Positions 1-64,000 of a DNA stretch of 64,000 bases are shown here, piece after piece. Source of the stretch: Syntrophobacteraceae bacterium (lineage in GTDB: Bacteria > Desulfobacterota > Syntrophobacteria > Syntrophobacterales > Syntrophobacteraceae). Location: contig JARLHP010000127.1 of assembly GCA_031292195.1 (NCBI GenBank), forward strand, positions 1-64,000, given 5' to 3'. Under the pieces are notes generated by a model, which searched no databases, was not told the DNA's origin, and saw only the letters and a program-made list of their open reading frames with translations. Numbering within the stretch: position 1 is the stretch's first letter; the number at the start of each line of letters is the position of its first letter. Both the position numbers and the translations under genes were made by a program.

Positions 1-2
1 CC

Positions 3-167
3 GAAGTTATCCGTGAATTCAAGCGCCTTCGCCGGCGGCGCAAAGGGCAAAAAGTGATATCCTTCCCTATGGTTGTCCGAGAGCTTAACCGACAGGGTGT
101 ACGCACCTGCAGCGCCACACTCTTTACCGGTGTGAATGTGAAGGCAATGCCGCGCCGGAATGAATAA
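3..167 (+). CDS. C-terminal fragment of a serine-recombinase-like protein (partial, runs off left edge)
   Basis: Open frame from window edge: EVIREFKRLRRRRKGQKVISFPMVVRELNRQGVRTCSATLFTGVNVKAMPRRNE*; pattern resembles the recombinase-tail 'RRRxxGxSxxxIAxxLNxxGxxT' region. Confidence 0.4.
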   Translation, partial: EVIREFKRLRRRRKGQKVISFPMVVRELNRQGVRTCSATLFTGVNVKAMPRRNE

Positions 168-306
168 TCCGCTAAAGCAAAAAGCGCCCTCTGGCTCTGT
201 TTAAAGGACTTTGGCGATAATTATCAGCAAGATATGAATTGAAATACAGAACCACGTTCTATATATTAAGCAGTGAGGGACATGGCAGCCAGGAGGGGGG
301 GCGGGC

Positions 307-681
307 GTGCAGATTTTTATGAATAAGTGGTTTGCCAAGTTCGCCAAGGCTGAAAGCATCAGCAATGCAAGGCTATGCAAAGCGGTGAAGGATGCCGAGG
401 GAGGGTTGATTGATGCCGATTACGGCGGCGGGGTCATCAAGCAGAGGATTGCGCGGCCGCATGAAGGCAAGTCAGGTGGGTACAGGACAATCATTTTGTA
501 TTGCCAAGGCGACAAGGCTTTTTTCGTTTATGGGTTTTCCAAGAATGAGCGGGATAACATAAACAAATTTGAGGAACGGGAATTCAAGGAATTGGCGAAA
601 ATCACCTTTGCCCTTACAGAGGACGAGTTTGGAAAACTCATCAAAACGGGAGTCTACAAGGAGATAAGGTGCGATGGCTAA
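307..681 (+). CDS. RelE/HigB-like type II toxin
   Basis: 124 aa, 'KQRIARPHEGKSGGYRTIILYCQGDKAFFVYGFSKNERDNI' typical of HigB/RelE-family toxins; overlaps downstream HTH ORF. Confidence 0.75.
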   Translation: MQIFMNKWFAKFAKAESISNARLCKAVKDAEGGLIDADYGGGVIKQRIARPHEGKSGGYRTIILYCQGDKAFFVYGFSKNERDNINKFEEREFKELAKITFALTEDEFGKLIKTGVYKEIRCDG

Positions 682-997
682 AGCCGGAACTTACAAAAGC
701 GATGCACTTGCGGCGATTCATGAGACGGTTTCCGACATGTTCAAAGCCGGCGTTATCGACAGACAGACAATGCGTCACTTCGACGAGTCTTGTTTAACGC
801 CGGTTCATGAGTTCAGCGCCGGGGAAATCCGGGCGTTGCGCGAACGCGAGGGGGTGAGCCAGACGGTTTTTGCGCACTATCTGAACGTAACAAAGGAATC
901 CGTCAGTCAATGGGAGCGAGGACAAAAGAAACCTGCGGGTACGACACTGAAGCTCCTGTCTCTTGTGGAACGTCGTGGGCTTAGCGCCATTGCCTGA
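674..997 (+). CDS. HigA-like HTH (XRE) antitoxin
   Basis: 107 aa; HTH 'IRALREREGVSQTVFAHYLNVTKESVSQWERGQKKPAG'; overlaps toxin by 8 nt. Confidence 0.8.
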   Translation: MAKAGTYKSDALAAIHETVSDMFKAGVIDRQTMRHFDESCLTPVHEFSAGEIRALREREGVSQTVFAHYLNVTKESVSQWERGQKKPAGTTLKLLSLVERRGLSAIA

Positions 998-1082
998 CAC
1001 TGGATGTGATGTGATGGTGACAGGCGCGCTGGGGATCGCGGCGAGGACCTGGAGCTTTTTATCACCAAAGCCGTTTCCCCTG

Positions 1083-1133
1083 GCAGAACGGGAGGTCAAA
1101 GAATCGGCAAAAATCACCTTCGCCCTTCTGGAT
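1083..1133 (+). pseudogene. Relic of a second toxin C-terminal segment
   Basis: AEREVKESAKITFALLD versus EEREFKELAKITFALTE in the 307-681 toxin; about 39/51 nt identical by eye. Confidence 0.5.
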
Positions 1134-1355
1134 TTAGAAATTTTCCTCTTGCGAATCAACCGATTGCAGGGGCAATCTTGCGACGCAATTGCAATGCCAT
1201 TTTGCGCAACTGCCCTTGCCTGTGGAGGATGCATGGCTTTGGTCGAATGAGGTAGCTTGCGGTTTGGCTGAATATCAGCGGAAACGAAGGACACAATCGA
1301 GCGTAATGTCTGAGGTTCCAAACAGGTTATCGTTTATGGGGTGCGGGGGGCACAT

Positions 1356-1591
1356 GTCCCCCTTAAAATTACCCACTCGTGCCCCCATTGTCAGAGTTGG
1401 GGGTAGCAGGAAGCGATTTTACGGTTCTGGAATTGCACCGGGAGATTTTTCGAGAATGGCGGCCAGCTTGTTTTCGTAGGAGCGGCATACCCCCGCGATT
1501 CGTCTGTCGCGGCTGGAAGCCGCTCCTACAAAAAAGAACCACTCGCACCAGTTATCGGGGGCACGTGTGGGTAATTGTAAGATGTCCCCCC
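1356..1591. repeat. Nested inverted repeats (outer arms 1356-1386/1557-1591; inner GTAGGAGCGGC 1476-1486 / GCCGCTCCTAC 1519-1529)
   Basis: Outer arms gtcccccttaaaattacccactcgtgccccc and gggggcacgtgtgggtaattgtaagatgtcccccc are imperfect reverse complements; inner arms are perfect. Confidence 0.7.
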
Positions 1592-1628
1592 AACCCCCGC
1601 TCTTTTGACCCTCACCTTTTTAACGATC

Positions 1629-2885
1629 TCAAACCGCCCCAATTGCCACCGCAATGTTCATTCCACCGTGCCGGATGTTCCACAGCCGCATCCGCCCGGT
1701 GCCCAACGCGGCGGCTTCCAGCCGGGATTTGGCCAGAACAGCGTATCTCCAGCCTTTGAAATGAAGCCTCAGGTGGGCGCCTATTTTCTCATAGAGGTCC
1801 GCTCCCGCGGTAGCCATGCGCACCCCGTAGGGCGGGTTTAAAACCACCAGGCCTTTCCTCAGTCCTTCTTTACCCGGGACGAAATCGAAAAAATCCATAT
1901 CTTTCCAACTGATGTCACCACCGGTCCCGGCGCGGTCCGAATTTTCCCTTGCTATGGAGATCGCCCCTGGATCGAGATCGACTCCGACGATCGGCTGAAC
2001 CGTTTTCGGGAGTGAAGTCTCCAGGGCCTTTCGCCTCAGATATTCCCAGGTCTTTTCCTGGAAAGAGGGCCACTTCTGAAACAAAAAATCGCGGCCAAGC
2101 CCCGGGGCAATCCGCCGGGACATCAGGGCCGCTTCTATCGGGAAAGCGCCCGAACCGCACATACCGTCCACCAGCGGGGTATCGGTCTTCCAGCCGGCCT
2201 TCAGCAGTATGGCGGCGGCCAGGCTCTCGCGTATGGGGGCGCCTGAATGGTGCAGACGGTAGCCTCTCTGGTGCAGGTGGGCGCCCGAGGTATCCAGGCT
2301 GATCTGGCAGTGATTGTCGATCAACCGGACGAGGATTTTTTGCCTGGGTTCCGCCGGGACGGGCCCTCTCTTTTCAGCCTCCGGGCCGCAGCCTTCCGCA
2401 GAATGAAAAGACGCTATTTGACCAAAGTATCTATCGAGGCCCTGGTGGATAATCTCGACCACCCGGCCTTCGTTGTTTATTCGCGAATATTCCACGCGGG
2501 CTTCGAGATCGATGGGTATCCGAGGGTTTAACCACAGCTCCCACGGGACCTGTGACACTTTGTAAAAGAGCTCTTCGGCAATCCCCGCTCGAAAAGAGGA
2601 AAGCCTGCACAGAACTCGACTCGCCGTCCTCAGCCAAAGGTTGCAGGCGTAGGCGTCTTTTAGCCTGCCGGTGAATTCCAGCCCGGCCTCGCTCAATTCG
2701 GGGGCGGGAATATCGAGCGAACGCGCTTCATTAAGACATAGTGGGGCCAGTTCGGGCGCCACGGTGATGGCGAAACGGTGCTCGGGTCCCGTGATATGGG
2801 TCTTTATGCGACGGTTGAAAGCCCCGCCGGGGCTTTGACATGCTTTATCCATTAAGTTTTCCTGGTTTTTCATGGCTATTGTCAT
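1629..2885 (-). CDS. THUMP-domain class I SAM-dependent RNA (23S rRNA guanine-N2-like) methyltransferase
   Basis: 418 aa; 'VDGMCGSGAFPIEAALMSRRIAPG' and 'GLVVLNPPYGVRM' (NPPY motif) as in the RlmL/YpsC family. Confidence 0.85.
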   Translation of the reverse strand: MTIAMKNQENLMDKACQSPGGAFNRRIKTHITGPEHRFAITVAPELAPLCLNEARSLDIPAPELSEAGLEFTGRLKDAYACNLWLRTASRVLCRLSSFRAGIAEELFYKVSQVPWELWLNPRIPIDLEARVEYSRINNEGRVVEIIHQGLDRYFGQIASFHSAEGCGPEAEKRGPVPAEPRQKILVRLIDNHCQISLDTSGAHLHQRGYRLHHSGAPIRESLAAAILLKAGWKTDTPLVDGMCGSGAFPIEAALMSRRIAPGLGRDFLFQKWPSFQEKTWEYLRRKALETSLPKTVQPIVGVDLDPGAISIARENSDRAGTGGDISWKDMDFFDFVPGKEGLRKGLVVLNPPYGVRMATAGADLYEKIGAHLRLHFKGWRYAVLAKSRLEAAALGTGRMRLWNIRHGGMNIAVAIGAV

Positions 2886-4371
2886 TTGTTTTCATTTTGC
2901 TTTCTTACCCATACCCTCTAACCTGATGGACTGTAAACTCGAATATGCTATAAATAAAGGTTGGCATATTCCTTCGGGACACCCCCGAGACCATAAAAAC
3001 TTCAAACCGGAACTTTTCGAGACAGTTGTGCGCGTGCCTTCGAGATACCCTAAAACGACAAAAAGCCCGCTGCACGGGCATACCGGTCCCGGTCGGCAGT
3101 CCCACCACCCTGCTCTCGTTTACGCCGACGCCGAAGGCCACATTTTGGACTGGCCCGCCCTGGAAATGGCCGGAGCGGGCGGAGGCGAGTGGCAACGCCC
3201 CCGTTTCTCCGAACTGGTTCCGCTTCCGGAGGGTAGCGAACTGTTCCTTTTGCCGGACCGGTTACCCGTTGGCTTTAACTCGGCCCTGCGCCGGTTCGAA
3301 CCGCTGGCGGCAGACCCGTTTGCCCCGGAAAAACCGGTACGCGCCGTGGCCGCTTTCATCTCTCCCGCCTACACCCATCTTTACTCACCCGCCTACAGGA
3401 CCCGGTCGGGCGCGCCGCTGTTGCCCCTTTTCGCCTACACTGCGGTAGGCTGGCTGAACGGCAACTTTGTGGTCCCCGCGGTAAGGATCGACAGCGACCG
3501 GCGGCAGGATTTTTGTAATTTCGACCTGAAGCTTATCGAGCGAAACGCCCGCAGGCGCATGAGCGCGGAACGTGAAAACCGGCTTCTGCAGCACCTGGGA
3601 AAGTGCGCCCTCACTTACGGATGCCCCGCGGCCAAAAACCTGTTCATGAATCGCTGGGAAGCCCCGCTGCCCTCTTCTCCGGAGTGCAACGCGCGATGCA
3701 TCGGGTGTATCAGCCTCCAGGAGTCCACCGGCCTCAGCGCCACCCAGGATCGTATCGATTTCGTTCCCACCCCCGAGGAGATAAGCGCGGTTGCCGTTCC
3801 TCACCTCCAGGAGGCGCAACGGGCGGTCGTAAGTTTCGGACAGGGCTGCGAAGGCGAACCGCTGCTCCAGGCCAAAACGCTCGAAGCCTCTATTCGGATG
3901 ATCCGCGGCGCCACCTCCAGGGGCACCATCAACCTCAATACGAACGGAAGTCTTCCGGAAGCCGTCGAAAAGCTTTGCCGGGCCGGCCTTCAGAGCATCC
4001 GCGTCAGCATGAACAGCGCGCGCCCCGAATATTATCAAAAGTACTTTCGCCCCAAAGGATTCAGCTTCGAGGATGCCCGCCGCTCCATCTCCGTGGTCAA
4101 AGCTAACGGAGGATTCGCCTCGATCAACTATTTTGTCCTGCCCGGCTTTACCGATCAGGAAAGCGAATGGCTCTCTCTCAGAAAACTCATAGCTGAAACC
4201 GGCCTCGACCTGATCCAGATGCGCAACCTGAACATAGACCCGGAATGGTATCTTGACATCCTGAAGCCCGATCTTCGCGAAAAAAAGCTCGGAATGAGCC
4301 GTCTACTCTCGATGATCCGCCAGGATTTTCCCCATGTCAGGCTTGGCTACTTCAACCCGCCGGTGGAATGA
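2872..4371 (+). CDS. Radical SAM protein (true start possibly 2926)
   Basis: CxxxCxxC motif 'CNARCIGC'; 'VSFGQGCEGEPLL', 'INLNTNGS' TIM-barrel features. Confidence 0.8.
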   Translation: MAIVICFHFAFLPIPSNLMDCKLEYAINKGWHIPSGHPRDHKNFKPELFETVVRVPSRYPKTTKSPLHGHTGPGRQSHHPALVYADAEGHILDWPALEMAGAGGGEWQRPRFSELVPLPEGSELFLLPDRLPVGFNSALRRFEPLAADPFAPEKPVRAVAAFISPAYTHLYSPAYRTRSGAPLLPLFAYTAVGWLNGNFVVPAVRIDSDRRQDFCNFDLKLIERNARRRMSAERENRLLQHLGKCALTYGCPAAKNLFMNRWEAPLPSSPECNARCIGCISLQESTGLSATQDRIDFVPTPEEISAVAVPHLQEAQRAVVSFGQGCEGEPLLQAKTLEASIRMIRGATSRGTINLNTNGSLPEAVEKLCRAGLQSIRVSMNSARPEYYQKYFRPKGFSFEDARRSISVVKANGGFASINYFVLPGFTDQESEWLSLRKLIAETGLDLIQMRNLNIDPEWYLDILKPDLREKKLGMSRLLSMIRQDFPHVRLGYFNPPVE

Positions 4372-4520
4372 AAACGGGAACCTTCCGTTGCCGATCCGTG
4401 ATTTCCGATCGTCTCTACCTCCCTTGAGCATCTCCGATTGCATGCTTAACTTGCACTCGATTTGGTTTCCGTCCGTTCGACGCCTTGATCAGATAATGAG
4501 GAACCTAAAAAAGGAGCAGA

Positions 4521-5117
4521 ATGATGGCCCTGACCTTACCCGACCTGCCCTATGCGAAAAATGCGCTCGAACCTCACATCAGCGCAAAGACCCTGGAGTT
4601 TCACCACGGCAAGCACCACAAAGCTTATGTGGACAACGCGAACAAACTCCTCAGCGGGACCGGCCTGGAAAAGGAAGACCCTGAGAAAATATTAAAAGAA
4701 GTTGCGGGCGACGTCTCCAGGATCGGAATATTCAATAATGTCGCCCAGGCTTGGAACCACGCTTTTTTCTGGAATTGCCTGAAAACCGGGGGAGGAGGTC
4801 GCCCCACAGGGAAGGTGGCCAAACAGATCGACGCCGATTTTGGCTCCTATGAAAAATTTTCAGAAGACCTCAAAAATACCGGCGTAACCCAGTTTGGAAG
4901 CGGCTGGGCCTGGCTGGTGCTAAAGAGCGGCAGGCTCGAGGTGATGAAAACCGCAAACGCGGATACCCCGGTCGCCCACGGAATCAAACCGCTACTGACC
5001 ATTGACGTCTGGGAGCATGCATACTACCTGGATTACCAGAACAGAAGGCCCGATTTCCTGCAGGCGGTTATCGACAACCTGATCAACTGGGATTTTGTCA
5101 ATTCGCGCCTGGGGTAA
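4521..5117 (+). CDS. sodB: Fe/Mn superoxide dismutase
   Basis: 'MALTLPDLPYAKNALEPHISAKTLEFHHGKHHKAYVDNAN', 'DVWEHAYYLDYQNRRPDFL'; SD aaaaaggag upstream. Confidence 0.95.
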   Translation: MMALTLPDLPYAKNALEPHISAKTLEFHHGKHHKAYVDNANKLLSGTGLEKEDPEKILKEVAGDVSRIGIFNNVAQAWNHAFFWNCLKTGGGGRPTGKVAKQIDADFGSYEKFSEDLKNTGVTQFGSGWAWLVLKSGRLEVMKTANADTPVAHGIKPLLTIDVWEHAYYLDYQNRRPDFLQAVIDNLINWDFVNSRLG

Positions 5118-5165
5118 AAGCGGGGTTTTCCCCAACCGGCGCTACTTGCGGGGCCTGAAATGCGA

Positions 5166-5189
5166 AGGCGGGCAAAACCGCGCCCGCCT
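5166..5189. terminator. Putative bidirectional terminator between convergent sodB and 5217-5960
   Basis: AGGCGGGC-N8-GCCCGCCT stem in a convergent intergenic region. Confidence 0.5.
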
Positions 5190-5216
5190 CTCCTGTTTTG
5201 ACGTCCGCCCGTGCTC

Positions 5217-5960
5217 TCAACTGGGATAAACGTTGCCTGTTTCCAGGATGCACCACCCGTTTTTGGTCTTGCCCAGAAGCAGGTTGACCTGCCAGCCCTT
5301 GCGGCAGTGGTCCGTTATCTCTTTGGGAACGCGCACTTCCACAATCCCGGAAGTCGCCATGCCGGACAGTATCAGGATTCCAGGGTGAACCTGGTCGATT
5401 ACAAAGTAGTCGTCCAACTCCGCGGTCCAGTACCGGGGCGCGTGGCTCTGGGCATATTCGTACATCAGCCGTGCAAGCCGTTCGGCCGCGGGAAGCTCCC
5501 GTGCAGCCTCGGCTGCCAGCCTGACGATACGATTTGCCGTTTCCTTTTCGATATACCCGTTTTCCTCCAGCCACTTGGCCAACTTTTTGGCAACCACCCC
5601 CGCGGACTGCAGCAGCGCCTCGGAAGCCATAACTTTCCGTATCATAAAATAGTTCAAAAAATTGGGCAGCGAGGAAGCAATCTTTTCGGGGCCGAAAATG
5701 AAACAGAATTCAAGGTTCTTTTGGAAATAAAGCTTTTCGTAGAGCGCTACGTCCGAAGAACTGTCGAGTTCGTGATACCCGTGTCCGTTCAGACAATGGC
5801 GCAAAAGGTCTACGACCTCTTCGTACCGATTGAAAGTCCTCTGTTTCAGCCGCTTTTGCTGATCTTTGAGAAAAAGCGTCAGCACCTCGTCGATGCTGGG
5901 GTGTGAAACCGTCGGAAACTGCAGGACCTTTTTGCTTTCGCTCATCTTTGTAGCCACCAT
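5217..5960 (-). CDS. Conserved hypothetical protein
   Basis: 247 aa ORF, sensible codon usage; N-terminus 'VLTLFLKDQQKRLKQRTFNRYEEVVDLLRHCLNGHG' loosely resembles a core-binding/SAM-like integrase N-domain. Confidence 0.6.
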   Translation of the reverse strand: MVATKMSESKKVLQFPTVSHPSIDEVLTLFLKDQQKRLKQRTFNRYEEVVDLLRHCLNGHGYHELDSSSDVALYEKLYFQKNLEFCFIFGPEKIASSLPNFLNYFMIRKVMASEALLQSAGVVAKKLAKWLEENGYIEKETANRIVRLAAEAARELPAAERLARLMYEYAQSHAPRYWTAELDDYFVIDQVHPGILILSGMATSGIVEVRVPKEITDHCRKGWQVNLLLGKTKNGWCILETGNVYPS

Positions 5961-6397
5961 AATACGCAGATACCCTCATATTAGCGTTACGCGCAAAGGG
6001 CAACAGTTTTTCAGGTCTCTTCCGCGAAGCCCCAAAAAACCAAGATAAACCCTTCCCCTACCCGCGTCTTCGCATGGAAAACATTTCGAATCGCGACCGC
6101 ATCTCCCCCTCGACCACAAATCGACACACTGATTCAGTTGAGTGTATATCATACTTTTAAGACGATTGCTACGTTCGGCAACAAAGTCTCCCGGCAGGCG
6201 TCGCCAGGAATATTTCCGGAAATTCTCAGCCCCCTGGCTGGACAAAGCAGCCCACCGGTCTTAAAAGCCCATTGTTTACAACCCTGAATGCACAGGGACC
6301 CCGGGGATGGGTAGCCCCAAAAAATCGGAAGGTCTGCGGCAGCGGGGGGCGTTGCCGAGGATAACCGGTATTCACCTAAATTGCCAGGAGGTCGGTT

Positions 6398-7117
6398 ATG
6401 AAAAAAATTGCTTTTGCTCTTGCGACGGTGGCCTTATTGGCCGGAGGCATGGTCGCTGTGGCGCCTTCGCCTTCTCATGCCCAGGATTACGAGTATCCAC
6501 CCCAGCCGGCGGATGTTTATGCCCAGCCCTGGGTGGGGCCTGACACACCGTGGGTCTATTACAACGGGGACTGGTTCTTGAACGGCATCCTGTATTACAA
6601 TTTCGGGCCAGAATACGGATGGGCGCCCTATTATGCCTATCCCCCCGTCTATATGGTCAGACCCCAGACCTGGTATGCCCCCCGATGGTTCTCCTGGTAC
6701 CAGGGGCATCCCATCTACGGGCAGAACTTTTTGGGCCACTATTCCTACTGGCGGGGACACCGGGAGGGGCAGCATTACGGCCGGTCATTTTATGAGAAAC
6801 ACAATCCCGGTCATGGCGGTGGGTGGCAAAAAGGATTTCACGGCACCCCCCCCGGCGCGCACCCGAAGGGGGTCAGACCAGGTGCGCCCGGAGCGGTCCC
6901 ACCCGCGGGCAAGCATAATCCACAGCCCCGGCTCCAGCACCCGCAGCCGCAACAGCGTCATCAGCAGAACATGATGCACGGACCACAATCTCAGCCGGCG
7001 CATCCGCAGATGCAGCATCAGATGCATCCGCAGATGCAGCAGCATCCGCAACAACAGATGCAGCACGGCGCCAAGCCCCAACACCCTCAAGGAGAGAAAA
7101 AGCAGCATAACCCATAA
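6398..7117 (+). CDS. Secreted protein with aromatic/YxW-rich domain and His/Gln/Pro/Met-rich C-terminal tail
   Basis: Signal peptide 'MKKIAFALATVALLAGGMVAVAPSPSHAQ'; SD ccaggaggtc; tail 'HPQMQHQMHPQMQQHPQQQMQHG'. Confidence 0.75.
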   Translation: MKKIAFALATVALLAGGMVAVAPSPSHAQDYEYPPQPADVYAQPWVGPDTPWVYYNGDWFLNGILYYNFGPEYGWAPYYAYPPVYMVRPQTWYAPRWFSWYQGHPIYGQNFLGHYSYWRGHREGQHYGRSFYEKHNPGHGGGWQKGFHGTPPGAHPKGVRPGAPGAVPPAGKHNPQPRLQHPQPQQRHQQNMMHGPQSQPAHPQMQHQMHPQMQQHPQQQMQHGAKPQHPQGEKKQHNP

Positions 7118-7147
7118 CGGGGTAATGCCTGACAGACCAAATAAGAT

Positions 7148-7175
7148 CCCCCTGCCCCGATATGAGGGCAGGGGG
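7148..7175. terminator. GC-rich hairpin between convergent genes
   Basis: CCCCCTGCCC-N8-GGGCAGGGGG, 10-bp perfect stem; no clear U-tract. Confidence 0.45.
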
Positions 7176-7189
7176 ACCAACCACCCACC

Positions 7190-7250
7190 GATTCACCGAT
7201 TCACCCATTCACCGGCTCTTATTCACCGGCTCTTATTCACCGGCTCTTAA
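7190..7250. repeat. Short tandem repeat (ttcaccg..., 'attcaccggctctt' x3)
   Basis: gattcaccgattcacccattcaccggctcttattcaccggctcttattcaccggctctt; overlaps the trpA 3' end. Confidence 0.8.
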
Positions 7251-8036
7251 CGCACTTTTCAGCCTGGCCGCGAATTCCCCGACCTTCTCCGCTATGTGAC
7301 TATCCTGCAGGCCCGATTCGATGAGCCTTTCGAAAGCGCTTCCCACCACCACGCCGTCGGCGAATTGCGACATTTTCGCCGCATCCTCCGGCGTGGAGAT
7401 GCCAAACCCTACACACACGGGAAGATCGTTGCAGTTTTTTTTCAGCTCTTTGGCCACTACGGCCGTTTCTTCACTTTTCAGTCCACTGCTGCCGGTAATA
7501 CCGGTCATGGAAACCAGGTAGATAAAGCCGGAGGCCCTGGAAGCTATCCGGGCCATGCGCTCGGGCGGCGTAGTGGGGGCCACCAGCCGGATGAAGTCGA
7601 GGTCATGTCCCCAAAGCCGGGTCAGTTCGTCGGATTCTTCGGGAGGAAGGTCCACCACCAGCGTCCCGTCGGCCCCGGCAGCGACCGCGTCGCCGTAGAA
7701 CTTTTCGGCGCCATAGGCCAGGATGGGATTATAGTAGCTGAAAAGGACGATGGGGACCGAACTGAACTCCCTTATTCGCCGGACCATTTCCATCACGACT
7801 TTCATATTCATCCCCGCGCCGATGGCGCGCGCCGATGAACGCTGAATGACCGGCCCGTCGGCGGTCGGGTCGGAAAAAGGTACTCCCAGTTCGAGAAGGT
7901 CGACTCCCGAGCGGCACATTTGCCGAGTTATCTCCAAAGACATGGCAAAGTCGGGGTCTCCGGCGGTGATAAAGCCTACCAGCGCTTTTTCTCCCCTGGA
8001 GCGCAGATTGCCGAAAGTTTCTTCTATCCTGCTCAT
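7233..8036 (-). CDS. trpA: Tryptophan synthase alpha chain
   Basis: '[12 protein letters not shown]', '[18 protein letters not shown]', 'GITGSSG', '[13 protein letters not shown]'. Confidence 0.97.
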
Positions 8037-8045
8037 ATGCTTATC

Positions 8046-9260
8046 TCACCTCGCCTTCAGCTTTTCCACTATTCCCAGGTCCTTGTCCCCACGTCCGGAC
8101 AGGTTGACGATGACGATTTTTTCCGCCGGCATGCGGGCCGCTTCCACCAGGGCGCGGGCCACCGCGTGAGAGCTTTCGAGGGCCGGAATAATCCCCTCGA
8201 CCGCACTCAGAAGGTGGAAAGCGTTAAGCGCGTCTTCGTCCACCACGGATTCGTAGCGCACGCGGCCGGTATCCTTCAGCCAGGAATGCTCCGGCCCGAC
8301 GCCCGGGTAGTCAAGGCCGGCGGATATGGAGTGGGCTTCCTTTATCTGCCCGTTTTCGTCCTGGAGCACATAGGACTTGGAGCCGTGCAGAACGCCGACA
8401 GAACCCGCCCCGAGAGTGGCGGCATGCTTTCCGGTGCCGATTCCGCACCCCGCGGCCTCAACTCCCACCATCTCGCAGCCATCTTCCAGGAAAGGATAGA
8501 AGAGGCCCATGGCGTTACTGCCTCCCCCTACGCAGGCCACCAGCATGTCCGGCATCACGCCTTCGGCCTCCATGATCTGCCTTTTTGCCTCGTCTCCTAT
8601 CACCCGCTGGAAGTCTCGGACCATAACCGGGTAGGGGTGGGGACCGGCCACCGAACCGATGACGTAGAACGTATCGCGCACCGAGCCAACCCAGTAGCGC
8701 ATGGCCTCATTCATGGCGTCCTTCAAGGTGCCCGTTCCCGAATCCACCGGCATGACTTCGGCCCCCAGCAGTTTCATCCGCTGGACGTTGGGAGCCTGCC
8801 GGGAGATGTCTTCGGTGCCCATGAAAATCTTGCACTCCATACCGAACAGGGCCGCCGCGGTGGCAGTCGCCACTCCGTGCTGTCCGGCGCCGGTCTCGGC
8901 GATCACTTTAGTCTTCCCCATCCACCTGGCAAGAAGTGCCTGGCCGAGCGTGTTATTGATCTTGTGCGCGCCGGTATGAGCCAGATCCTCCCTCTTGAGA
9001 TAGATGCGAGCCCCCCCGACTTTGGCGCTAAGCCGCCTGGCGCAAAAAAGCGGGGTCGGCCTTCCGGCATAGTCTTTCAAAAGAAGGTTCAGTTCGGCCT
9101 GGAAAGTCGGTTCGGCGCATATGGAGTTGTACGCGCGCTCCAGTTCGATCACCGCGGGCATGAGCGTTTCGGCCACGTAGCGTCCTCCGTAGGGTCCGAA
9201 GTGCCCTCCCCCATCGGGCAAAATTGAAGCCATTTTGGAGTCGTTCTCAGCCACTCTCAT
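8046..9260 (-). CDS. trpB: Tryptophan synthase beta chain
   Basis: '[13 protein letters not shown]', '[16 protein letters not shown]', '[14 protein letters not shown]', 'GGGSNAMG'. Confidence 0.97.
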
Positions 9261-9943
9261 TTGAATATCCTCCCCGGCGCGGAACGCGGTTTCGCATTCC
9301 GGACCGCCTCGATAAAAGCACGCACTTTATTTTTGTCCTTTCTTCCCGGCGCCGATTCCACCCCGGAACTTACATCGACGGCGTCGGGCCCGACTTGGCA
9401 AATGGCCTCACCGACGTTTTCAGGGTTCAAACCTCCAGCCAGGATACAGTGCCGCCTGCCGGCAAGATCACGGGCCGCACTCCATTCCCAGCTGAGCCCC
9501 ACTCCGCCCGGTTGCCCCCCCCCACCGCCTTCGACAAGCAAAGCACAACCGCGATAATCGTCGGCATCCGCTAAAAAAGGCTTTCTCTTGGCAAAGAGGG
9601 CTTTTATTACGGGTATCCCTGTCGACTCGATCGCCTCAACCATCGCGGGAGGTTCGCAGCCATGAAGCTGAACAAAATCAAGGCGGCACAATTCCGCGAT
9701 TTTCACGATCTCCAGGAAAGGCTCGTCTACAAAGAGGCCGACTTTAAAGACACCTTTCGGAAGGTTCTCGCCAATTTCTTTCGCCACGGCAACGGTTACA
9801 AAACGCGGACTGGGCGGATAAAAAACCAGGCCTATGGCGTCGGCGCCCAGTTGCGCACAGGCAACAGCTTCCTCCACCACGGTCAGACCGCATACCTTTA
9901 CTTGTGGCGCCCCGGGACTATCAAACATCATTTCTCTTTCCAT
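9257..9943 (-). CDS. trpF: Phosphoribosylanthranilate isomerase (start chosen at Met28 of the listed ORF, just after the trpC stop)
   Basis: '[35 protein letters not shown]', '[10 protein letters not shown]', 'DVSSGVES'. Confidence 0.93.
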
Positions 9944-9945
9944 TT

Positions 9946-10734
9946 CTATGCTCCGTGCAGGGTCCGCAACAGCATTACGGGGTCCTGCGACCTCATGAGG
10001 CTCTCGCCAATCAGGAAATTCCATATCCCGGCTTCGAGAAGCCGCTCGATATCGGAGCGCGTGTGGATACCGCTCTCGGCCACCAGGACCTGCCCGGGAG
10101 CGGCTTTTCGGGAAACGCGGATAGCAGTGGAAATATCGGTGGTAAAGGTCGCAAGGTCGCGGTTGTTTATGCCGACAAGCCGCGCCCCGGCCCGGGAGGC
10201 GATCTCGAATTCATGCTCGTCATGCGTCTCGACCAGCGCGTCCAACCCCAGGCCCGCGCACAATGCCAACAGGTCTTTCAGTAATTCCGGCGAAAGCGCC
10301 CTTACTATCAGCAATAGGGCATCGGCGCCCATGACCGCCGATTCGTAGACCTGGTAAGGACTTATAATAAAGTCCTTTCGAAGGGCCGGAAGCTGTGAGG
10401 CAGCCCTGACTTTTTTTAAATCGTCCGGACTTCCGCTGAAATAATCCCGGTCCGTAAGCACCGAAATAGCGGCGGCGCCTCCTGATTCGTACATCCGTGC
10501 GAACTCGGCGGGATCGACGTTGTCCTTAATTTTTCCTCTGGAAGGAGAGGCGCGCTTGACTTCGGCGATAACATTCATCCCGGCTGGTCCCCGCACGGCC
10601 AGCCTGCCCATGAAAGCCCTTCGCCCGTTGGACTGCTCCGCATCCCGCCTGAGGGAACTCTCCGACACGCATTTGGCGGCTTCTCTTACTTCTTCCTTCT
10701 TCCGCTCGATAATCCTGGAAAGAAAATCGGACAT
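9946..10734 (-). CDS. trpC: Indole-3-glycerol phosphate synthase
   Basis: 'VIAEVKRASPSRG', 'LRKDFIISPYQVYES', 'GINNRDLATF', 'VAESGIHT'. Confidence 0.97.
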   Translation of the reverse strand: MSDFLSRIIERKKEEVREAAKCVSESSLRRDAEQSNGRRAFMGRLAVRGPAGMNVIAEVKRASPSRGKIKDNVDPAEFARMYESGGAAAISVLTDRDYFSGSPDDLKKVRAASQLPALRKDFIISPYQVYESAVMGADALLLIVRALSPELLKDLLALCAGLGLDALVETHDEHEFEIASRAGARLVGINNRDLATFTTDISTAIRVSRKAAPGQVLVAESGIHTRSDIERLLEAGIWNFLIGESLMRSQDPVMLLRTLHGA

Positions 10735-10786
10735 CTTGGTTCATCCCCACATAACGTGTTAGTGACCGTTGTCGCAGCCCCGAGCC

Positions 10787-11809
10787 TCAGTTTGTGAACC
10801 GTATTAACGCCTCAAGCTTCTGGCTGGCCCGACCTTCGTCGATGGATGCCCGGGCCATTTCGATACCTGCGGTAAAATCACGGGCCTTACCGGCCGCAAC
10901 CAGGGCCGCTCCGGCATTGACCACCACCACGTCGCGCTTCGGGCCCTTTTCACCGGCCAGGATCTTCAACGTTATCCGGGCGTTCTCAGCAGCCGTTCCC
11001 CCCGCCATATCCGACTGATCGGCAGTGCGACCCAGCAGTTGTTCGGGCGTAATATCATAGGTCCGGATCAGTCCGTCCTTCAACTCGGAGACCCTGGTGG
11101 GAGCGCAGACGCTGATCTCATCGAGCCCCTCGTGTCCGTGCACCACAAAAGCCCGCCTGGAGCCAAGCCGATCGAGGGCGCGGGCAAACATTTCCGTCAA
11201 CTCGGGGGCGTAAACGCCGATCAACTGGCAGTTGGCGCCCGCCGGGTTTGTCAAAGGCCCGAGCATGTTAAAAATGGAGCGCACCCCCAGTTCCTTCCGC
11301 GCCTTGGCGGCATGGCGCATGGCGCCGTGAAACAGCGGAGCGTAAAGAAAGCCTATGCCGATCTGTCTTACGGCCTCTTCCACCACTTCCGGACCGGCTG
11401 CCAGGTTTACGCCCAGCGCTTCCAGCAAATCGGCGCTCCCGCATTTGCTGGTGATCGAACGGTTGCCGTGCTTGGCCACCGTGACCCCGCAACCGGCCAC
11501 GACGAAGGCCGACGTGGTCGAGATATTGAAAGTGCCGGAGGAGTCTCCGCCAGTGCCGACGGTATCAACCACCGTATCCGCGTTTGTCTGGATTCTGGTT
11601 GCTTTGCGCCGCATGGCGCGCGCAGCCCCGACCAGTTCAACGTAAGTCTCTCCTTTGGTGGCAAGAGCGGCCAGTATGGCCCCGATTTGAGCGTCGGTCG
11701 CCTTGCCCGACATTATCTCGCCAACCAGGCCGGCCATTTCTTCCTCGCCCAGATCCTTCTTTGCAATAATGCTCTTGAGGCTTTCCTGTATCATGCTTGT
11801 TCCTTCCAT
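10787..11809 (-). CDS. trpD: Anthranilate phosphoribosyltransferase
   Basis: 'DTVGTGGDSSGTFNISTTSAFVVAGCGVTVAKHGNRSITSKCGSADLLEALG'. Confidence 0.97.
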   Translation of the reverse strand: MEGTSMIQESLKSIIAKKDLGEEEMAGLVGEIMSGKATDAQIGAILAALATKGETYVELVGAARAMRRKATRIQTNADTVVDTVGTGGDSSGTFNISTTSAFVVAGCGVTVAKHGNRSITSKCGSADLLEALGVNLAAGPEVVEEAVRQIGIGFLYAPLFHGAMRHAAKARKELGVRSIFNMLGPLTNPAGANCQLIGVYAPELTEMFARALDRLGSRRAFVVHGHEGLDEISVCAPTRVSELKDGLIRTYDITPEQLLGRTADQSDMAGGTAAENARITLKILAGEKGPKRDVVVVNAGAALVAAGKARDFTAGIEMARASIDEGRASQKLEALIRFTN

Positions 11810-11814
11810 GGAGT

Positions 11815-12426
11815 CTATTGTCCGCGGGCAAGAGAGAGAAAGTTTTTGAGCAGCCGTTTGCCAACGGGCGTCATGATGGATTCAGGATGAAACTGCACAC
11901 CCTCGGTGAGGTGTTCTTTGTGGCGGATACCCATGACTTCGCCGTCTTCCGAACTGGCCGTGACTTCCAGGCATTCCGGCAGGCTCTGCGGCGCCACCGC
12001 CAGGGAATGGTAGCGCATGGCCTGGAAAGGATTCGCTATCCCGGCGTAAATCGACTTTCCATCGGAAGTGACCGTCGAGACCTTTCCGTGCATCAGTCTT
12101 TTGGCGTGGACCACATCGGCCCCGAAAGCCGCCCCAATCGCCTGGTGCCCCAGGCAGATTCCAAGGATGGGAATCTTTCCGGAAAAACTGCGAATGGCCT
12201 CCATGGAGATTCCCGCATCCTCGGGCCGGCAGGGACCCGGTGAGATCACCAGGGCGGAGGGGGCAAGGTTGCGGATATCCTCAATGGAGACCTCGTTGTT
12301 TCTGGCCACCTTCACCTCGCCGCCCAGCATTCCGAAATACTGAAAAAGGTTGTAAGTAAAGGAATCGAAGTTATCGATCATGAATATCATGGGGTCTTCT
12401 CCGTTACAAACGCCTTGAAATGTCAT
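11815..12426 (-). CDS. trpG: Anthranilate synthase glutamine amidotransferase component
   Basis: 'MIFMIDNFDSFTYNLFQYFG', 'ILGICLGHQAIGAAFG', 'GVQFHPES'. Confidence 0.95.
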   Translation of the reverse strand: MTFQGVCNGEDPMIFMIDNFDSFTYNLFQYFGMLGGEVKVARNNEVSIEDIRNLAPSALVISPGPCRPEDAGISMEAIRSFSGKIPILGICLGHQAIGAAFGADVVHAKRLMHGKVSTVTSDGKSIYAGIANPFQAMRYHSLAVAPQSLPECLEVTASSEDGEVMGIRHKEHLTEGVQFHPESIMTPVGKRLLKNFLSLARGQ

Positions 12427-12428
12427 TG

Positions 12429-12500
12429 TTGGGCTGCGCTTCGCTTAGCCCAACCTACAACGCTTAGCCCAACCTGCTGCGCTTTGCCCAGCCTGCCGCG
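12429..12500. repeat. Palindromic dispersed repeat (TTGGGCT...AGCCCAACCTRC family) inside the trpE-trpG spacer
   Basis: ttgggctgcgcttcgcttagcccaacctacaacgcttagcccaacctgctgcgctttgcccagcctg; related copies near 15432, 30889, 32114, 35160. Confidence 0.75.
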
Positions 12501-12533
12501 TTATGGCGCTCAGGATATCAGGGCGCCTGATGG

Positions 12534-14018
12534 CTAAAGCCCGACCGCTTTGCCTTCCAGCATCTGCAGCGCCCTGTGTATCGACTTAGCCTTGTTGATC
12601 GTCTCCTGTCTTTCCCGCTCGGGATCTGAATCGGCCACTATCCCCGCCCCTGCCCTTACCGTCAGCTTGCCGTCCCGGATACAGGCGGTCCGGATGGTGA
12701 TTGCAAGGTCCATGTTGCCGGTATAGGAAAAGTAGCCGATCGCCCCCCCATAGGGCCCCCGGGGCTCATCTTCAAGCTCCGCTATAATTTCCATTGCCCT
12801 GACCTTGGGAGCGCCGCTAAGGGTTCCGGCCGGGAAAGTGGCCCTGAAAAGGTCGAAGGCGTCCAATCCCTCGCGCAGGTCGCAGTTTATGTTCGAAACC
12901 ATGTGCATGACGTGGGAGTATCTTTCCACCACCATCAGGTCGGTCACCTGCACCGAACCGATCTCGGCCACCCGGCCCAGGTCGTTTCTGCCTAGATCCA
13001 CCAGCATGAGATGCTCGGCCCTTTCCTTTTCGTCTTTTAGCATTTCGTCTGCCAGCTCCCGGTCCTGCTGTTCGGTTTTTCCGCGAGGGCGGGTGCCCGC
13101 GATGGGGCGAAGAGTGGCCACCCCGTTTTCCAGGCGCACCATGGTTTCAGGCGATGAGCCGACCAGGATGGTGTCGTCAAAATGGAGAAAATAGAGGTAG
13201 GGAGATGGGTTTATGAAGCGTTGCGCTCGGTAAAGAGACCGGGGGTCGGGTGGGGGGGAACAGCTGAACTGCTGGGAATACACCGCCTGGATGACGTCTC
13301 CCTCCCTGATGTATTCCTTGATCCTGGAAATGTCGGCCAGAAACTTCCGCGGCTCGGTTTCGTCAGTCAAAGCAAAATCGTTGGGACCCGGGCGCGGGAA
13401 TGGCTCCAGGGGGGCTTCGAGCTTACCTTGCATTTCCTTCAAGGTCTCCACAGCCCGGTCGTAGGCCTCGTCAGCCCCGCCGTTTTCCACCAGGGCGTAA
13501 GCCACAAGGCTCAGCGTATGGCGCACGTTATCGAATATGAACAACTGTCCGGGCAGAATGAAATGGGCAATCGGGACATCCGCGGGCAGTCGGTTCTCAA
13601 TATTTTCTAAAAAAGAGACGAACTCATAGGAGAAAAATCCGACCATGCCACCCCAGAACCGGGGCAGCCTGGAGAGCTTTACCGGTTTGTACCCGGCCAT
13701 GAGGGAGCGCAGGATTTTTAGCGGGTCTCCGTCATGAGCGACTCGCTCTTTACCTGCGGCGCTTTCGATTTCTACTTCGTCGCGAAACACCCTGACACTG
13801 GTAGTGGCGGAGTTACCCAGAAAGCTGTACCTTCCCCACCTCTCGCCACCCTCCATACTTTCCAGCAAAAAAACCGGACCATGGCCGTGGTATATTTTGG
13901 CCAGCGCGGATACAGGCGTCTCCGTATCGGCAAGCACTTCCATACACACCGGGATAAGGTTCCCCTTTTCAGCCATAGCCCGAAACTCAGCTCTGTCCGG
14001 GTAAAAGCCCAACTGCAT
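12534..14018 (-). CDS. trpE: Anthranilate synthase component I
   Basis: 'VFLLESMEGGERWGRYSFLG', 'IKEYIREGDVIQAVYSQQFS', 'GTRPRGKT', 'FPAGTLSGAPKVRAMEII'. Confidence 0.97.
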   Translation of the reverse strand: MQLGFYPDRAEFRAMAEKGNLIPVCMEVLADTETPVSALAKIYHGHGPVFLLESMEGGERWGRYSFLGNSATTSVRVFRDEVEIESAAGKERVAHDGDPLKILRSLMAGYKPVKLSRLPRFWGGMVGFFSYEFVSFLENIENRLPADVPIAHFILPGQLFIFDNVRHTLSLVAYALVENGGADEAYDRAVETLKEMQGKLEAPLEPFPRPGPNDFALTDETEPRKFLADISRIKEYIREGDVIQAVYSQQFSCSPPPDPRSLYRAQRFINPSPYLYFLHFDDTILVGSSPETMVRLENGVATLRPIAGTRPRGKTEQQDRELADEMLKDEKERAEHLMLVDLGRNDLGRVAEIGSVQVTDLMVVERYSHVMHMVSNINCDLREGLDAFDLFRATFPAGTLSGAPKVRAMEIIAELEDEPRGPYGGAIGYFSYTGNMDLAITIRTACIRDGKLTVRAGAGIVADSDPERERQETINKAKSIHRALQMLEGKAVGL

Positions 14019-14061
14019 AGCCTGCCTCCTTCTCGCCTGGGTATGTTCGTTTCCGAAGCAT

Positions 14062-15081
14062 TTATTGGTTTGTCGAGGCCTTATAGACGTTGGAAATTGC
14101 CTCTATCTGTCTGCACAGGTCCGCGAACTGATCGGGATAAAGGGACTGCGCCCCGTCGCTCAAGGCCTTTTCGGGGGCGTTGTGAACTTCCACTATCAGG
14201 CCGTGGCAGCCCACCGCAACTGCGGCCCGGCCAAGGGGGACCACCTGGTCCCTGAAACCCGCGGCGTGGCTGGGATCAACGATTATCGGCAAATGACTTT
14301 CCTGTTTGACCACCGGAACCGCTGAAAGGTCCAGGGTGTTTCGGCTGTGACTGGCGAAGGTGCGGACCCCGCGCTCACAAAGAATGACTTTGTCGTTTCC
14401 GCCCTCCATGATGTACTCGGCGGCCATCAGCCACTCCTCTATGGTTGCGGCCATGCCGCGTTTTAAAAGAACGGGCTTTCTCGATTTGCCGGCCCGCCGC
14501 AGGAGGCTGAAGTTTTGCATGTTCCTGGCCCCGATCTGAACCATGTCCGCGTAATGCTCGACCAGATCGAACACCTCGTGGTCCATTGCTTCGGTGACAA
14601 CCGGCATTCCGGTTTCACTGCGCACTTTGGCCAGGATCTTAAGCCCTTCCTCACCCAACCCCTGGAACGAGTAAGGCGAGGTCCTGGGCTTGAAGGCGCC
14701 GCCCCGAAAAATCCGCGCGCCACGATCCTTCACCAGTCGGGCGATCTCAAGGGCCCCCGCTTCGCTCTCGATGGCGCAGGGCCCGGCCATGACGGTGAGA
14801 TGACCATTCCCGACCAGGACTTCTCCAACCTCTATAACCGAGTCGCCCGCATGGGACTCGCGGCTTACAAGTTTGAAGGGCCGGGTTACCGGAATGACCT
14901 CTTTGACCGCCGGAAGCTGCATAAATAGAGACGCGTCCACCGCACCCTGATTATGAAGAACGCAGATTGCCACCCGCTCTCCACCCGGAATCGGCCTGGC
15001 GGTGAATCCCTTCTGCTCTATAGCGCAGACTGCCGCCTCTATCTCCTCGGAAACGGCGTTCTTTTTCATTACGACAAGCAC
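14062..15081 (-). CDS. aroF: 3-deoxy-7-phosphoheptulonate synthase, AroF/type I-beta with N-terminal ferredoxin-like regulatory domain (start possibly Met5)
   Basis: 'TVMAGPCAIESEAGALEIARLVKDRGARIFRGGAFKPRTSPYSFQGLGEEGL', 'IIVDPSHAAGFRDQV'. Confidence 0.95.
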   Translation of the reverse strand: MLVVMKKNAVSEEIEAAVCAIEQKGFTARPIPGGERVAICVLHNQGAVDASLFMQLPAVKEVIPVTRPFKLVSRESHAGDSVIEVGEVLVGNGHLTVMAGPCAIESEAGALEIARLVKDRGARIFRGGAFKPRTSPYSFQGLGEEGLKILAKVRSETGMPVVTEAMDHEVFDLVEHYADMVQIGARNMQNFSLLRRAGKSRKPVLLKRGMAATIEEWLMAAEYIMEGGNDKVILCERGVRTFASHSRNTLDLSAVPVVKQESHLPIIVDPSHAAGFRDQVVPLGRAAVAVGCHGLIVEVHNAPEKALSDGAQSLYPDQFADLCRQIEAISNVYKASTNQ

Positions 15082-15101
15082 CTTGGGACTCCTTTTCCAT
15101 C

Positions 15102-15139
15102 AAAAAAAGAAAGGGACCGCGGATTGCCTCCACGGTCCC
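15102..15139 (-). terminator. Attenuator hairpin 2 (minus strand GGGACCGTGG...CCGCGGTCCC + TTTCTTTTTTT)
   Basis: Perfect/near-perfect 10-bp stem followed by a U-rich tract, 5' of aroF. Confidence 0.8.
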
Positions 15140-15144
15140 TCTAA

Positions 15145-15183
15145 AACGAAAAAAGACCGTGAGCCTTGGCGCGGCCCACGGTC
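15145..15183 (-). terminator. Attenuator hairpin 1 (minus strand GACCGTGGGCC...GGCTCACGGTC + TTTTTTCGTTTT)
   Basis: 11-bp stem with one mismatch followed by a U-rich tract; between leader ORF and hairpin 2. Confidence 0.8.
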
Positions 15184-15213
15184 CAACCAGTTATCTACAT
15201 TGCGAACTGATGG

Positions 15214-15288
15214 CTATCCCGTCAGGCAAGCGCCTCCACAGCTACACCACCAGCACCAGAAGTAGGGTCTATCGAATGTATTTCTCAT
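15214..15288 (-). CDS. Putative aromatic/tryptophan attenuator leader peptide MRNTFDRPYFWCWWCSCGGACLTG
   Basis: ATG...TAG 25 codons on the minus strand with SD-like GGAGAG upstream; cluster Y-F-W-C-W-W; lies 30 nt before tandem terminators and the aroF-trp operon. Confidence 0.8.
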   Translation of the reverse strand: MRNTFDRPYFWCWWCSCGGACLTG

Positions 15289-15348
15289 CTACAATGCTCT
15301 CCGTCCAAAAATTACCTCAGTTTGTAACAGGTCCGAATAAAAATTACA

Positions 15349-15354
15349 AGTCAA
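15349..15354 (-). promoter_or_regulatory. Candidate -35 box (TTGACT) of the aroF-trp leader transcript
   Basis: TTGACT about 60 nt upstream of the leader ATG in an AT-rich stretch; -10 is weak (CTGTTA/TGTTAC). Confidence 0.35.
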
Positions 15355-15518
15355 TTTTTTCGGCTGCCCAAAGATTTCCAAATCCCGTGCGCAAACTTAC
15401 CTTTGGCGGTGAGCGACGATCATGAGCCCGGTTGGGCTGTCGGTTGGGCTAAGCCCTGTAGGTTGGGGTGAGCCTCCGCGAACCCCAACAGGATTGCGCT
15501 GTAACTGGCGCCGCGATA

Positions 15519-15551
15519 AATCCCATGCTCTTGCTCTTTTAAGATACAAGG
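15519..15551. repeat. 33-bp repeat, perfect inverted copy at 30833-30865
   Basis: aatcccatgctcttgctcttttaagatacaagg versus ccttgtatcttaaaagagcaagagcatgggatt. Confidence 0.9.
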
Positions 15552-15559
15552 GGTCAAAG

Positions 15560-15690
15560 GGGTTGAGACCCTGAGGCCGATTCCCCCCGGAAAGGAAGGC
15601 CGATAACCCCGGATGACGATCTCGATCCCGAAGGGATCAAAGCCATTAGCCGGGGGTTGAGGCCCTGAGGCCGATACCCCCGGAAAGCCG
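15560..15690. repeat. Tandem pair of 'gatcccgaaggg(at)caaagccattagccgggggttgaggccntgaggccgatacccccggaaag'-type repeats
   Basis: 15624-15687 matches 60273-60333; a diverged partial copy sits at 15560-15615. Confidence 0.85.
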
Positions 15691-15699
15691 GAGAAAAGG

Positions 15700-17325
15700 A
15701 TGCAAGAACATTTTAGCGCGCCTTTCGAAGTCTTTAACGCAGCCGTTGCCCTGCTGACCAGATCGATCCTACTTGCGCCCCGGATCGGCCAGGCGACTCT
15801 TTCTCAGGCCAAAGCGGCCCAGTATTACCAGAGCGGAATTCTGCGATACGCGGCGGCATTCCTGGCGCCCTCCGTCGAGGCCTTCAAGGCCTTCACAAAT
15901 ATCGAGAGGAAAAAGCTTGCCGAAAAGTCTCCCGCGGAAAACCTGGAAGACTACTCCAAATTGTTCGAACTAAACGTCGAGCTTGCCGGCGCCGCCATGG
16001 CAGGCAGTCTCAGGGCCGCGAACAACTTCTTCTATGAATGGCTGAGCAAGGGGGTTTTAGCCTGGCTAACCTCGTTTGAAAATGAAAACAGCCTGTGCGA
16101 GTTTTCCTCCAGGCTCGAAGAGGTCCTGAAGCTCACCGTTAAGGAATACCCGAAAGCCATAGAGGCCATCAAATCCGAATTCGGTTTCCACCTCGATGAC
16201 GGAGGCTATGTCAAAGTTGCCGAAACCGAACGTTTCCATCTCTACCGGGTGCTGCCGAACAAGAAAGTTGCGGCGTCAAGAGACAAACCCATTCTCATCG
16301 TTCCTCCCTATGTCCTGGGCGCAAATATTCTGGCCTTCCTGCCCGGAGAACAAAGGAGCTACGTTCATTTCTTCGCCAATCAGGGAGTTCCCACTTACAT
16401 TCGGCTGGTCAAGGATATCCACACTAACGTGTCCGTCCAGACGATGACGGGGGAGGATGATGCCCTGGACACGCAATTTTTTTGCCGCAAACTGCTGGAG
16501 AAGCATAAAAGACCGGTCACCCTCAACGGTTTTTGCCAGGGCGGCTACCTGAGCCTGACAGCGCTTCTATCCGGTGAACTGGACGGCCTGGTGGACGCTC
16601 TTATAACCTGTGTCACTCCCATTGACGGCGCCAGGAGCAAGTCTCTTACCTCCTACATGAACGCGGTTCCGGAAAGATTTCGGGACTTGGAATATTCTCA
16701 AAAGGTGCTGCCGGGGGGTAACGCGGTAGTTGACGGGTCAATTCTGTCGTGGGTTTACAGGCTGCGCAAACTGGAAACCGAGTCGCCGATCGCGGCCTTG
16801 CATCGCGATATAGCCATGTTCGACAGCCAGGCCACACCCCATCCCAAAATCGGAAAAACCGCCGCGGGCATCCACCAGTGGCTGCTCCACGACCAGACGG
16901 ACGTGCCCTGTCACATCACCGAAATGAGCTTCGCTTCCTATACCGTTCCCATAGACAAAGAAGGGAACCTGCCGGTAACCCTTTTCGGGCGAAAACTCAA
17001 TTTGAAGCGGCTCGAAGAGAAAAAAATCCCATGGCTTACCTGCATCGCGGACGGAGACGACCTGGTCGACAGGGAAGCCGCCCTGGCCGCGCTGGACTAC
17101 ATCGATTCGCAGGTCGAAGTATGCGTGTTTCCCAAGGGCCATGCTTCCATCGCCACATCCTGGTCCATTCCGACTTCACAATGCGCGCTCCATCTTCACT
17201 TTCATCCGGCCGGCAATCCGGCCCCCGGTTTTTGCAAGACATGCCGGGGGCCGGTCTGCTTCCAGATAGACCTGGATGGAGGCGCCGAACCGGTGGAAAG
17301 TGACAAAAGGGATGAGCCGCGCTAG
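15700..17325 (+). CDS. PHA synthase-like alpha/beta hydrolase
   Basis: Synthase/lipase-box-like 'GFCQGG'; 'PILIVPPYVLGANILAFLPGEQRSYVHFFANQGVPTYI'; 'FPKGHASIATSW'. Confidence 0.7.
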   Translation: MQEHFSAPFEVFNAAVALLTRSILLAPRIGQATLSQAKAAQYYQSGILRYAAAFLAPSVEAFKAFTNIERKKLAEKSPAENLEDYSKLFELNVELAGAAMAGSLRAANNFFYEWLSKGVLAWLTSFENENSLCEFSSRLEEVLKLTVKEYPKAIEAIKSEFGFHLDDGGYVKVAETERFHLYRVLPNKKVAASRDKPILIVPPYVLGANILAFLPGEQRSYVHFFANQGVPTYIRLVKDIHTNVSVQTMTGEDDALDTQFFCRKLLEKHKRPVTLNGFCQGGYLSLTALLSGELDGLVDALITCVTPIDGARSKSLTSYMNAVPERFRDLEYSQKVLPGGNAVVDGSILSWVYRLRKLETESPIAALHRDIAMFDSQATPHPKIGKTAAGIHQWLLHDQTDVPCHITEMSFASYTVPIDKEGNLPVTLFGRKLNLKRLEEKKIPWLTCIADGDDLVDREAALAALDYIDSQVEVCVFPKGHASIATSWSIPTSQCALHLHFHPAGNPAPGFCKTCRGPVCFQIDLDGGAEPVESDKRDEPR

Positions 17326-17350
17326 AAATGGAGTCTCTATCTACCCTTGC

Positions 17351-18538
17351 TCACCTCTGGGCTTTGCGGACGAATTCCTCGCGGGTCAACTCGCGAGCGA
17401 TGATCATGCGGCGAATTTCGCTCGTGCCGGCCCCGATTTCGTAGAGCTTGGCATCGCGCCACAGCTTTTGCACCGGGAATTCCAGGCAGTAGCCGTACCC
17501 GCCGTGAATCTGGACCGCCTGATCGCAGACCCATGTGGCGGATTCCGAGGCAAAGAGGATGGCGGCCGCGGCCTGTTTGGTCAGTTCGGTCCCCTTGCCT
17601 CCCCGCTTGGCTTCCTGGGCCACCTGGGCCGCGCGGTAGACCAGCAGGCGGGAAGCCTCCGTACGGGCGTACATATCGGCCAACTTCTGCTGGATCATCT
17701 GGAAGTTCGCTATGGGCTGTCCGAACTGCTCGCGTTGAACCGCGTAGCGTATCGAATACTCCAGGGCCTGCCGGGCCATGCCCACAGAGCCTCCGGCCAA
17801 AACGATGCGTTCGTAATCTAGACCGCTGGTCACAACATTTACGCCCATGTTTTCAACACCGACCAGATTTTCCGCGGGCACCTCACAGTCCTCGAAAGTA
17901 AGCTCGGCCGTTGGCGAACCCCTCATGCCGCATTTTTTGAGCTTGCGGGATACCGCATAACCCGGAAAATCCTTTTCCACTATGAAGGCGCTGATCCCCT
18001 TGGCCCCCCTCTCGGGAGCGGTCTTTGCGTAGACAAGAATCGTATCGGCTATGGGGCCGTTTGTTATGAACATCTTGGCGCCGTTCAGAATATACTTGTC
18101 GCCCTTTTTGACGGCGCGGGTCCTCATGCCTTCCAGAGCATCCGAACCGGCGTTGGGTTCGGTGAGGCCCAAAGCGCCCACCTTTTCGCCCGCGATCAGA
18201 GGCGGCAGGTATTTTTCCTTGAGGGCTTCGTTTGCGTTTTTGTGGATATTGTTTGCACAAAGATTCGAATGGGCACCGTAGGTCATGCCGAGAGCGGGAG
18301 AAATGCGGCTCATTTCCTCGATTGCCAGCGCCTGCATCAGGATATCGCCTCCCAGTCCGCCGTACTTCTCATCCATGGTGATGCCCAGAATTCCGATTTC
18401 AGCACACTTTTTAAAGAAATCAGGCGGAAACCAGTCTTCCTCATCTATCTTTTCCTGCAGAGGCCCAAGGTAATCCACTGCCCATTTATAAACGGTTTCT
18501 TTCAACATTCGCTGTTCATCAGTCAACTGAAAATCCAT
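17351..18538 (-). CDS. Acyl-CoA dehydrogenase
   Basis: 'MDFQLTDEQRMLKETVYKWA', 'GLTEPNAGSDALEGMRTRA', 'QAVQIHGGYGYCLEFPVQKLWRDAKLYEIGAGTSEIRRMII'. Confidence 0.95.
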   Translation of the reverse strand: MDFQLTDEQRMLKETVYKWAVDYLGPLQEKIDEEDWFPPDFFKKCAEIGILGITMDEKYGGLGGDILMQALAIEEMSRISPALGMTYGAHSNLCANNIHKNANEALKEKYLPPLIAGEKVGALGLTEPNAGSDALEGMRTRAVKKGDKYILNGAKMFITNGPIADTILVYAKTAPERGAKGISAFIVEKDFPGYAVSRKLKKCGMRGSPTAELTFEDCEVPAENLVGVENMGVNVVTSGLDYERIVLAGGSVGMARQALEYSIRYAVQREQFGQPIANFQMIQQKLADMYARTEASRLLVYRAAQVAQEAKRGGKGTELTKQAAAAILFASESATWVCDQAVQIHGGYGYCLEFPVQKLWRDAKLYEIGAGTSEIRRMIIARELTREEFVRKAQR

Positions 18539-18584
18539 CGAACTACTCCCATTAAACCGGTTTGTTGGCCGGAAAGGTCGTCAA

Positions 18585-20240
18585 TCATTTACCTGCCAGG
18601 TTTTCACTGGCCATCTCTCTTAGTTTGTACTTCTGGATCTTGCCGCTGGCGGTCGTGGGGTACTGATCCACAAAATAGATGTGTTGCGGAATCTTGTGGA
18701 ACGATATCTGGTCCCTGCAGAAAGCGACCACTTCCTCTTTTGTAAGCTCATCCCTGGGCTTTACCATGATAAATGCCGCCACCTCTTCACCATACTTTTC
18801 ACTCGGAATCCCCACTACCTGTACGTCTCTTACCTTCGGATTGGTGTAGAGGAATTCCTCGATCTCCCGCGGATAGATGTTTTCCCCGCCGCGGATGATC
18901 ATATCCTTTATCCTGCCGGTGATCTTGCAGTATCCGTTTTCATCCATGATCGCCAGGTCACCGGTATGGAGCCAGTTATCCGCATCCACGGCCTTCGTGG
19001 TTGCCTCGGGCATCTTGTAGTAGCCCTTCATCACATGATAGCCCCTGCTGCACAATTCTCCCTGCACGTTGGGGGGAACCTCCAGGCCGCTGGTCGGGTC
19101 GACAATCTTTACCTCCACGTTGGGCAGGGCCTTGCCCACCGTGGAGGTTTTGAGCTCCAGCGAATCGTCTCGCAAGGTCTGGGTAATGCCCGGTGAAGAT
19201 TCCGTTTGACCGTAGACGATGGTCATCTCGTTTGCCCCCATATCGGCGATCACCCGTTTCATGAGTTCAATGGGGCAAGTTGCTCCAGCCATCACTCCGG
19301 TACGCAGGCTGGAAACGTCGTAGCTCTTATTGTCCATCTCCTCGAATTCGGCTATGAACATCGTCGGTACGCCAAGCAGAGAGGTGCACTTTAACCCCTG
19401 GACGGTCCTCATCACCCCGTCGGGGGTAAAGGATACAACGGGCGCCATGGTCGCCGCCGAAACCAGGCAGGTCAGGGTCCCGATAACGCAGCCGAAACAG
19501 TGGAAAAAGGGAACCGGGATGCAAACCGTGTCCGCGGAGCTGAGATCCATACGTTCGGCCATGCTCAGCGCATTGCCGACCACGTTGGTGTGGGTGAGCA
19601 TGACGCCCTTTGGAAACCCGGTCGTTCCGGAGGTATACTGCATATTGATGACATCATCGGGCTCGAGCGAATCCATTCTCTCCTTGAGGTCCTGGTCCGA
19701 TACCGATTTACCCATCTCCAGGACATCGTCCCAGTTGTACATCCCGCCCATTTTCTCCTTACCCAGATAGATGATGTTTTTGAGGAAGGGAAGGTTCGGG
19801 CAGCTGATTTTTCCCGGTTCGCTCTTGGCGATTGCCGGACACACTTTCTCCAGAACTTTCAGGTACTCATCGGCTTCCCGCACCCCACCGACCAGGATAA
19901 GGGTTGTGGAATCGGATTGCTGGAGCAGGTATTCGAGTTCGCTGCTGCGATAATTGGTGTTTACCGTGACCAGAACCGCCCCCATCCGGGCGCTTCCGTA
20001 ATGAGTGTAAATCCATTCGGGAACGTTGTTGGCCCAGATCGCCACCTTCTCCCCCCGGCCCACACCAAGGGCCATCAACCCTTTGGCCACATCGTCGAAG
20101 ATGACTCTCAACTCCTTGAAGGTCTTCCTGATACCCAGATCGTAGTATTCCATGCCGACTTTATCGCCGAAGTCTTCCGCCAGGATATCGACGATATTAC
20201 CAATAGTTGCCTTACCGGTTGTGATGCTTGGCCTGTTCAT
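18585..20240 (-). CDS. AMP-binding acyl-CoA synthetase
   Basis: 'MQYTSGTTGFPKGVMLTHTN', 'GYYKMPEATTKAVDADNWLHTGDLAIMDENGYCKITGRIKDMIIRGGENIYPREIEE'. Confidence 0.95.
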   Translation of the reverse strand: MNRPSITTGKATIGNIVDILAEDFGDKVGMEYYDLGIRKTFKELRVIFDDVAKGLMALGVGRGEKVAIWANNVPEWIYTHYGSARMGAVLVTVNTNYRSSELEYLLQQSDSTTLILVGGVREADEYLKVLEKVCPAIAKSEPGKISCPNLPFLKNIIYLGKEKMGGMYNWDDVLEMGKSVSDQDLKERMDSLEPDDVINMQYTSGTTGFPKGVMLTHTNVVGNALSMAERMDLSSADTVCIPVPFFHCFGCVIGTLTCLVSAATMAPVVSFTPDGVMRTVQGLKCTSLLGVPTMFIAEFEEMDNKSYDVSSLRTGVMAGATCPIELMKRVIADMGANEMTIVYGQTESSPGITQTLRDDSLELKTSTVGKALPNVEVKIVDPTSGLEVPPNVQGELCSRGYHVMKGYYKMPEATTKAVDADNWLHTGDLAIMDENGYCKITGRIKDMIIRGGENIYPREIEEFLYTNPKVRDVQVVGIPSEKYGEEVAAFIMVKPRDELTKEEVVAFCRDQISFHKIPQHIYFVDQYPTTASGKIQKYKLREMASENLAGK

Positions 20241-20634
20241 TCAACCCTCGATATTGTCATTGAAGTTATTAGAGTATGATTCCTCTGGAGTCCACAGACG
20301 CCTGAATAAATGATCGATGCCATGTTGACTACCCAGGCGAATTGTTTCTCCACCGTTACTTGCCTACCCAGAAAATATTCGGATCAGACAACTGACAAGC
20401 GCTCGAGCAAGGTGGATTTATTCCACCAGTTCTATTACAGCATCCACAGAGAGCTTCACTAAAGGGTTGGGCAAAGGGATTGCGCAAGAAAACCGGGGCT
20501 TCAATACAGAGGGCCCCGATACGTCCTCCGCGGCAAACAGGCGTCCTCGCTCATGAACCGCGGGCGCTGTTTGTACAATGTGATCATCTGTCGCTATCCT
20601 CTTCGCTAATCGGCTCGATGCATCATGGGAAAAT

Positions 20635-21177
20635 CTACATTGTTCCCACCCACAGGACAAAACTCGTCGTACTGCCGGTATTGGTGATCTTCTCGTTGTC
20701 ACGGTTGGAGAAGTAGTGAACGCAATCCCCTTCAATCAGCGCATACACCTCATCGCTCAGCACCAGCTCAATCGTGCCCTTCAAAATACAGAGAACTTCC
20801 TGTCCGTTCTTCACATTTTTTCTGGCGGGAATGGACTTGCCGGGCTCAACCACCAGGATGGCGGAGTCAATAACCGTTCGGTAGTCGGGAGAGAAGAAAC
20901 GGCGGGTTACAAATCCGGTATGGGAAAAATCAATCTCCTCCCATTCGGACTTCCTGATCACGACAATCTCACGCCGCTTGCCCACCTGAGAAATAAGATG
21001 GCCGGCATCGACGCCGATGGCGTTGCAGATCCGGATGAGGGTGTCGACCGAAGGTGAGTTTACATCGTTTTCCACCTGGCTGAGGAACCCTTCCGAGATG
21101 GACGCCTTTTCGGCAACGACCTTCAGAGTGAGCTTTCGTTCCTTCCGGCATTTCCTGATGAGTGTGCCGACGTTCAT
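20635..21177 (-). CDS. XRE-family HTH transcriptional regulator with cupin domain
   Basis: HTH 'GTLIRKCRKERKLTLKVVAEKASISEGFLSQVENDVNSPSVDTLIRICNAIG' plus C-terminal cupin 'PGKSIPARKNVKNGQEVLCILKGTIEL'. Confidence 0.9.
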   Translation of the reverse strand: MNVGTLIRKCRKERKLTLKVVAEKASISEGFLSQVENDVNSPSVDTLIRICNAIGVDAGHLISQVGKRREIVVIRKSEWEEIDFSHTGFVTRRFFSPDYRTVIDSAILVVEPGKSIPARKNVKNGQEVLCILKGTIELVLSDEVYALIEGDCVHYFSNRDNEKITNTGSTTSFVLWVGTM

Positions 21178-21248
21178 ACCACCTCAGGTTCTGTGCAGAT
21201 AAAGCGAAACACAACCTCTTCCGGTTAATAATTTACCAATACCAAACT

Positions 21249-21297
21249 TTTACCTTTGGTAAAGCTGAACTTATACAGATTATTCATACTCTGTCAA
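21249..21297 (-). promoter_or_regulatory. Sigma70-type promoter with overlapping operator for the XRE-cupin regulator
   Basis: Minus strand TTGACA (21292-21297)-16 nt-TATAAG (21270-21275), then palindrome TTTACC-TTT-GGTAAA (21249-21263) at the predicted +1; further TTTACCAA/TACCAAA half-sites at 21232-21246. Confidence 0.65.
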
Positions 21298-21603
21298 CAG
21301 AAATCCGGAACCATCTCCCAAAGATGGTGAATTGTCGATTCCGGCCTTGCGGCGCTTACCCGGAGATTGTGAGGATCGGTTGGAAAGAGAACAGCTTGCG
21401 AGGCGTAGAGGCGACGGAAGGCCCCTAAGCGCCTCCTGTGGGAGAGACTCAAACCGGCTCTAGGAGGGGACTTTGAAAAAAAATTCTTTTCCCCGGCCAA
21501 AGGCCCCCAAAACACGGGAGCCATCAGGTCGCGGAAGCTCCCCGTGTTCGGCAACCTTATCGGTCAAAGAGACGACCAGGCTGCTGGAACACGGATTGGC
21601 GGA

Positions 21604-22050
21604 TTATTTTTCGACACACCCCCAAACAGGTTTCGAGACCGACTGCAGTAAGGGCTTAAGCCCCAGTGGAAACTTCTCTATCTCAGGCGGCAAGCTCATC
21701 CCCTCATTCAATTGCAGGAGGGCCCACGTGGGAACGTGCTCCCGGGATATACAGCTCGCCGTGGCCCAGTAACTTTCCGGTGAACACAGCCGGATGAACC
21801 TCACCTCATCGCCCACCAGCAGAGCGAAATAGCTCAACTTCGGATTGGCGCCCTCTTTTTCCTGGCCCAGTCCGACGATCCGGCCCTCTTTGGGCGCAAG
21901 GCGCCGCACGGACTCACACGGCATGCCGCATTCCCCGCAGTACAGGCACTCTACGCAACTGCCCACAATTTCGACTACCTGAAGCTCGAAAAGGTCAGGG
22001 TCGGGGTTGTTCAACTCCCATCCACAGAGATCACTTTCGCAGAGTTCCAT
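21604..22050 (-). CDS. Hypothetical protein with CxxCxxCxxxC-type cluster
   Basis: 148 aa; 'GSCVECLYCGECGMPCESVRRLAPKEGRIVGLG'. Confidence 0.6.
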   Translation of the reverse strand: MELCESDLCGWELNNPDPDLFELQVVEIVGSCVECLYCGECGMPCESVRRLAPKEGRIVGLGQEKEGANPKLSYFALLVGDEVRFIRLCSPESYWATASCISREHVPTWALLQLNEGMSLPPEIEKFPLGLKPLLQSVSKPVWGCVEK

Positions 22051-22160
22051 GATTTACCCCTTTCCCAACGTCGCGGAGAAGCTGGAAACCTGCCACAATT
22101 ATGCTTCATAAGGGAGGAATAGAAATGGGGGAAATACTCTATTTTGGCGCTAAAAACACA

Positions 22161-22859
22161 CTAGGCGTCCATAAAGACACAGAGAGGGCACTGTTGGCAT
22201 AACGGTGTCTTACGGCAGTACAGGTGCCCGATTCGAACGAGAAGAGCGCGAAATTCCTGAAAAAGATGCACGTCGGGGTCCATCGCTTCCATGAAAAATT
22301 CCCGCAGATCGTCGTAGGAAATAGATTCTTCCACCCATCCGTGCCGGGAGAAAATACGCCAGGTGTAGGTGTCCACGACAAAAGAGGGCTGAAAAGCAGC
22401 ATAAAGGACTATGCTGTCCGCGGTTTCCGGGCCGATGCCCCGGATGGAGAGAAGCTCGGCCCGAAGCCGTTCCATTTCCAGGGCGAGGAATTCTTCCAGC
22501 GACCCGTTCCATTTCGTTGCAAGGTGACGGCAGAAAGCCAGGATCTTCCCGCTCTTTTGCCTGTAGAAACCGGAGGGGCGAATCAGCGCTTCCAACTGCG
22601 GGGTGTTAATCCCGCAGACGGAGGCCAGACTCAGCAAACCGTTTCGCCGAAGGTTTGCGATGGCCGCGGCAGCATTGCTCCAAGCCGTATTCTGGGCCAG
22701 TATGGCGCCCAGTATGACTTCAAACGGGGTCTGGGCCGGCCACCAGTTCTGCGGGCCAAGAGCGGCCAGCAGCGTGTCATAGACCTGCAGCAACAGTTCT
22801 TTGCGGTTCGCTCTCAATCCAGTCCTACCCCGGCGACCGCTGTTCCACATGTGGCGCAC
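22161..22859 (-). CDS. Endonuclease III-related HhH-GPD protein with FeS cluster motif (true start likely internal)
   Basis: 'TPFEVILGAILAQNTAWSNA', 'LLSIRGIGPETADSIVLYA', 'CRKTPLCQQCPL'. Confidence 0.88.
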   Translation of the reverse strand: MRHMWNSGRRGRTGLRANRKELLLQVYDTLLAALGPQNWWPAQTPFEVILGAILAQNTAWSNAAAAIANLRRNGLLSLASVCGINTPQLEALIRPSGFYRQKSGKILAFCRHLATKWNGSLEEFLALEMERLRAELLSIRGIGPETADSIVLYAAFQPSFVVDTYTWRIFSRHGWVEESISYDDLREFFMEAMDPDVHLFQEFRALLVRIGHLYCRKTPLCQQCPLCVFMDA

Positions 22860-23827
22860 ACGCCGCGCTCCAGGTGGTGCTTTTGGACGGCGTAGCCGAT
22901 ACGGCCGATCAGCAGGGCCCCGCAGCCATGACAGAACGTGTTTTCTCCATCGTCTCCGGGCACATTCCCGGTGTAGACGTAACGCAGCCCGGCCTCCAGC
23001 CCGATCCGCCTGGCCCGCCGGATGGTCTCCACCGGCGTAGGACGCGCGTGCGGCATGCTATAGGCAGGATAAAAACGGCTGACGTGCCAGGGGGTCTCGG
23101 CGCCAAGGCCCACCAGGAATTGGGCGATTTGTTTCAACTCGGCCTCGCCGTCGTTCAGGCCGGGGATGACCAGGGTGGTCACTTCCAGCCAGATGGACTT
23201 TTTCTTCATTCCTTCAAGCGTCTGGAGAACGGGCTTGAGGCCGGCGCCGCATTTGTCCCGGTAGAAGGCATTATTAAAGGACTTGAGGTCCACGTTGGCC
23301 GCTCCCAGCCAAGGGGCGGCGGCGTCCAGGGCCTCCCTGCTCATATACCCGTTGGTTACGAAGACATTTTCCAGCCCCCGCTCCTTTGCCAGGGCGGCCA
23401 CATCGAGAGCAAACTCCATGAAAATGGTCGGCTCCGTGTAGGTGTAGGAAATCGACGAGCAGCCCTCCTTTTTGGCCTGCTCCGCAACCTGAAGTGGTGT
23501 TGCGTCCCGCCCGTAAATCCCGCCTGCAGTTCGAGGCGACTGAGATATGTCGGCATTCTGGCAGAACACACATTCAAAGTTGCACCCCACCGTGGCGATC
23601 GAGTAGCTGGTCGAACCGGGCAGGAAATGAAAGAGCGGCTTTTTTTCGACCGGGTCCACGTGGCTCGCGATCAATTTTCCATAGACCAGGCTAAAGAGTT
23701 TACCGTCCCTGTTTTGGCGCACTCCGCATTTTCCAATTCCCTCCGGCTCGATACGACAATGCTGCGAGCAGAGAAAACAGTGCACCCGGTCTTCCTCCAG
23801 CCGGTCGTAACACATCGCCTCTTTCAT
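22814..23827 (-). CDS. AmmeMemoRadiSam-type radical SAM protein (AmrS-like)
   Basis: 'HCFLCSQHCRI..GKCGVRQN', 'ATVGCNFECVFCQNADISQ', 'ISYTYTEPTIFMEFALD'. Confidence 0.85.
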   Translation of the reverse strand: MKEAMCYDRLEEDRVHCFLCSQHCRIEPEGIGKCGVRQNRDGKLFSLVYGKLIASHVDPVEKKPLFHFLPGSTSYSIATVGCNFECVFCQNADISQSPRTAGGIYGRDATPLQVAEQAKKEGCSSISYTYTEPTIFMEFALDVAALAKERGLENVFVTNGYMSREALDAAAPWLGAANVDLKSFNNAFYRDKCGAGLKPVLQTLEGMKKKSIWLEVTTLVIPGLNDGEAELKQIAQFLVGLGAETPWHVSRFYPAYSMPHARPTPVETIRRARRIGLEAGLRYVYTGNVPGDDGENTFCHGCGALLIGRIGYAVQKHHLERGVCATCGTAVAGVGLD

Positions 23828-23854
23828 GCTGGATCCTTCCTCACGATTCGGCGC

Positions 23855-24658
23855 TCAGGCATTCATCGAACTTTCCGGTTCGTTTACGGAAGAGCGCCAG
23901 TATCCCAGAGAATGGACCGTAATTTTGGCGCCCCCCGGAATTTCATCGAAAACAGGGGTCTGTAATGTGCGGAGGCGGTATTGCATGTCGACCCGCATGG
24001 CAATGAAATGGCCGAAAGGATTGCGCTGCATAAAAGGAATTCGTTCCACAAACTGGAGATAGGGAAGCAGTTGCGGCGGAAAGGAAAAACAGGTTCGCCA
24101 TTCGATTGGAACCGCGCCGCAAAGGATTTGGTCGCACATCCGGCTCAACTGGCAAACGCTAAAGAACCTGGCGCGGCTGTAGAGCGAGTACTTCCAGAAA
24201 CTCTGCAAACCGTACTGGAGCCCGCCCACTGAAAACCTGTTGAGCGCGCCGAGAAGCACGTTTCGGCGGGCCACCCGGAAGGCTTCCCTGAGCGCCGCGT
24301 AAGGATCTTCCACAAACTCCAGGGTTGTGATGAGGGCCACCGTATCGAATTCGTTGTCCTCATAGGGCAACTCCTCGGCAAATCCCCGGGTGAGCCGGAC
24401 TTTATTGCCAAGCCTCCGGCGGGCAAGCTCCAGGCTTTCAGCCGAAGGCTCGAGCCCGGCCACCATGTGCCCCCGGGACCTGAACCACTCCAGGAAAATG
24501 CCCGTCCCGCAACCCACCTCCAGAACGCGCTGCGGAGACACGGGCTGCCATACCTTCTTCAAAAGCCCCTGTTCGAACTCCAGCGTCTTTCGTCCATTGG
24601 CGGAACGAAACCATCGCTCGTAGCTCTCGGCATCGGCCAGGCTGAAAATATAACCCAC
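23855..24658 (-). CDS. Class I SAM-dependent methyltransferase
   Basis: 'VLEVGCGTGIFLEWFRSRGHMVAGLEPSAESLELAR', 'DTVALITTLEFVEDP'. Confidence 0.88.
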   Translation of the reverse strand: MGYIFSLADAESYERWFRSANGRKTLEFEQGLLKKVWQPVSPQRVLEVGCGTGIFLEWFRSRGHMVAGLEPSAESLELARRRLGNKVRLTRGFAEELPYEDNEFDTVALITTLEFVEDPYAALREAFRVARRNVLLGALNRFSVGGLQYGLQSFWKYSLYSRARFFSVCQLSRMCDQILCGAVPIEWRTCFSFPPQLLPYLQFVERIPFMQRNPFGHFIAMRVDMQYRLRTLQTPVFDEIPGGAKITVHSLGYWRSSVNEPESSMNA

Positions 24659-24738
24659 ATCAAACCCTTACGAGGAAACACCGTCGACTGGCATAAACAG
24701 GTGAGCCCACAGACCCCGGTTACCCGTAACGGTGAATC

Positions 24739-26427
24739 CTATTCATTTTGCAAAACCGCGCCTCGCGCCCCCGAGGTGACCATGCTTGCGTACCGGGCAA
24801 GATAGCCGCTTTTGATTCGCGGCTCGCGGGGCTTCCACGCTTCCTTGCGTTTTGCGATCACCGCACTGTCGACCAGCAGTTCCAACTTCTTGCCGGGGAT
24901 GTCCACCAGGATTTCATCCCCTTCCTCAATGAATGCAATCGGCCCACCCACGGCCGCTTCGGGAGAGATATGTCCAATGGCGGCCCCCTGCGTGCCTCCG
25001 CTGAACCGGCCATCGGTTATCAGCGCCACGTCCGCCCCCAGGCCGCGACCAATAATGGCCGCCGTGGGGGTGAGCATCTCCTGCATCCCCGGGCCGCCCT
25101 TGGGACCTTCATAACGGATAACCACCACGTCACCGGCAACAATACGGCCTTCCAAAATGGCGCCGGCAGCATCGGACTCACTTTCGAAGACTCGTGCCCT
25201 GCCCTTGCGGACAAGCATCTGGGGCGCAACCGCCGATTGCTTCACCACGGCACCTTCCGGCGCAATGTTGCCATAGAGCACCGCAATACCGCCTTCACTA
25301 TGATAAGGATTGTCGAGCGACCTGATAACCTCGGGGCGGAGGATGCGCACATTTTCGAGATTCTCTCCAACCGTCTTTCCGGTTGCGGTGATAGACGCAA
25401 GCTCCACCAGATCGCGGCGGGCAAGCTCCTTCATCACCGCCTGTACGCCGCCCGCGGAGTGAAGGTCCTCCAGGAAATGGGCCCCCCCGGGTCGCAGACT
25501 GCACAGGTGAGGCGTCCTGGCGCTGATCTCGTTAAAAAGGCCCAGATCGAGCCGGATTCCGGCCTCGTTGGCAATGGCCGGCACGTGCAGGACCGTGTTG
25601 GTCGAACAGCCAAGGGCCATATCCACGGCTATGGCGTTGCGGAATGCGTTCATGGAGGCTATTTCACGCGGCTTGAGATCCCTGGAGACAAGCTCCATTA
25701 TCTTCATTCCCGCTTCTTTGGCCAGACGGATCCTGGCCGCGGTCACCGCCGGGATGGTTCCATTTCCGGGCAAGGCCAGTCCGAGAGCCTCCGCCAGGCA
25801 ATTCATGGAATTGGCGGTAAACATGCCGGCGCAGGACCCGCATCCCGGACAGGCCTGCTCTTCGAGTTCTTCGAGTTCGGCAGGCGATATCTGCCCGGCC
25901 CTTAGTGCCCCCACGCCCTCAAAAACCGAAATGAGGTCAACCGGCTTTCCACCCACCCGGCCGGCCAGCATCGGCCCTCCGCTTACCAGGATGGCAGGAA
26001 TGTTAAGCCTTAGAGCGGCCATCATCATGCCCGGTATTATCTTGTCGCAGTTCGGAACCAACACCAGTCCGTCGAAGGGATGGGCCGTAGCCATTATCTC
26101 GACCGAATCGGCTATCAACTCGCGGCTGGCCAGCGAATAGCGCATTCCGGCGTGATTCATGGCCAGGCCGTCGCAAACGCCTATCGTGCTGAATTCCACA
26201 GGCGTCCCGCCGGCCAACCTGATGCCCGCCTTCACCCCCTCGGCTATCTTGTCCAGGTGAATGTGGCCGGGAATGATTTCATTTGCCGAATTGACCACTC
26301 CGATCAAGGGCCTGTCTATTTCCGTTTGAGTGTAACCCATGGCTTTAAAGAGTGAGCGATGTGGAGCCTTCTCGACACCCTTTTTCATCAAATCGCTTCG
26401 CATTTCGTTTTGTCCCTCCAGCGGCAT
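24739..26427 (-). CDS. ilvD: Dihydroxy-acid dehydratase (start probably Met9)
   Basis: '[36 protein letters not shown]', '[23 protein letters not shown]', '[21 protein letters not shown]'. Confidence 0.97.
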
Positions 26428-27006
26428 GCTGTTTCAATCCGGCTTCCCGGATGCGGTTCCGGTCAATTCATTTTGACTCTAAACCTGTAATAAGTAAAAT
26501 ATTTCCGGGTGTTTTGGAAGCAAAAACAGGTGCAAATTGCCAATCCAGTCGATTCCTCAGCCCCTGGATATCCACAAAGCTTTTGGAGCCCACGTTCCAG
26601 GGAGCGGCCCATATTTTTCTTCGCAATCGATTGGCATTCCACTTTGCTTGTTGAAGTCTCCTTATGCTGTTTTTCGCTGTTAAGCAGGATGATTTTTTAT
26701 GTGTTTTTGTATTGTACTTATTTAATTGATCTTTACGGATTCAGAGGAGACGAAACAAAGCGGCAACGAAAATCCGACCATGGATGAAGTCCTGGCAAAA
26801 TTTACCGCCACTTTTCCATCATGACTTCCGTCCGAATCCATGCCCCAAATTATTTTGCTATGTTTTTTTCTGCGTGCTATTGATAATAGAAGTGTTTATT
26901 GCATTCCATATTGGACTAATACAATCTCACGCACCTATACTTGTTCCGTACCTGATCGGATCATTTTCTGTTGTCATGGCGTTATACGAAGTTGCGTTCA
27001 AGCCCA

Positions 27007-27122
27007 GTCAAACAGATGGGTTTCACTGCGTTTCACCCATCCTACAGCGGCTCTCGACGGGCTGGCGTAGGATGGGTGGAGCGAAGCGCAACCCATCAGG
27101 CAAATCTTGAATGCAACCTGGT
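27007..27122. repeat. Composite palindromic repeat; inverted copies at 30922-30991 and 30782-30834
   Basis: 27007-27076 equals reverse complement of 30922-30991 (69/70 nt by eye); 27070-27122 resembles reverse complement of 30782-30834 (about 49/53). Confidence 0.9.
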
Positions 27123-27174
27123 ATTAATTGGCTAAACGATTTCCGGGGATTTGTTCCGCCCCACCCCGCCGGAC

Positions 27175-27939
27175 TCAGAACTTGAAATTTACGCCCAAGC
27201 TGACAATATTGTCCGTTAACTGCCATTTGTATCCGACCCGGGTGGCAGGATCCAAGACCATGTTAGGATTGGCGACTGCGGACCGGCTTCCCATGTCGAT
27301 ATACAGATACTCCACCCTGAGGGTCCAACACTTCGAAAAGGCATATTCGACTCCCGCGCCGGCGGCCCAGCCGACAGTTGTCCGGCTGACCGAGGAGGGG
27401 TAGTCGATGGGTAACAAAGGCCTCAGGTCGGTATTGGCAGAGGTTGACACGTTGCCGTAGGCAAGACCGCCGGTCCCGTAGAAGAGCAAGGAGTCGGTGA
27501 CGGTATAGCCCAGCCGCAGGCGGAGAGTTCCGAACCAATCGATTGCCTCCCGCGATGTTAGAGCTCCGCCGCCCGGCAGTGGAGTGGAGTCATTTCGCAG
27601 AATAGGCGAGACTGTTTTGGTCCCGCTTATTCCGGAGCCCGAAAAATCGGTCTCGACTCCGGCCACCCAGCAGCCCATCTGATAATTATAGCCCGCCTGC
27701 AGACCTCCTATCACCCCGCTCGACTGCTGACTCCATCCGGCGGGCAGGATGCCGAAGGTCTCGGCGTTCGGCAGCGGAAAAGAATTCGTGTCTCCATTTG
27801 CCCAGCCGCCCCCCAGGTGGAGGCCAACGTAGGGTCCGGTCCAATCGAAGGCAGGTTTATTGTCGGCCGCCGGAGCGCTTTGAGCGGACAGCAGTACGAA
27901 ACCAAGCAACAGCAATGAACGTATGCTAAACAATTTCAC
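27175..27939 (-). CDS. Outer-membrane beta-barrel (OmpA/Omp25-like porin family) protein
   Basis: Signal peptide; 'FDWTGPYVGLHLGGGWANGDTN', 'GVIGGLQAGYNYQMGCWVAGVETDFSGS', C-terminal '..DNIVSLGVNFKF' ending in Phe. Confidence 0.88.
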   Translation of the reverse strand: MKLFSIRSLLLLGFVLLSAQSAPAADNKPAFDWTGPYVGLHLGGGWANGDTNSFPLPNAETFGILPAGWSQQSSGVIGGLQAGYNYQMGCWVAGVETDFSGSGISGTKTVSPILRNDSTPLPGGGALTSREAIDWFGTLRLRLGYTVTDSLLFYGTGGLAYGNVSTSANTDLRPLLPIDYPSSVSRTTVGWAAGAGVEYAFSKCWTLRVEYLYIDMGSRSAVANPNMVLDPATRVGYKWQLTDNIVSLGVNFKF

Positions 27940-27992
27940 CTTTTTTGCCTTTCCATATCACGTTGAACCTGTATCCATGCGCCCGGACGAGG

Positions 27993-29864
27993 CTAAAGCC
28001 CTGCCAGTTTGCGCGCCAACGCCGGGGTGAGTTGACTCATTTGTATGACGAGCTGTGCATTTAGAACACTGGAAGAGGGATAGGGCGCCATCCCGTTGCC
28101 CTGCTGCCACCTATTACCGAATATCTGCTGTGCCGCCACCGCGCAAGTGCGCGACTTTAACGCCGGCGAAGGCGAGCCGTTTGCGAGAGTGGTCGCCGCC
28201 GGATCGACGCTGTACACCAGGATTGACAGAGTTCGATTGCTGTTGCGGACGATCTCGAACCGACGGAATTGCTGTGGATAATCCCTGGTTGACGGGGTCT
28301 CGACCATCCAGAAGCCGTGTCCATGAAGAGGATCGCCGGCGGTGGCGCCGGCTTTCGCCGGTTGCGGGGTGATGGTATTGCGGTGGACATGTCCCGCGAT
28401 CCACATGACGACGTTTGAATAGTGGGTATTGATTTGTTTGACCAGGGCCACGTCGGAGATGCAGGATTTAGGGGTCCAAATCGACTTGGGAGGCTGATAG
28501 CCGTAGGGGTTCACCGGAACATGGGAGCAAATGACCATGAGTTCGTTATCGGTCTGACCGGCCTCCAGTTGCCCAATGAGCCAACTGTAGCGCTGTTGGT
28601 CCAGAGAGCCTGCCGCGCTGCCGGTTTTGTCGGTATCGTCCAAAACGATGATCTTGAGCGGAATACCCGGCACCGGATGGAAAGAATAGCAGGCAAATCC
28701 GTTGATGACCATTTCCTGCGTGAAACCGTGGCCGACCGGTTTCGATGTGGTGTCGAAGAATTCGCCCATCCAATAGTTGATCGAAAGCGCGCGGCGGTTC
28801 TTATCGGCGGCAACCGGCCGGGGTTGGTTGGCAGGGGTGGTCTGCCCTACATTGATTATGTCTCCGTATTCCTTGGAGCCATCGACCACACCCATCAGGT
28901 AACCTCTGCCACGGAAGAGTTGTTGAAAATTGGGGGGCGACGTGGGCGGACCGGTGTTGAGGACGTTGGACCCGACGACCGTTGCCCGAAGGTAATCGGT
29001 CCAGAGGGTAGAGCCCTTCCAGAACTGATCGTGGTTGCCGACGGCCTGGTACCATCTGAGGGACTTGTCGAGCCCGGCCGCCTGGTATGGCAGCTGATAA
29101 TCTACCCGGTTGTGTCCCTTCTTTGCGTTTCCGTCTCCCAGATGAGCTCCGGAGCTGGGTTGGATCATCTTGCCGTCCATCACGTCTATAAACCATCTGA
29201 GTTCGTTGTACTGCGAGTTGTCGGCCGCGTCGCCAAGGCAAATGCCGAAATCAAACGGTTTGCTTTTGTGCAGGGCGTTGATTGTCTGGATAGCGGCGTC
29301 GAGTACCTGGGTCGTGTAGAGCATGATCCCTGAATAACTCGAACTGCCGCCGGCGGGCTGGGCGCTGTCCGGAGGGTTGGGCGGTTCGACGGCAGCCCCC
29401 GATGACGGTATGGTGGGATAGGGATATTGGTAGCCGTTGTAAATTGCCCCGGCAGGGCTTTCTTTGTCGCAGATATGCACGTCGCTCAAGGTGAAAAAAG
29501 ATACAAGTTGTACGGCCTTGGGATCGGGGCCCGGTGGAAGAATAATCAATCCGGTCTGAATGTCCATGCCGCGGAAAGAGAGGGCCGGCCCGTAATCCCA
29601 CACACCGTAGCCGTGTGCCCCGTAGGAAGCGATGCTGCTGGGAAAAATCTCGGCGTAGGGCGGCTGAGGGAATAAACCTTGCGGCTTCCCAACCGGAACG
29701 ATCGTCCTGTCCAGCGTGGTCAGGACCGTGTCGGAAATCGGGTAGGACGGCACGGCTTTAGCGGCAAGCGCCTTCTGGATTCTCGCCATAGGCGAAATCT
29801 CCAGCCCCAGGGCTGTGGCGCAACCCGCACAGCATTTCAAAAAATATCTTCTTGAAAAAGTCAT
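27993..29864 (-). CDS. Tat-exported metallophosphoesterase (TIGR03768-like)
   Basis: SRRYFLK Tat motif; 'FFTLSDVHICD', 'FGICLGDAADNS', 'QAVGNHDQFW', 'WIAGHVHRN'. Confidence 0.85.
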   Translation of the reverse strand: MTFSRRYFLKCCAGCATALGLEISPMARIQKALAAKAVPSYPISDTVLTTLDRTIVPVGKPQGLFPQPPYAEIFPSSIASYGAHGYGVWDYGPALSFRGMDIQTGLIILPPGPDPKAVQLVSFFTLSDVHICDKESPAGAIYNGYQYPYPTIPSSGAAVEPPNPPDSAQPAGGSSSYSGIMLYTTQVLDAAIQTINALHKSKPFDFGICLGDAADNSQYNELRWFIDVMDGKMIQPSSGAHLGDGNAKKGHNRVDYQLPYQAAGLDKSLRWYQAVGNHDQFWKGSTLWTDYLRATVVGSNVLNTGPPTSPPNFQQLFRGRGYLMGVVDGSKEYGDIINVGQTTPANQPRPVAADKNRRALSINYWMGEFFDTTSKPVGHGFTQEMVINGFACYSFHPVPGIPLKIIVLDDTDKTGSAAGSLDQQRYSWLIGQLEAGQTDNELMVICSHVPVNPYGYQPPKSIWTPKSCISDVALVKQINTHYSNVVMWIAGHVHRNTITPQPAKAGATAGDPLHGHGFWMVETPSTRDYPQQFRRFEIVRNSNRTLSILVYSVDPAATTLANGSPSPALKSRTCAVAAQQIFGNRWQQGNGMAPYPSSSVLNAQLVIQMSQLTPALARKLAGL

Positions 29865-30406
29865 AGGTACTCATCCTCCATGGTAACCGCGGGTTGCCCA
29901 CTGGAAACGAATCTCCACCCGGTAGCACTGGACAACCCCAAACACCCCCCACACTGCGCCCCACGCCCGGTCTGTGGCGGTAAATCCGCACATTCCAAAC
30001 TGCGGCGTCACCAAGATCGCCTCTCGGATTACTATTATCTGCTATTCGGTATAATGCTAAATTCTATTGAATAAAATTATTCGGCAAGCTGGGCAGGTCC
30101 GCAACCCGGCGCAGGCAAACCGGCTTTGCCTACCCGCACCATGTTCCCGTTTTTCCAGTGCGGTCGGCAAGCAGTAAAGGGGCGCGTAGACAGCGAGGAA
30201 ACCGCCTTCAAGAATTTCCCCTTGGGCCACCCCGTTCCCCCGCGATTTCCATCGTTTTCGGGATGGCCGCGGGACATGATGGACCGCGGTGCTGAACGAA
30301 TCCGCCGTGACGCCGGATTCGTCAAAGTGTTGGGGTGCTAATTTGCAAGCTGGATTTGAATAAGCTATATTTTCATGTAGAAAAACTGGATGAATGGAGG
30401 GCACAA

Positions 30407-30668
30407 ATGCATGCGACGAGTCTTCGGAAAGTTGGCGACTCTGTCATGCTAAAAAGCCGTACCACCCGCCATACTTGAACTATTGCACTTGCATGCCGGC
30501 GCAACTGTCGGCCTGACTGTGGACCGAGAGCGGCTTGTAGTTGAACCCACTCCTCGGCCGCACTACAGCATTGATCAACTCCTTGCTCAGTGCGACGCCT
30601 CGGCTGAGATGAGTGAGGAAGACCGCGCCTGGCGGGATAACACACCCGTTGGTAGCGAGCTGCTGTAG
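30407..30668 (+). pseudogene. Frameshifted MazE/ChpS-like antitoxin
   Basis: MHATSLRKVGDSVML-K / frameshift at A5 run 30451-30455 / AVPPAILELLHLHAGATVGLTVDRERLVVEPTPRPHYSIDQLLAQCDASAEMSEEDRAWRDNTPVGSELL*. Confidence 0.75.
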
Positions 30669-30724
30669 TGGAACGCGGCGATATTTCTCTGATCGTTAGC
30701 AACAGGAAACGCGAATTGTCTTGA
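30668..30724 (+). pseudogene. Truncated MazF/ChpB-like toxin start
   Basis: GTG overlapping antitoxin TAG: VERGDISLIVSNRKRELS*; 'ERGDI' is the canonical MazF N-terminal motif, the remainder is missing. Confidence 0.55.
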
Positions 30725-30781
30725 TTATATCTCCCTCCTCCTTCAATCGGCCAACCAAATCGCAGGCCGGTTATTTGTTAA

Positions 30782-30991
30782 ACCAGGTTGCGTTCAAAAT
30801 TTACCCGATGGGTTGCGCTTCGCTCCACCCATCCTTGTATCTTAAAAGAGCAAGAGCATGGGATTAACCGGGGTGACGAAAGTATTTGTTGGGCTGCGCT
30901 ACGCTTAGCCCAACCTACAGCCCCATCCTACGCCAGCCCGTCGAGAGCCGCTGCAGGATGGGTGAAACGCAGTGAAACCCATCTGTTTGAC
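30782..30991. repeat. Composite intergenic repeat block (partners at 27007-27122, 15519-15551 and the TTGGGCT family)
   Basis: Mosaic: 30782-30834, 30833-30865, 30889-30920, 30922-30991 each match other repeats in the window. Confidence 0.9.
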
Positions 30992-31171
30992 GCGTCTTGA
31001 ACGTAGATGAACGTAGCTCGCACACTGGCAGGTATTTTTTATATCTGCGTCCATCTGCGTCCATCTGCGGTGAGATCTTGGTAGTTCATACCAGGGTGCC
31101 CGGAAAACCCGCACTGTCCAATCTGACCGGTCAAAGTTGACAACGTGCTTTGAGGCCAATATAATTTTTCC

Positions 31172-32104
31172 ATGAAATGCATATTTGGCCCAGTACCATC
31201 GAGACGTTTCGGAAGGTCGCTCGGAATAGACGTCATTGCGGCGAAGACCTGTTCCTTCGACTGCATTTATTGCGAATCCGGCCCCACCACGTGTTTGAGC
31301 ATCACGCGGCAAAATTTCGTGGACTGCGGCGAGGTGCTGGCCGAACTTAAGGCTTTTACCCGAGCGGACCCGAACTTCGCCGATGTCCTCACGTTTTCGA
31401 GCGGTGGAGAGCCAACCCTCTATGAACCTATGGGGGAACTCATCACGGCAATCAAGAAGGATTATCCGCACATTCCCTTGATCGTCCTCACAAACGGTTC
31501 TCTATTGTGGAAGCCGGAGGTGAGGCGCGGCCTTCTTAAAGCCGATCGCGTGGTGCCTTCTTTGGACGCTGTAACCGCCGAGGTTTTCCGCAAAATCAAC
31601 AGACCCCACCCCTTCCTGGAGCCCGAGCAGATCGTCGAGGGAATACGGGCGTTTCGAAAAGATTACAAAGGCCGGCTTCACATCGAGGTGCTGCTTGTGG
31701 AGGGCGTAAACGACGGCCCGGAGGAGCTTTGCGCAATAGCGCGGGCTGTGGAGTCAATGACGCCGGACACGGTGGAACTGAACACGGTGGTTCGCCCTCC
31801 CGCCCACGCGGGCGCCAAGGGTCTGAGTGATGAAGCCATGGCGCGGGCCGCCGCGTTTTTCGGGTCGATGAATGTCGAAATAATCGGTACGTTCCAAGCG
31901 CACGAACAAGAGAGCAGCGAAGAAAACATCGATCAGCGAATAATCGATACCGTGGAAAGGCGTCCCTGCACGGAAGAGGAACTGGCCGCCTCTCTCGGGG
32001 TCTCCGCCGAACGGGTCCGCAGGGAATCCGCAAAGCTCCAGGAACAGGGCAGACTGACCCGGCTTTCTTTCGGTGGAAAGACGTTTATCCGCCCTGTCGA
32101 ATGA
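31172..32104 (+). CDS. Radical SAM protein (COG0731-like) with C-terminal winged helix
   Basis: 'MKCIFGPVPSRRFGRSLGIDVIAAKTCSFDCIYCESGPTT'; C-terminal wHTH 'RPCTEEELAASLGVSAERVRRESAKLQEQGRL'. Confidence 0.88.
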   Translation: MKCIFGPVPSRRFGRSLGIDVIAAKTCSFDCIYCESGPTTCLSITRQNFVDCGEVLAELKAFTRADPNFADVLTFSSGGEPTLYEPMGELITAIKKDYPHIPLIVLTNGSLLWKPEVRRGLLKADRVVPSLDAVTAEVFRKINRPHPFLEPEQIVEGIRAFRKDYKGRLHIEVLLVEGVNDGPEELCAIARAVESMTPDTVELNTVVRPPAHAGAKGLSDEAMARAAAFFGSMNVEIIGTFQAHEQESSEENIDQRIIDTVERRPCTEEELAASLGVSAERVRRESAKLQEQGRLTRLSFGGKTFIRPVE

Positions 32105-32240
32105 TCTCCGGTTGTTGGGCTGCGCTTTGCTTAGCCCCTGCTTAGCCCAACCTTGTATCTACAGGCTGCCCGGTGAACCCCGCGACCTCGTTGGGCCAGG
32201 TGGTCCCGGCTGCGGCGGTACGCTGCAGCCGGGACGCCCG

Positions 32241-34973
32241 TCACCTTTGCAAATCGTTTCCGGTGGCCGGCGGGGCAATAAGTGTTTTGGCCGGCCTCTC
32301 GGGCAGGGTCCTGACCACCAGGGTATTTGTGAAAAGCCTGCGGGCAAGCTCCTCTACCTGCCGGGCGGTGACTGCCTTTACCAGGGCGGGATATCGGTCC
32401 GTATAGTTCCAGCCCAGTCCCAACACCTCGTCCAACGCCGCATCCCCGGCCCGGCTCTCGATGGTTTCTTTTTCGAACTTAATCCCAACCAGAAGGGCGT
32501 CTTTGGCCCTGGCCAGTTCGCTTTCCGGAACCAGTTGGTCCTTCAGGCGATCCAGATTCTGTTCGATTATCTTCTGCACCCCGGGCAAGTTGGCCATCGT
32601 GGTCTGGGTGAGCACGCCCAAAAATCCGGAGTTTACGCCATAAAACGGGAAAGTGCTTACGGTATAGATCAGGTCCTTGTCCCCGCCTCTTAGCGAGTCG
32701 AACATCCGACCCGAAAGAGAACCTCCCCCCGAAAGGACCTCGGTCAGCACATCGAGCACGGGCCTCTCGGGAGCGCCAATGCCAAGACCGTTCGTACCGA
32801 CCATAAGAGCCGAACTGCTCTTTTCATCCCTTATCTCAACAGTGCGGTTGGCCACCAGCGGGTGGGTCTCCTCCACCAGATTCACTGTCACGGGTTCACC
32901 GGTCCATTTTCCAAAATCCCGGTTCGCCAGGCGCGCCGCCTCCCGCGGGTCCACATCCCCATAAATTGCCAGGACCGAATGGGTGGGATTCACCATTTTG
33001 CGATAAAAAGCAACAATTTGATCTCGCGTAAAAGAGTTGACGGAAGCTATCGTTCCCAGCTTGTAGTTGGCATAGGGAGTTTTGTGAAAATAATTACTCA
33101 TAAAGAGCCGCATTGCCTCGCCGCGCCAGTTCTCATCGCACATTTTTATGGCGGTGAGAGTGTCCTGCTTCTGTTTTGCAATCTGGTCGGGAGGAAAGCT
33201 TGCATTTTGGGCTATATCGGCCAGTAGACGTAGTCCAAGGCCGAAGTCCCCTTTGAGCACCTTTATCGAAACATGGTAGCTGTTGTAGTCGGAAGCGGCG
33301 CTGATTTCGCCTCCGACGTCCTCCACCTTTTTCATCAGATCGATTTTTTTGCAGGTCTTGGTCCCGGCGGTGAGCAAGGCCGCGGTAAAGACCGAGATAC
33401 CGGGATTTTTCACCGTTTCCAGTGACAGGCCGCCTTTTCCCCACAGCTGCAAAGTCACAATCGGCAGGTTCTTATCCTTTTTAATCAGCAACTTCAGCCC
33501 GTTGCCTATCCGGCTGTATGCAACTCCCGCGGCTTCAGGGGGCCGGCATTTGACTGCGGCAACTTTTCCAGCGGCAGTCGAGGGGGGCTTTATGACCGCC
33601 ACGTTCATGCGCTCGCCCACCAGGTACCGCCTGGCCGCATCCTGCACCTGACGCGCGGTCACCGCGCGGATCCGGTCGAGATAATGATCGTCGTAGTAAG
33701 GGTTTCCGGTAAGATCATAGGAGGAGGCAAGCGAGGAAGCCATGGACTCGACGGATTCTTTTTGGAAGATGTGCTGCGCTATGGCCGTATTTTTGGCTTT
33801 AGCCAGTTCCGCCGCGCCGATCGGTACATCTTTTAGAGACGCGATCTCATTTTCGATGCATGTCAGGGCCGAGGGCCACTGGGCAGCCGACATGGACGCG
33901 GAAATAATGAACTGGCCGCTCACAAAGGCGGGGGTCCAGTTCGTTGCTTCAATGCCAAAGACTTTGTTCTGCTTTTCCTTCATACTGCAATAGAGGCGGC
34001 AGGTTTCACCCTCCCCCATCACTTGTGCGAGAACGTCAAGGGCGTAGAGGTCATGATCATGAGCGTCCACCGATGGAAACCCGATCATCGCCCGGGTCAG
34101 CCTGGTAATGGGAACCGTTTTTTCCTCCCACCGGGGGCTTGCCTGCGCGGGTTCCAGAGGTACAACCACGGGGGGCGAATTTTCGGAAACAAAATTCCTG
34201 GTCTTTTCGGCCACCAACTGGAGGACTTCCGAGGCCGCCACATTGCCGGCCACAGCCACTATCATGTTCTGCGGCTGATAGCGGAGGCGGTAATAATCAA
34301 GCAGGGCTTCCCGGTCCTGTTTGACGAAGACATGGGGAAAGCCGACTACAGGATAGCGCACCGGACTTTTCCGGTAGGCCGTTTGGAGAAACAGCTCCCA
34401 CAGGACATTACCCGGGTTGCTCTCCCGCATTTTCATCTCCTGCTGGATAACGTTTTTCTCCCTGTCGATATCTCTAACGGCAATGAGGTTTTCAGTCACC
34501 TTGGAGAGCAGAATATCCAAAACGTCCCGCCAGTGGTCAGCCCCGGCATCGATGTGGAAAACTGTACGGTCATAGCTCGTGTAGGCGTTCATCGAGCCGC
34601 CTATCGCTTCGAGGCGTTCCTTGGCCTGTTCTTCGGTCATGGAACGAGTCGAACCCGAGACCACTATATGCTCAAGATAATGAGAAAGCCCGGCCCTCAT
34701 GTATTTACCTTCCAGCACAGAGCCCGTCCGGACGAAAACCTGCGCGGACACCACCCCGGATTCGGACATCTGATGAACCAGCAGGGTCAAACCGTTTTTG
34801 AGCACCACGAAAAGATCGCCGGGCTTGGAGGCAATGGTGCGGTCAACAAAAGACTGCGACTGGGGCGGTATGAACGGGCATTGCCCGCCCTGGAACGAAA
34901 GAGCGGCCAAGGGAAGCCCCAGGCAAAAGAATGGGACCAGTATACAAGCCAAAACCGTTCTATTTGGTATCAA
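32241..34973 (-). CDS. M16 family zinc metallopeptidase (tandem-domain)
   Basis: 'GLSHYLEHIVVSGSTRSMTEEQ' (HxxEH-type HYLEH); second inactive-like repeat at 'NGLKLLIKKDKNLPIVTLQLWGKGGLSLE'; signal peptide. Confidence 0.92.
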   Translation of the reverse strand: MIPNRTVLACILVPFFCLGLPLAALSFQGGQCPFIPPQSQSFVDRTIASKPGDLFVVLKNGLTLLVHQMSESGVVSAQVFVRTGSVLEGKYMRAGLSHYLEHIVVSGSTRSMTEEQAKERLEAIGGSMNAYTSYDRTVFHIDAGADHWRDVLDILLSKVTENLIAVRDIDREKNVIQQEMKMRESNPGNVLWELFLQTAYRKSPVRYPVVGFPHVFVKQDREALLDYYRLRYQPQNMIVAVAGNVAASEVLQLVAEKTRNFVSENSPPVVVPLEPAQASPRWEEKTVPITRLTRAMIGFPSVDAHDHDLYALDVLAQVMGEGETCRLYCSMKEKQNKVFGIEATNWTPAFVSGQFIISASMSAAQWPSALTCIENEIASLKDVPIGAAELAKAKNTAIAQHIFQKESVESMASSLASSYDLTGNPYYDDHYLDRIRAVTARQVQDAARRYLVGERMNVAVIKPPSTAAGKVAAVKCRPPEAAGVAYSRIGNGLKLLIKKDKNLPIVTLQLWGKGGLSLETVKNPGISVFTAALLTAGTKTCKKIDLMKKVEDVGGEISAASDYNSYHVSIKVLKGDFGLGLRLLADIAQNASFPPDQIAKQKQDTLTAIKMCDENWRGEAMRLFMSNYFHKTPYANYKLGTIASVNSFTRDQIVAFYRKMVNPTHSVLAIYGDVDPREAARLANRDFGKWTGEPVTVNLVEETHPLVANRTVEIRDEKSSSALMVGTNGLGIGAPERPVLDVLTEVLSGGGSLSGRMFDSLRGGDKDLIYTVSTFPFYGVNSGFLGVLTQTTMANLPGVQKIIEQNLDRLKDQLVPESELARAKDALLVGIKFEKETIESRAGDAALDEVLGLGWNYTDRYPALVKAVTARQVEELARRLFTNTLVVRTLPERPAKTLIAPPATGNDLQR

Positions 34974-35044
34974 TTCATTTCCTTTCAGCTAATTTTGAGT
35001 CCATCTCCAGGAGGGGTTCCGCTAATTGTAAATGGGAAGTCAAT

Positions 35045-35092
35045 ACGGCGTGCCGGCGGCGGTGGGACCGCCAGCCGGGATTGCCAAGCCCG
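35045..35092. repeat. GC-rich palindromic repeat GGCGGTGGGACCGCC(N)GCCGGG(N)TTGCC family
   Basis: cggcgtgccggcggcggtgggaccgccagccgggattgccaagccc; relatives at about 46204-46252, 46124-46166 and 55635-55700. Confidence 0.7.
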
Positions 35093-35357
35093 GGCCACGG
35101 ACTTTTCGCGGTTTCCGGGTATCCCGGGTGGACATGAGAAACCGCCCTGAAAAGCTCTTGTTCGGCTGCGCTCTATGCTTATCCCAACCTGCGGATCTCC
35201 GCAAAGAAGCACGAAGAACCGCGCTCCGAAACTTTTCATTAAATTGGGTGTTCCGAGGTAGCATGAAAGATTGTGGTTGGATCATGATACATGGAAGGAA
35301 AACGACAACAGGCTTTTTCCGCATCGGGCCGAATCGGCCCGGGCGGCGGCCACCTTT

Positions 35358-36803
35358 TCAACGCATGGACTCTCGGACTTCGACCGGGTTATTGAGCAGA
35401 AGGTCGGGGTGAACACCATAATTGTAGCTTCGCATGCGAAAATAATTGTCGAGTATTCCCACCCTGGAATCGACGTAATCATAGATGGTAAGACGGTTGT
35501 CGGCGGTTTCCCCATCCTGGGATATATCCCGGATGGCATTGGAGAGGTTCTTCTGGAAGTAAACCGGAACCGCCAGGAAAACGACGTGAGATTTCAGGGT
35601 TCGCGAGAACTGAGGCAAAGCGCCGGGGGAAACCAGAAGCACCTTGGCCTGCAACGCTCCGCCATGCGAAACATGGTTATTGCCGCCGTCTTCGTCGGCC
35701 ATCCTGGAAGCGCCGCCGAGCCTGCTGTAAGGAAACACCGTGACTCCGCGCCGGCTGAATTCGTCGCCCAGGGCCCGGTCATGCTCTTCACCGCCCGAAA
35801 GCACCAGGACCTGCGCTGCGCCTTTACCCAGTTCCACCTCCACATCGTCGGCGATTTTACGGTTTCTTTCCGGGTCAAGCATTAGTCCCTGGAGCATGGA
35901 GGCGTAGTCAGCCCTGGAAGTATAGGGATAATCAAAATCGGTGCGCCGGGCTATCACCGTGCCCGGTATTATTCCTCGTCCTTCCCTGGCATCTTTTTCG
36001 TCGATGGAGTAAACCACATCGCCCAGGTGAAAATGAATCAGCTTCAAAAGCCGATCTTTGCGCTGCAGGGTGTTGGACAGACCCAGCACATAGCGGCAGT
36101 CGAAGTTGGGAAGAAGGTTGGTCAGAATCTTTGATGGAGAACGCTGGGACTCGTCGAAGATGATTAATCCCACCTTGTCGAAAATCTTTCTCCAATGGCG
36201 CATGACTTCGCCTATATGTCCAATGGTAATCCGGCTTCCAATCTCTTGGGTGCCGCTCGAAAACATTCCCACTTCCGAGGCCGGAATCTGCAGAAAGCCT
36301 TCGATTTTTCTTAGCCAGCCGTCAAAGAGATCTGCTTTGGGGACTACGATCAGCGCAGGTTGGCGCCTTTGGGCAAGGGTGTAGAGAGCGATGACGGTTT
36401 TGCCGCTCTTGTGACCTCCCACCAAGGTGGCGCAATCGTGTTCCAGCACGGCCTCGGCCGCCGCCTGCTGGTAGTTTTTCAATTCTCCGTGAAACTCCAC
36501 GTCTATGGGGTCGAAATGTCGCCTGCGGTCCACCAGACGGTACGGGACCTGATATTTTTTGCACAGGTCCACGAACTGGTCGAGAAACCCTCTGGGGATG
36601 AGATAATACCTGCCCTTCTGCTTAAGACAGCAAATCTGGGCAGGAATGTTGCCGATCCATTCACCCCGATTGTGCCGCATCTCATATTCGGGGTTGGTGA
36701 AAACAAGTCGTTCGTGCAACTTTTTTTCGAGCACCGGAGGCAACCCGTCAATGGGCACCTTGATCCACTCGGCAAGCAAGACATTGATATGTTTGGCGAA
36801 CAT
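35358..36803 (-). CDS. Superfamily 2 (DEAD/DEAH-like) helicase/ATPase with N-terminal domain resembling TOTE-type helicases
   Basis: Walker A 'LVGGHKSGKTVIAL'; motif II 'LIIFDESQRSPSK'; start at ATG 36803 with GGAGG SD. Listed ORF begins upstream at 36923. Confidence 0.75.
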   Translation of the reverse strand: MFAKHINVLLAEWIKVPIDGLPPVLEKKLHERLVFTNPEYEMRHNRGEWIGNIPAQICCLKQKGRYYLIPRGFLDQFVDLCKKYQVPYRLVDRRRHFDPIDVEFHGELKNYQQAAAEAVLEHDCATLVGGHKSGKTVIALYTLAQRRQPALIVVPKADLFDGWLRKIEGFLQIPASEVGMFSSGTQEIGSRITIGHIGEVMRHWRKIFDKVGLIIFDESQRSPSKILTNLLPNFDCRYVLGLSNTLQRKDRLLKLIHFHLGDVVYSIDEKDAREGRGIIPGTVIARRTDFDYPYTSRADYASMLQGLMLDPERNRKIADDVEVELGKGAAQVLVLSGGEEHDRALGDEFSRRGVTVFPYSRLGGASRMADEDGGNNHVSHGGALQAKVLLVSPGALPQFSRTLKSHVVFLAVPVYFQKNLSNAIRDISQDGETADNRLTIYDYVDSRVGILDNYFRMRSYNYGVHPDLLLNNPVEVRESMR

Positions 36804-37075
36804 CTCGAAAAATCCTCCGCCCGGAGCTCTACCCCACACCAAACCGCCCCTGGACAGAAAAAAGCTGAATGATAGAACTGAGCGCCGGACAGGCACAACG
36901 GCACTGCGCCCGCGCAGGCTCATAAAAAACGTTGCGGACCGGTCGTTTCGGCTTCGGAGAGAGTAGCCTTAGTGATATTATTACTATCCCTTAGTGCACG
37001 GTTGATTAGAATGATACCGCACAGTCTACCGAAAGTGTTATAATCAACTAACTTATTGCCCCAAAGGAGCTTTCA

Positions 37076-37411
37076 GTGAAAGGTGATCCCCCGCAATTAC
37101 TAATTATAGAGCAACTTTCCCGCGAATACGATGAAAAATATCGAAATCTGGAAAAACTAGTCTCCGAAAGCACCACCGAAGAGATTCCGCCGCAGCTGAT
37201 GGGGCTGGCTGAACGCGCCGCGGACCGTTTTCGCTCCGCCCAGGCGACCCTGCTCTCACTGCCCGCAACATTCGAAGAGGATGCGGTCCACACGGCCCTC
37301 CCAGCCATGACGGCGCTCTTCCGGGCATTCGACGAGATGCGCATTCTTTTCCAATTTTTATTTGAAACTATCAACAGCGAATCTGAATACAAGGAGAGTA
37401 GTGAAGAGTGA
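37076..37411 (+). CDS. Small hypothetical protein (GTG start)
   Basis: SD aaaggagc then GTG; 111 aa helical protein; 3' end reads into a ttcact-type repeat. Confidence 0.6.
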   Translation: MKGDPPQLLIIEQLSREYDEKYRNLEKLVSESTTEEIPPQLMGLAERAADRFRSAQATLLSLPATFEEDAVHTALPAMTALFRAFDEMRILFQFLFETINSESEYKESSEE

Positions 37412-37463
37412 TCAGTGAACAGAAAAAACATCCGGTTACCGCTCACTGCTCACTGTTCGAGCC

Positions 37464-37503
37464 CCGCCGGGAAGAGCTCTTGCAAAAGGGGACTTCCCGG
37501 CGG
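37464..37503. repeat. 11-bp perfect inverted repeat CCGCCGGGAAG...CTTCCCGGCGG
   Basis: Stem 37464-37474/37493-37503, 18-nt loop. Confidence 0.6.
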
Positions 37504-37592
37504 AGTTCAAAGGAGTTCTGGACGATTTATAGTTACAGCAACTGGTGGCAAGAGTCCCCGCCATCCACAAAAGAAAGACTCTTTTCCCGATC

Positions 37593-38849
<1,257 letters not shown>

Positions 38850-38895
38850 TCACACTCCCCGTTTACGAAAACATATCCGCAGATTCAGAAAACCT

Positions 38896-40092
38896 TCAAC
38901 ATTTACACGTAGTGCTGATGTTGCTGAGGCCCGCCCTTTCCCGGAGCGTATCGACCATGTCCGTTTTTTCCCAGGTAAAGTCGGGATCGGTCCTTCCGAA
39001 ATGGCCGCAGCATGCGGTTTTTCTGAATATCGGCCTCTGGAGCTTCAAATACTTGATCATTTTGGCAGGTTTGAAGCTGAAAAGCTCCAGGACAAGTTCC
39101 TGGATTTTCTCGTCCGGAATGCATCCCGTACCGAAAGTATCGATCATCAGCGAAACCGGATCGGCCATGCCGATACTGTAGGCAACCTGCACCTCTACCC
39201 GTTCGGCCAGCTCGGCGGCAACGATGTTTTTGGCCACATACCGGGCCATGTAGGATGCGGTCCGGTCGACTTTGGAGGGGTCCTTGCCCGAGAAGCCGCC
39301 CCCGCCATGACTGCCTTGTCCCCCGTAGGTGTCGGCGATGATCTTTCTGCCCGTGAGGCCGCAATCGCCAAGCGGTCCGCCCACCACAAACCGGCCCGTG
39401 GTATTGACATAGTATTTGGTCTTCGAGTCCAGCAGGTTTTCCGGTATAACTGCTTTGATGACCTCTTCTATGATCGCTTCCTGCAGCTTGGCGTGAGTGA
39501 CATCGGGGATGTGCTGTGCGGCGACCACCACGGTGTCCACCCTCCGGGGCTTGTGATCGAGGTATTCGACCGTCACCTGGGTTTTTCCGTCGGGTCTTAG
39601 AAAATTCATCGAGCCGTTTTTCCGCACCTCGGCCAGCTTCTTCGAAATGCGATGGGCGTAATAGATAGGCATGGGCATGAAAACAGGGGTTTCGTTGCAG
39701 GCAAAGCCAAACATCAGCCCCTGGTCGCCTGCGCCCTGCTCTTCGAAAAGTCCTTCGCCGGCGTTGACGCCCATTGCTATATCGGGCGACTGCTTGTCAA
39801 TGCTGCTGACCACCGCGCAGGTCTCCCAATCGAAACCCATAGCGGAATCGTTGTAGCCGATATCTTTAATAGTATCTCTTACGATATGGGGGATATCGAC
39901 ATAGGTGGAGGTCGAAATTTCACCCGCCACAAAGGCCAGCCCGGTGGTTACAAGTGTTTCGCAAGCCACGCGCGCTGTTCTGTCTTCGGCTATGATCGCA
40001 TCCAGAACAGCGTCCGATATCTGGTCGGCCACCTTATCGGGATGCCCCTCCGTTACGGATTCGGACGTGAACAGATAACTCCTCATCGACAT
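38896..40092 (-). CDS. metK: S-adenosylmethionine synthetase
   Basis: '[26 protein letters not shown]', '[12 protein letters not shown]', '[15 protein letters not shown]'. Confidence 0.98.
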
Positions 40093-40157
40093 CGGTAAAG
40101 ATCTCCTTATAGCAAAAGCTTGGGTTTTGATGGCGGGGGAGGCTCAAAAAAAACGAC

Positions 40158-40541
40158 TCACCCCACCACCGCAAGACTTGCAGGGGCCTTTGGTTCGCAC
40201 TTCCTGTTCCCGGAGCCCACCAGCACTACCGCAGGTTTGTGCGCCACTATTTCAGACTGGTCGAAATTGGCATAAGTGGCGATGATTATCAGATCGCCCG
40301 GCGCCCCCATGCGGGCCGCCGCGCCATTGAGGCAGATATCCCCTTTCCCGGCCGGACCGGCGATTGCATACGTATCGAATCGCGCCCCGTTATTGATATT
40401 GTAAACTTTTATTTGCTCGTAAGGCAGAATATCCGCCGCCTCCATGAGGTCTGAGTCTATGGTCAGGCTGCCTTCATAGTTGAGATTCGCGTCCGTTATA
40501 CGCGCACGATGGATTTTGGACTTGAGCAACGTCCTTTGCAT
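40158..40541 (-). CDS. panD: Aspartate 1-decarboxylase
   Basis: '[60 protein letters not shown]'; start set at the inner Met. Confidence 0.95.
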
Positions 40542-40984
40542 GGCCCTTCTCCCGGCAATTAAGTTTAAAGCCACTTGAGCAGGTGGACACCCGGTACAGG
40601 AGTTGGCCTCAAAGCCGGAAGACCGACGATCGGCGCGTATTTGCCGTGAGGTTCGCCTCTAAAATAGCTTTTTCCAACTTTTTCTGCGCCTGCTGCATCT
40701 CGCCAAGCTCGCTGATGATGCGCATCTTGCTTCTTTGGCCTTCAATTCGAAAAACTGCGGGGGATATACTTCCCGAAGACCGTCCCGCCTGAATAATTGG
40801 TCATTGTCCCGTCCTCCAGGAGAGATACGGGCAAATCAATCTAAAAAAGTACAAAAAAAACTCTCCACAGTCAAGCCCTGCAGGGCAATCGCATGAAATT
40901 TCCACCGCCGAGCGCTTGGCCACACGCCCGCAGCGCGCGCGGCCAAATCCCGGGGGGCGCGGGGGAGACGCTCCCCCGCTCTTT

Positions 40985-43900
40985 TTATCTCTTTTTATCT
41001 CTTTTGCCCGCGTATTGGGCCAGCGCACGGCCGGTGAGAGATCTTTTGCGGGCTGCGACTATTTTTTGGGGCGGGCCTTCGGCCACTATCAGGCCGCCCT
41101 CGTCCCCGCTGCCCGGCCCGATATCGATAACGTAGTCGCTGGCCCAGATGAAATCGCTATTGTGCTCGATCACCAGAACGGTGTGGCCGTGATCGGTTAG
41201 CGCCCTCAGCACGTCGACCAACCGTTTGGTATCGGCGCGGTGCAGTCCGGTTGTTGGCTCGTCCAGAATGTAGAGGGTGGGGGTCCTGGAGTTGCCCAGT
41301 TCTCCGGCCAGTTTTATTCGCTGCGCCTCGCCTCCCGAAAGCGTTGGACTGGGCTGGCCCAGTTCGAGATAGCCCAGGCCCAGATCGCTTAAGACCTTCA
41401 ACTGCCGCACGATGCGGGGAATTGCGGAAAAAAGCTCCACCGCCTCCTCCACGGGCATGGCCAGGACATCGGCTATGCTCTGCCCCTTGAACCTGATATC
41501 GAGCGTTTCGGTATTGAACCGGCTGCCGCCGCACGTTTCGCAGGGCACGGAGACGTCGGGCAAAAAATTCATTTCCACTTTGGCCCGCCCCTGTCCCTTG
41601 CACTCCTCGCAGCGCCCGCCCTTCACGTTGAACGAAAACCTTCCCGGCCCGAATCCCCGGGCGCGCGCTTCGGGGAGCATGGCGAAAAATTTCCGGATGT
41701 CGTCCCAGACGCCTATGTATGTGGCCGGAATGGATCTGGGTGTTCGCCCGATGGGGTTGTGATCGACTTCCAGGACACGGCGCGGGGGCGTCGCCGTTGC
41801 GGAATCGCCCGGCGTCGGTACGGAGGCGACTCCCTCGTTCCTGGCAAGTGTCTCTCCCAGCCTGCGGTAGACCACCTCTTTTACCAGGGTGCTCTTTCCT
41901 GCGCCGGAGACGCCCGTGACCGAAATAAGCAGACCCAGCGGCACTCTTACGTCCATTCCCTTGAGATTTCTGACACTGGCGTCTTTAAACTCCAGCCAGC
42001 CCCCTTCTCCCGCCTTCTTTCTGGGCGGGATCGACCACAGTTCGTCCAAAGATTTTCCGAACCACTGTCCGGTCAGGGTTTGGCCGTTTGCGGCCAGTTC
42101 CTCGAAGCTTCCCTCGGCGATCACTTTGCCGCCGCTTTTTCCCGCCCCGGGCCCCAGTTCCACCACCACGTCGGCCTGCTTCATCGTTTCGGTATCGTGC
42201 TCGACGATAATGACCGTATTCCCCTTGTCCCGCAGCTTCCGCAGACTATCGAGCAGTTTGCTGTTGTCGGCCGGATGAAGGCCGATGGTAGGTTCATCCA
42301 GGATGTAACAGACGCCTCGCAGGTTGGAACCCAGTTGAGCGGCCAGACGTATCCTCTGGGTTTCGCCTCCCGAGAGGGTTTCGCCCGACCTGTCGAGAGA
42401 GAGGTAGCCCAACCCCACTTTCTCCAGGAATGAGAGCCTCTGGGTCAATTCCTTTGAAATCGGTTCGGCCACGGGGAGTTCCTCCCGGCTGAAGCGAAGC
42501 TTTTTCCACAGGGCCTCGAGTTCGGATACTCTCAAACCGCTCATCTGGGCGATATTGAGATCCCGAAAATAGACCGACCGGGCCTGGGCATTGAGCCTGC
42601 CGCCCCCGCAATCGGGACAGTCCAGATCGTCGTACATGGGCTGAACCCACTTCCACGCCTCATGTTCTTCCGAGACCCCCTCCAGGATTTGCAGCACCCC
42701 GGAAAACTTCCCCTTCCTGCCGTGCAAAATAGTCTCCCACACGGAATCATCCAGACTCGACGCCGGTTTTTCCGGGTCCACCCTGAGCTCGGACTTGACG
42801 GCGCGCTCGAATTTGTCCGCCTCCCGCCTCGAACCTCGCCACACCGAAGAACGGAGAAAAGCGAACAGCCCGGCTTTAAGAGAGACGTCGGGGGCGCCGC
42901 GCAGCCGGTCCACGGCCACCCGCTTTGCCCTTCCCAGGCCCATGCAGGCCGGGCAATACCCCTGCCTGCTGTTGAAGGAAAAAAGCCTCGGATCGAGGGG
43001 CGCAAGCCCCGAATCGCACGCCGGGCAGTAGAGATGCCGGCTGAACACCCTTGTCTCTCCCCCGCCGGTATCGAGGTGGAGAATGCCTCCGCCCATGGCC
43101 AGGCCGCGGCGAACCGCATTGAGCAGTTCCTCGGGGGTCACCCCGCCATGGTCCAGGCCCGGCAGGAGGGCCTCGATATCGTGTTCGCGCCGCCGCGCAA
43201 GCTCGGGCACGGGGCTGAGAACCACGTAGCGGCCGTCCACCCTCGCCTGCTCGAATCCCAGGCGCGCAAGGCGCGCGAAAAGATCGCGATATATTCCCTT
43301 GCGTCCGTGCACCAGCGGCGCCAGGAGTTTAATCCCGCCGCTCGCGGCCTCCTGCCGTACGCGCGAAAGAATATCGTCGACGCTCAGGGTTTCGAGCTCC
43401 CGGCCGCACTGCGGGCAACGCTGCCTGCCCAGCTTGGCGTAAAGAAGCCGCAGCAGGTGGTAGGTCTCGGTAATGGTGCCGACCGTCGATCTTCTGCCGA
43501 ACTGGCTGGTCCTCTGCTCGATGGCGATGGTGGGGGCAAGCCCCACGATCTGGTCGACCTCCGGCTTTTCCATGATCTTAAAATACTGGCGCACGTAGGA
43601 AGAAAGGCATTCCAGGTACCGGCGCTGGCCTTCGGCGAAAATCACGTCGAAAGCCAGGGTGGATTTGCCCGAACCGCTCAGACCGGTCAAGACGCTCATT
43701 TTGCCGCGGGGAAGCCGGATTTCGTCGATGTCCAGGTTGTGCTCCCGCGCTCCGCGTATGATAATCTGATCCTGCTTCTCTCGCGCCGGTCGCGGGCGTG
43801 GCGCCTCGACCGGCAAGCGGTCCTGCGAAATCTCCGGGCGCGAACACCTCTCCCCGGATAAGGAATAGTGTGCCACGGGCTCGGCCGCCTCCAGAAAAGA

Positions 43901-46840
43901 GCCGGAATAAGGCATGGAAATTTGAGCCAGCCGCTCGGCCAGATAGCGTCCGGTTATGCTGTGCGAACACTCCGCCACCGCTTCGGGGGAACCTTCGCAA
44001 ACGATCCGCCCGCCTTCCTCCCCTCCTTCGGGGCCAAGATCGACTATCCAGTCGCAGGCGGCCAGAAGATCCAGGTTGTGTTCGACCAAAAGGACGGTGT
44101 GGCCCTTTTCGACCAACTTGCCCAGGACCCCGATCAGCTTGGCTATGTCGTCCTGGTGCAGCCCGGTGGTCGGCTCATCCAGGATGAACAGATTGGAGCG
44201 GGCCGGTTGCCGGCCGCTCCCATCGTCGGCCTGCCGCGAACCGGGCATGGAGAGATGGCGGATGAGCTTCAGCCTTTGAGCTTCCCCGCCGGAAAAAGTG
44301 CTGAGAGGCTGGCCCATGCGGATATAATCCAGACCTATCTCCGTTACGGGTCCCAGGGCGTCGGCCAACTGGCGGTTTTTGGGGAAGAGCTCCAGAATTT
44401 CCCGCGAACTCATATCCAGCATGTCGCCGATCGACACACCCCGCAATTTTATATCCAGCACCTCCTGCTTGAACCTTTTGCCGTTGCATTGAGGACAGCG
44501 CACCAGGACGTCTGCCAGAAACTGCATTTCCACGCGCTGGAAGCCCTCGCCCGAACAGGTCTCGCACCTTCCCCCCGGCACGTTGAACGAAAAATGCTTG
44601 GCTGAAAAACCTTTGGCCATGGCTTCCGGGGTAGCCGCCAGCATCTTTCGGAGCGGATCCAGCGCCTTCGTGTAGGTCAGGAGGTTGGCCCTGGGAGTGC
44701 GACCCACCGGCTGCTGGTCGACCAGTATGACGTCACTTACGTTTTCCGCCCCGGCGATATCGTCGTGAAGACCGGGGGCCTCCGCGGGCCGGCCGGTTTT
44801 TCTAAGCCACCCCTGGTACAACGTTTTTTCCACCAGGGTGCTTTTCCCCGAGCCTGAAACCCCGCTCACCCCGACCATGAGTCCCAGGGGAATCGAAACG
44901 TCTATGGCCTTCAGGTTGTTTTCACGCGCGCCGGTAATGGTGAGTTTTCTCCAGGGGTGAGGCGGCCGGCGCAAAAGGGATTCGGGCAGCACCGATTTTT
45001 GGCCCGAAAGATAGGCCCCCGTGAGGCTCCCGGCGCAGCTTGGGAGTTGCGCGGGCGGCCCCTGGAACACCACTTTGCCCCCCCGTTCGCCAGCACCCGG
45101 CCCCATATCGATCACTTCATCGGAAAAACGGATCATTCCGGGGTCGTGTTCGACCATAACGACGCTGTTTCCCATCGTCACCAACCGATCCAACTGGTCA
45201 ACCAGCCGCTTCTGGTCGCGGGCATGCAGCCCTACGCTCGGCTCGTCGAGCACATAGAGCACATTTACCAGCGCCGACCCCAGCGCCTTGGTGAGATGCA
45301 CCCGCTGCACCTCCCCGCCGGAAAGCGTTCTGGACTGACGGTCCAGCGAGAGGTAGTGAAGCCCCACGGCCATCAGGAATTCCAGTCTGCTCCGGGTTTC
45401 GCTCACCAGCAACCGCGCTGCCGGGTCGTTCGCTATTTCCGGCCACTCGCCCCCGAAAAAAGTGCTCAGCCTGGCTATGCTCAAGGAGGCAAGCTCGGCG
45501 ATATTGGCCCCGCGCAGCCGGTAGAGAAGAGTGGCGGGCTGAAAGCGCGAGCCGCCGCAGGTCTCGCAGGGAACGTAGGCGCGGTATCGTGACAGGTAGA
45601 CCCGGACGTGCATTTTGTAGGTCCTGGTTTCCAGCCACTCGAAAAATCCCTTTATTCCGTAATAGCCTTTCGTTCCGTTTATAATTTTGTTCCTGGCGGA
45701 TTCGGAGAGTTCCAGGAATGGAATATCCACCGGGATCTTTTCTTTTTTGCAAAAATCGAGCAGCTCGACATACTCATCCCGGTCCGTGCCGAATGGTTTT
45801 ACCGCGCCCTTTTCGATGCTGAGGCCCCTGTCCGGAATGACCAGGTCTATGTCCACGCCGATCGTCCGGCCAAAGCCGCGGCAAACCGGGCACGCCCCGA
45901 TGGGACTGTTGAAGGAGAAAAGGTTGGGAGTGGCGGGAGGTATCTGCAAACCGTTTCCGCAATCGGCGCAGGAAAGCTCGGAGCTGAAACGGATGATCCG
46001 GTCGGGCATAACCACCGCCGCGACCCGTCCGGCCCCGGCGGTGTAGGCCGTGGTAATGGAATCGAGCACCCGCTGCCGCGCCACACTCCCCCAGCGCAAC
46101 CGGTCGACCACAACCAGCGGCGGCGGCGGCGGCGTAGCGCCGCTGCCGGGTTTGCCTCGCCCGGACGAGAGGATTTTTCCAGTCTGCGGCTCTGATCGGC
46201 GTGGCGCAGCCGCCGGGGCGGTGGGACCGCCTGCCGGGGTTGCCTCGCCCTCCCCTCGGGCCTTTCCTTGCTCTGTGGAAGCTGACAGGTCCAGCACGGC
46301 CCCGTTTTCAAAGATTCGCAGAAAACCCTGCGAAATCAGCCGCCCGCGCCAGTCCTCTTCCCCGTTGACGGCATAGGGGAAACAAATCAGCACCCGGTCT
46401 TCGGCCTTGAGCTCGCTCAGCCTGGAGTAAATCGTCTCGGGCGTGTCTTTGCCCACCGGCCTGCCGCACGACGGACAACCCGGCACTCCCAGCCTTGCAA
46501 ATAAAAGCTTCAGGTAGTCGTTAATTTCGGTTATTGTCCCCACCGTGGAACGGGAACTGCGCACCGCCGTGCCCGATTCTATGGCGATGCTGGGAGGAAT
46601 TCCCTCGATTAGGTCGGCTTCGGGCGGATCCATCCGTTCCAGGAACTGGCGGGCGTAAGGGGAAAAAGTCTCGACGTACCGGCGCTGCCCCTCGGCATAA
46701 AGGGTGTGCAGCGCAAGGCTCGATTTGCCGGACCCGCTCACCCCGGTAAGGGCGATCAGCCGGTATAGCGGAATGTCGAGATCGAGGTTCTTGAGATTAT
46801 GCTGGCGAACGCCGCGAAGGCGGATAACGTCCTGATCCAA
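40985..46840 (-). CDS. uvrA: Double-length (tandemly fused) UvrA excinuclease subunit, about 1950 aa; probable TTG start at 46840
   Basis: Two complete UvrA units: '[43 protein letters not shown]' and '[43 protein letters not shown]'; four ABC signature segments. TTG preceded by GGAG; listed ATG lies in repeat DNA. Confidence 0.93.
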
Positions 46841-46859
46841 TAGTAAAAACTCCAAGTTC

Positions 46860-47150
46860 GGTGAACAGTGATCAGCGAACAGTGAGCAGCAATGGGATGA
46901 TGTTATTTCTGTTTCACTCTTCACTGATCACTGTTTTTAACACACTGAGGCCGGCCTTGAAAAGCGCCGGGTATTTCAAATCAGTGAACAGTGAGCGGTG
47001 ATGAGTGACGAGCGGGCGTAACCGGATGTTTGTTCTGTTCACTGCTCACTCTTCACTGCTCACTCTTCACTGGTTTTAGGAGGTTTTTTTCTGTTCACTG
47101 GTTTTAGTTTTTTTCTATTCACTATTCACTATTCACGATTCACTGGTTTT
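46860..47150. repeat. Low-complexity ttcactg/cagtgaa repeat cluster between uvrA and mutS
   Basis: Many copies of (t)tcact(g) on both strands; 'gtaaccggatgtttgttctgttcactgctcact' inverted relative to 37400-37455. Confidence 0.9.
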
Positions 47151-47152
47151 AA

Positions 47153-49834
47153 ATGAACGATCTTACTCCCATGATGCGGCAGTACCTCGATATAAAATCG
47201 AAGTACCCGGAATGTCTTCTGCTCTATCGCATGGGCGATTTCTACGAACTGTTCCTGGAAGATGCGATCACCGCGTCCAAGGTGCTCGATATCGCCCTGA
47301 CCTCCAGGGACAGGCAGGCTGAAAACCCCGTTCCGATGTGCGGCGTTCCCTATCACGCCGCCGAAGGCTACATAGCAAAGCTGGTTGGAGCAGGATACAA
47401 AATAGCGGTCTGCGACCAGGTCGAAGACCCCAGGAAAGCGAAGGGACTGGTAAAACGGGAGGTTACCAGGGTCCTCACCCCGGGCCTGATCGTGGACAAC
47501 CAGAACCTTACCTCCGATCAGCCCAATTACCTGGCGGCCGTCCGGCAGCCCGGGGGCCCCAAGGCGCTCGGCCTGGCCTTCCTGGATATCTCCACCGGAG
47601 AGTTCCGAATCACCGAACTCGACTCGGAGGAAAACCTGGTCGAAGAGTTGTTGCGAATCGGCCCCAAAGAGGTGCTCATCCCGGAGGAATTTAGCGCCGA
47701 GTGGATCAGGACGGTGCAAAACAGGACCGATGCCTCTTTTACGCAGGTCGAGGAAGTCTGTTTCGACAGGCGCCGTTCCGTTGAACTGCTCACCTCCCAT
47801 TTTCGCGTCCACTCGCTGGAAGGCTTCGGAGTTGACGGGATGGATTCGGCCGTTCAGGCCGCCGGCGCGGTCCTGGCCTATGCCCACCAAAACCTGTTCA
47901 GCAGCTGCGAGCACATCCGGCGGCTAATACCCTACAGCCGCTCCGAATTCATGGTCCTGGACGAGGCCACGGTCAGAAACCTGGAAATATTCTACTGCGC
48001 CGGCTTCCAGGGGAAAAAAGGCTCCCTGGCCGAGGTGGTCGATCATACCCGCACCGCCATGGGCGGGCGCAAGCTCAGGCAGTGGCTGCGCTATCCCCTG
48101 CTCGATCTCCAGCACATCACCGAGAGGCAAAGCGCGGTGGCCGAACTGGTGGCCCAAAGCGATATGAGAGGTTCAGCCCTCGAGGTTCTCGGCGGCATAA
48201 ACGATATCGAAAGGCTAAACGCCAGAAACAGCACCGGGGTCTCCACCCCCCGGGACCTCATAGGTCTCAAGAAGTCCCTGCAGGCGCTCCCGGGCCTCGG
48301 ACGGGCCATCTCGACGGCTGCCAGCCCCCTTTTGGCCGGGATTTTTTCCCGGTGGGACAACCTGGAAGAACTGGCCTCCCACCTGGAAGCCGCCCTGTGC
48401 GACCCGCCGCCCGCCACCCTGGCCAACGGCGGGGCCATCAACCCGGGCTTTGATTCCGAACTGGAGCGCTATGTCCACCTCAGCCGGGACGCAAAAGGGT
48501 GGATGGCCGAATATGAGGCGGCCCAGCGGAAAGAAACCGGAATATCTTCTCTAAAGGTTCGCTTCAACAAAGTTTTCGGCTATTATATCGAAATATCCAG
48601 GACAAATCTTTCTGCCGCACCGCCCCATTATCACCGCAAACAGACCCTGGTAAACGCCGAACGCTTCATTACCGAGGAACTCAAGAAATTTGAGCAGCAG
48701 GTCCTGGAAGCCGACGATAAGAGACTGGAACTCGAGGAGCGCCTTTTCGGGGAACTGAGGCAGGCTGTGGCCCGTGAAAGCGCCAGAATACAGCAGATGG
48801 CGGAAATAATCTCCGAACTGGACTGCCTCGGCTCGCTGGCCGAACTGGCGGCCAGATACGATTACTCCCGGCCCGAGGTCGATGCCGGCGATTCCATCCA
48901 CATCCGGGACGGAAGGCACCCGGTGATAGAGCGGTTTTTGCCCGAAGGCGGTTTTGTGCCCAACGATCTCGATCTGGACCAGGAAAGCCAGCAGGTGCTG
49001 ATCATCACCGGTCCGAACATGGCGGGCAAATCCACCATTTTGCGGCAGGCCGCCCTGATCGTTTTGCTCGCCCAGATCGGCTCCTTCGTCCCGGCCTCCG
49101 AAGCGCGCCTCGGAATAGTCGACCGCATTTTCACCCGGGTGGGGGCATCGGACGATCTGGCTCGCGGCAGGTCGACTTTCATGGTAGAAATGCACGAGAC
49201 GGCAAACATTTTGCACCAGGCCAGCCCCCGCAGCCTTATAATACTGGACGAAATCGGCAGGGGCACCAGCACCTTCGACGGGTTGAGCATAGCCTGGGCG
49301 GTGGCCGAATTTTTGCACGATTTCGAGGGCCGGGGAGTCAAAACCCTTTTCGCCACGCACTATCATGAACTTATAGAACTGGCTCGCAGTCACCCGCGGG
49401 TGAAGAACTTCAATGTTGCGATCAGAGAATCGGAGCAAGAGATACTTTTTTTCCATAAATTGACGGCCGGCGGTTCGAGCAGGAGCTACGGCATCCAGGT
49501 GGCCAGGCTGGCCGGACTGCCCGGAGAAATTACGGGGCGCGCGGGCGAAATCCTGGCCCAACTCGAAGGAAAGGCGCAGGTGAGCCGCGGACCGATTGCC
49601 AAGGCCAGGGAGTTCACCTCTTCCGGGGGCGGAGTCGAGGTCCGCACACAGTTGCCGCTTTTCACCGCGACGCTGGACTGGCTGCGGGACCGACTGCTGG
49701 AGTTGGACCCCGATAATATGACGCCCCTCTTGGCCCTGCAGACCCTTCATGCCCTGCGGGAGGAGGTCCTGCGCAAAAGCGAGGGCGCCCCTTCCCCGTC
49801 AAAGAGACGAAGGGCCGCACAGAAAAAGATTTGA
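47153..49834 (+). CDS. mutS: DNA mismatch repair protein MutS
   Basis: 'TPMMRQYLDIKSKYPECLLLYRMGDFYELFLEDA', 'ITGPNMAGKSTILRQAALIVLLAQIGSFVPA', 'LDEIGRGTSTFDGLSIAWA', 'FATHYHEL'. Confidence 0.98.
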   Translation: MNDLTPMMRQYLDIKSKYPECLLLYRMGDFYELFLEDAITASKVLDIALTSRDRQAENPVPMCGVPYHAAEGYIAKLVGAGYKIAVCDQVEDPRKAKGLVKREVTRVLTPGLIVDNQNLTSDQPNYLAAVRQPGGPKALGLAFLDISTGEFRITELDSEENLVEELLRIGPKEVLIPEEFSAEWIRTVQNRTDASFTQVEEVCFDRRRSVELLTSHFRVHSLEGFGVDGMDSAVQAAGAVLAYAHQNLFSSCEHIRRLIPYSRSEFMVLDEATVRNLEIFYCAGFQGKKGSLAEVVDHTRTAMGGRKLRQWLRYPLLDLQHITERQSAVAELVAQSDMRGSALEVLGGINDIERLNARNSTGVSTPRDLIGLKKSLQALPGLGRAISTAASPLLAGIFSRWDNLEELASHLEAALCDPPPATLANGGAINPGFDSELERYVHLSRDAKGWMAEYEAAQRKETGISSLKVRFNKVFGYYIEISRTNLSAAPPHYHRKQTLVNAERFITEELKKFEQQVLEADDKRLELEERLFGELRQAVARESARIQQMAEIISELDCLGSLAELAARYDYSRPEVDAGDSIHIRDGRHPVIERFLPEGGFVPNDLDLDQESQQVLIITGPNMAGKSTILRQAALIVLLAQIGSFVPASEARLGIVDRIFTRVGASDDLARGRSTFMVEMHETANILHQASPRSLIILDEIGRGTSTFDGLSIAWAVAEFLHDFEGRGVKTLFATHYHELIELARSHPRVKNFNVAIRESEQEILFFHKLTAGGSSRSYGIQVARLAGLPGEITGRAGEILAQLEGKAQVSRGPIAKAREFTSSGGGVEVRTQLPLFTATLDWLRDRLLELDPDNMTPLLALQTLHALREEVLRKSEGAPSPSKRRRAAQKKI

Positions 49835-49888
49835 TTTTTGCCGGCGGGCCCCAAGGCTCGGCGGTACATTTTTTTAACGGAGTAACTC

Positions 49889-51934
49889 ATGAGTCGGAAT
49901 GTGGGCATCGAAATTGCGCCCGGAGACGTGTTCGAATTTTACGAATCCAAGGAGATCCTTTGCGGCGTCGTTCTGGTCGTAAAGGACGGCCGGCTCAACG
50001 CCATCTCGGAGACTAACCGGGAAGTGGCCCTCACCCTTTCCCGGATCGTTTTCCGGGGAAAGACTTTCCTCGACCTGGCCCAGGGCCGTGACGAACTGAT
50101 CCAAAGACTGCGGGCCGTCTCCGCGAACCGACGAGACATCATGCAGGGGATCGATTTGGAGGAAATCTGGACCCTGCTCGAATCGGAGGAAAACGGCTAC
50201 TCCGCCCGGGAGATAGCCGAGTTCCTGTTCAGCACTCCGCTCTCCGACGACCAGGCGGCGGCGGTAAATCGAGCGCTGCTCTCGGACAAACTCTATTTCC
50301 AGGCCAAAGACACCACCTTTTATCCCCGGTCGGCGGAAAACGTGGAGGTTCGCCGCGGCGAACTCCAAAAGGAAGCCGAAAGGGAGCGCAGGCTTTCCGA
50401 AGGGGCTCGGTGGCTCGCCGCCCTGAATGCGCGCAAGCAAAACGTTCCCCACATCGAGTTCCGCGAAGAACTGGTGGCTGCGCTCAAGGACTTTGCCGTT
50501 TTCGGCCAGGAGGCCAAAGAGGCCGCTTTTATCAAGGAAGTGTTCAAGCAGGCCGCCACTCCCGCCAGCCAGCAGACCGCTTTCCGGATCCTGGTGCGCT
50601 TGGGGGTGTGGCGCGAAAACGAAAACCTCCTGCTGCACGAGCACGGTATTTCGGCCGAATTCCCCGAAGACGCCATGGAACAGGCCAGGGAGCTGGCCGG
50701 GTACAATCCGGCCGAAGCATCCGGAAACGGCCGCGAGGACCTTTGCGAACTCGATGTATTCACGGTGGACAGCGCCACCACCCGCGACTATGACGACGCG
50801 CTCAGCGTGCGGGAACTGGAGGGCGGTCTTTTCGAGGTGGGCGTACATATCGCCGATGCGGCCGAACTGGTGGTCCAGTCCACCCCCCTGGACAAGGAAG
50901 CCGAGGCCAGGGCCAGCTCGGTCTACCTGCCCGACGAGCGGGTCTCCATGCTTCCTCCTTTGCTCTCGGAGGGAATTCTGAGCCTGCAGGCCGGCCAGAA
51001 GCGGTTGGCCCTGAGTTTTCTGATCAAGATGGACTCCGGGGCCAATGTGCTCGAAACCAGGGTCTGCCCCAGCCTGGTCACGGTCCGCCGGCAGCTGACC
51101 TATGAACAGGTCAATAAAGCCATTGAAGGGGACAGCGGGCTCAAAGCGCTCTTTGAACTTGCCGTAAAGCTGCGGCAAAAAAGACTCGATGCGGGCGCCG
51201 TCATTCTTCCCATCCCTGAAATTCAGGTCTATGTCAACGACGCCGGAATGATCCAGGTTACCCGCTACGACAAGGAGACCCCGAGCCAGGTGATGGTTTC
51301 GGAGTGGATGATTCAGGCAAACGCCATGGCCGCCGGATACCTGGCCCAAAGCCATATGCCCTCCCTCTACAGAAACCAGGCGGAATGCCGGCCTGAAACC
51401 GAATGTGTGCAAAGCGAGCACGAACTCTTTCGCGTTTATCGTCAGAGGCGGCTTTTTTCGCGGGCCGAGCTTTCAACCGAGGTCAAGCCGCACTGCAGCC
51501 TGGGCATCGAACGCTATACAACCGTCACCTCGCCCATCCGCCGCTACACCGACCTCATTGTGCAGCGCCAGTTGAAACAGGCCCTGGCCGGCCGGACCGG
51601 GACCTATTCCCTGGAACAGCTAAACGAAGCCGCCGGGCGGCTTTCCGTCGCCCAGTCCAAGGTTTTCACCATCCAGCGCAAATGGACCCGGTACTGGATC
51701 CTGAAGTACATGGAACAGGAAGATATAGAAAACATGAACGCCCTGGTGCTGGACAAGAATGCCCGCTATGCGCACCTTTTGATCCCCGACCTGCTGCTGG
51801 AGGCAAACGCCCCCGTGCCGGAAAACGCCAACTTCAGCCAGGGCGACAAGGTCAAGATTCGGATAGAAAAGGCTATTCCACGCGAGGATGTGCTGAAAAT
51901 CCAAATCCTGGACGGCCCCCCGAGGCACGATTGA
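49889..51934 (+). CDS. RNB-domain exoribonuclease (RNase II/R family)
   Basis: 'DVFTVDSATTRDYDDALSVRELEGGLFEVGVHIADAAELV', 'TSPIRRYTDLIVQRQL'. Confidence 0.92.
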   Translation: MSRNVGIEIAPGDVFEFYESKEILCGVVLVVKDGRLNAISETNREVALTLSRIVFRGKTFLDLAQGRDELIQRLRAVSANRRDIMQGIDLEEIWTLLESEENGYSAREIAEFLFSTPLSDDQAAAVNRALLSDKLYFQAKDTTFYPRSAENVEVRRGELQKEAERERRLSEGARWLAALNARKQNVPHIEFREELVAALKDFAVFGQEAKEAAFIKEVFKQAATPASQQTAFRILVRLGVWRENENLLLHEHGISAEFPEDAMEQARELAGYNPAEASGNGREDLCELDVFTVDSATTRDYDDALSVRELEGGLFEVGVHIADAAELVVQSTPLDKEAEARASSVYLPDERVSMLPPLLSEGILSLQAGQKRLALSFLIKMDSGANVLETRVCPSLVTVRRQLTYEQVNKAIEGDSGLKALFELAVKLRQKRLDAGAVILPIPEIQVYVNDAGMIQVTRYDKETPSQVMVSEWMIQANAMAAGYLAQSHMPSLYRNQAECRPETECVQSEHELFRVYRQRRLFSRAELSTEVKPHCSLGIERYTTVTSPIRRYTDLIVQRQLKQALAGRTGTYSLEQLNEAAGRLSVAQSKVFTIQRKWTRYWILKYMEQEDIENMNALVLDKNARYAHLLIPDLLLEANAPVPENANFSQGDKVKIRIEKAIPREDVLKIQILDGPPRHD

Positions 51935-52027
51935 AGGATGTTGTCACTTCGTCGGAATTCGTGCACCGAAGGCTCTTATGGAAATCGAAGTAATCATCGG
52001 GTATGATATTTTCTGAGGAGCACGCCT

Positions 52028-53149
52028 ATGGCGCCTAAAATCGTCACTTTGGACATCCAGCATTTTCGAGCGCTTCGTCAGCTCAAAATCGACCGTATTG
52101 GCCGGGTCAATCTTCTGACAGGACGAAATAATACCGGGAAATCATCGGTGCTGGAAGCCTTACGTATTCTTGCCTCTGACGCCGACCCGGCGATTATCAA
52201 CAGCATCCTCCGTTACAGGGAAGAGGACTTGGGTAATACGGAGGAGTCGCCGTCGATTGCCGCAGAGGGTTTATTTCAGCTAGCGAGCCTATTCCATGGT
52301 TTCCCTCGGTTCTCCTCGGAGATCGATCCCATAAAGATCGCTTCGAGCGGCGGATATCGTCCCATGCGGCTGTCGATTAAGGTCGGGTTATTTTCGGAGG
52401 TGCGGGAACCGGATGGGACAAGGAAACTTGTCCCTCGGCAGCAAACCCTTTTGGACGATGATGAGGGCCTGCCGGCGCTCGTAATCGAAGTCGGCGAAAC
52501 ACGACGCATTCTCTCTATCGATTACCCTCGGCGTTATGCATCACGCGGCATGTTGCGAACCGACATGACAGGTGACTCCCGTCTTCCATGCGTATATGTC
52601 AGCCCATACGGCGGCGAGCAGACAGCGACGCTTGGAAAGCTCTGGGACAAGATAGCGCTCTCCGATCTCGAAAAAGACGTTGTAGATGCTCTGCGTATCA
52701 TTGATCCCGTGATCTCGGCCGTCTCCATGGTTGGGGGCGAAGGACCAAGACAGAGCCGCACCGCTATTGTCCGCACGGCAGGTTTTCCACGCCCGGTCCC
52801 CCTTCGCTCTTTTGGTGACGGACTGAACCGTCTTTTCAGCATCATAGTGTCACTAGTCAACGCTAAAGACGGATTGCTACTCATCGACGAGTTTGAAAAC
52901 GGGATGCACTACACGGTTCAGGAGGACGCTTGGCGACTCATTTTTAAACTTGCCGGCCGTCTTGACATCCAGGTGGTGGCAACCACACACAGTTGGGACA
53001 CGGTCCTGGCTTTCCAAAAGGCTGCCGCAGACGACCCGGAGGAAGGGGCGCTCATTCGCTTATCGCGCAAAGGTGAGGAGATTGTGCCGACCGTGTTCGA
53101 TGAAGATGAACTGGCAGTTGTCACGCGCAACGAAATCGAGGTGCGCTGA
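52028..53149 (+). CDS. AAA (OLD/AAA_15-like) ATPase
   Basis: Walker A 'LLTGRNNTGKSSVLEALRIL'; 'PLRSFGDGLNRLFSIIVSLVNAKDGLLLIDEFENGMHYTVQEDAWRLIFKLAGRLDIQVVATTHSWDTV'; SD gaggag. Confidence 0.9.
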   Translation: MAPKIVTLDIQHFRALRQLKIDRIGRVNLLTGRNNTGKSSVLEALRILASDADPAIINSILRYREEDLGNTEESPSIAAEGLFQLASLFHGFPRFSSEIDPIKIASSGGYRPMRLSIKVGLFSEVREPDGTRKLVPRQQTLLDDDEGLPALVIEVGETRRILSIDYPRRYASRGMLRTDMTGDSRLPCVYVSPYGGEQTATLGKLWDKIALSDLEKDVVDALRIIDPVISAVSMVGGEGPRQSRTAIVRTAGFPRPVPLRSFGDGLNRLFSIIVSLVNAKDGLLLIDEFENGMHYTVQEDAWRLIFKLAGRLDIQVVATTHSWDTVLAFQKAAADDPEEGALIRLSRKGEEIVPTVFDEDELAVVTRNEIEVR

Positions 53150-53150
53150 C

Positions 53151-53789
53151 ATGCCGCCTGTTAAGAAGAGGGTTCTTCTGGTCGAGGGCCCTGACGATGA
53201 ACATGTTCTTAAGCACTTGTGCGGCAATAATGGCGTGCCTCACCTTGATAAGATAGCAGCCTGCGGGGGTGTAGACTGTCTTTTGGAAAGTCTGTCAGTC
53301 CGGTTGAAGGCAAGTGAGTTTGGCGATATTGTCGGGCTGATAGTGGATGCGGATATAGATATTGCTTCGCGATGGCAGGCGGTGAGAGGCCGGCTGATGG
53401 GAGCAGGTTATGAGAGCGTACCAGGCCAACCTTTTGATGACGGCACGATCCTGGATCCTCCTACCGACAAGTTGCTGCCGCGTCTGGGCATCTGGATAAT
53501 GCCCGATAATCGAAGTGATGGTATCCTGGAAGACTTCCTGCGGTTTCTGGTACCTGCCAGGGGGGCAAAGCTTCTGGGCCACGTCGAATCCTGCGTTGCG
53601 GCCATTCCCGATGGACAACGACTCTTCGGCCCACTCGCCGAGCCGAAGGCCATCGTTCACACCTGGCTGGCCTGGCAGAAAGAGCCGGGGAAACCATTGG
53701 GAACAGCCATTACGGCTCGGTATCTTGATCCGGAAGTACCAGAGGTAGATACTCTCGTGAACTGGCTGAAGCGATTGTACCTTTTTTGA
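53151..53789 (+). CDS. DUF3226/TOPRIM-like protein partnered with the ATPase
   Basis: Starts 1 nt after the ATPase stop (TGACATG); 'KKRVLLVEGPDDEHVLKHLC' and 'VGLIVDADIDIASRWQAVRGRL' (E...DxD pattern). Listed ORF starts too far upstream at 52893. Confidence 0.8.
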   Translation: MPPVKKRVLLVEGPDDEHVLKHLCGNNGVPHLDKIAACGGVDCLLESLSVRLKASEFGDIVGLIVDADIDIASRWQAVRGRLMGAGYESVPGQPFDDGTILDPPTDKLLPRLGIWIMPDNRSDGILEDFLRFLVPARGAKLLGHVESCVAAIPDGQRLFGPLAEPKAIVHTWLAWQKEPGKPLGTAITARYLDPEVPEVDTLVNWLKRLYLF

Positions 53790-53878
53790 GCCGGCTATAA
53801 CAATTCAGGGGCAGCTTTTATACTCCCCCGCGAACCAGGCAAGATTTTTTCAGGAAACGCTCACCGAAAGGATTTGAT

Positions 53879-55633
53879 TTGAAGGGTGTCTACCAAAGGC
53901 AGCTCAGGCTGGTCCTTCCATACCGGAACAAGATTTTGCTGGCCATGTTGTTCATGGGGCTGGCGGCAGCTTGCGCCACAGCAAGCCTCTACCTCATCAG
54001 GCCCGTTTTCGATGAACTGATCGTTAATAAAAACAAGCAGATGCTCGACCTGTTGTGTGTCGCCATACTCATCGTTTACGCGGTCAAAGGCGCAGCCCTC
54101 TGCGGCAACGCCTATCTTATGAACTACGTGAGCCAGAAAATAATAACAGTTTTAAGAGGTGACGTTTATAGCCATATTCAGCACCTGCCCGTTCCACACC
54201 TGGACAAATTGCAAACCGGCAACCTCATGTCGCGTATCAGCAGCGACGTTGGCGCGGTCCAAAACACACTTTCTTCGACTGTGACGGGAGTGATAAAGGA
54301 ATCGTTCACCTTTATCGGCTGTATAGGCGTCATGTTTTACATGGACTGGCGGCTGGCGACCTTATCCATGGCCATTGTGCCCATTGCTTTTCTACCGATT
54401 TTCAAAGTCGGAAAAGTGTTGCGAAAGATCAGCGCCAGAACGCAGCAGGCCATGGCCGACATCTCGGTTATCATGCACGAGACCATAGTGGGAAACCGCA
54501 TAGTTAAGGCTTTCGGGATGGAAGCCCGGGAAGAGGCGCGGTTTCGGGGCGAGAATGAAAAACTTTTGAAATTCGCCATGAGATCGGTTCTCGTAATGTC
54601 CATAAATAGCGCAGCCATGGAGTTTCTGGGAGGACTGGGCATTGTGGCCATTATGCTCTATGGAGGCTACCGGATTATTGACGGGCGGATGAACGGAGGG
54701 AGCCTTTTTGCCTTTCTGGCCGCTCTCATCAGCCTCTATACTCCCGTTAAGCGATTGGCGTCCTATTATTCTTCCATCCAGCAGGGACTGGCAGCCGCGG
54801 ACAGGGTTTACGACATTTTGGATCAACCCGTGGAGATAGTCGAGCAACCCGGCGCCAACCATCTTGCGCCCATCAGGGAGTATATAGAGTTTAAGAACGT
54901 CTTCTTCAGCTACGGAAAAGAGCCGATCCTCTCGGACATAAATTTCAGGGTGAAAGCAGGCCAGGTCATGGCCCTGGTGGGCATGAGCGGAGCGGGCAAG
55001 ACCACCCTGGTAAACCTCATCCCCAGGTTCTATGAAGTGAGCGGGGGAGCGATCCTGATTGACGGGGTGGATATCCGGGAGGTGACTCTTTCATCGCTCA
55101 GGTCCCGAATTTCCGTCGTCACACAGCAGTCCATTCTTTTCAACGATACTTTCAGAAACAATATCGCCTACGGCGACATCCGCAAAAGCGACGAGCAAAT
55201 AATCGCCGCCGCAAAGGCCGCCAATGCCTACGATTTCATAATGAAACTGCCAAGGCAGTTTGACACCAACGTCGGTGAGCAGGGAGTAAGGCTTTCGGGG
55301 GGAGAACGCCAAAGGATCTGTATAGCCCGCGCCTTGCTAAAGGACGCCCCGATCCTGATACTCGACGAAGCCACTTCCTCGTTGGACAGCGACTCCGAAC
55401 TCGAAGTGCAGAAAGCCCTCGAAAACCTCATGGCCGGGAGAACAACGCTGGTCATCGCCCACCGCCTTTCCACCGTCCAGAACGCCGACTGCATATTGGC
55501 CCTGGCTGAGGGCAGGATTGTGGAACAGGGGCGTCACTCGGAGCTGATGACATTAGACGGAGAATACCGCAGGCTCTACCAGTTACAATTCCACCAGTTT
55601 TCGCGAGAAGTCCATCGGGGGCTCACCGCATAA
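53879..55633 (+). CDS. MsbA-like lipid A / ABC exporter (TTG start)
   Basis: TMD-NBD fusion; 'VALVGMSGAGKTTLVNLIPRFYEVSGGAILIDG', 'VRLSGGERQRICIARALLKDAPILILDEATSSLD'. Confidence 0.93.
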   Translation: MKGVYQRQLRLVLPYRNKILLAMLFMGLAAACATASLYLIRPVFDELIVNKNKQMLDLLCVAILIVYAVKGAALCGNAYLMNYVSQKIITVLRGDVYSHIQHLPVPHLDKLQTGNLMSRISSDVGAVQNTLSSTVTGVIKESFTFIGCIGVMFYMDWRLATLSMAIVPIAFLPIFKVGKVLRKISARTQQAMADISVIMHETIVGNRIVKAFGMEAREEARFRGENEKLLKFAMRSVLVMSINSAAMEFLGGLGIVAIMLYGGYRIIDGRMNGGSLFAFLAALISLYTPVKRLASYYSSIQQGLAAADRVYDILDQPVEIVEQPGANHLAPIREYIEFKNVFFSYGKEPILSDINFRVKAGQVMALVGMSGAGKTTLVNLIPRFYEVSGGAILIDGVDIREVTLSSLRSRISVVTQQSILFNDTFRNNIAYGDIRKSDEQIIAAAKAANAYDFIMKLPRQFDTNVGEQGVRLSGGERQRICIARALLKDAPILILDEATSSLDSDSELEVQKALENLMAGRTTLVIAHRLSTVQNADCILALAEGRIVEQGRHSELMTLDGEYRRLYQLQFHQFSREVHRGLTA

Positions 55634-55757
55634 AGCGGCGTGTCGCCGCCGACGGGTTGCCAAGCCCCGACCTGCCCGGCTGGCTGCGCCGGCGGGCAGG
55701 TCGGCCGCGAGTTTCATCTGGTTCAAACTGCCTCCCCGGGAGGCGGCGGCGAGGCTC

Positions 55758-56624
55758 TTATCCTTTTTCTCCGATTAGCAGGTGATGTCCCAGCGCCCGT
55801 TCCTTCACTGACCAAAAAAAGAGCCTGGCCTTGGAGGAGTGACGTTCCATGAACCTCCTGCGCCATGACAGGCCCCATTTGCGGCGATAATAGGCGCGAT
55901 TGGCCGCCTCGTAGGAGTTGTTACGCTCAGCGGAGCGAATGTGATTCTGGGTAACCGACCCGAAGTTGTGAATAAGAGAGCGTCCGGTAATTCCGAGGCG
56001 AAAACCGGCCATTTTGGCCCGCCTGAAAAAATCGACGTCTTCGAACTGCCCGATACGAAAATTTTCATCGAACCGGCCGATTTTTTCAAACACCGTTCTT
56101 CTTACCAAAAAACATATCCCGTCGGCCACCCCGAGTCTTGAGTGGCCCCTCATGCGAGCCGCAAACTCTTGAGCATAGAGTTCCAGGTTGTAGTCGCAGG
56201 GTCCTTCCCTGATGGCCGGGCTGACGATATCTACTTGCTTTTCCTCTGAAAACTCCAGCATTCCTTCGATCCAGCCGGAAGTCACGACCACATCGTTATT
56301 TAGTAAAAGAACCCACGCCGAGCCAGCGGCCTCGACCCCCTGGTTCCATGCCGCGGCACAGCCGAGATTTTCTCTGTTCATTATCACTGTGGCGCCGTCA
56401 AGACCGGACAGATACTCAGCCGTGCCGTCGGTCGAGCCGTTGTCTATAATGATTATTTCTTCGATGCCGCCTCCATGCGCTCTGAGGCTGTCGAGGCACT
56501 TTCGGGTGTAGCCCAGCTGGTTATAGACGGGGATTACCACCGTCGCCCGCGGCCCGTCGCGGCGGGGGGAAGATTCGGCGGCGCCATCCGCGGGGACGAC
56601 CAGGTTATCCTTCCAGCACATCAC
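55758..56624 (-). CDS. Glycosyltransferase family 2
   Basis: 'ATVVIPVYNQLGYTRKCLDSLRAHGGGIEEIIIIDNGSTDGTAEYL', 'LLLNNDVVV'. Confidence 0.92.
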   Translation of the reverse strand: MMCWKDNLVVPADGAAESSPRRDGPRATVVIPVYNQLGYTRKCLDSLRAHGGGIEEIIIIDNGSTDGTAEYLSGLDGATVIMNRENLGCAAAWNQGVEAAGSAWVLLLNNDVVVTSGWIEGMLEFSEEKQVDIVSPAIREGPCDYNLELYAQEFAARMRGHSRLGVADGICFLVRRTVFEKIGRFDENFRIGQFEDVDFFRRAKMAGFRLGITGRSLIHNFGSVTQNHIRSAERNNSYEAANRAYYRRKWGLSWRRRFMERHSSKARLFFWSVKERALGHHLLIGEKG

Positions 56625-56883
56625 ACTTTCTCCCTGAAGTTGATCACAGCCCCACCCCGCCTTGTCACCCCTCGTGGAAGAAGGCGCAGACGGTCAGGTC
56701 CTGCCCATTGTCGAACCGCTCGGGCGCCGGCCGTTTCCACGCTCGCCTCATTACACAGTATAGCGGAAAAAGTCGATCCGCGCCGAAGTTTTGCAGGAGC
56801 GAGGCCCAAGTTGCCTGACCTGATGCAATTGCCGGGAAGCAATCCGCCCTGGCAGCTTCATCGTGACAAATGATCCGTTCGGG

Positions 56884-57870
56884 TCAATTTTTCGTCGTCG
56901 GGGCGAGACCGGAAGCAATGTATCTGCGATTCTCCATGCGGAGAAAAAACTTGTTAAAAGGCTTGCATACCTTGTACAGGGGATATCCCAACAGAAAACG
57001 AGGCCAACCGCACCCCGATGCGATTCTGCCCCTGGCCATCGTCCTATCCAATATTCCCTGCCTGTGCAGCTTCCAAATCTGGTAATTATAGTCGTAAACC
57101 AGGTAGCTCTTGCGTATACGCGACAGCTCTATGTAATGCTTTTGATCATTGAAGACGTACTCGGTCAAAAGCTGCTCGGTATCGTCCAGAATAAGTGGAT
57201 TTCTGCTATTGGACATGGTCTGTTGTGCATTATGCTTTCGGAAGGCTACAAGGGGCCGGTTGATATATGCAAACCCGCCCCTTTCAAGCAGGCGAAACCA
57301 GAACTCCATATCCACAATTTGCCGCAACTTCGGATTGAAACCCTCACCGGACAGGCATTTTCTGAACATGACTGCCGTCGGCTCTCCGATCAGGTTCTTC
57401 TGATGCCTCAGGCAACGATTAATGACCCGTGTGCCGATAATGCATTCCGAAGCGGGGAAGTGCGCCAAAACCGCCATCGGTCTACCCGTTTTGTCGATTC
57501 TTTGCCTTGCCGAGGCAACCAGTGAAACTTCCGGGCTGTCATCGAGCGCCTCGATCATGAGCCGGATAGCATCCACAGAACAGAGCAAATCGTCGGCAAA
57601 CAAATATTTGACGTACTCTCCCGCGGCCTGCCTCAGGCACATGTTCCAGTTTTCCACCATTCCGACGTTATGCGGATTGATCTTAAACGAGATCCTTCTA
57701 TCTTCCCCCGCATACCTGGAGACAATCCGGGCGGTCTCGTCCGTGGAATGATCGTCGATAATGAGCAGTTCGAAGTCCGTATAACTCTGCGACAGGACCG
57801 ACTCTATCGCTTCAGGCAGGTATTGAGCGTAGTTGTAGGTTGGAATCAATACGCTTACTCTGGGGGCCAT
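56884..57870 (-). CDS. Glycosyltransferase family 2
   Basis: 'VSVLIPTYNYAQYLPEAIESVLSQSYTDFELLIIDDHSTDET', 'VKYLFADDLL'. Confidence 0.93.
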   Translation of the reverse strand: MAPRVSVLIPTYNYAQYLPEAIESVLSQSYTDFELLIIDDHSTDETARIVSRYAGEDRRISFKINPHNVGMVENWNMCLRQAAGEYVKYLFADDLLCSVDAIRLMIEALDDSPEVSLVASARQRIDKTGRPMAVLAHFPASECIIGTRVINRCLRHQKNLIGEPTAVMFRKCLSGEGFNPKLRQIVDMEFWFRLLERGGFAYINRPLVAFRKHNAQQTMSNSRNPLILDDTEQLLTEYVFNDQKHYIELSRIRKSYLVYDYNYQIWKLHRQGILDRTMARGRIASGCGWPRFLLGYPLYKVCKPFNKFFLRMENRRYIASGLAPTTKN

Positions 57871-58100
57871 TTAAATCATACCACTCTCTGTGACGGGTGT
57901 ATCCCCGATCATCCTCCCGCAACATCTGTGAAAGGCGCCCGGTTTAAAAGAGTTTATCTCATACAACATCGGTCATAAAAAATCAAACCGGATCGCGGGT
58001 CTGTTCGAACGGGCTCCGGCGAGGTTTTCCCCGGTGGTTCCATGCCCGGATCGGGCTTCTGCCCCCATAGGACTTGACATCAAGATAGACTTTCGCCATA

Positions 58101-59204
58101 TTGCCCTCTAGTTTTTGCAGCCGCGCCGCGATGCACATTCAGCCGGTCCCGACTACTGGATCAGCAGCTCTCACATCACCATTTCTTCAGCCTGATAACC
58201 GGAGTCAATGGCCCGTGCAGAATAGAAGCAAAATAATCGTTATCCTCGGTATGCACCGAAGTGGGACCTCCCTCGTGGCAAATTTCCTTCATGCCCTGGG
58301 AGTAGATTTTGGACAAAATCTACTCCCAGCCGATGAGAGGAATGCGGGAGGGTACTGGGAGTCTCGTACCATTCGTGAGATTCAAGATCAAATTCTAACA
58401 ATATTGAACTGCCAGTGGCACAATCCCCCGCTTTTTTTCCCATCAAACTGGCAAAACGATCCTCGGATCCGGAAACTCAGACGCGACCTGCTGGAGTTTG
58501 TACGGCTTGAATGCCAAAGGACGGAAAATACCTGGGGATTTAAGGATCCCAGGACGGCCATCCTGTTGCCGATGTGGCAGGAAATATTCGATGAATTGCA
58601 CCTGGAGCCTTACTATGTCCTTAGCGTGCGCCATCCCGAGGCTGTGGCCGCCTCCTTGCAAAAACGCGACCGGGTCGATGTCTCTCACGCGCAGGCCATT
58701 TGGCTTAAGACCAATTTGGAGATCATGTCGCATCTCGGCAATAAGCTGAGATCGGTCGTGGACTATGACCGCTGGTTCGATTCCGGGCTCGATCAGGGCC
58801 GAGCTCTCGCCAATTCATTGCAACTTATTCAGCCGCCCGATGAAACTCTGTTGGCTGAGGCGATAGACCGGGTTATCCGCCCCGGGCTCCGGCACCATTA
58901 CGGCAACCAGGAAGTAATTTGTTCACCCACCGTAGAGAAATTCTATTTTCTGCTGCGCCATGCGGCCATCGATGGGAAAATTCCCGATGAGGTCGCCCAA
59001 ATCTTAAGCACATTTGAAAAATCCCTGGATCTTCTGAATATCTGGGATACCCTCGTGGTAGAGCGCGATGCGATTATTGCGCAAAACGACTTAAAGATCA
59101 GGCGGATGAAAAAGCAAAAGAACGTGCTCTTATACTTGGTTTTTGCTCTGCCTGCCTTAATCCTGGCTCTTTCCGCGTTTTTTGCCTGGAGATTTTGGCA
59201 TTAG
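58101..59204 (+). CDS. Sulfotransferase-family protein with C-terminal TM segment (start uncertain)
   Basis: 'IIVILGMHRSGTSLVANFLHALGVDFGQNLLPADERNAGGYWES', 'WGFKDPRTAILLPMW'; C-terminal hydrophobic 'LLYLVFALPALILALSAFFAWRFWH'. Confidence 0.85.
   Translation: MPSSFCSRAAMHIQPVPTTGSAALTSPFLQPDNRSQWPVQNRSKIIVILGMHRSGTSLVANFLHALGVDFGQNLLPADERNAGGYWESRTIREIQDQILTILNCQWHNPPLFFPSNWQNDPRIRKLRRDLLEFVRLECQRTENTWGFKDPRTAILLPMWQEIFDELHLEPYYVLSVRHPEAVAASLQKRDRVDVSHAQAIWLKTNLEIMSHLGNKLRSVVDYDRWFDSGLDQGRALANSLQLIQPPDETLLAEAIDRVIRPGLRHHYGNQEVICSPTVEKFYFLLRHAAIDGKIPDEVAQILSTFEKSLDLLNIWDTLVVERDAIIAQNDLKIRRMKKQKNVLLYLVFALPALILALSAFFAWRFWH
58296..58329. repeat. Perfect 16-bp-arm palindrome with 2-nt loop inside the sulfotransferase CDS
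   Basis: ctgggagtagattttg-ga-caaaatctactcccag. Confidence 0.97.
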
Positions 59205-59262
59205 GAAGACTCGATCGGCATGCCGTCCAGTTCACAGATGCATTTTGAAAGGAAGCTCGGCG
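59204..59262 (-). pseudogene. Relic fragment of a P-loop sulfotransferase
   Basis: Minus-strand 'FLSKCICELDGMPIESS' resembles 'PSQCVSQLAAMPIESRRD' of the 60458-61324 gene; nucleotides 59213-59257 align with 61164-61208. Confidence 0.45.
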
Positions 59263-59327
59263 ACCTGAGGGAAGCCGCATGAAACAAACGTTTTGCGGTG
59301 TTCACCCATCGCTTTTGAGTAGTTCGG

Positions 59328-60179
59328 TTATGCGAAATTTTCAAGAAAGTATCCCCGTGCATTCTCCTCAGCCTCATCGTACAACTCCTTATCGAGTTCT
59401 GTCCGATGACCGGACAAAGAAGACCAGTGATGGTGATTATAATTTCTATTATAATATGCAAATTTATAACCCTTTAAGTGAAGACTCCTGAACCATAGAT
59501 CACCAACATCCACCCTGGCTTGGCCAAAGATAGGGCTGCTGCCATTTGGATGACATTCTTTCATAACTACATTTCTATTTATTAAACACGCCCATTCATT
59601 CAATCTACATTCAGGCAACGGTTTAGGATTTCTTTTATCTATGAGTTCTTTACGTGTCCTTCTATATGGCAAACCCAACTTAAGTACATCTGCATATGAC
59701 GGATTCCATTCATAAAACGTTTCCCCGCTACAAACATTCTTCCGTTGCGCGGGACAATTCCAGCACTGCCCTATTTCCCCTATACCAACATTATCTCCAA
59801 TCTCACGCAGCATATCTCCAACAATATCTCCGGTATATAACACATCATTATGAGTAATATATATAAATTGCTTATCGCTATTCTCAATACCATATTGGTA
59901 CCTTACCATGTATCTATACTTCTTGAAATAATAATTAACACGATGGTGCCAAAAGGTGTATTTATCTGGTTTAAATATAATTAAATTGCCAATATGCTCC
60001 TGGATCCAGTCTATATTTTCACCATATGGCTGTTGATTTTCCTTGATCAGGAAAATTTTATCAATCTTGTTCCCGGAATACTTTAATAAGCTTTTGAGCG
60101 TACACAACGTTTGCCACGGCTTACCGTACACATTGATGACTACGTCCACCCGGCTCTCTTCCAAAATCCCCGAATGCAT
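59328..60179 (-). CDS. Glycosyltransferase-like protein in AT-rich DNA (start set at internal Met39)
   Basis: 'VDVVINVYGKPWQTLCTLKSLLKYSGNKIDKIFLIKE', 'QFIYITHNDVLYTGDIV'; marked AT-richness. Confidence 0.7.
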   Translation of the reverse strand: MHSGILEESRVDVVINVYGKPWQTLCTLKSLLKYSGNKIDKIFLIKENQQPYGENIDWIQEHIGNLIIFKPDKYTFWHHRVNYYFKKYRYMVRYQYGIENSDKQFIYITHNDVLYTGDIVGDMLREIGDNVGIGEIGQCWNCPAQRKNVCSGETFYEWNPSYADVLKLGLPYRRTRKELIDKRNPKPLPECRLNEWACLINRNVVMKECHPNGSSPIFGQARVDVGDLWFRSLHLKGYKFAYYNRNYNHHHWSSLSGHRTELDKELYDEAEENARGYFLENFA

Positions 60180-60266
60180 TATTTTCCCCCGTCCACAGGT
60201 TTCCTGACTGCGCACCCAATGTTGTTGAGTTAAGCGACTCAACTGTGCTGCTCTTTTTTGAGCGAC

Positions 60267-60336
60267 GATCGTGATCCCGAAGGGCAAAGCCATTAGCCGG
60301 GGGTTGAGGCCGTGAGGCCGATACCCCCGGAAAGGA
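60267..60336. repeat. Dispersed repeat, copy of 15624-15687
   Basis: gatcccgaagggcaaagccattagccgggggttgaggccgtgaggccgatacccccggaaag. Confidence 0.9.
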
Positions 60337-60457
60337 ACGAAAAAAATGACGACGACCCCATGAGGGGTCGCAGATCAGAACCATCAAACAACATTGGCGG
60401 TATAGTCCCCGCGGCTTATGAGCAGCCTTCGCAAATATAGCCGTCGCATTCCTCAAC

Positions 60458-61324
60458 CTAAGATGGCCTGTTTCTATGAGATTTCAGAAAACGCTCCACT
60501 TTCTTCACAATCGGTCTGTGAATGGAGTTCTGAAAGGCAATGGCTTTCCGCATCGCGCGATAAAGCATGTTAACCCTCCGGAACTTCCTGATTTCATCAA
60601 TCATCTCAGGAGAATCGGTCTTTTCGAACTGTGACCTTACCTGATCGTATAACCGACAGTCCAGGTCGTTGAGCTGCCTGATAATTGCTATGGTCTTATC
60701 AGGTATGGATATCAGGGGTGGCTTCTTTTTGTTCCTGAGTTTGTCAACATAAATAGGCCGTTTTCGCCACCCCAGTATGTCGCTCATGCGAATCAACGAC
60801 TCATCGAAAAATTCGGTGAGGCCTACGAATGAAAAATAGCGATCCATATTGGCGGTCGCTTCAGCCAGCGAGCTTTCAGTACACTGTCCAAAGGGGATGC
60901 CCTCTACCCCGGCGATCCGCCGGGTTTGGCCGTTGTCCAACTCCGGGGCAATGCCGCTCGTAACATATTCTTCCAGGCTCATGCGACTGGAGGTCAGCTT
61001 TTCGTACAGGGGGTGCCATTGTGTTTCAAGCACATGGTAATAGTTCGACACTACCCTCTTCACGGGGTCTCTTAGAATCGTGATATAGGTTGTTGCAGAG
61101 GGAAGCAATTGATGAATGCCGAAGCTGAAGTGTCCGCCTCTAAGAAGCATAATGTCGCGACGTGACTCGATCGGCATTGCAGCCAATTGAGAGACGCATT
61201 GGGAAGGTACACCGTTAATAACGAGAGTTCGCTTCTTTCCGTACTCACGGTCAAGTATCGAATTAAGGGTTGTCCCCGCTGTCTTGGGCAGGTGCAAAAA
61301 GATCAAGGTCTTGCCGGATTCCAT
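60458..61324 (-). CDS. Sulfotransferase family 2-like protein
   Basis: 'KTLIFLHLPKTAGTTLNSILDREYG' (5'-PSB loop), 'YITILRDPVKRVVSNYYHV' (3'-PB). Confidence 0.9.
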   Translation of the reverse strand: MESGKTLIFLHLPKTAGTTLNSILDREYGKKRTLVINGVPSQCVSQLAAMPIESRRDIMLLRGGHFSFGIHQLLPSATTYITILRDPVKRVVSNYYHVLETQWHPLYEKLTSSRMSLEEYVTSGIAPELDNGQTRRIAGVEGIPFGQCTESSLAEATANMDRYFSFVGLTEFFDESLIRMSDILGWRKRPIYVDKLRNKKKPPLISIPDKTIAIIRQLNDLDCRLYDQVRSQFEKTDSPEMIDEIRKFRRVNMLYRAMRKAIAFQNSIHRPIVKKVERFLKSHRNRPS

Positions 61325-61562
61325 TGTTTCCCTCCCGGGAGTCTACCGGTGCATTTCCGCTCAGCCACTAATTCGCACAATTGATCCACACAACGATCCA
61401 CGATTTCCTTCCAGGCGGGAGGCAAAAAGCCCGATGAACAGGGCCGCGATATAAAATAAGAATACCAGCGGATCTGATGTTTTTTACCATTTTCCCTGGC
61501 CGATTGCAAGAATGGCAAAAGTCAAGACGAACCTGTTCCCCCTTGATTTTAAAATACTACCT

Positions 61563-62465
61563 TCATAGACTCTCTCCATTCCGGTTATGCGTGGAATCGA
61601 CAAAACCGCTGTGCCGAGAGGCGTCTTGTTGTCGGGACCAGTCGTCTTCTTTAAAGCGTCTATAGAACAAAAAGTCGGACAAAATAGAAGCAAAAACCTG
61701 CTCCGAGAGGTGGTCATTTTCACGTATGATTGCCTCCTCGGGTTGAAACCTCTTTGGAATAAGTCTACCAAGAGTATGCGGATATCGTCTAATTTTCTGG
61801 AAGCAAAGATAGCTTACGGGGTTTAGCCGAGCCACGTCGGCTCTTGAAACCGCTGGTCTGAAACCTGCCCCGTGATGGTATACGATATCCTCATAAAGTC
61901 CAAACCACAGCGGGTGAAGATCACGCCGATTGCTTCTCAACATGGGAAACCAGCTGATCGATCTTTCGGCAAGAATCTTCAAGAGGTTTCCACCTATATC
62001 GGTAACATAGTCGCCGCGTGAGTTCCTCCATTTGAACCCCGGTTTCCAATCTCCTTTTATTTCCTTCCAGAACCCGATCGTGGTCAAGCAAAACGATGGA
62101 TGCGGCTGAATGTCACCGGCATTTTCTCTTCGCTGTATGGCAATAAGGGGGTATTCACTCAACTTGGAGCGCGCAAACTCAATGACGTCTCCGACCGGAA
62201 AAGCATCCCCATCGATGAAGATCAACAGATCTTCGTCATGCTCCGCGTTAAATGCCGCCATGTCGGCCAGGAGATTGAGTTTGACCGCATGGGATGCAAT
62301 CGGCTCCGTGGATGAGTAGAAAAACTTTGAGCTGTGGTCGACTCGCAACCCGTTCAGAAACGCATAGACCTTGAATGGGAAAGTTCGAATATTAGCACGC
62401 AAATATTTGAGTTGGACATCTATCCAACGATCATCCTGCCAGTGCACTGTGACAATATGAACCAA
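61563..62465 (-). CDS. Hypothetical glycosyltransferase-like protein
   Basis: 'VHIVTVHWQDDRWIDVQLKYLRANI', DxD-like 'DEDLLIFIDGDAFPVGDV'. Confidence 0.7.
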   Translation of the reverse strand: MVHIVTVHWQDDRWIDVQLKYLRANIRTFPFKVYAFLNGLRVDHSSKFFYSSTEPIASHAVKLNLLADMAAFNAEHDEDLLIFIDGDAFPVGDVIEFARSKLSEYPLIAIQRRENAGDIQPHPSFCLTTIGFWKEIKGDWKPGFKWRNSRGDYVTDIGGNLLKILAERSISWFPMLRSNRRDLHPLWFGLYEDIVYHHGAGFRPAVSRADVARLNPVSYLCFQKIRRYPHTLGRLIPKRFQPEEAIIRENDHLSEQVFASILSDFLFYRRFKEDDWSRQQDASRHSGFVDSTHNRNGESL

Positions 62466-62685
62466 CGTGTGTCCTTATCCGCAAACAGTCGCCCCGGTCA
62501 GCCCACACCCGGGGGGACTGAGTGACAGGTTATTCTAACATTTTAAAGATATTATTGCTGTTCCCCTCTTTCTCATTTCATCGAAGCGCCGATGAATCGG
62601 CCACTTTTCCGAGGCCCATAGAACCATACGATTCTCGGATCGGACATGCAAGAAAATATCTCGAAAATACCCTGCTTTGCTATTT

Positions 62686-62815
62686 AGTGTCCATCCGGAA
62701 ATTGGGGGTTTGTCTGGGGGCTGAGACCGCGCTCCCCTCCCGGGCTTCCAGCCTCGACTAGAGCCAAGTCGCGGCGATTCGCCGTTCTTGCGAGAGCACT
62801 TTCCGGATGGACACT
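62686..62815. mobile_element. 130-bp MITE-like element with 16-bp perfect terminal inverted repeats
   Basis: AGTGTCCATCCGGAAA (62686-62701) ... TTTCCGGATGGACACT (62800-62815); no transposase in between. Confidence 0.7.
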
Positions 62816-63149
62816 CATTTGCGCGCCCGTCTTCATCGCAGGAGTTTTATAGCCTGCTTTCCGCCCCACCCGCACCTGCCCCGGGCGCGAAATATGGTTC
62901 TGAACTCCAAACTATGCCGGTGCGTCCTCAAATCGCCACAGCCAACGATACCGGAATACTCCTTGCGGGTTTGATCGGGAAATCGTATAGTGGCTCAGAA
63001 AGCGAAGGAAGCACTCTAAGTTCTCGGACCAAATCGGGTCCAACACGCGGTTTTGGGAATGGAATTCTACAACTATCCCGGTTAAAGATGCTGAAAGCAG
63101 AGAAGATTCTCGAGAACCTGGCGCGGTAAATGCCCCTCTGAGGAACATA

Positions 63150-64000
63150 ATGATACGGTTAGTGAAACAGTTTGCCGACTTATTTCGGACCCCAAAGTAT
63201 TGTACCTCGCAAGCCCCCTGTTCGCCTCAAGCCTTAAAGATCGCATATTCATGCGTGGTGGATGCTAAACCGAAGTTCGAGTGGCAGGCATTCCTTTGGG
63301 TCCACAGTCTATTGCGCAATGTCCGGTGCGATCCGTTCGATCTGAAGATTCACTGCATGCCGGGCGTGTCCCGCTACTTCCGACAAACGGCCCTGGATTT
63401 GGGGGTGCAAGTCATCGACACGGCGCCCTTTGAGGGCGACCATCCTTACTGCAATAAGATCCAACAATGCTTCAGCGGAGTCTTTGACGGCTATGCCAGG
63501 ATCATTTTCACCGATGCTGACATGTTTTTTCTCGCACCACCACAACTGCCCATGAACAAATCGTTCGCGGGCAAGATCGTAGATTTGGACAATCCCCCCC
63601 TTGAGATACTGCTATCCCTCTACGTGGAGGCCGGCATCAAGCCTTCAAAAATCGTTACGGTCGATTGTGCCGTCTCCAGACGGGAAAAAACCCTGGGAAG
63701 CAATCTAAATGGGGGGTTCTATAGCGTGGACATTGCGCTCCAGGAAGATCTGGGCCGGTGCTGGAAGAAAAATGCTTTGTGGATCCTGGACCGCATTGAG
63801 CGCCTCGGCAAATACAAGGCGCATGTCGATCAAATCGCGATGGCCATGACACTCGATGAACTGAAGGTTGATGTCGCCCATCTTACGGCACAAGTCAACT
63901 TTCCCGCACACTTGCCCAAAAAGCGCCTCAGAGCTTTACCGGCAGGCCGGATCGATGTACTGCACTACCATTCCAGTGTCACCCCCAACGGCGGTATCAA
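63150..64000 (+). CDS. Glycosyltransferase-like protein (partial, runs off right edge; absent from ORF track)
   Basis: Uninterrupted frame from ATG 63150 with 'MIRLVKQFADLFRTPKYCTSQ...', 'GYARIIFTDADMFFLAPPQLPMNKSFAGKIVD', 'LNGGFYSVDIALQEDLGRCWKKNALW'. Confidence 0.75.
   Translation, partial: MIRLVKQFADLFRTPKYCTSQAPCSPQALKIAYSCVVDAKPKFEWQAFLWVHSLLRNVRCDPFDLKIHCMPGVSRYFRQTALDLGVQVIDTAPFEGDHPYCNKIQQCFSGVFDGYARIIFTDADMFFLAPPQLPMNKSFAGKIVDLDNPPLEILLSLYVEAGIKPSKIVTVDCAVSRREKTLGSNLNGGFYSVDIALQEDLGRCWKKNALWILDRIERLGKYKAHVDQIAMAMTLDELKVDVAHLTAQVNFPAHLPKKRLRALPAGRIDVLHYHSSVTPNGGI

Follow-up and report, generated by a model that had tools for sequence, protein, structure and literature searches.

A probable tryptophan-responsive attenuator with linked tandem terminators in the leader of an aroF-trp operon from a Syntrophobacteraceae bacterium

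Introduction

The aroF-trpEGDCFBA operon of a Syntrophobacteraceae bacterium, found within a 64,000-nucleotide stretch of DNA that we refer to as the window, is preceded by a leader that contains a short open reading frame (ORF) with a cluster of Trp codons and, 3' of it, two U-tailed terminator hairpins, T1 and T2. Comparison and computation establish the ORF, both terminators and two further pairings, S2:S3 and S4:S5, and together these elements form a chain of mutually exclusive neighbouring helices, S2:S3, S3:S4 (T1), S4:S5 and S5:S6 (T2). We interpret the leader as a ribosome-mediated attenuator of the aroF-trp operon that would sense charged Trp-tRNA through this chain of alternative helices and its two terminators, an interpretation drawn from sequence and predicted structure to which we assign a probability of roughly 0.7. 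That the leader is an attenuator of some kind is very probable. A first-pass annotation of this DNA had already proposed a leader-peptide attenuator with refoldable tandem terminators ahead of the aroF-trp operon, and conservation and covariation, described below, lend support to that proposal.

The operon and its leader

All of the features described here lie on the minus strand of the window. The first gene of the operon, aroF (14062-15081, GTG start), encodes a DAHP synthase with a ferredoxin-like N-terminal domain (PF00793, PF18152; NF006421, TIGR01361), and it is followed by trpE, trpG, trpD, trpC, trpF, trpB and trpA at 7233-14018, a gene order given by the first-pass annotation with which Pfam agrees. 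The predicted trpC and trpF ORFs share 79 nt (9946-10024), and the real start of trpF is probably further downstream. A second DAHP synthase of the same genome (L002:1495-3390, contig C44) has 631 amino acids and is fused to a prephenate dehydratase and an ACT domain, so that the aroF of the trp operon is one of two isozymes.

On the basis of the sequence and its relatives we place a candidate sigma-70-type promoter at 15321-15349, with a -35 element TTGTAA (15349-15344), a 17-nt spacer and a -10 element TACAAA (15326-15321), from which transcription would be expected to start near 15314. The TTGTAA-17-TACAAA pair is not among the matches of a strict consensus promoter scan of the window. Relatives carry promoter-like sites (TTGCAA or TTGACA, 15-18 nt and a T-rich hexamer) some 60-90 nt 5' of the first Trp codon and, because the pair at 15349-15321 occupies the corresponding place, a transcript start downstream of 15150 appears unlikely. 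Only 28 nt separate T2 from the start of aroF, so that a promoter bypassing T2 has no obvious place; in two relatives (L019 and L023) the corresponding gap exceeds 200 nt and a separate promoter is possible.

The leader ORF (15214-15288) has 24 codons and a stop, is preceded by a possible SD sequence, GGAGA, and encodes MRNTFDRPYFWCWWCSCGGACLTG, exactly as first annotated. Its Trp codons, numbers 11, 13 and 14 (15258-15256, 15252-15250 and 15249-15247), form a W-C-W-W cluster, and a Trp cluster is kept in 43 leaders. Fold predictions and a terminator scan place T1 at 15154-15184, with a 5' arm S3 (15184-15173), a loop and a 3' arm S4 (15165-15154), and T2 at 15110-15142, with arms S5 (15142-15129) and S6 (15123-15110); both end in U tails. 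The two hairpins had been noted in the first-pass annotation, and an independent scan placed them at 15184-15154 and 15142-15110, among 4 terminator-like sites where 1.4 are expected from shuffles. Their placement within about 30 nt of the stop codon holds for T1 (29 nt) and fails for T2 (71 nt). An intrinsic terminator between the leader ORF and the first gene, a feature of trp attenuators, is therefore present, and the 219-nt leader as a whole folds far more stably than its dinucleotide shuffles (z -4.8, 0 of 200).

Conservation of the leader and the amino acid read

In a first set of aroF loci, from the same family, the same order and beyond, 44 carry the leader, defined here by a short Trp-cluster ORF and, after it, a U-tailed hairpin (in L046 the start of the ORF is lost at a contig edge). 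The order of Trp-cluster ORF, T1 and T2 before aroF is kept in 41 of the 44, which range from the same family and order to more distant relatives; of the others, L029 is masked by N and L043 and L044 have one U-tailed hairpin. Five further aroF loci (L040, L042, L045, L047, L051) and those of the f5 genomes were without such a leader. In the f5 genomes it stands before trpE instead, an arrangement that links the leader with the trp genes and not with DAHP synthase. A covariance model adds about 50 leaders to the 44, and the conservation of the Trp-rich short ORF and the hairpins in these relatives argues that neither arose by chance. Within the genome of the window itself only weak matches to other copies were found, with no leader peptide in the stretches read, and the present copy alone is clear.

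Residues Y9, F10 and W11 are adjacent in the leader peptide of the window, and the first-pass annotation had suggested that the switch might read several aromatic amino acids. Comparison argues against this at the aroF-trp leader. Of 43 leaders, 3 have Tyr two residues ahead of the first Trp and 26 have Phe immediately ahead of it, whereas the relatives retain the Trp pattern, W-x-W-W or WW-x-WWW. Because only the Trp codons are conserved, the codons point, with high confidence, to Trp as the signal sensed. The number of Trp codons is by itself no test of this, since Trp clusters were a selection criterion of the ORF search; the features that recur beyond it are the position of the ORF before T1, its frame, its stop and the structures downstream.

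A predicted antiterminator at the 3' end of the leader ORF

The 5' strand of the antiterminator, S2 (GGCGC..GCCU.ACGG, 15219-15234), lies within the end of the leader ORF and was assigned from its duplex and covariation with S3. It is complementary to the 5' arm and loop of T1, forming in the window a duplex with a predicted free energy of -23.1 kcal/mol. In the computed structures one segment, S3, is thus contested between antiterminator and terminator, and a ribosome at the stop codon could mask the former. The first-pass account lacked this antiterminator. An earlier candidate of our own, in which CCATCAGTT downstream of the stop codon pairs with AACTGGTTGG upstream of T1, is not kept outside the genus, and S2:S3 was preferred.

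Over the 44 leaders the native S2:S3 duplexes span -14.5 to -30 kcal/mol and are stronger than duplexes with dinucleotide-shuffled S2 at p<0.05 in 34 cases (mean z -2.3); they also exceed cross-genus swaps by about 4.3 kcal/mol in both directions. When partial transcripts ending before S4 were folded, with the ribosome assumed to mask nine bases 3' of the last Trp codon, S2:S3 was present in the minimum free energy (MFE) structures with six or more pairs for 43 of 44 leaders (median 14). A MAFFT alignment gives a covariation score of 0.248 over eight S2:S3 pairs, as compared with 0.095 for shuffled and 0.03-0.07 for slid controls, and columns 41:116 carry six pair types (CG, GC, UA, AU, GU and UG). 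The exchanges can be appreciated from individual leaders, such as GGGACUC/GAGUCCC in L129, GGGCUC/GAGCCC in L128 and GUGCGUC/GACGCAU in L050. Similar peptide endings recur, GGARLTG and CADG, and because S2, at the end of the ORF, covaries with S3 these are probably kept for the RNA rather than for the peptide. In a second set of sequences, described below, the mean z of S2:S3 is -3.5 (21 trp leaders).

MFE folding also identifies a segment 3' of the stop codon, 1' (CCATCAG, 15207-15213), that is complementary to the Trp codons (CTGGTGG). The resulting hairpin is paired in 86% of alignment cells with no covariation, and it is plausible as the fold adopted when no ribosome is present.

A predicted helix linking the two terminators

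The 3' arm and U tract of T1 (15162-15152) can pair with the 5' arm of T2 (15140-15130), forming the alternative helix S4:S5 (15130-15162) that emerges both from comparison and from folds of partial transcripts. In an alignment of 39 sequences T1 is paired in 95.9% of cells and T2 in 91.6%, and both values are exceeded by S4:S5, with 97.7% of cells paired over 11 column pairs. Transcripts running from S4 to before S6 form at least nine S4:S5 pairs in 41 of 41 cases, at -15 to -26 kcal/mol. Changes in S5 are mostly C-U or A-G exchanges that retain a G-U pair with S4, and changes on both sides are found in L041 (GUCAC/GUGAC), genus g8, family f3; since the sequences are related, such pair counts overstate the number of independent events.

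The first-pass annotation had drawn attention to a different pairing, that of the 5' arm of T1 with the 3' arm of T2 (3:6). The complementarity is real in the window, a 9-bp match of -19.0 kcal/mol, and weaker in relatives (83.6% of cells, against 97.7% for S4:S5), and in any event it proves little because any two similar hairpins cross-pair. It does provide a useful control. Mere likeness between the hairpins should keep the mirror pairing 3:6 as well as it keeps S4:S5, which is not what the relatives show. When compared genus by genus in the first set, S4:S5 is the stronger of the two (p=0.0008). Native S4:S5 helices beat cross-genus swaps weakly (p=0.086), a result that reflects how conserved the CCGUGG core is.

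The second set consists of covariance-model matches, located at other genes and in other classes, that had not been used to form the idea, namely trpE, trp, aroF, trpB2, second aroF and paaK leaders. Here at least seven S4:S5 pairs form in 30 of 30, and native helices are stronger both than swaps (p=0.0004) and than 3:6 (p=0.0004), values to be read as guides because the arms were delimited by hand and relatedness varies among the sequences. Taken with the first set, these comparisons make it likely that the two terminators are coupled by a relay.

Proposed mechanism and alternatives

We infer that the leader is transcribed and translated, that ribosomes can stall within it, and that folding order and regulatory outcome would be as follows. 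When Trp is plentiful the ribosome would pass W11, W13 and W14 and reach the stop codon, covering S2; S3 would then be free to pair with S4, T1 would form and most polymerases would stop, while those that run past T1 would make S5:S6 and stop at T2. When Trp is scarce the ribosome would stall on the Trp codons and expose S2, which starts about 13 nt after the last of them and would pair with S3 once that segment has been transcribed. Having lost its partner, S4 would capture S5 before S6 is made, S6 would remain alone, and with neither terminator formed the operon would be read. Without a ribosome the Trp codons would pair with CCATCAG and hold S2 inside, making termination the default. The computed stability of T1 and T2 together exceeds that of S2:S3 and S4:S5 together, and for this reason the on-state of the relay would be metastable and would need co-transcriptional folding, as in other attenuators.

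The most serious alternative is a classical trp attenuator with a single decision, in which S2:S3 and T1 do the switching, T2 is a back-up that leaks a constant fraction and S4:S5 is a by-product of T2 having been copied from T1. S2:S3 and T1 would indeed suffice to explain regulation, leaders with one terminator exist (L043, L044 and those before iorA), duplicated hairpins cross-pair anyway, and the swap test for S4:S5 is weak in the first set. A copy, however, should have retained 3:6 too, and in two separate sets 3:6 has decayed while S4:S5 is kept; moreover, the 5' arm of T2 is kept more strictly than the pairing of T2 itself requires, and a strong, unregulated second terminator would blunt induction. 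We regard this alternative as unlikely, though it deserves far more weight than the two that follow.

The switch as originally proposed, reading Tyr, Phe and Trp and refolding through 3:6, can point to the adjacent Tyr, Phe and Trp and to the 9-bp match in the window, but neither the Tyr codon nor 3:6 holds up in relatives, Phe is only partly conserved, and the order in which the terminators are freed would make little sense, T1 being formed by the time the 3' arm of T2 is made; we consider it very improbable. Equally small is the chance that the terminator role is secondary and that the CCGUGG hairpins are a site for an RNA-binding protein, or that the short RNA produced by termination works as a trans-acting small RNA. 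Such a role would suit the GUGGG core, which varies unusually little in the two hairpins, and PMC7298713 reports a Sinorhizobium trp leader peptide that acts in trans. Yet the core varies in several leaders (CCGCAGG, CCAUGG) with pairing kept, and the U tails, the position, the in-frame Trp codons and the covarying antiterminator all suit attenuation in cis. The relay of S2:S3 followed by S4:S5 thus remains our preferred reading.

Relation to known systems

No Rfam family, the T-box family included, matches anywhere in the window at the gathering cut-off. The best weak match, to the Bradyrhizobiaceae small RNA BjrC68, covers T1-T2 (15104-15169, minus) with 23.8 bits against a cut-off of 39. 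Like the trp attenuator of E. coli and Salmonella, the leader combines a short ORF containing clustered Trp codons with an antiterminator and an intrinsic terminator that compete ahead of trp genes, through a shared segment complementary to both partners. It differs in that one strand of the antiterminator is contained in the last part of the ORF, that tandem U-tailed terminators are joined by a second alternative helix, that the operon starts with aroF, and that no Rfam family matches. The his-type attenuator of enteric bacteria reportedly contains a chain of alternative helices, A-F (Johnston et al. 1980, as cited in PMC3896937). Consecutive helices that each free or block the next are common to both, but the his chain responds to His and has a single terminator at its end, whereas here two of the links are themselves U-tailed terminators and Trp codons take the place of His codons. 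TRAP-type trp attenuators have about 11 (G/U)AG repeats in the leader; the present leader can be accounted for by its in-frame Trp codons and S2:S3, without recourse to such repeats.

A ribosome-mediated attenuator of the trp operon has also been predicted in Corynebacterium and Streptomyces (PMC1262725). Tandem terminators occur in the rimP leader of some Gammaproteobacteria, one of them with a potential antiterminator, and resemble the present pair in lying in a 5' leader, although gene and motif differ and the available text describes neither a leader peptide nor amino-acid codons for rimP (PMC2965389). The Salmonella mgtCBR leader likewise has more than one attenuation step; its tandem attenuators are reported to involve two short ORFs, whereas here one ORF would control both terminators (PMC3641672). 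For chains of RNA helices in attenuation, PMC4833913 cites Lopatovskaya 2010. We found no description of trp attenuation in Syntrophobacter or Geobacter in the open-access literature searched; key surveys (doi 10.1016/j.mib.2008.02.005, 10.1111/j.1574-6968.2004.tb09555.x) fall outside that scope and a prior description is possible. The kind of element, a trp attenuator, is known, and the conserved, coupled tandem terminators look new.

Occurrence in the phylum and significance

A covariance model of T1-T2 matches 55 of 56 genomes of the class at E<=0.001, weak and partial matches included, and at E<=1e-7 it has matches in 62 of the 199 genera sampled from the phylum; among the matches read, some lie before trpE or aroF-trp genes.

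Others lie at further loci. MWWWQAW-type leaders with tandem terminators precede TrpB-like (trpB2, TIGR01415) genes at 12 loci (L177, L178, L182-L184, L186, L188, L199, L201, L202, L206, L209), and Trp-rich leaders of the WWRWWW type with a single terminator precede the gene for indolepyruvate ferredoxin oxidoreductase alpha (iorA) at six (L180, L187, L190, L192, L200, L208). Leaders rich in Tyr and Phe (MNSKGTVRRFYFYYGWYYGPEGVGRPPR; FYFYYGWYY) with tandem terminators are found before a second DAHP synthase gene (aroF) in L181 (944-2020), L193, L194, L195 and L198, and are the multi-aromatic leader that the first-pass annotation had imagined, at another locus. Phe-rich leaders (MENRFACFSFFFFSSFSF), again with tandem terminators, precede phenylacetate-CoA ligase (paaK) in L203, L204 and L207, and a Phe-containing short ORF with tandem hairpins lies upstream of an unnamed gene with a YidD domain (L205:152-1402).

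There is a slightly better than even chance, in our estimation, that a phylum-wide class of attenuators exists in which one stalled ribosome disarms two consecutive terminators through the relay of S2:S3 and then S4:S5, reused for Trp (aroF-trp, trpE, trpB2), for Tyr/Phe (second aroF) and for Phe (paaK). Attenuation is usually drawn with one terminator and one antiterminator, and here comparative evidence indicates that two terminators and the helix linking them are kept, in relatives of syntrophic and sulfate-reducing bacteria. The analysis reveals unannotated short ORFs and RNA elements absent from Rfam, and aromatic genes that are probably regulated together. The leader offers a testable case for why two stop signals might be needed; if the mechanism proposed here is correct, the relay would make the off-state tighter, or the response steeper, than one terminator does.
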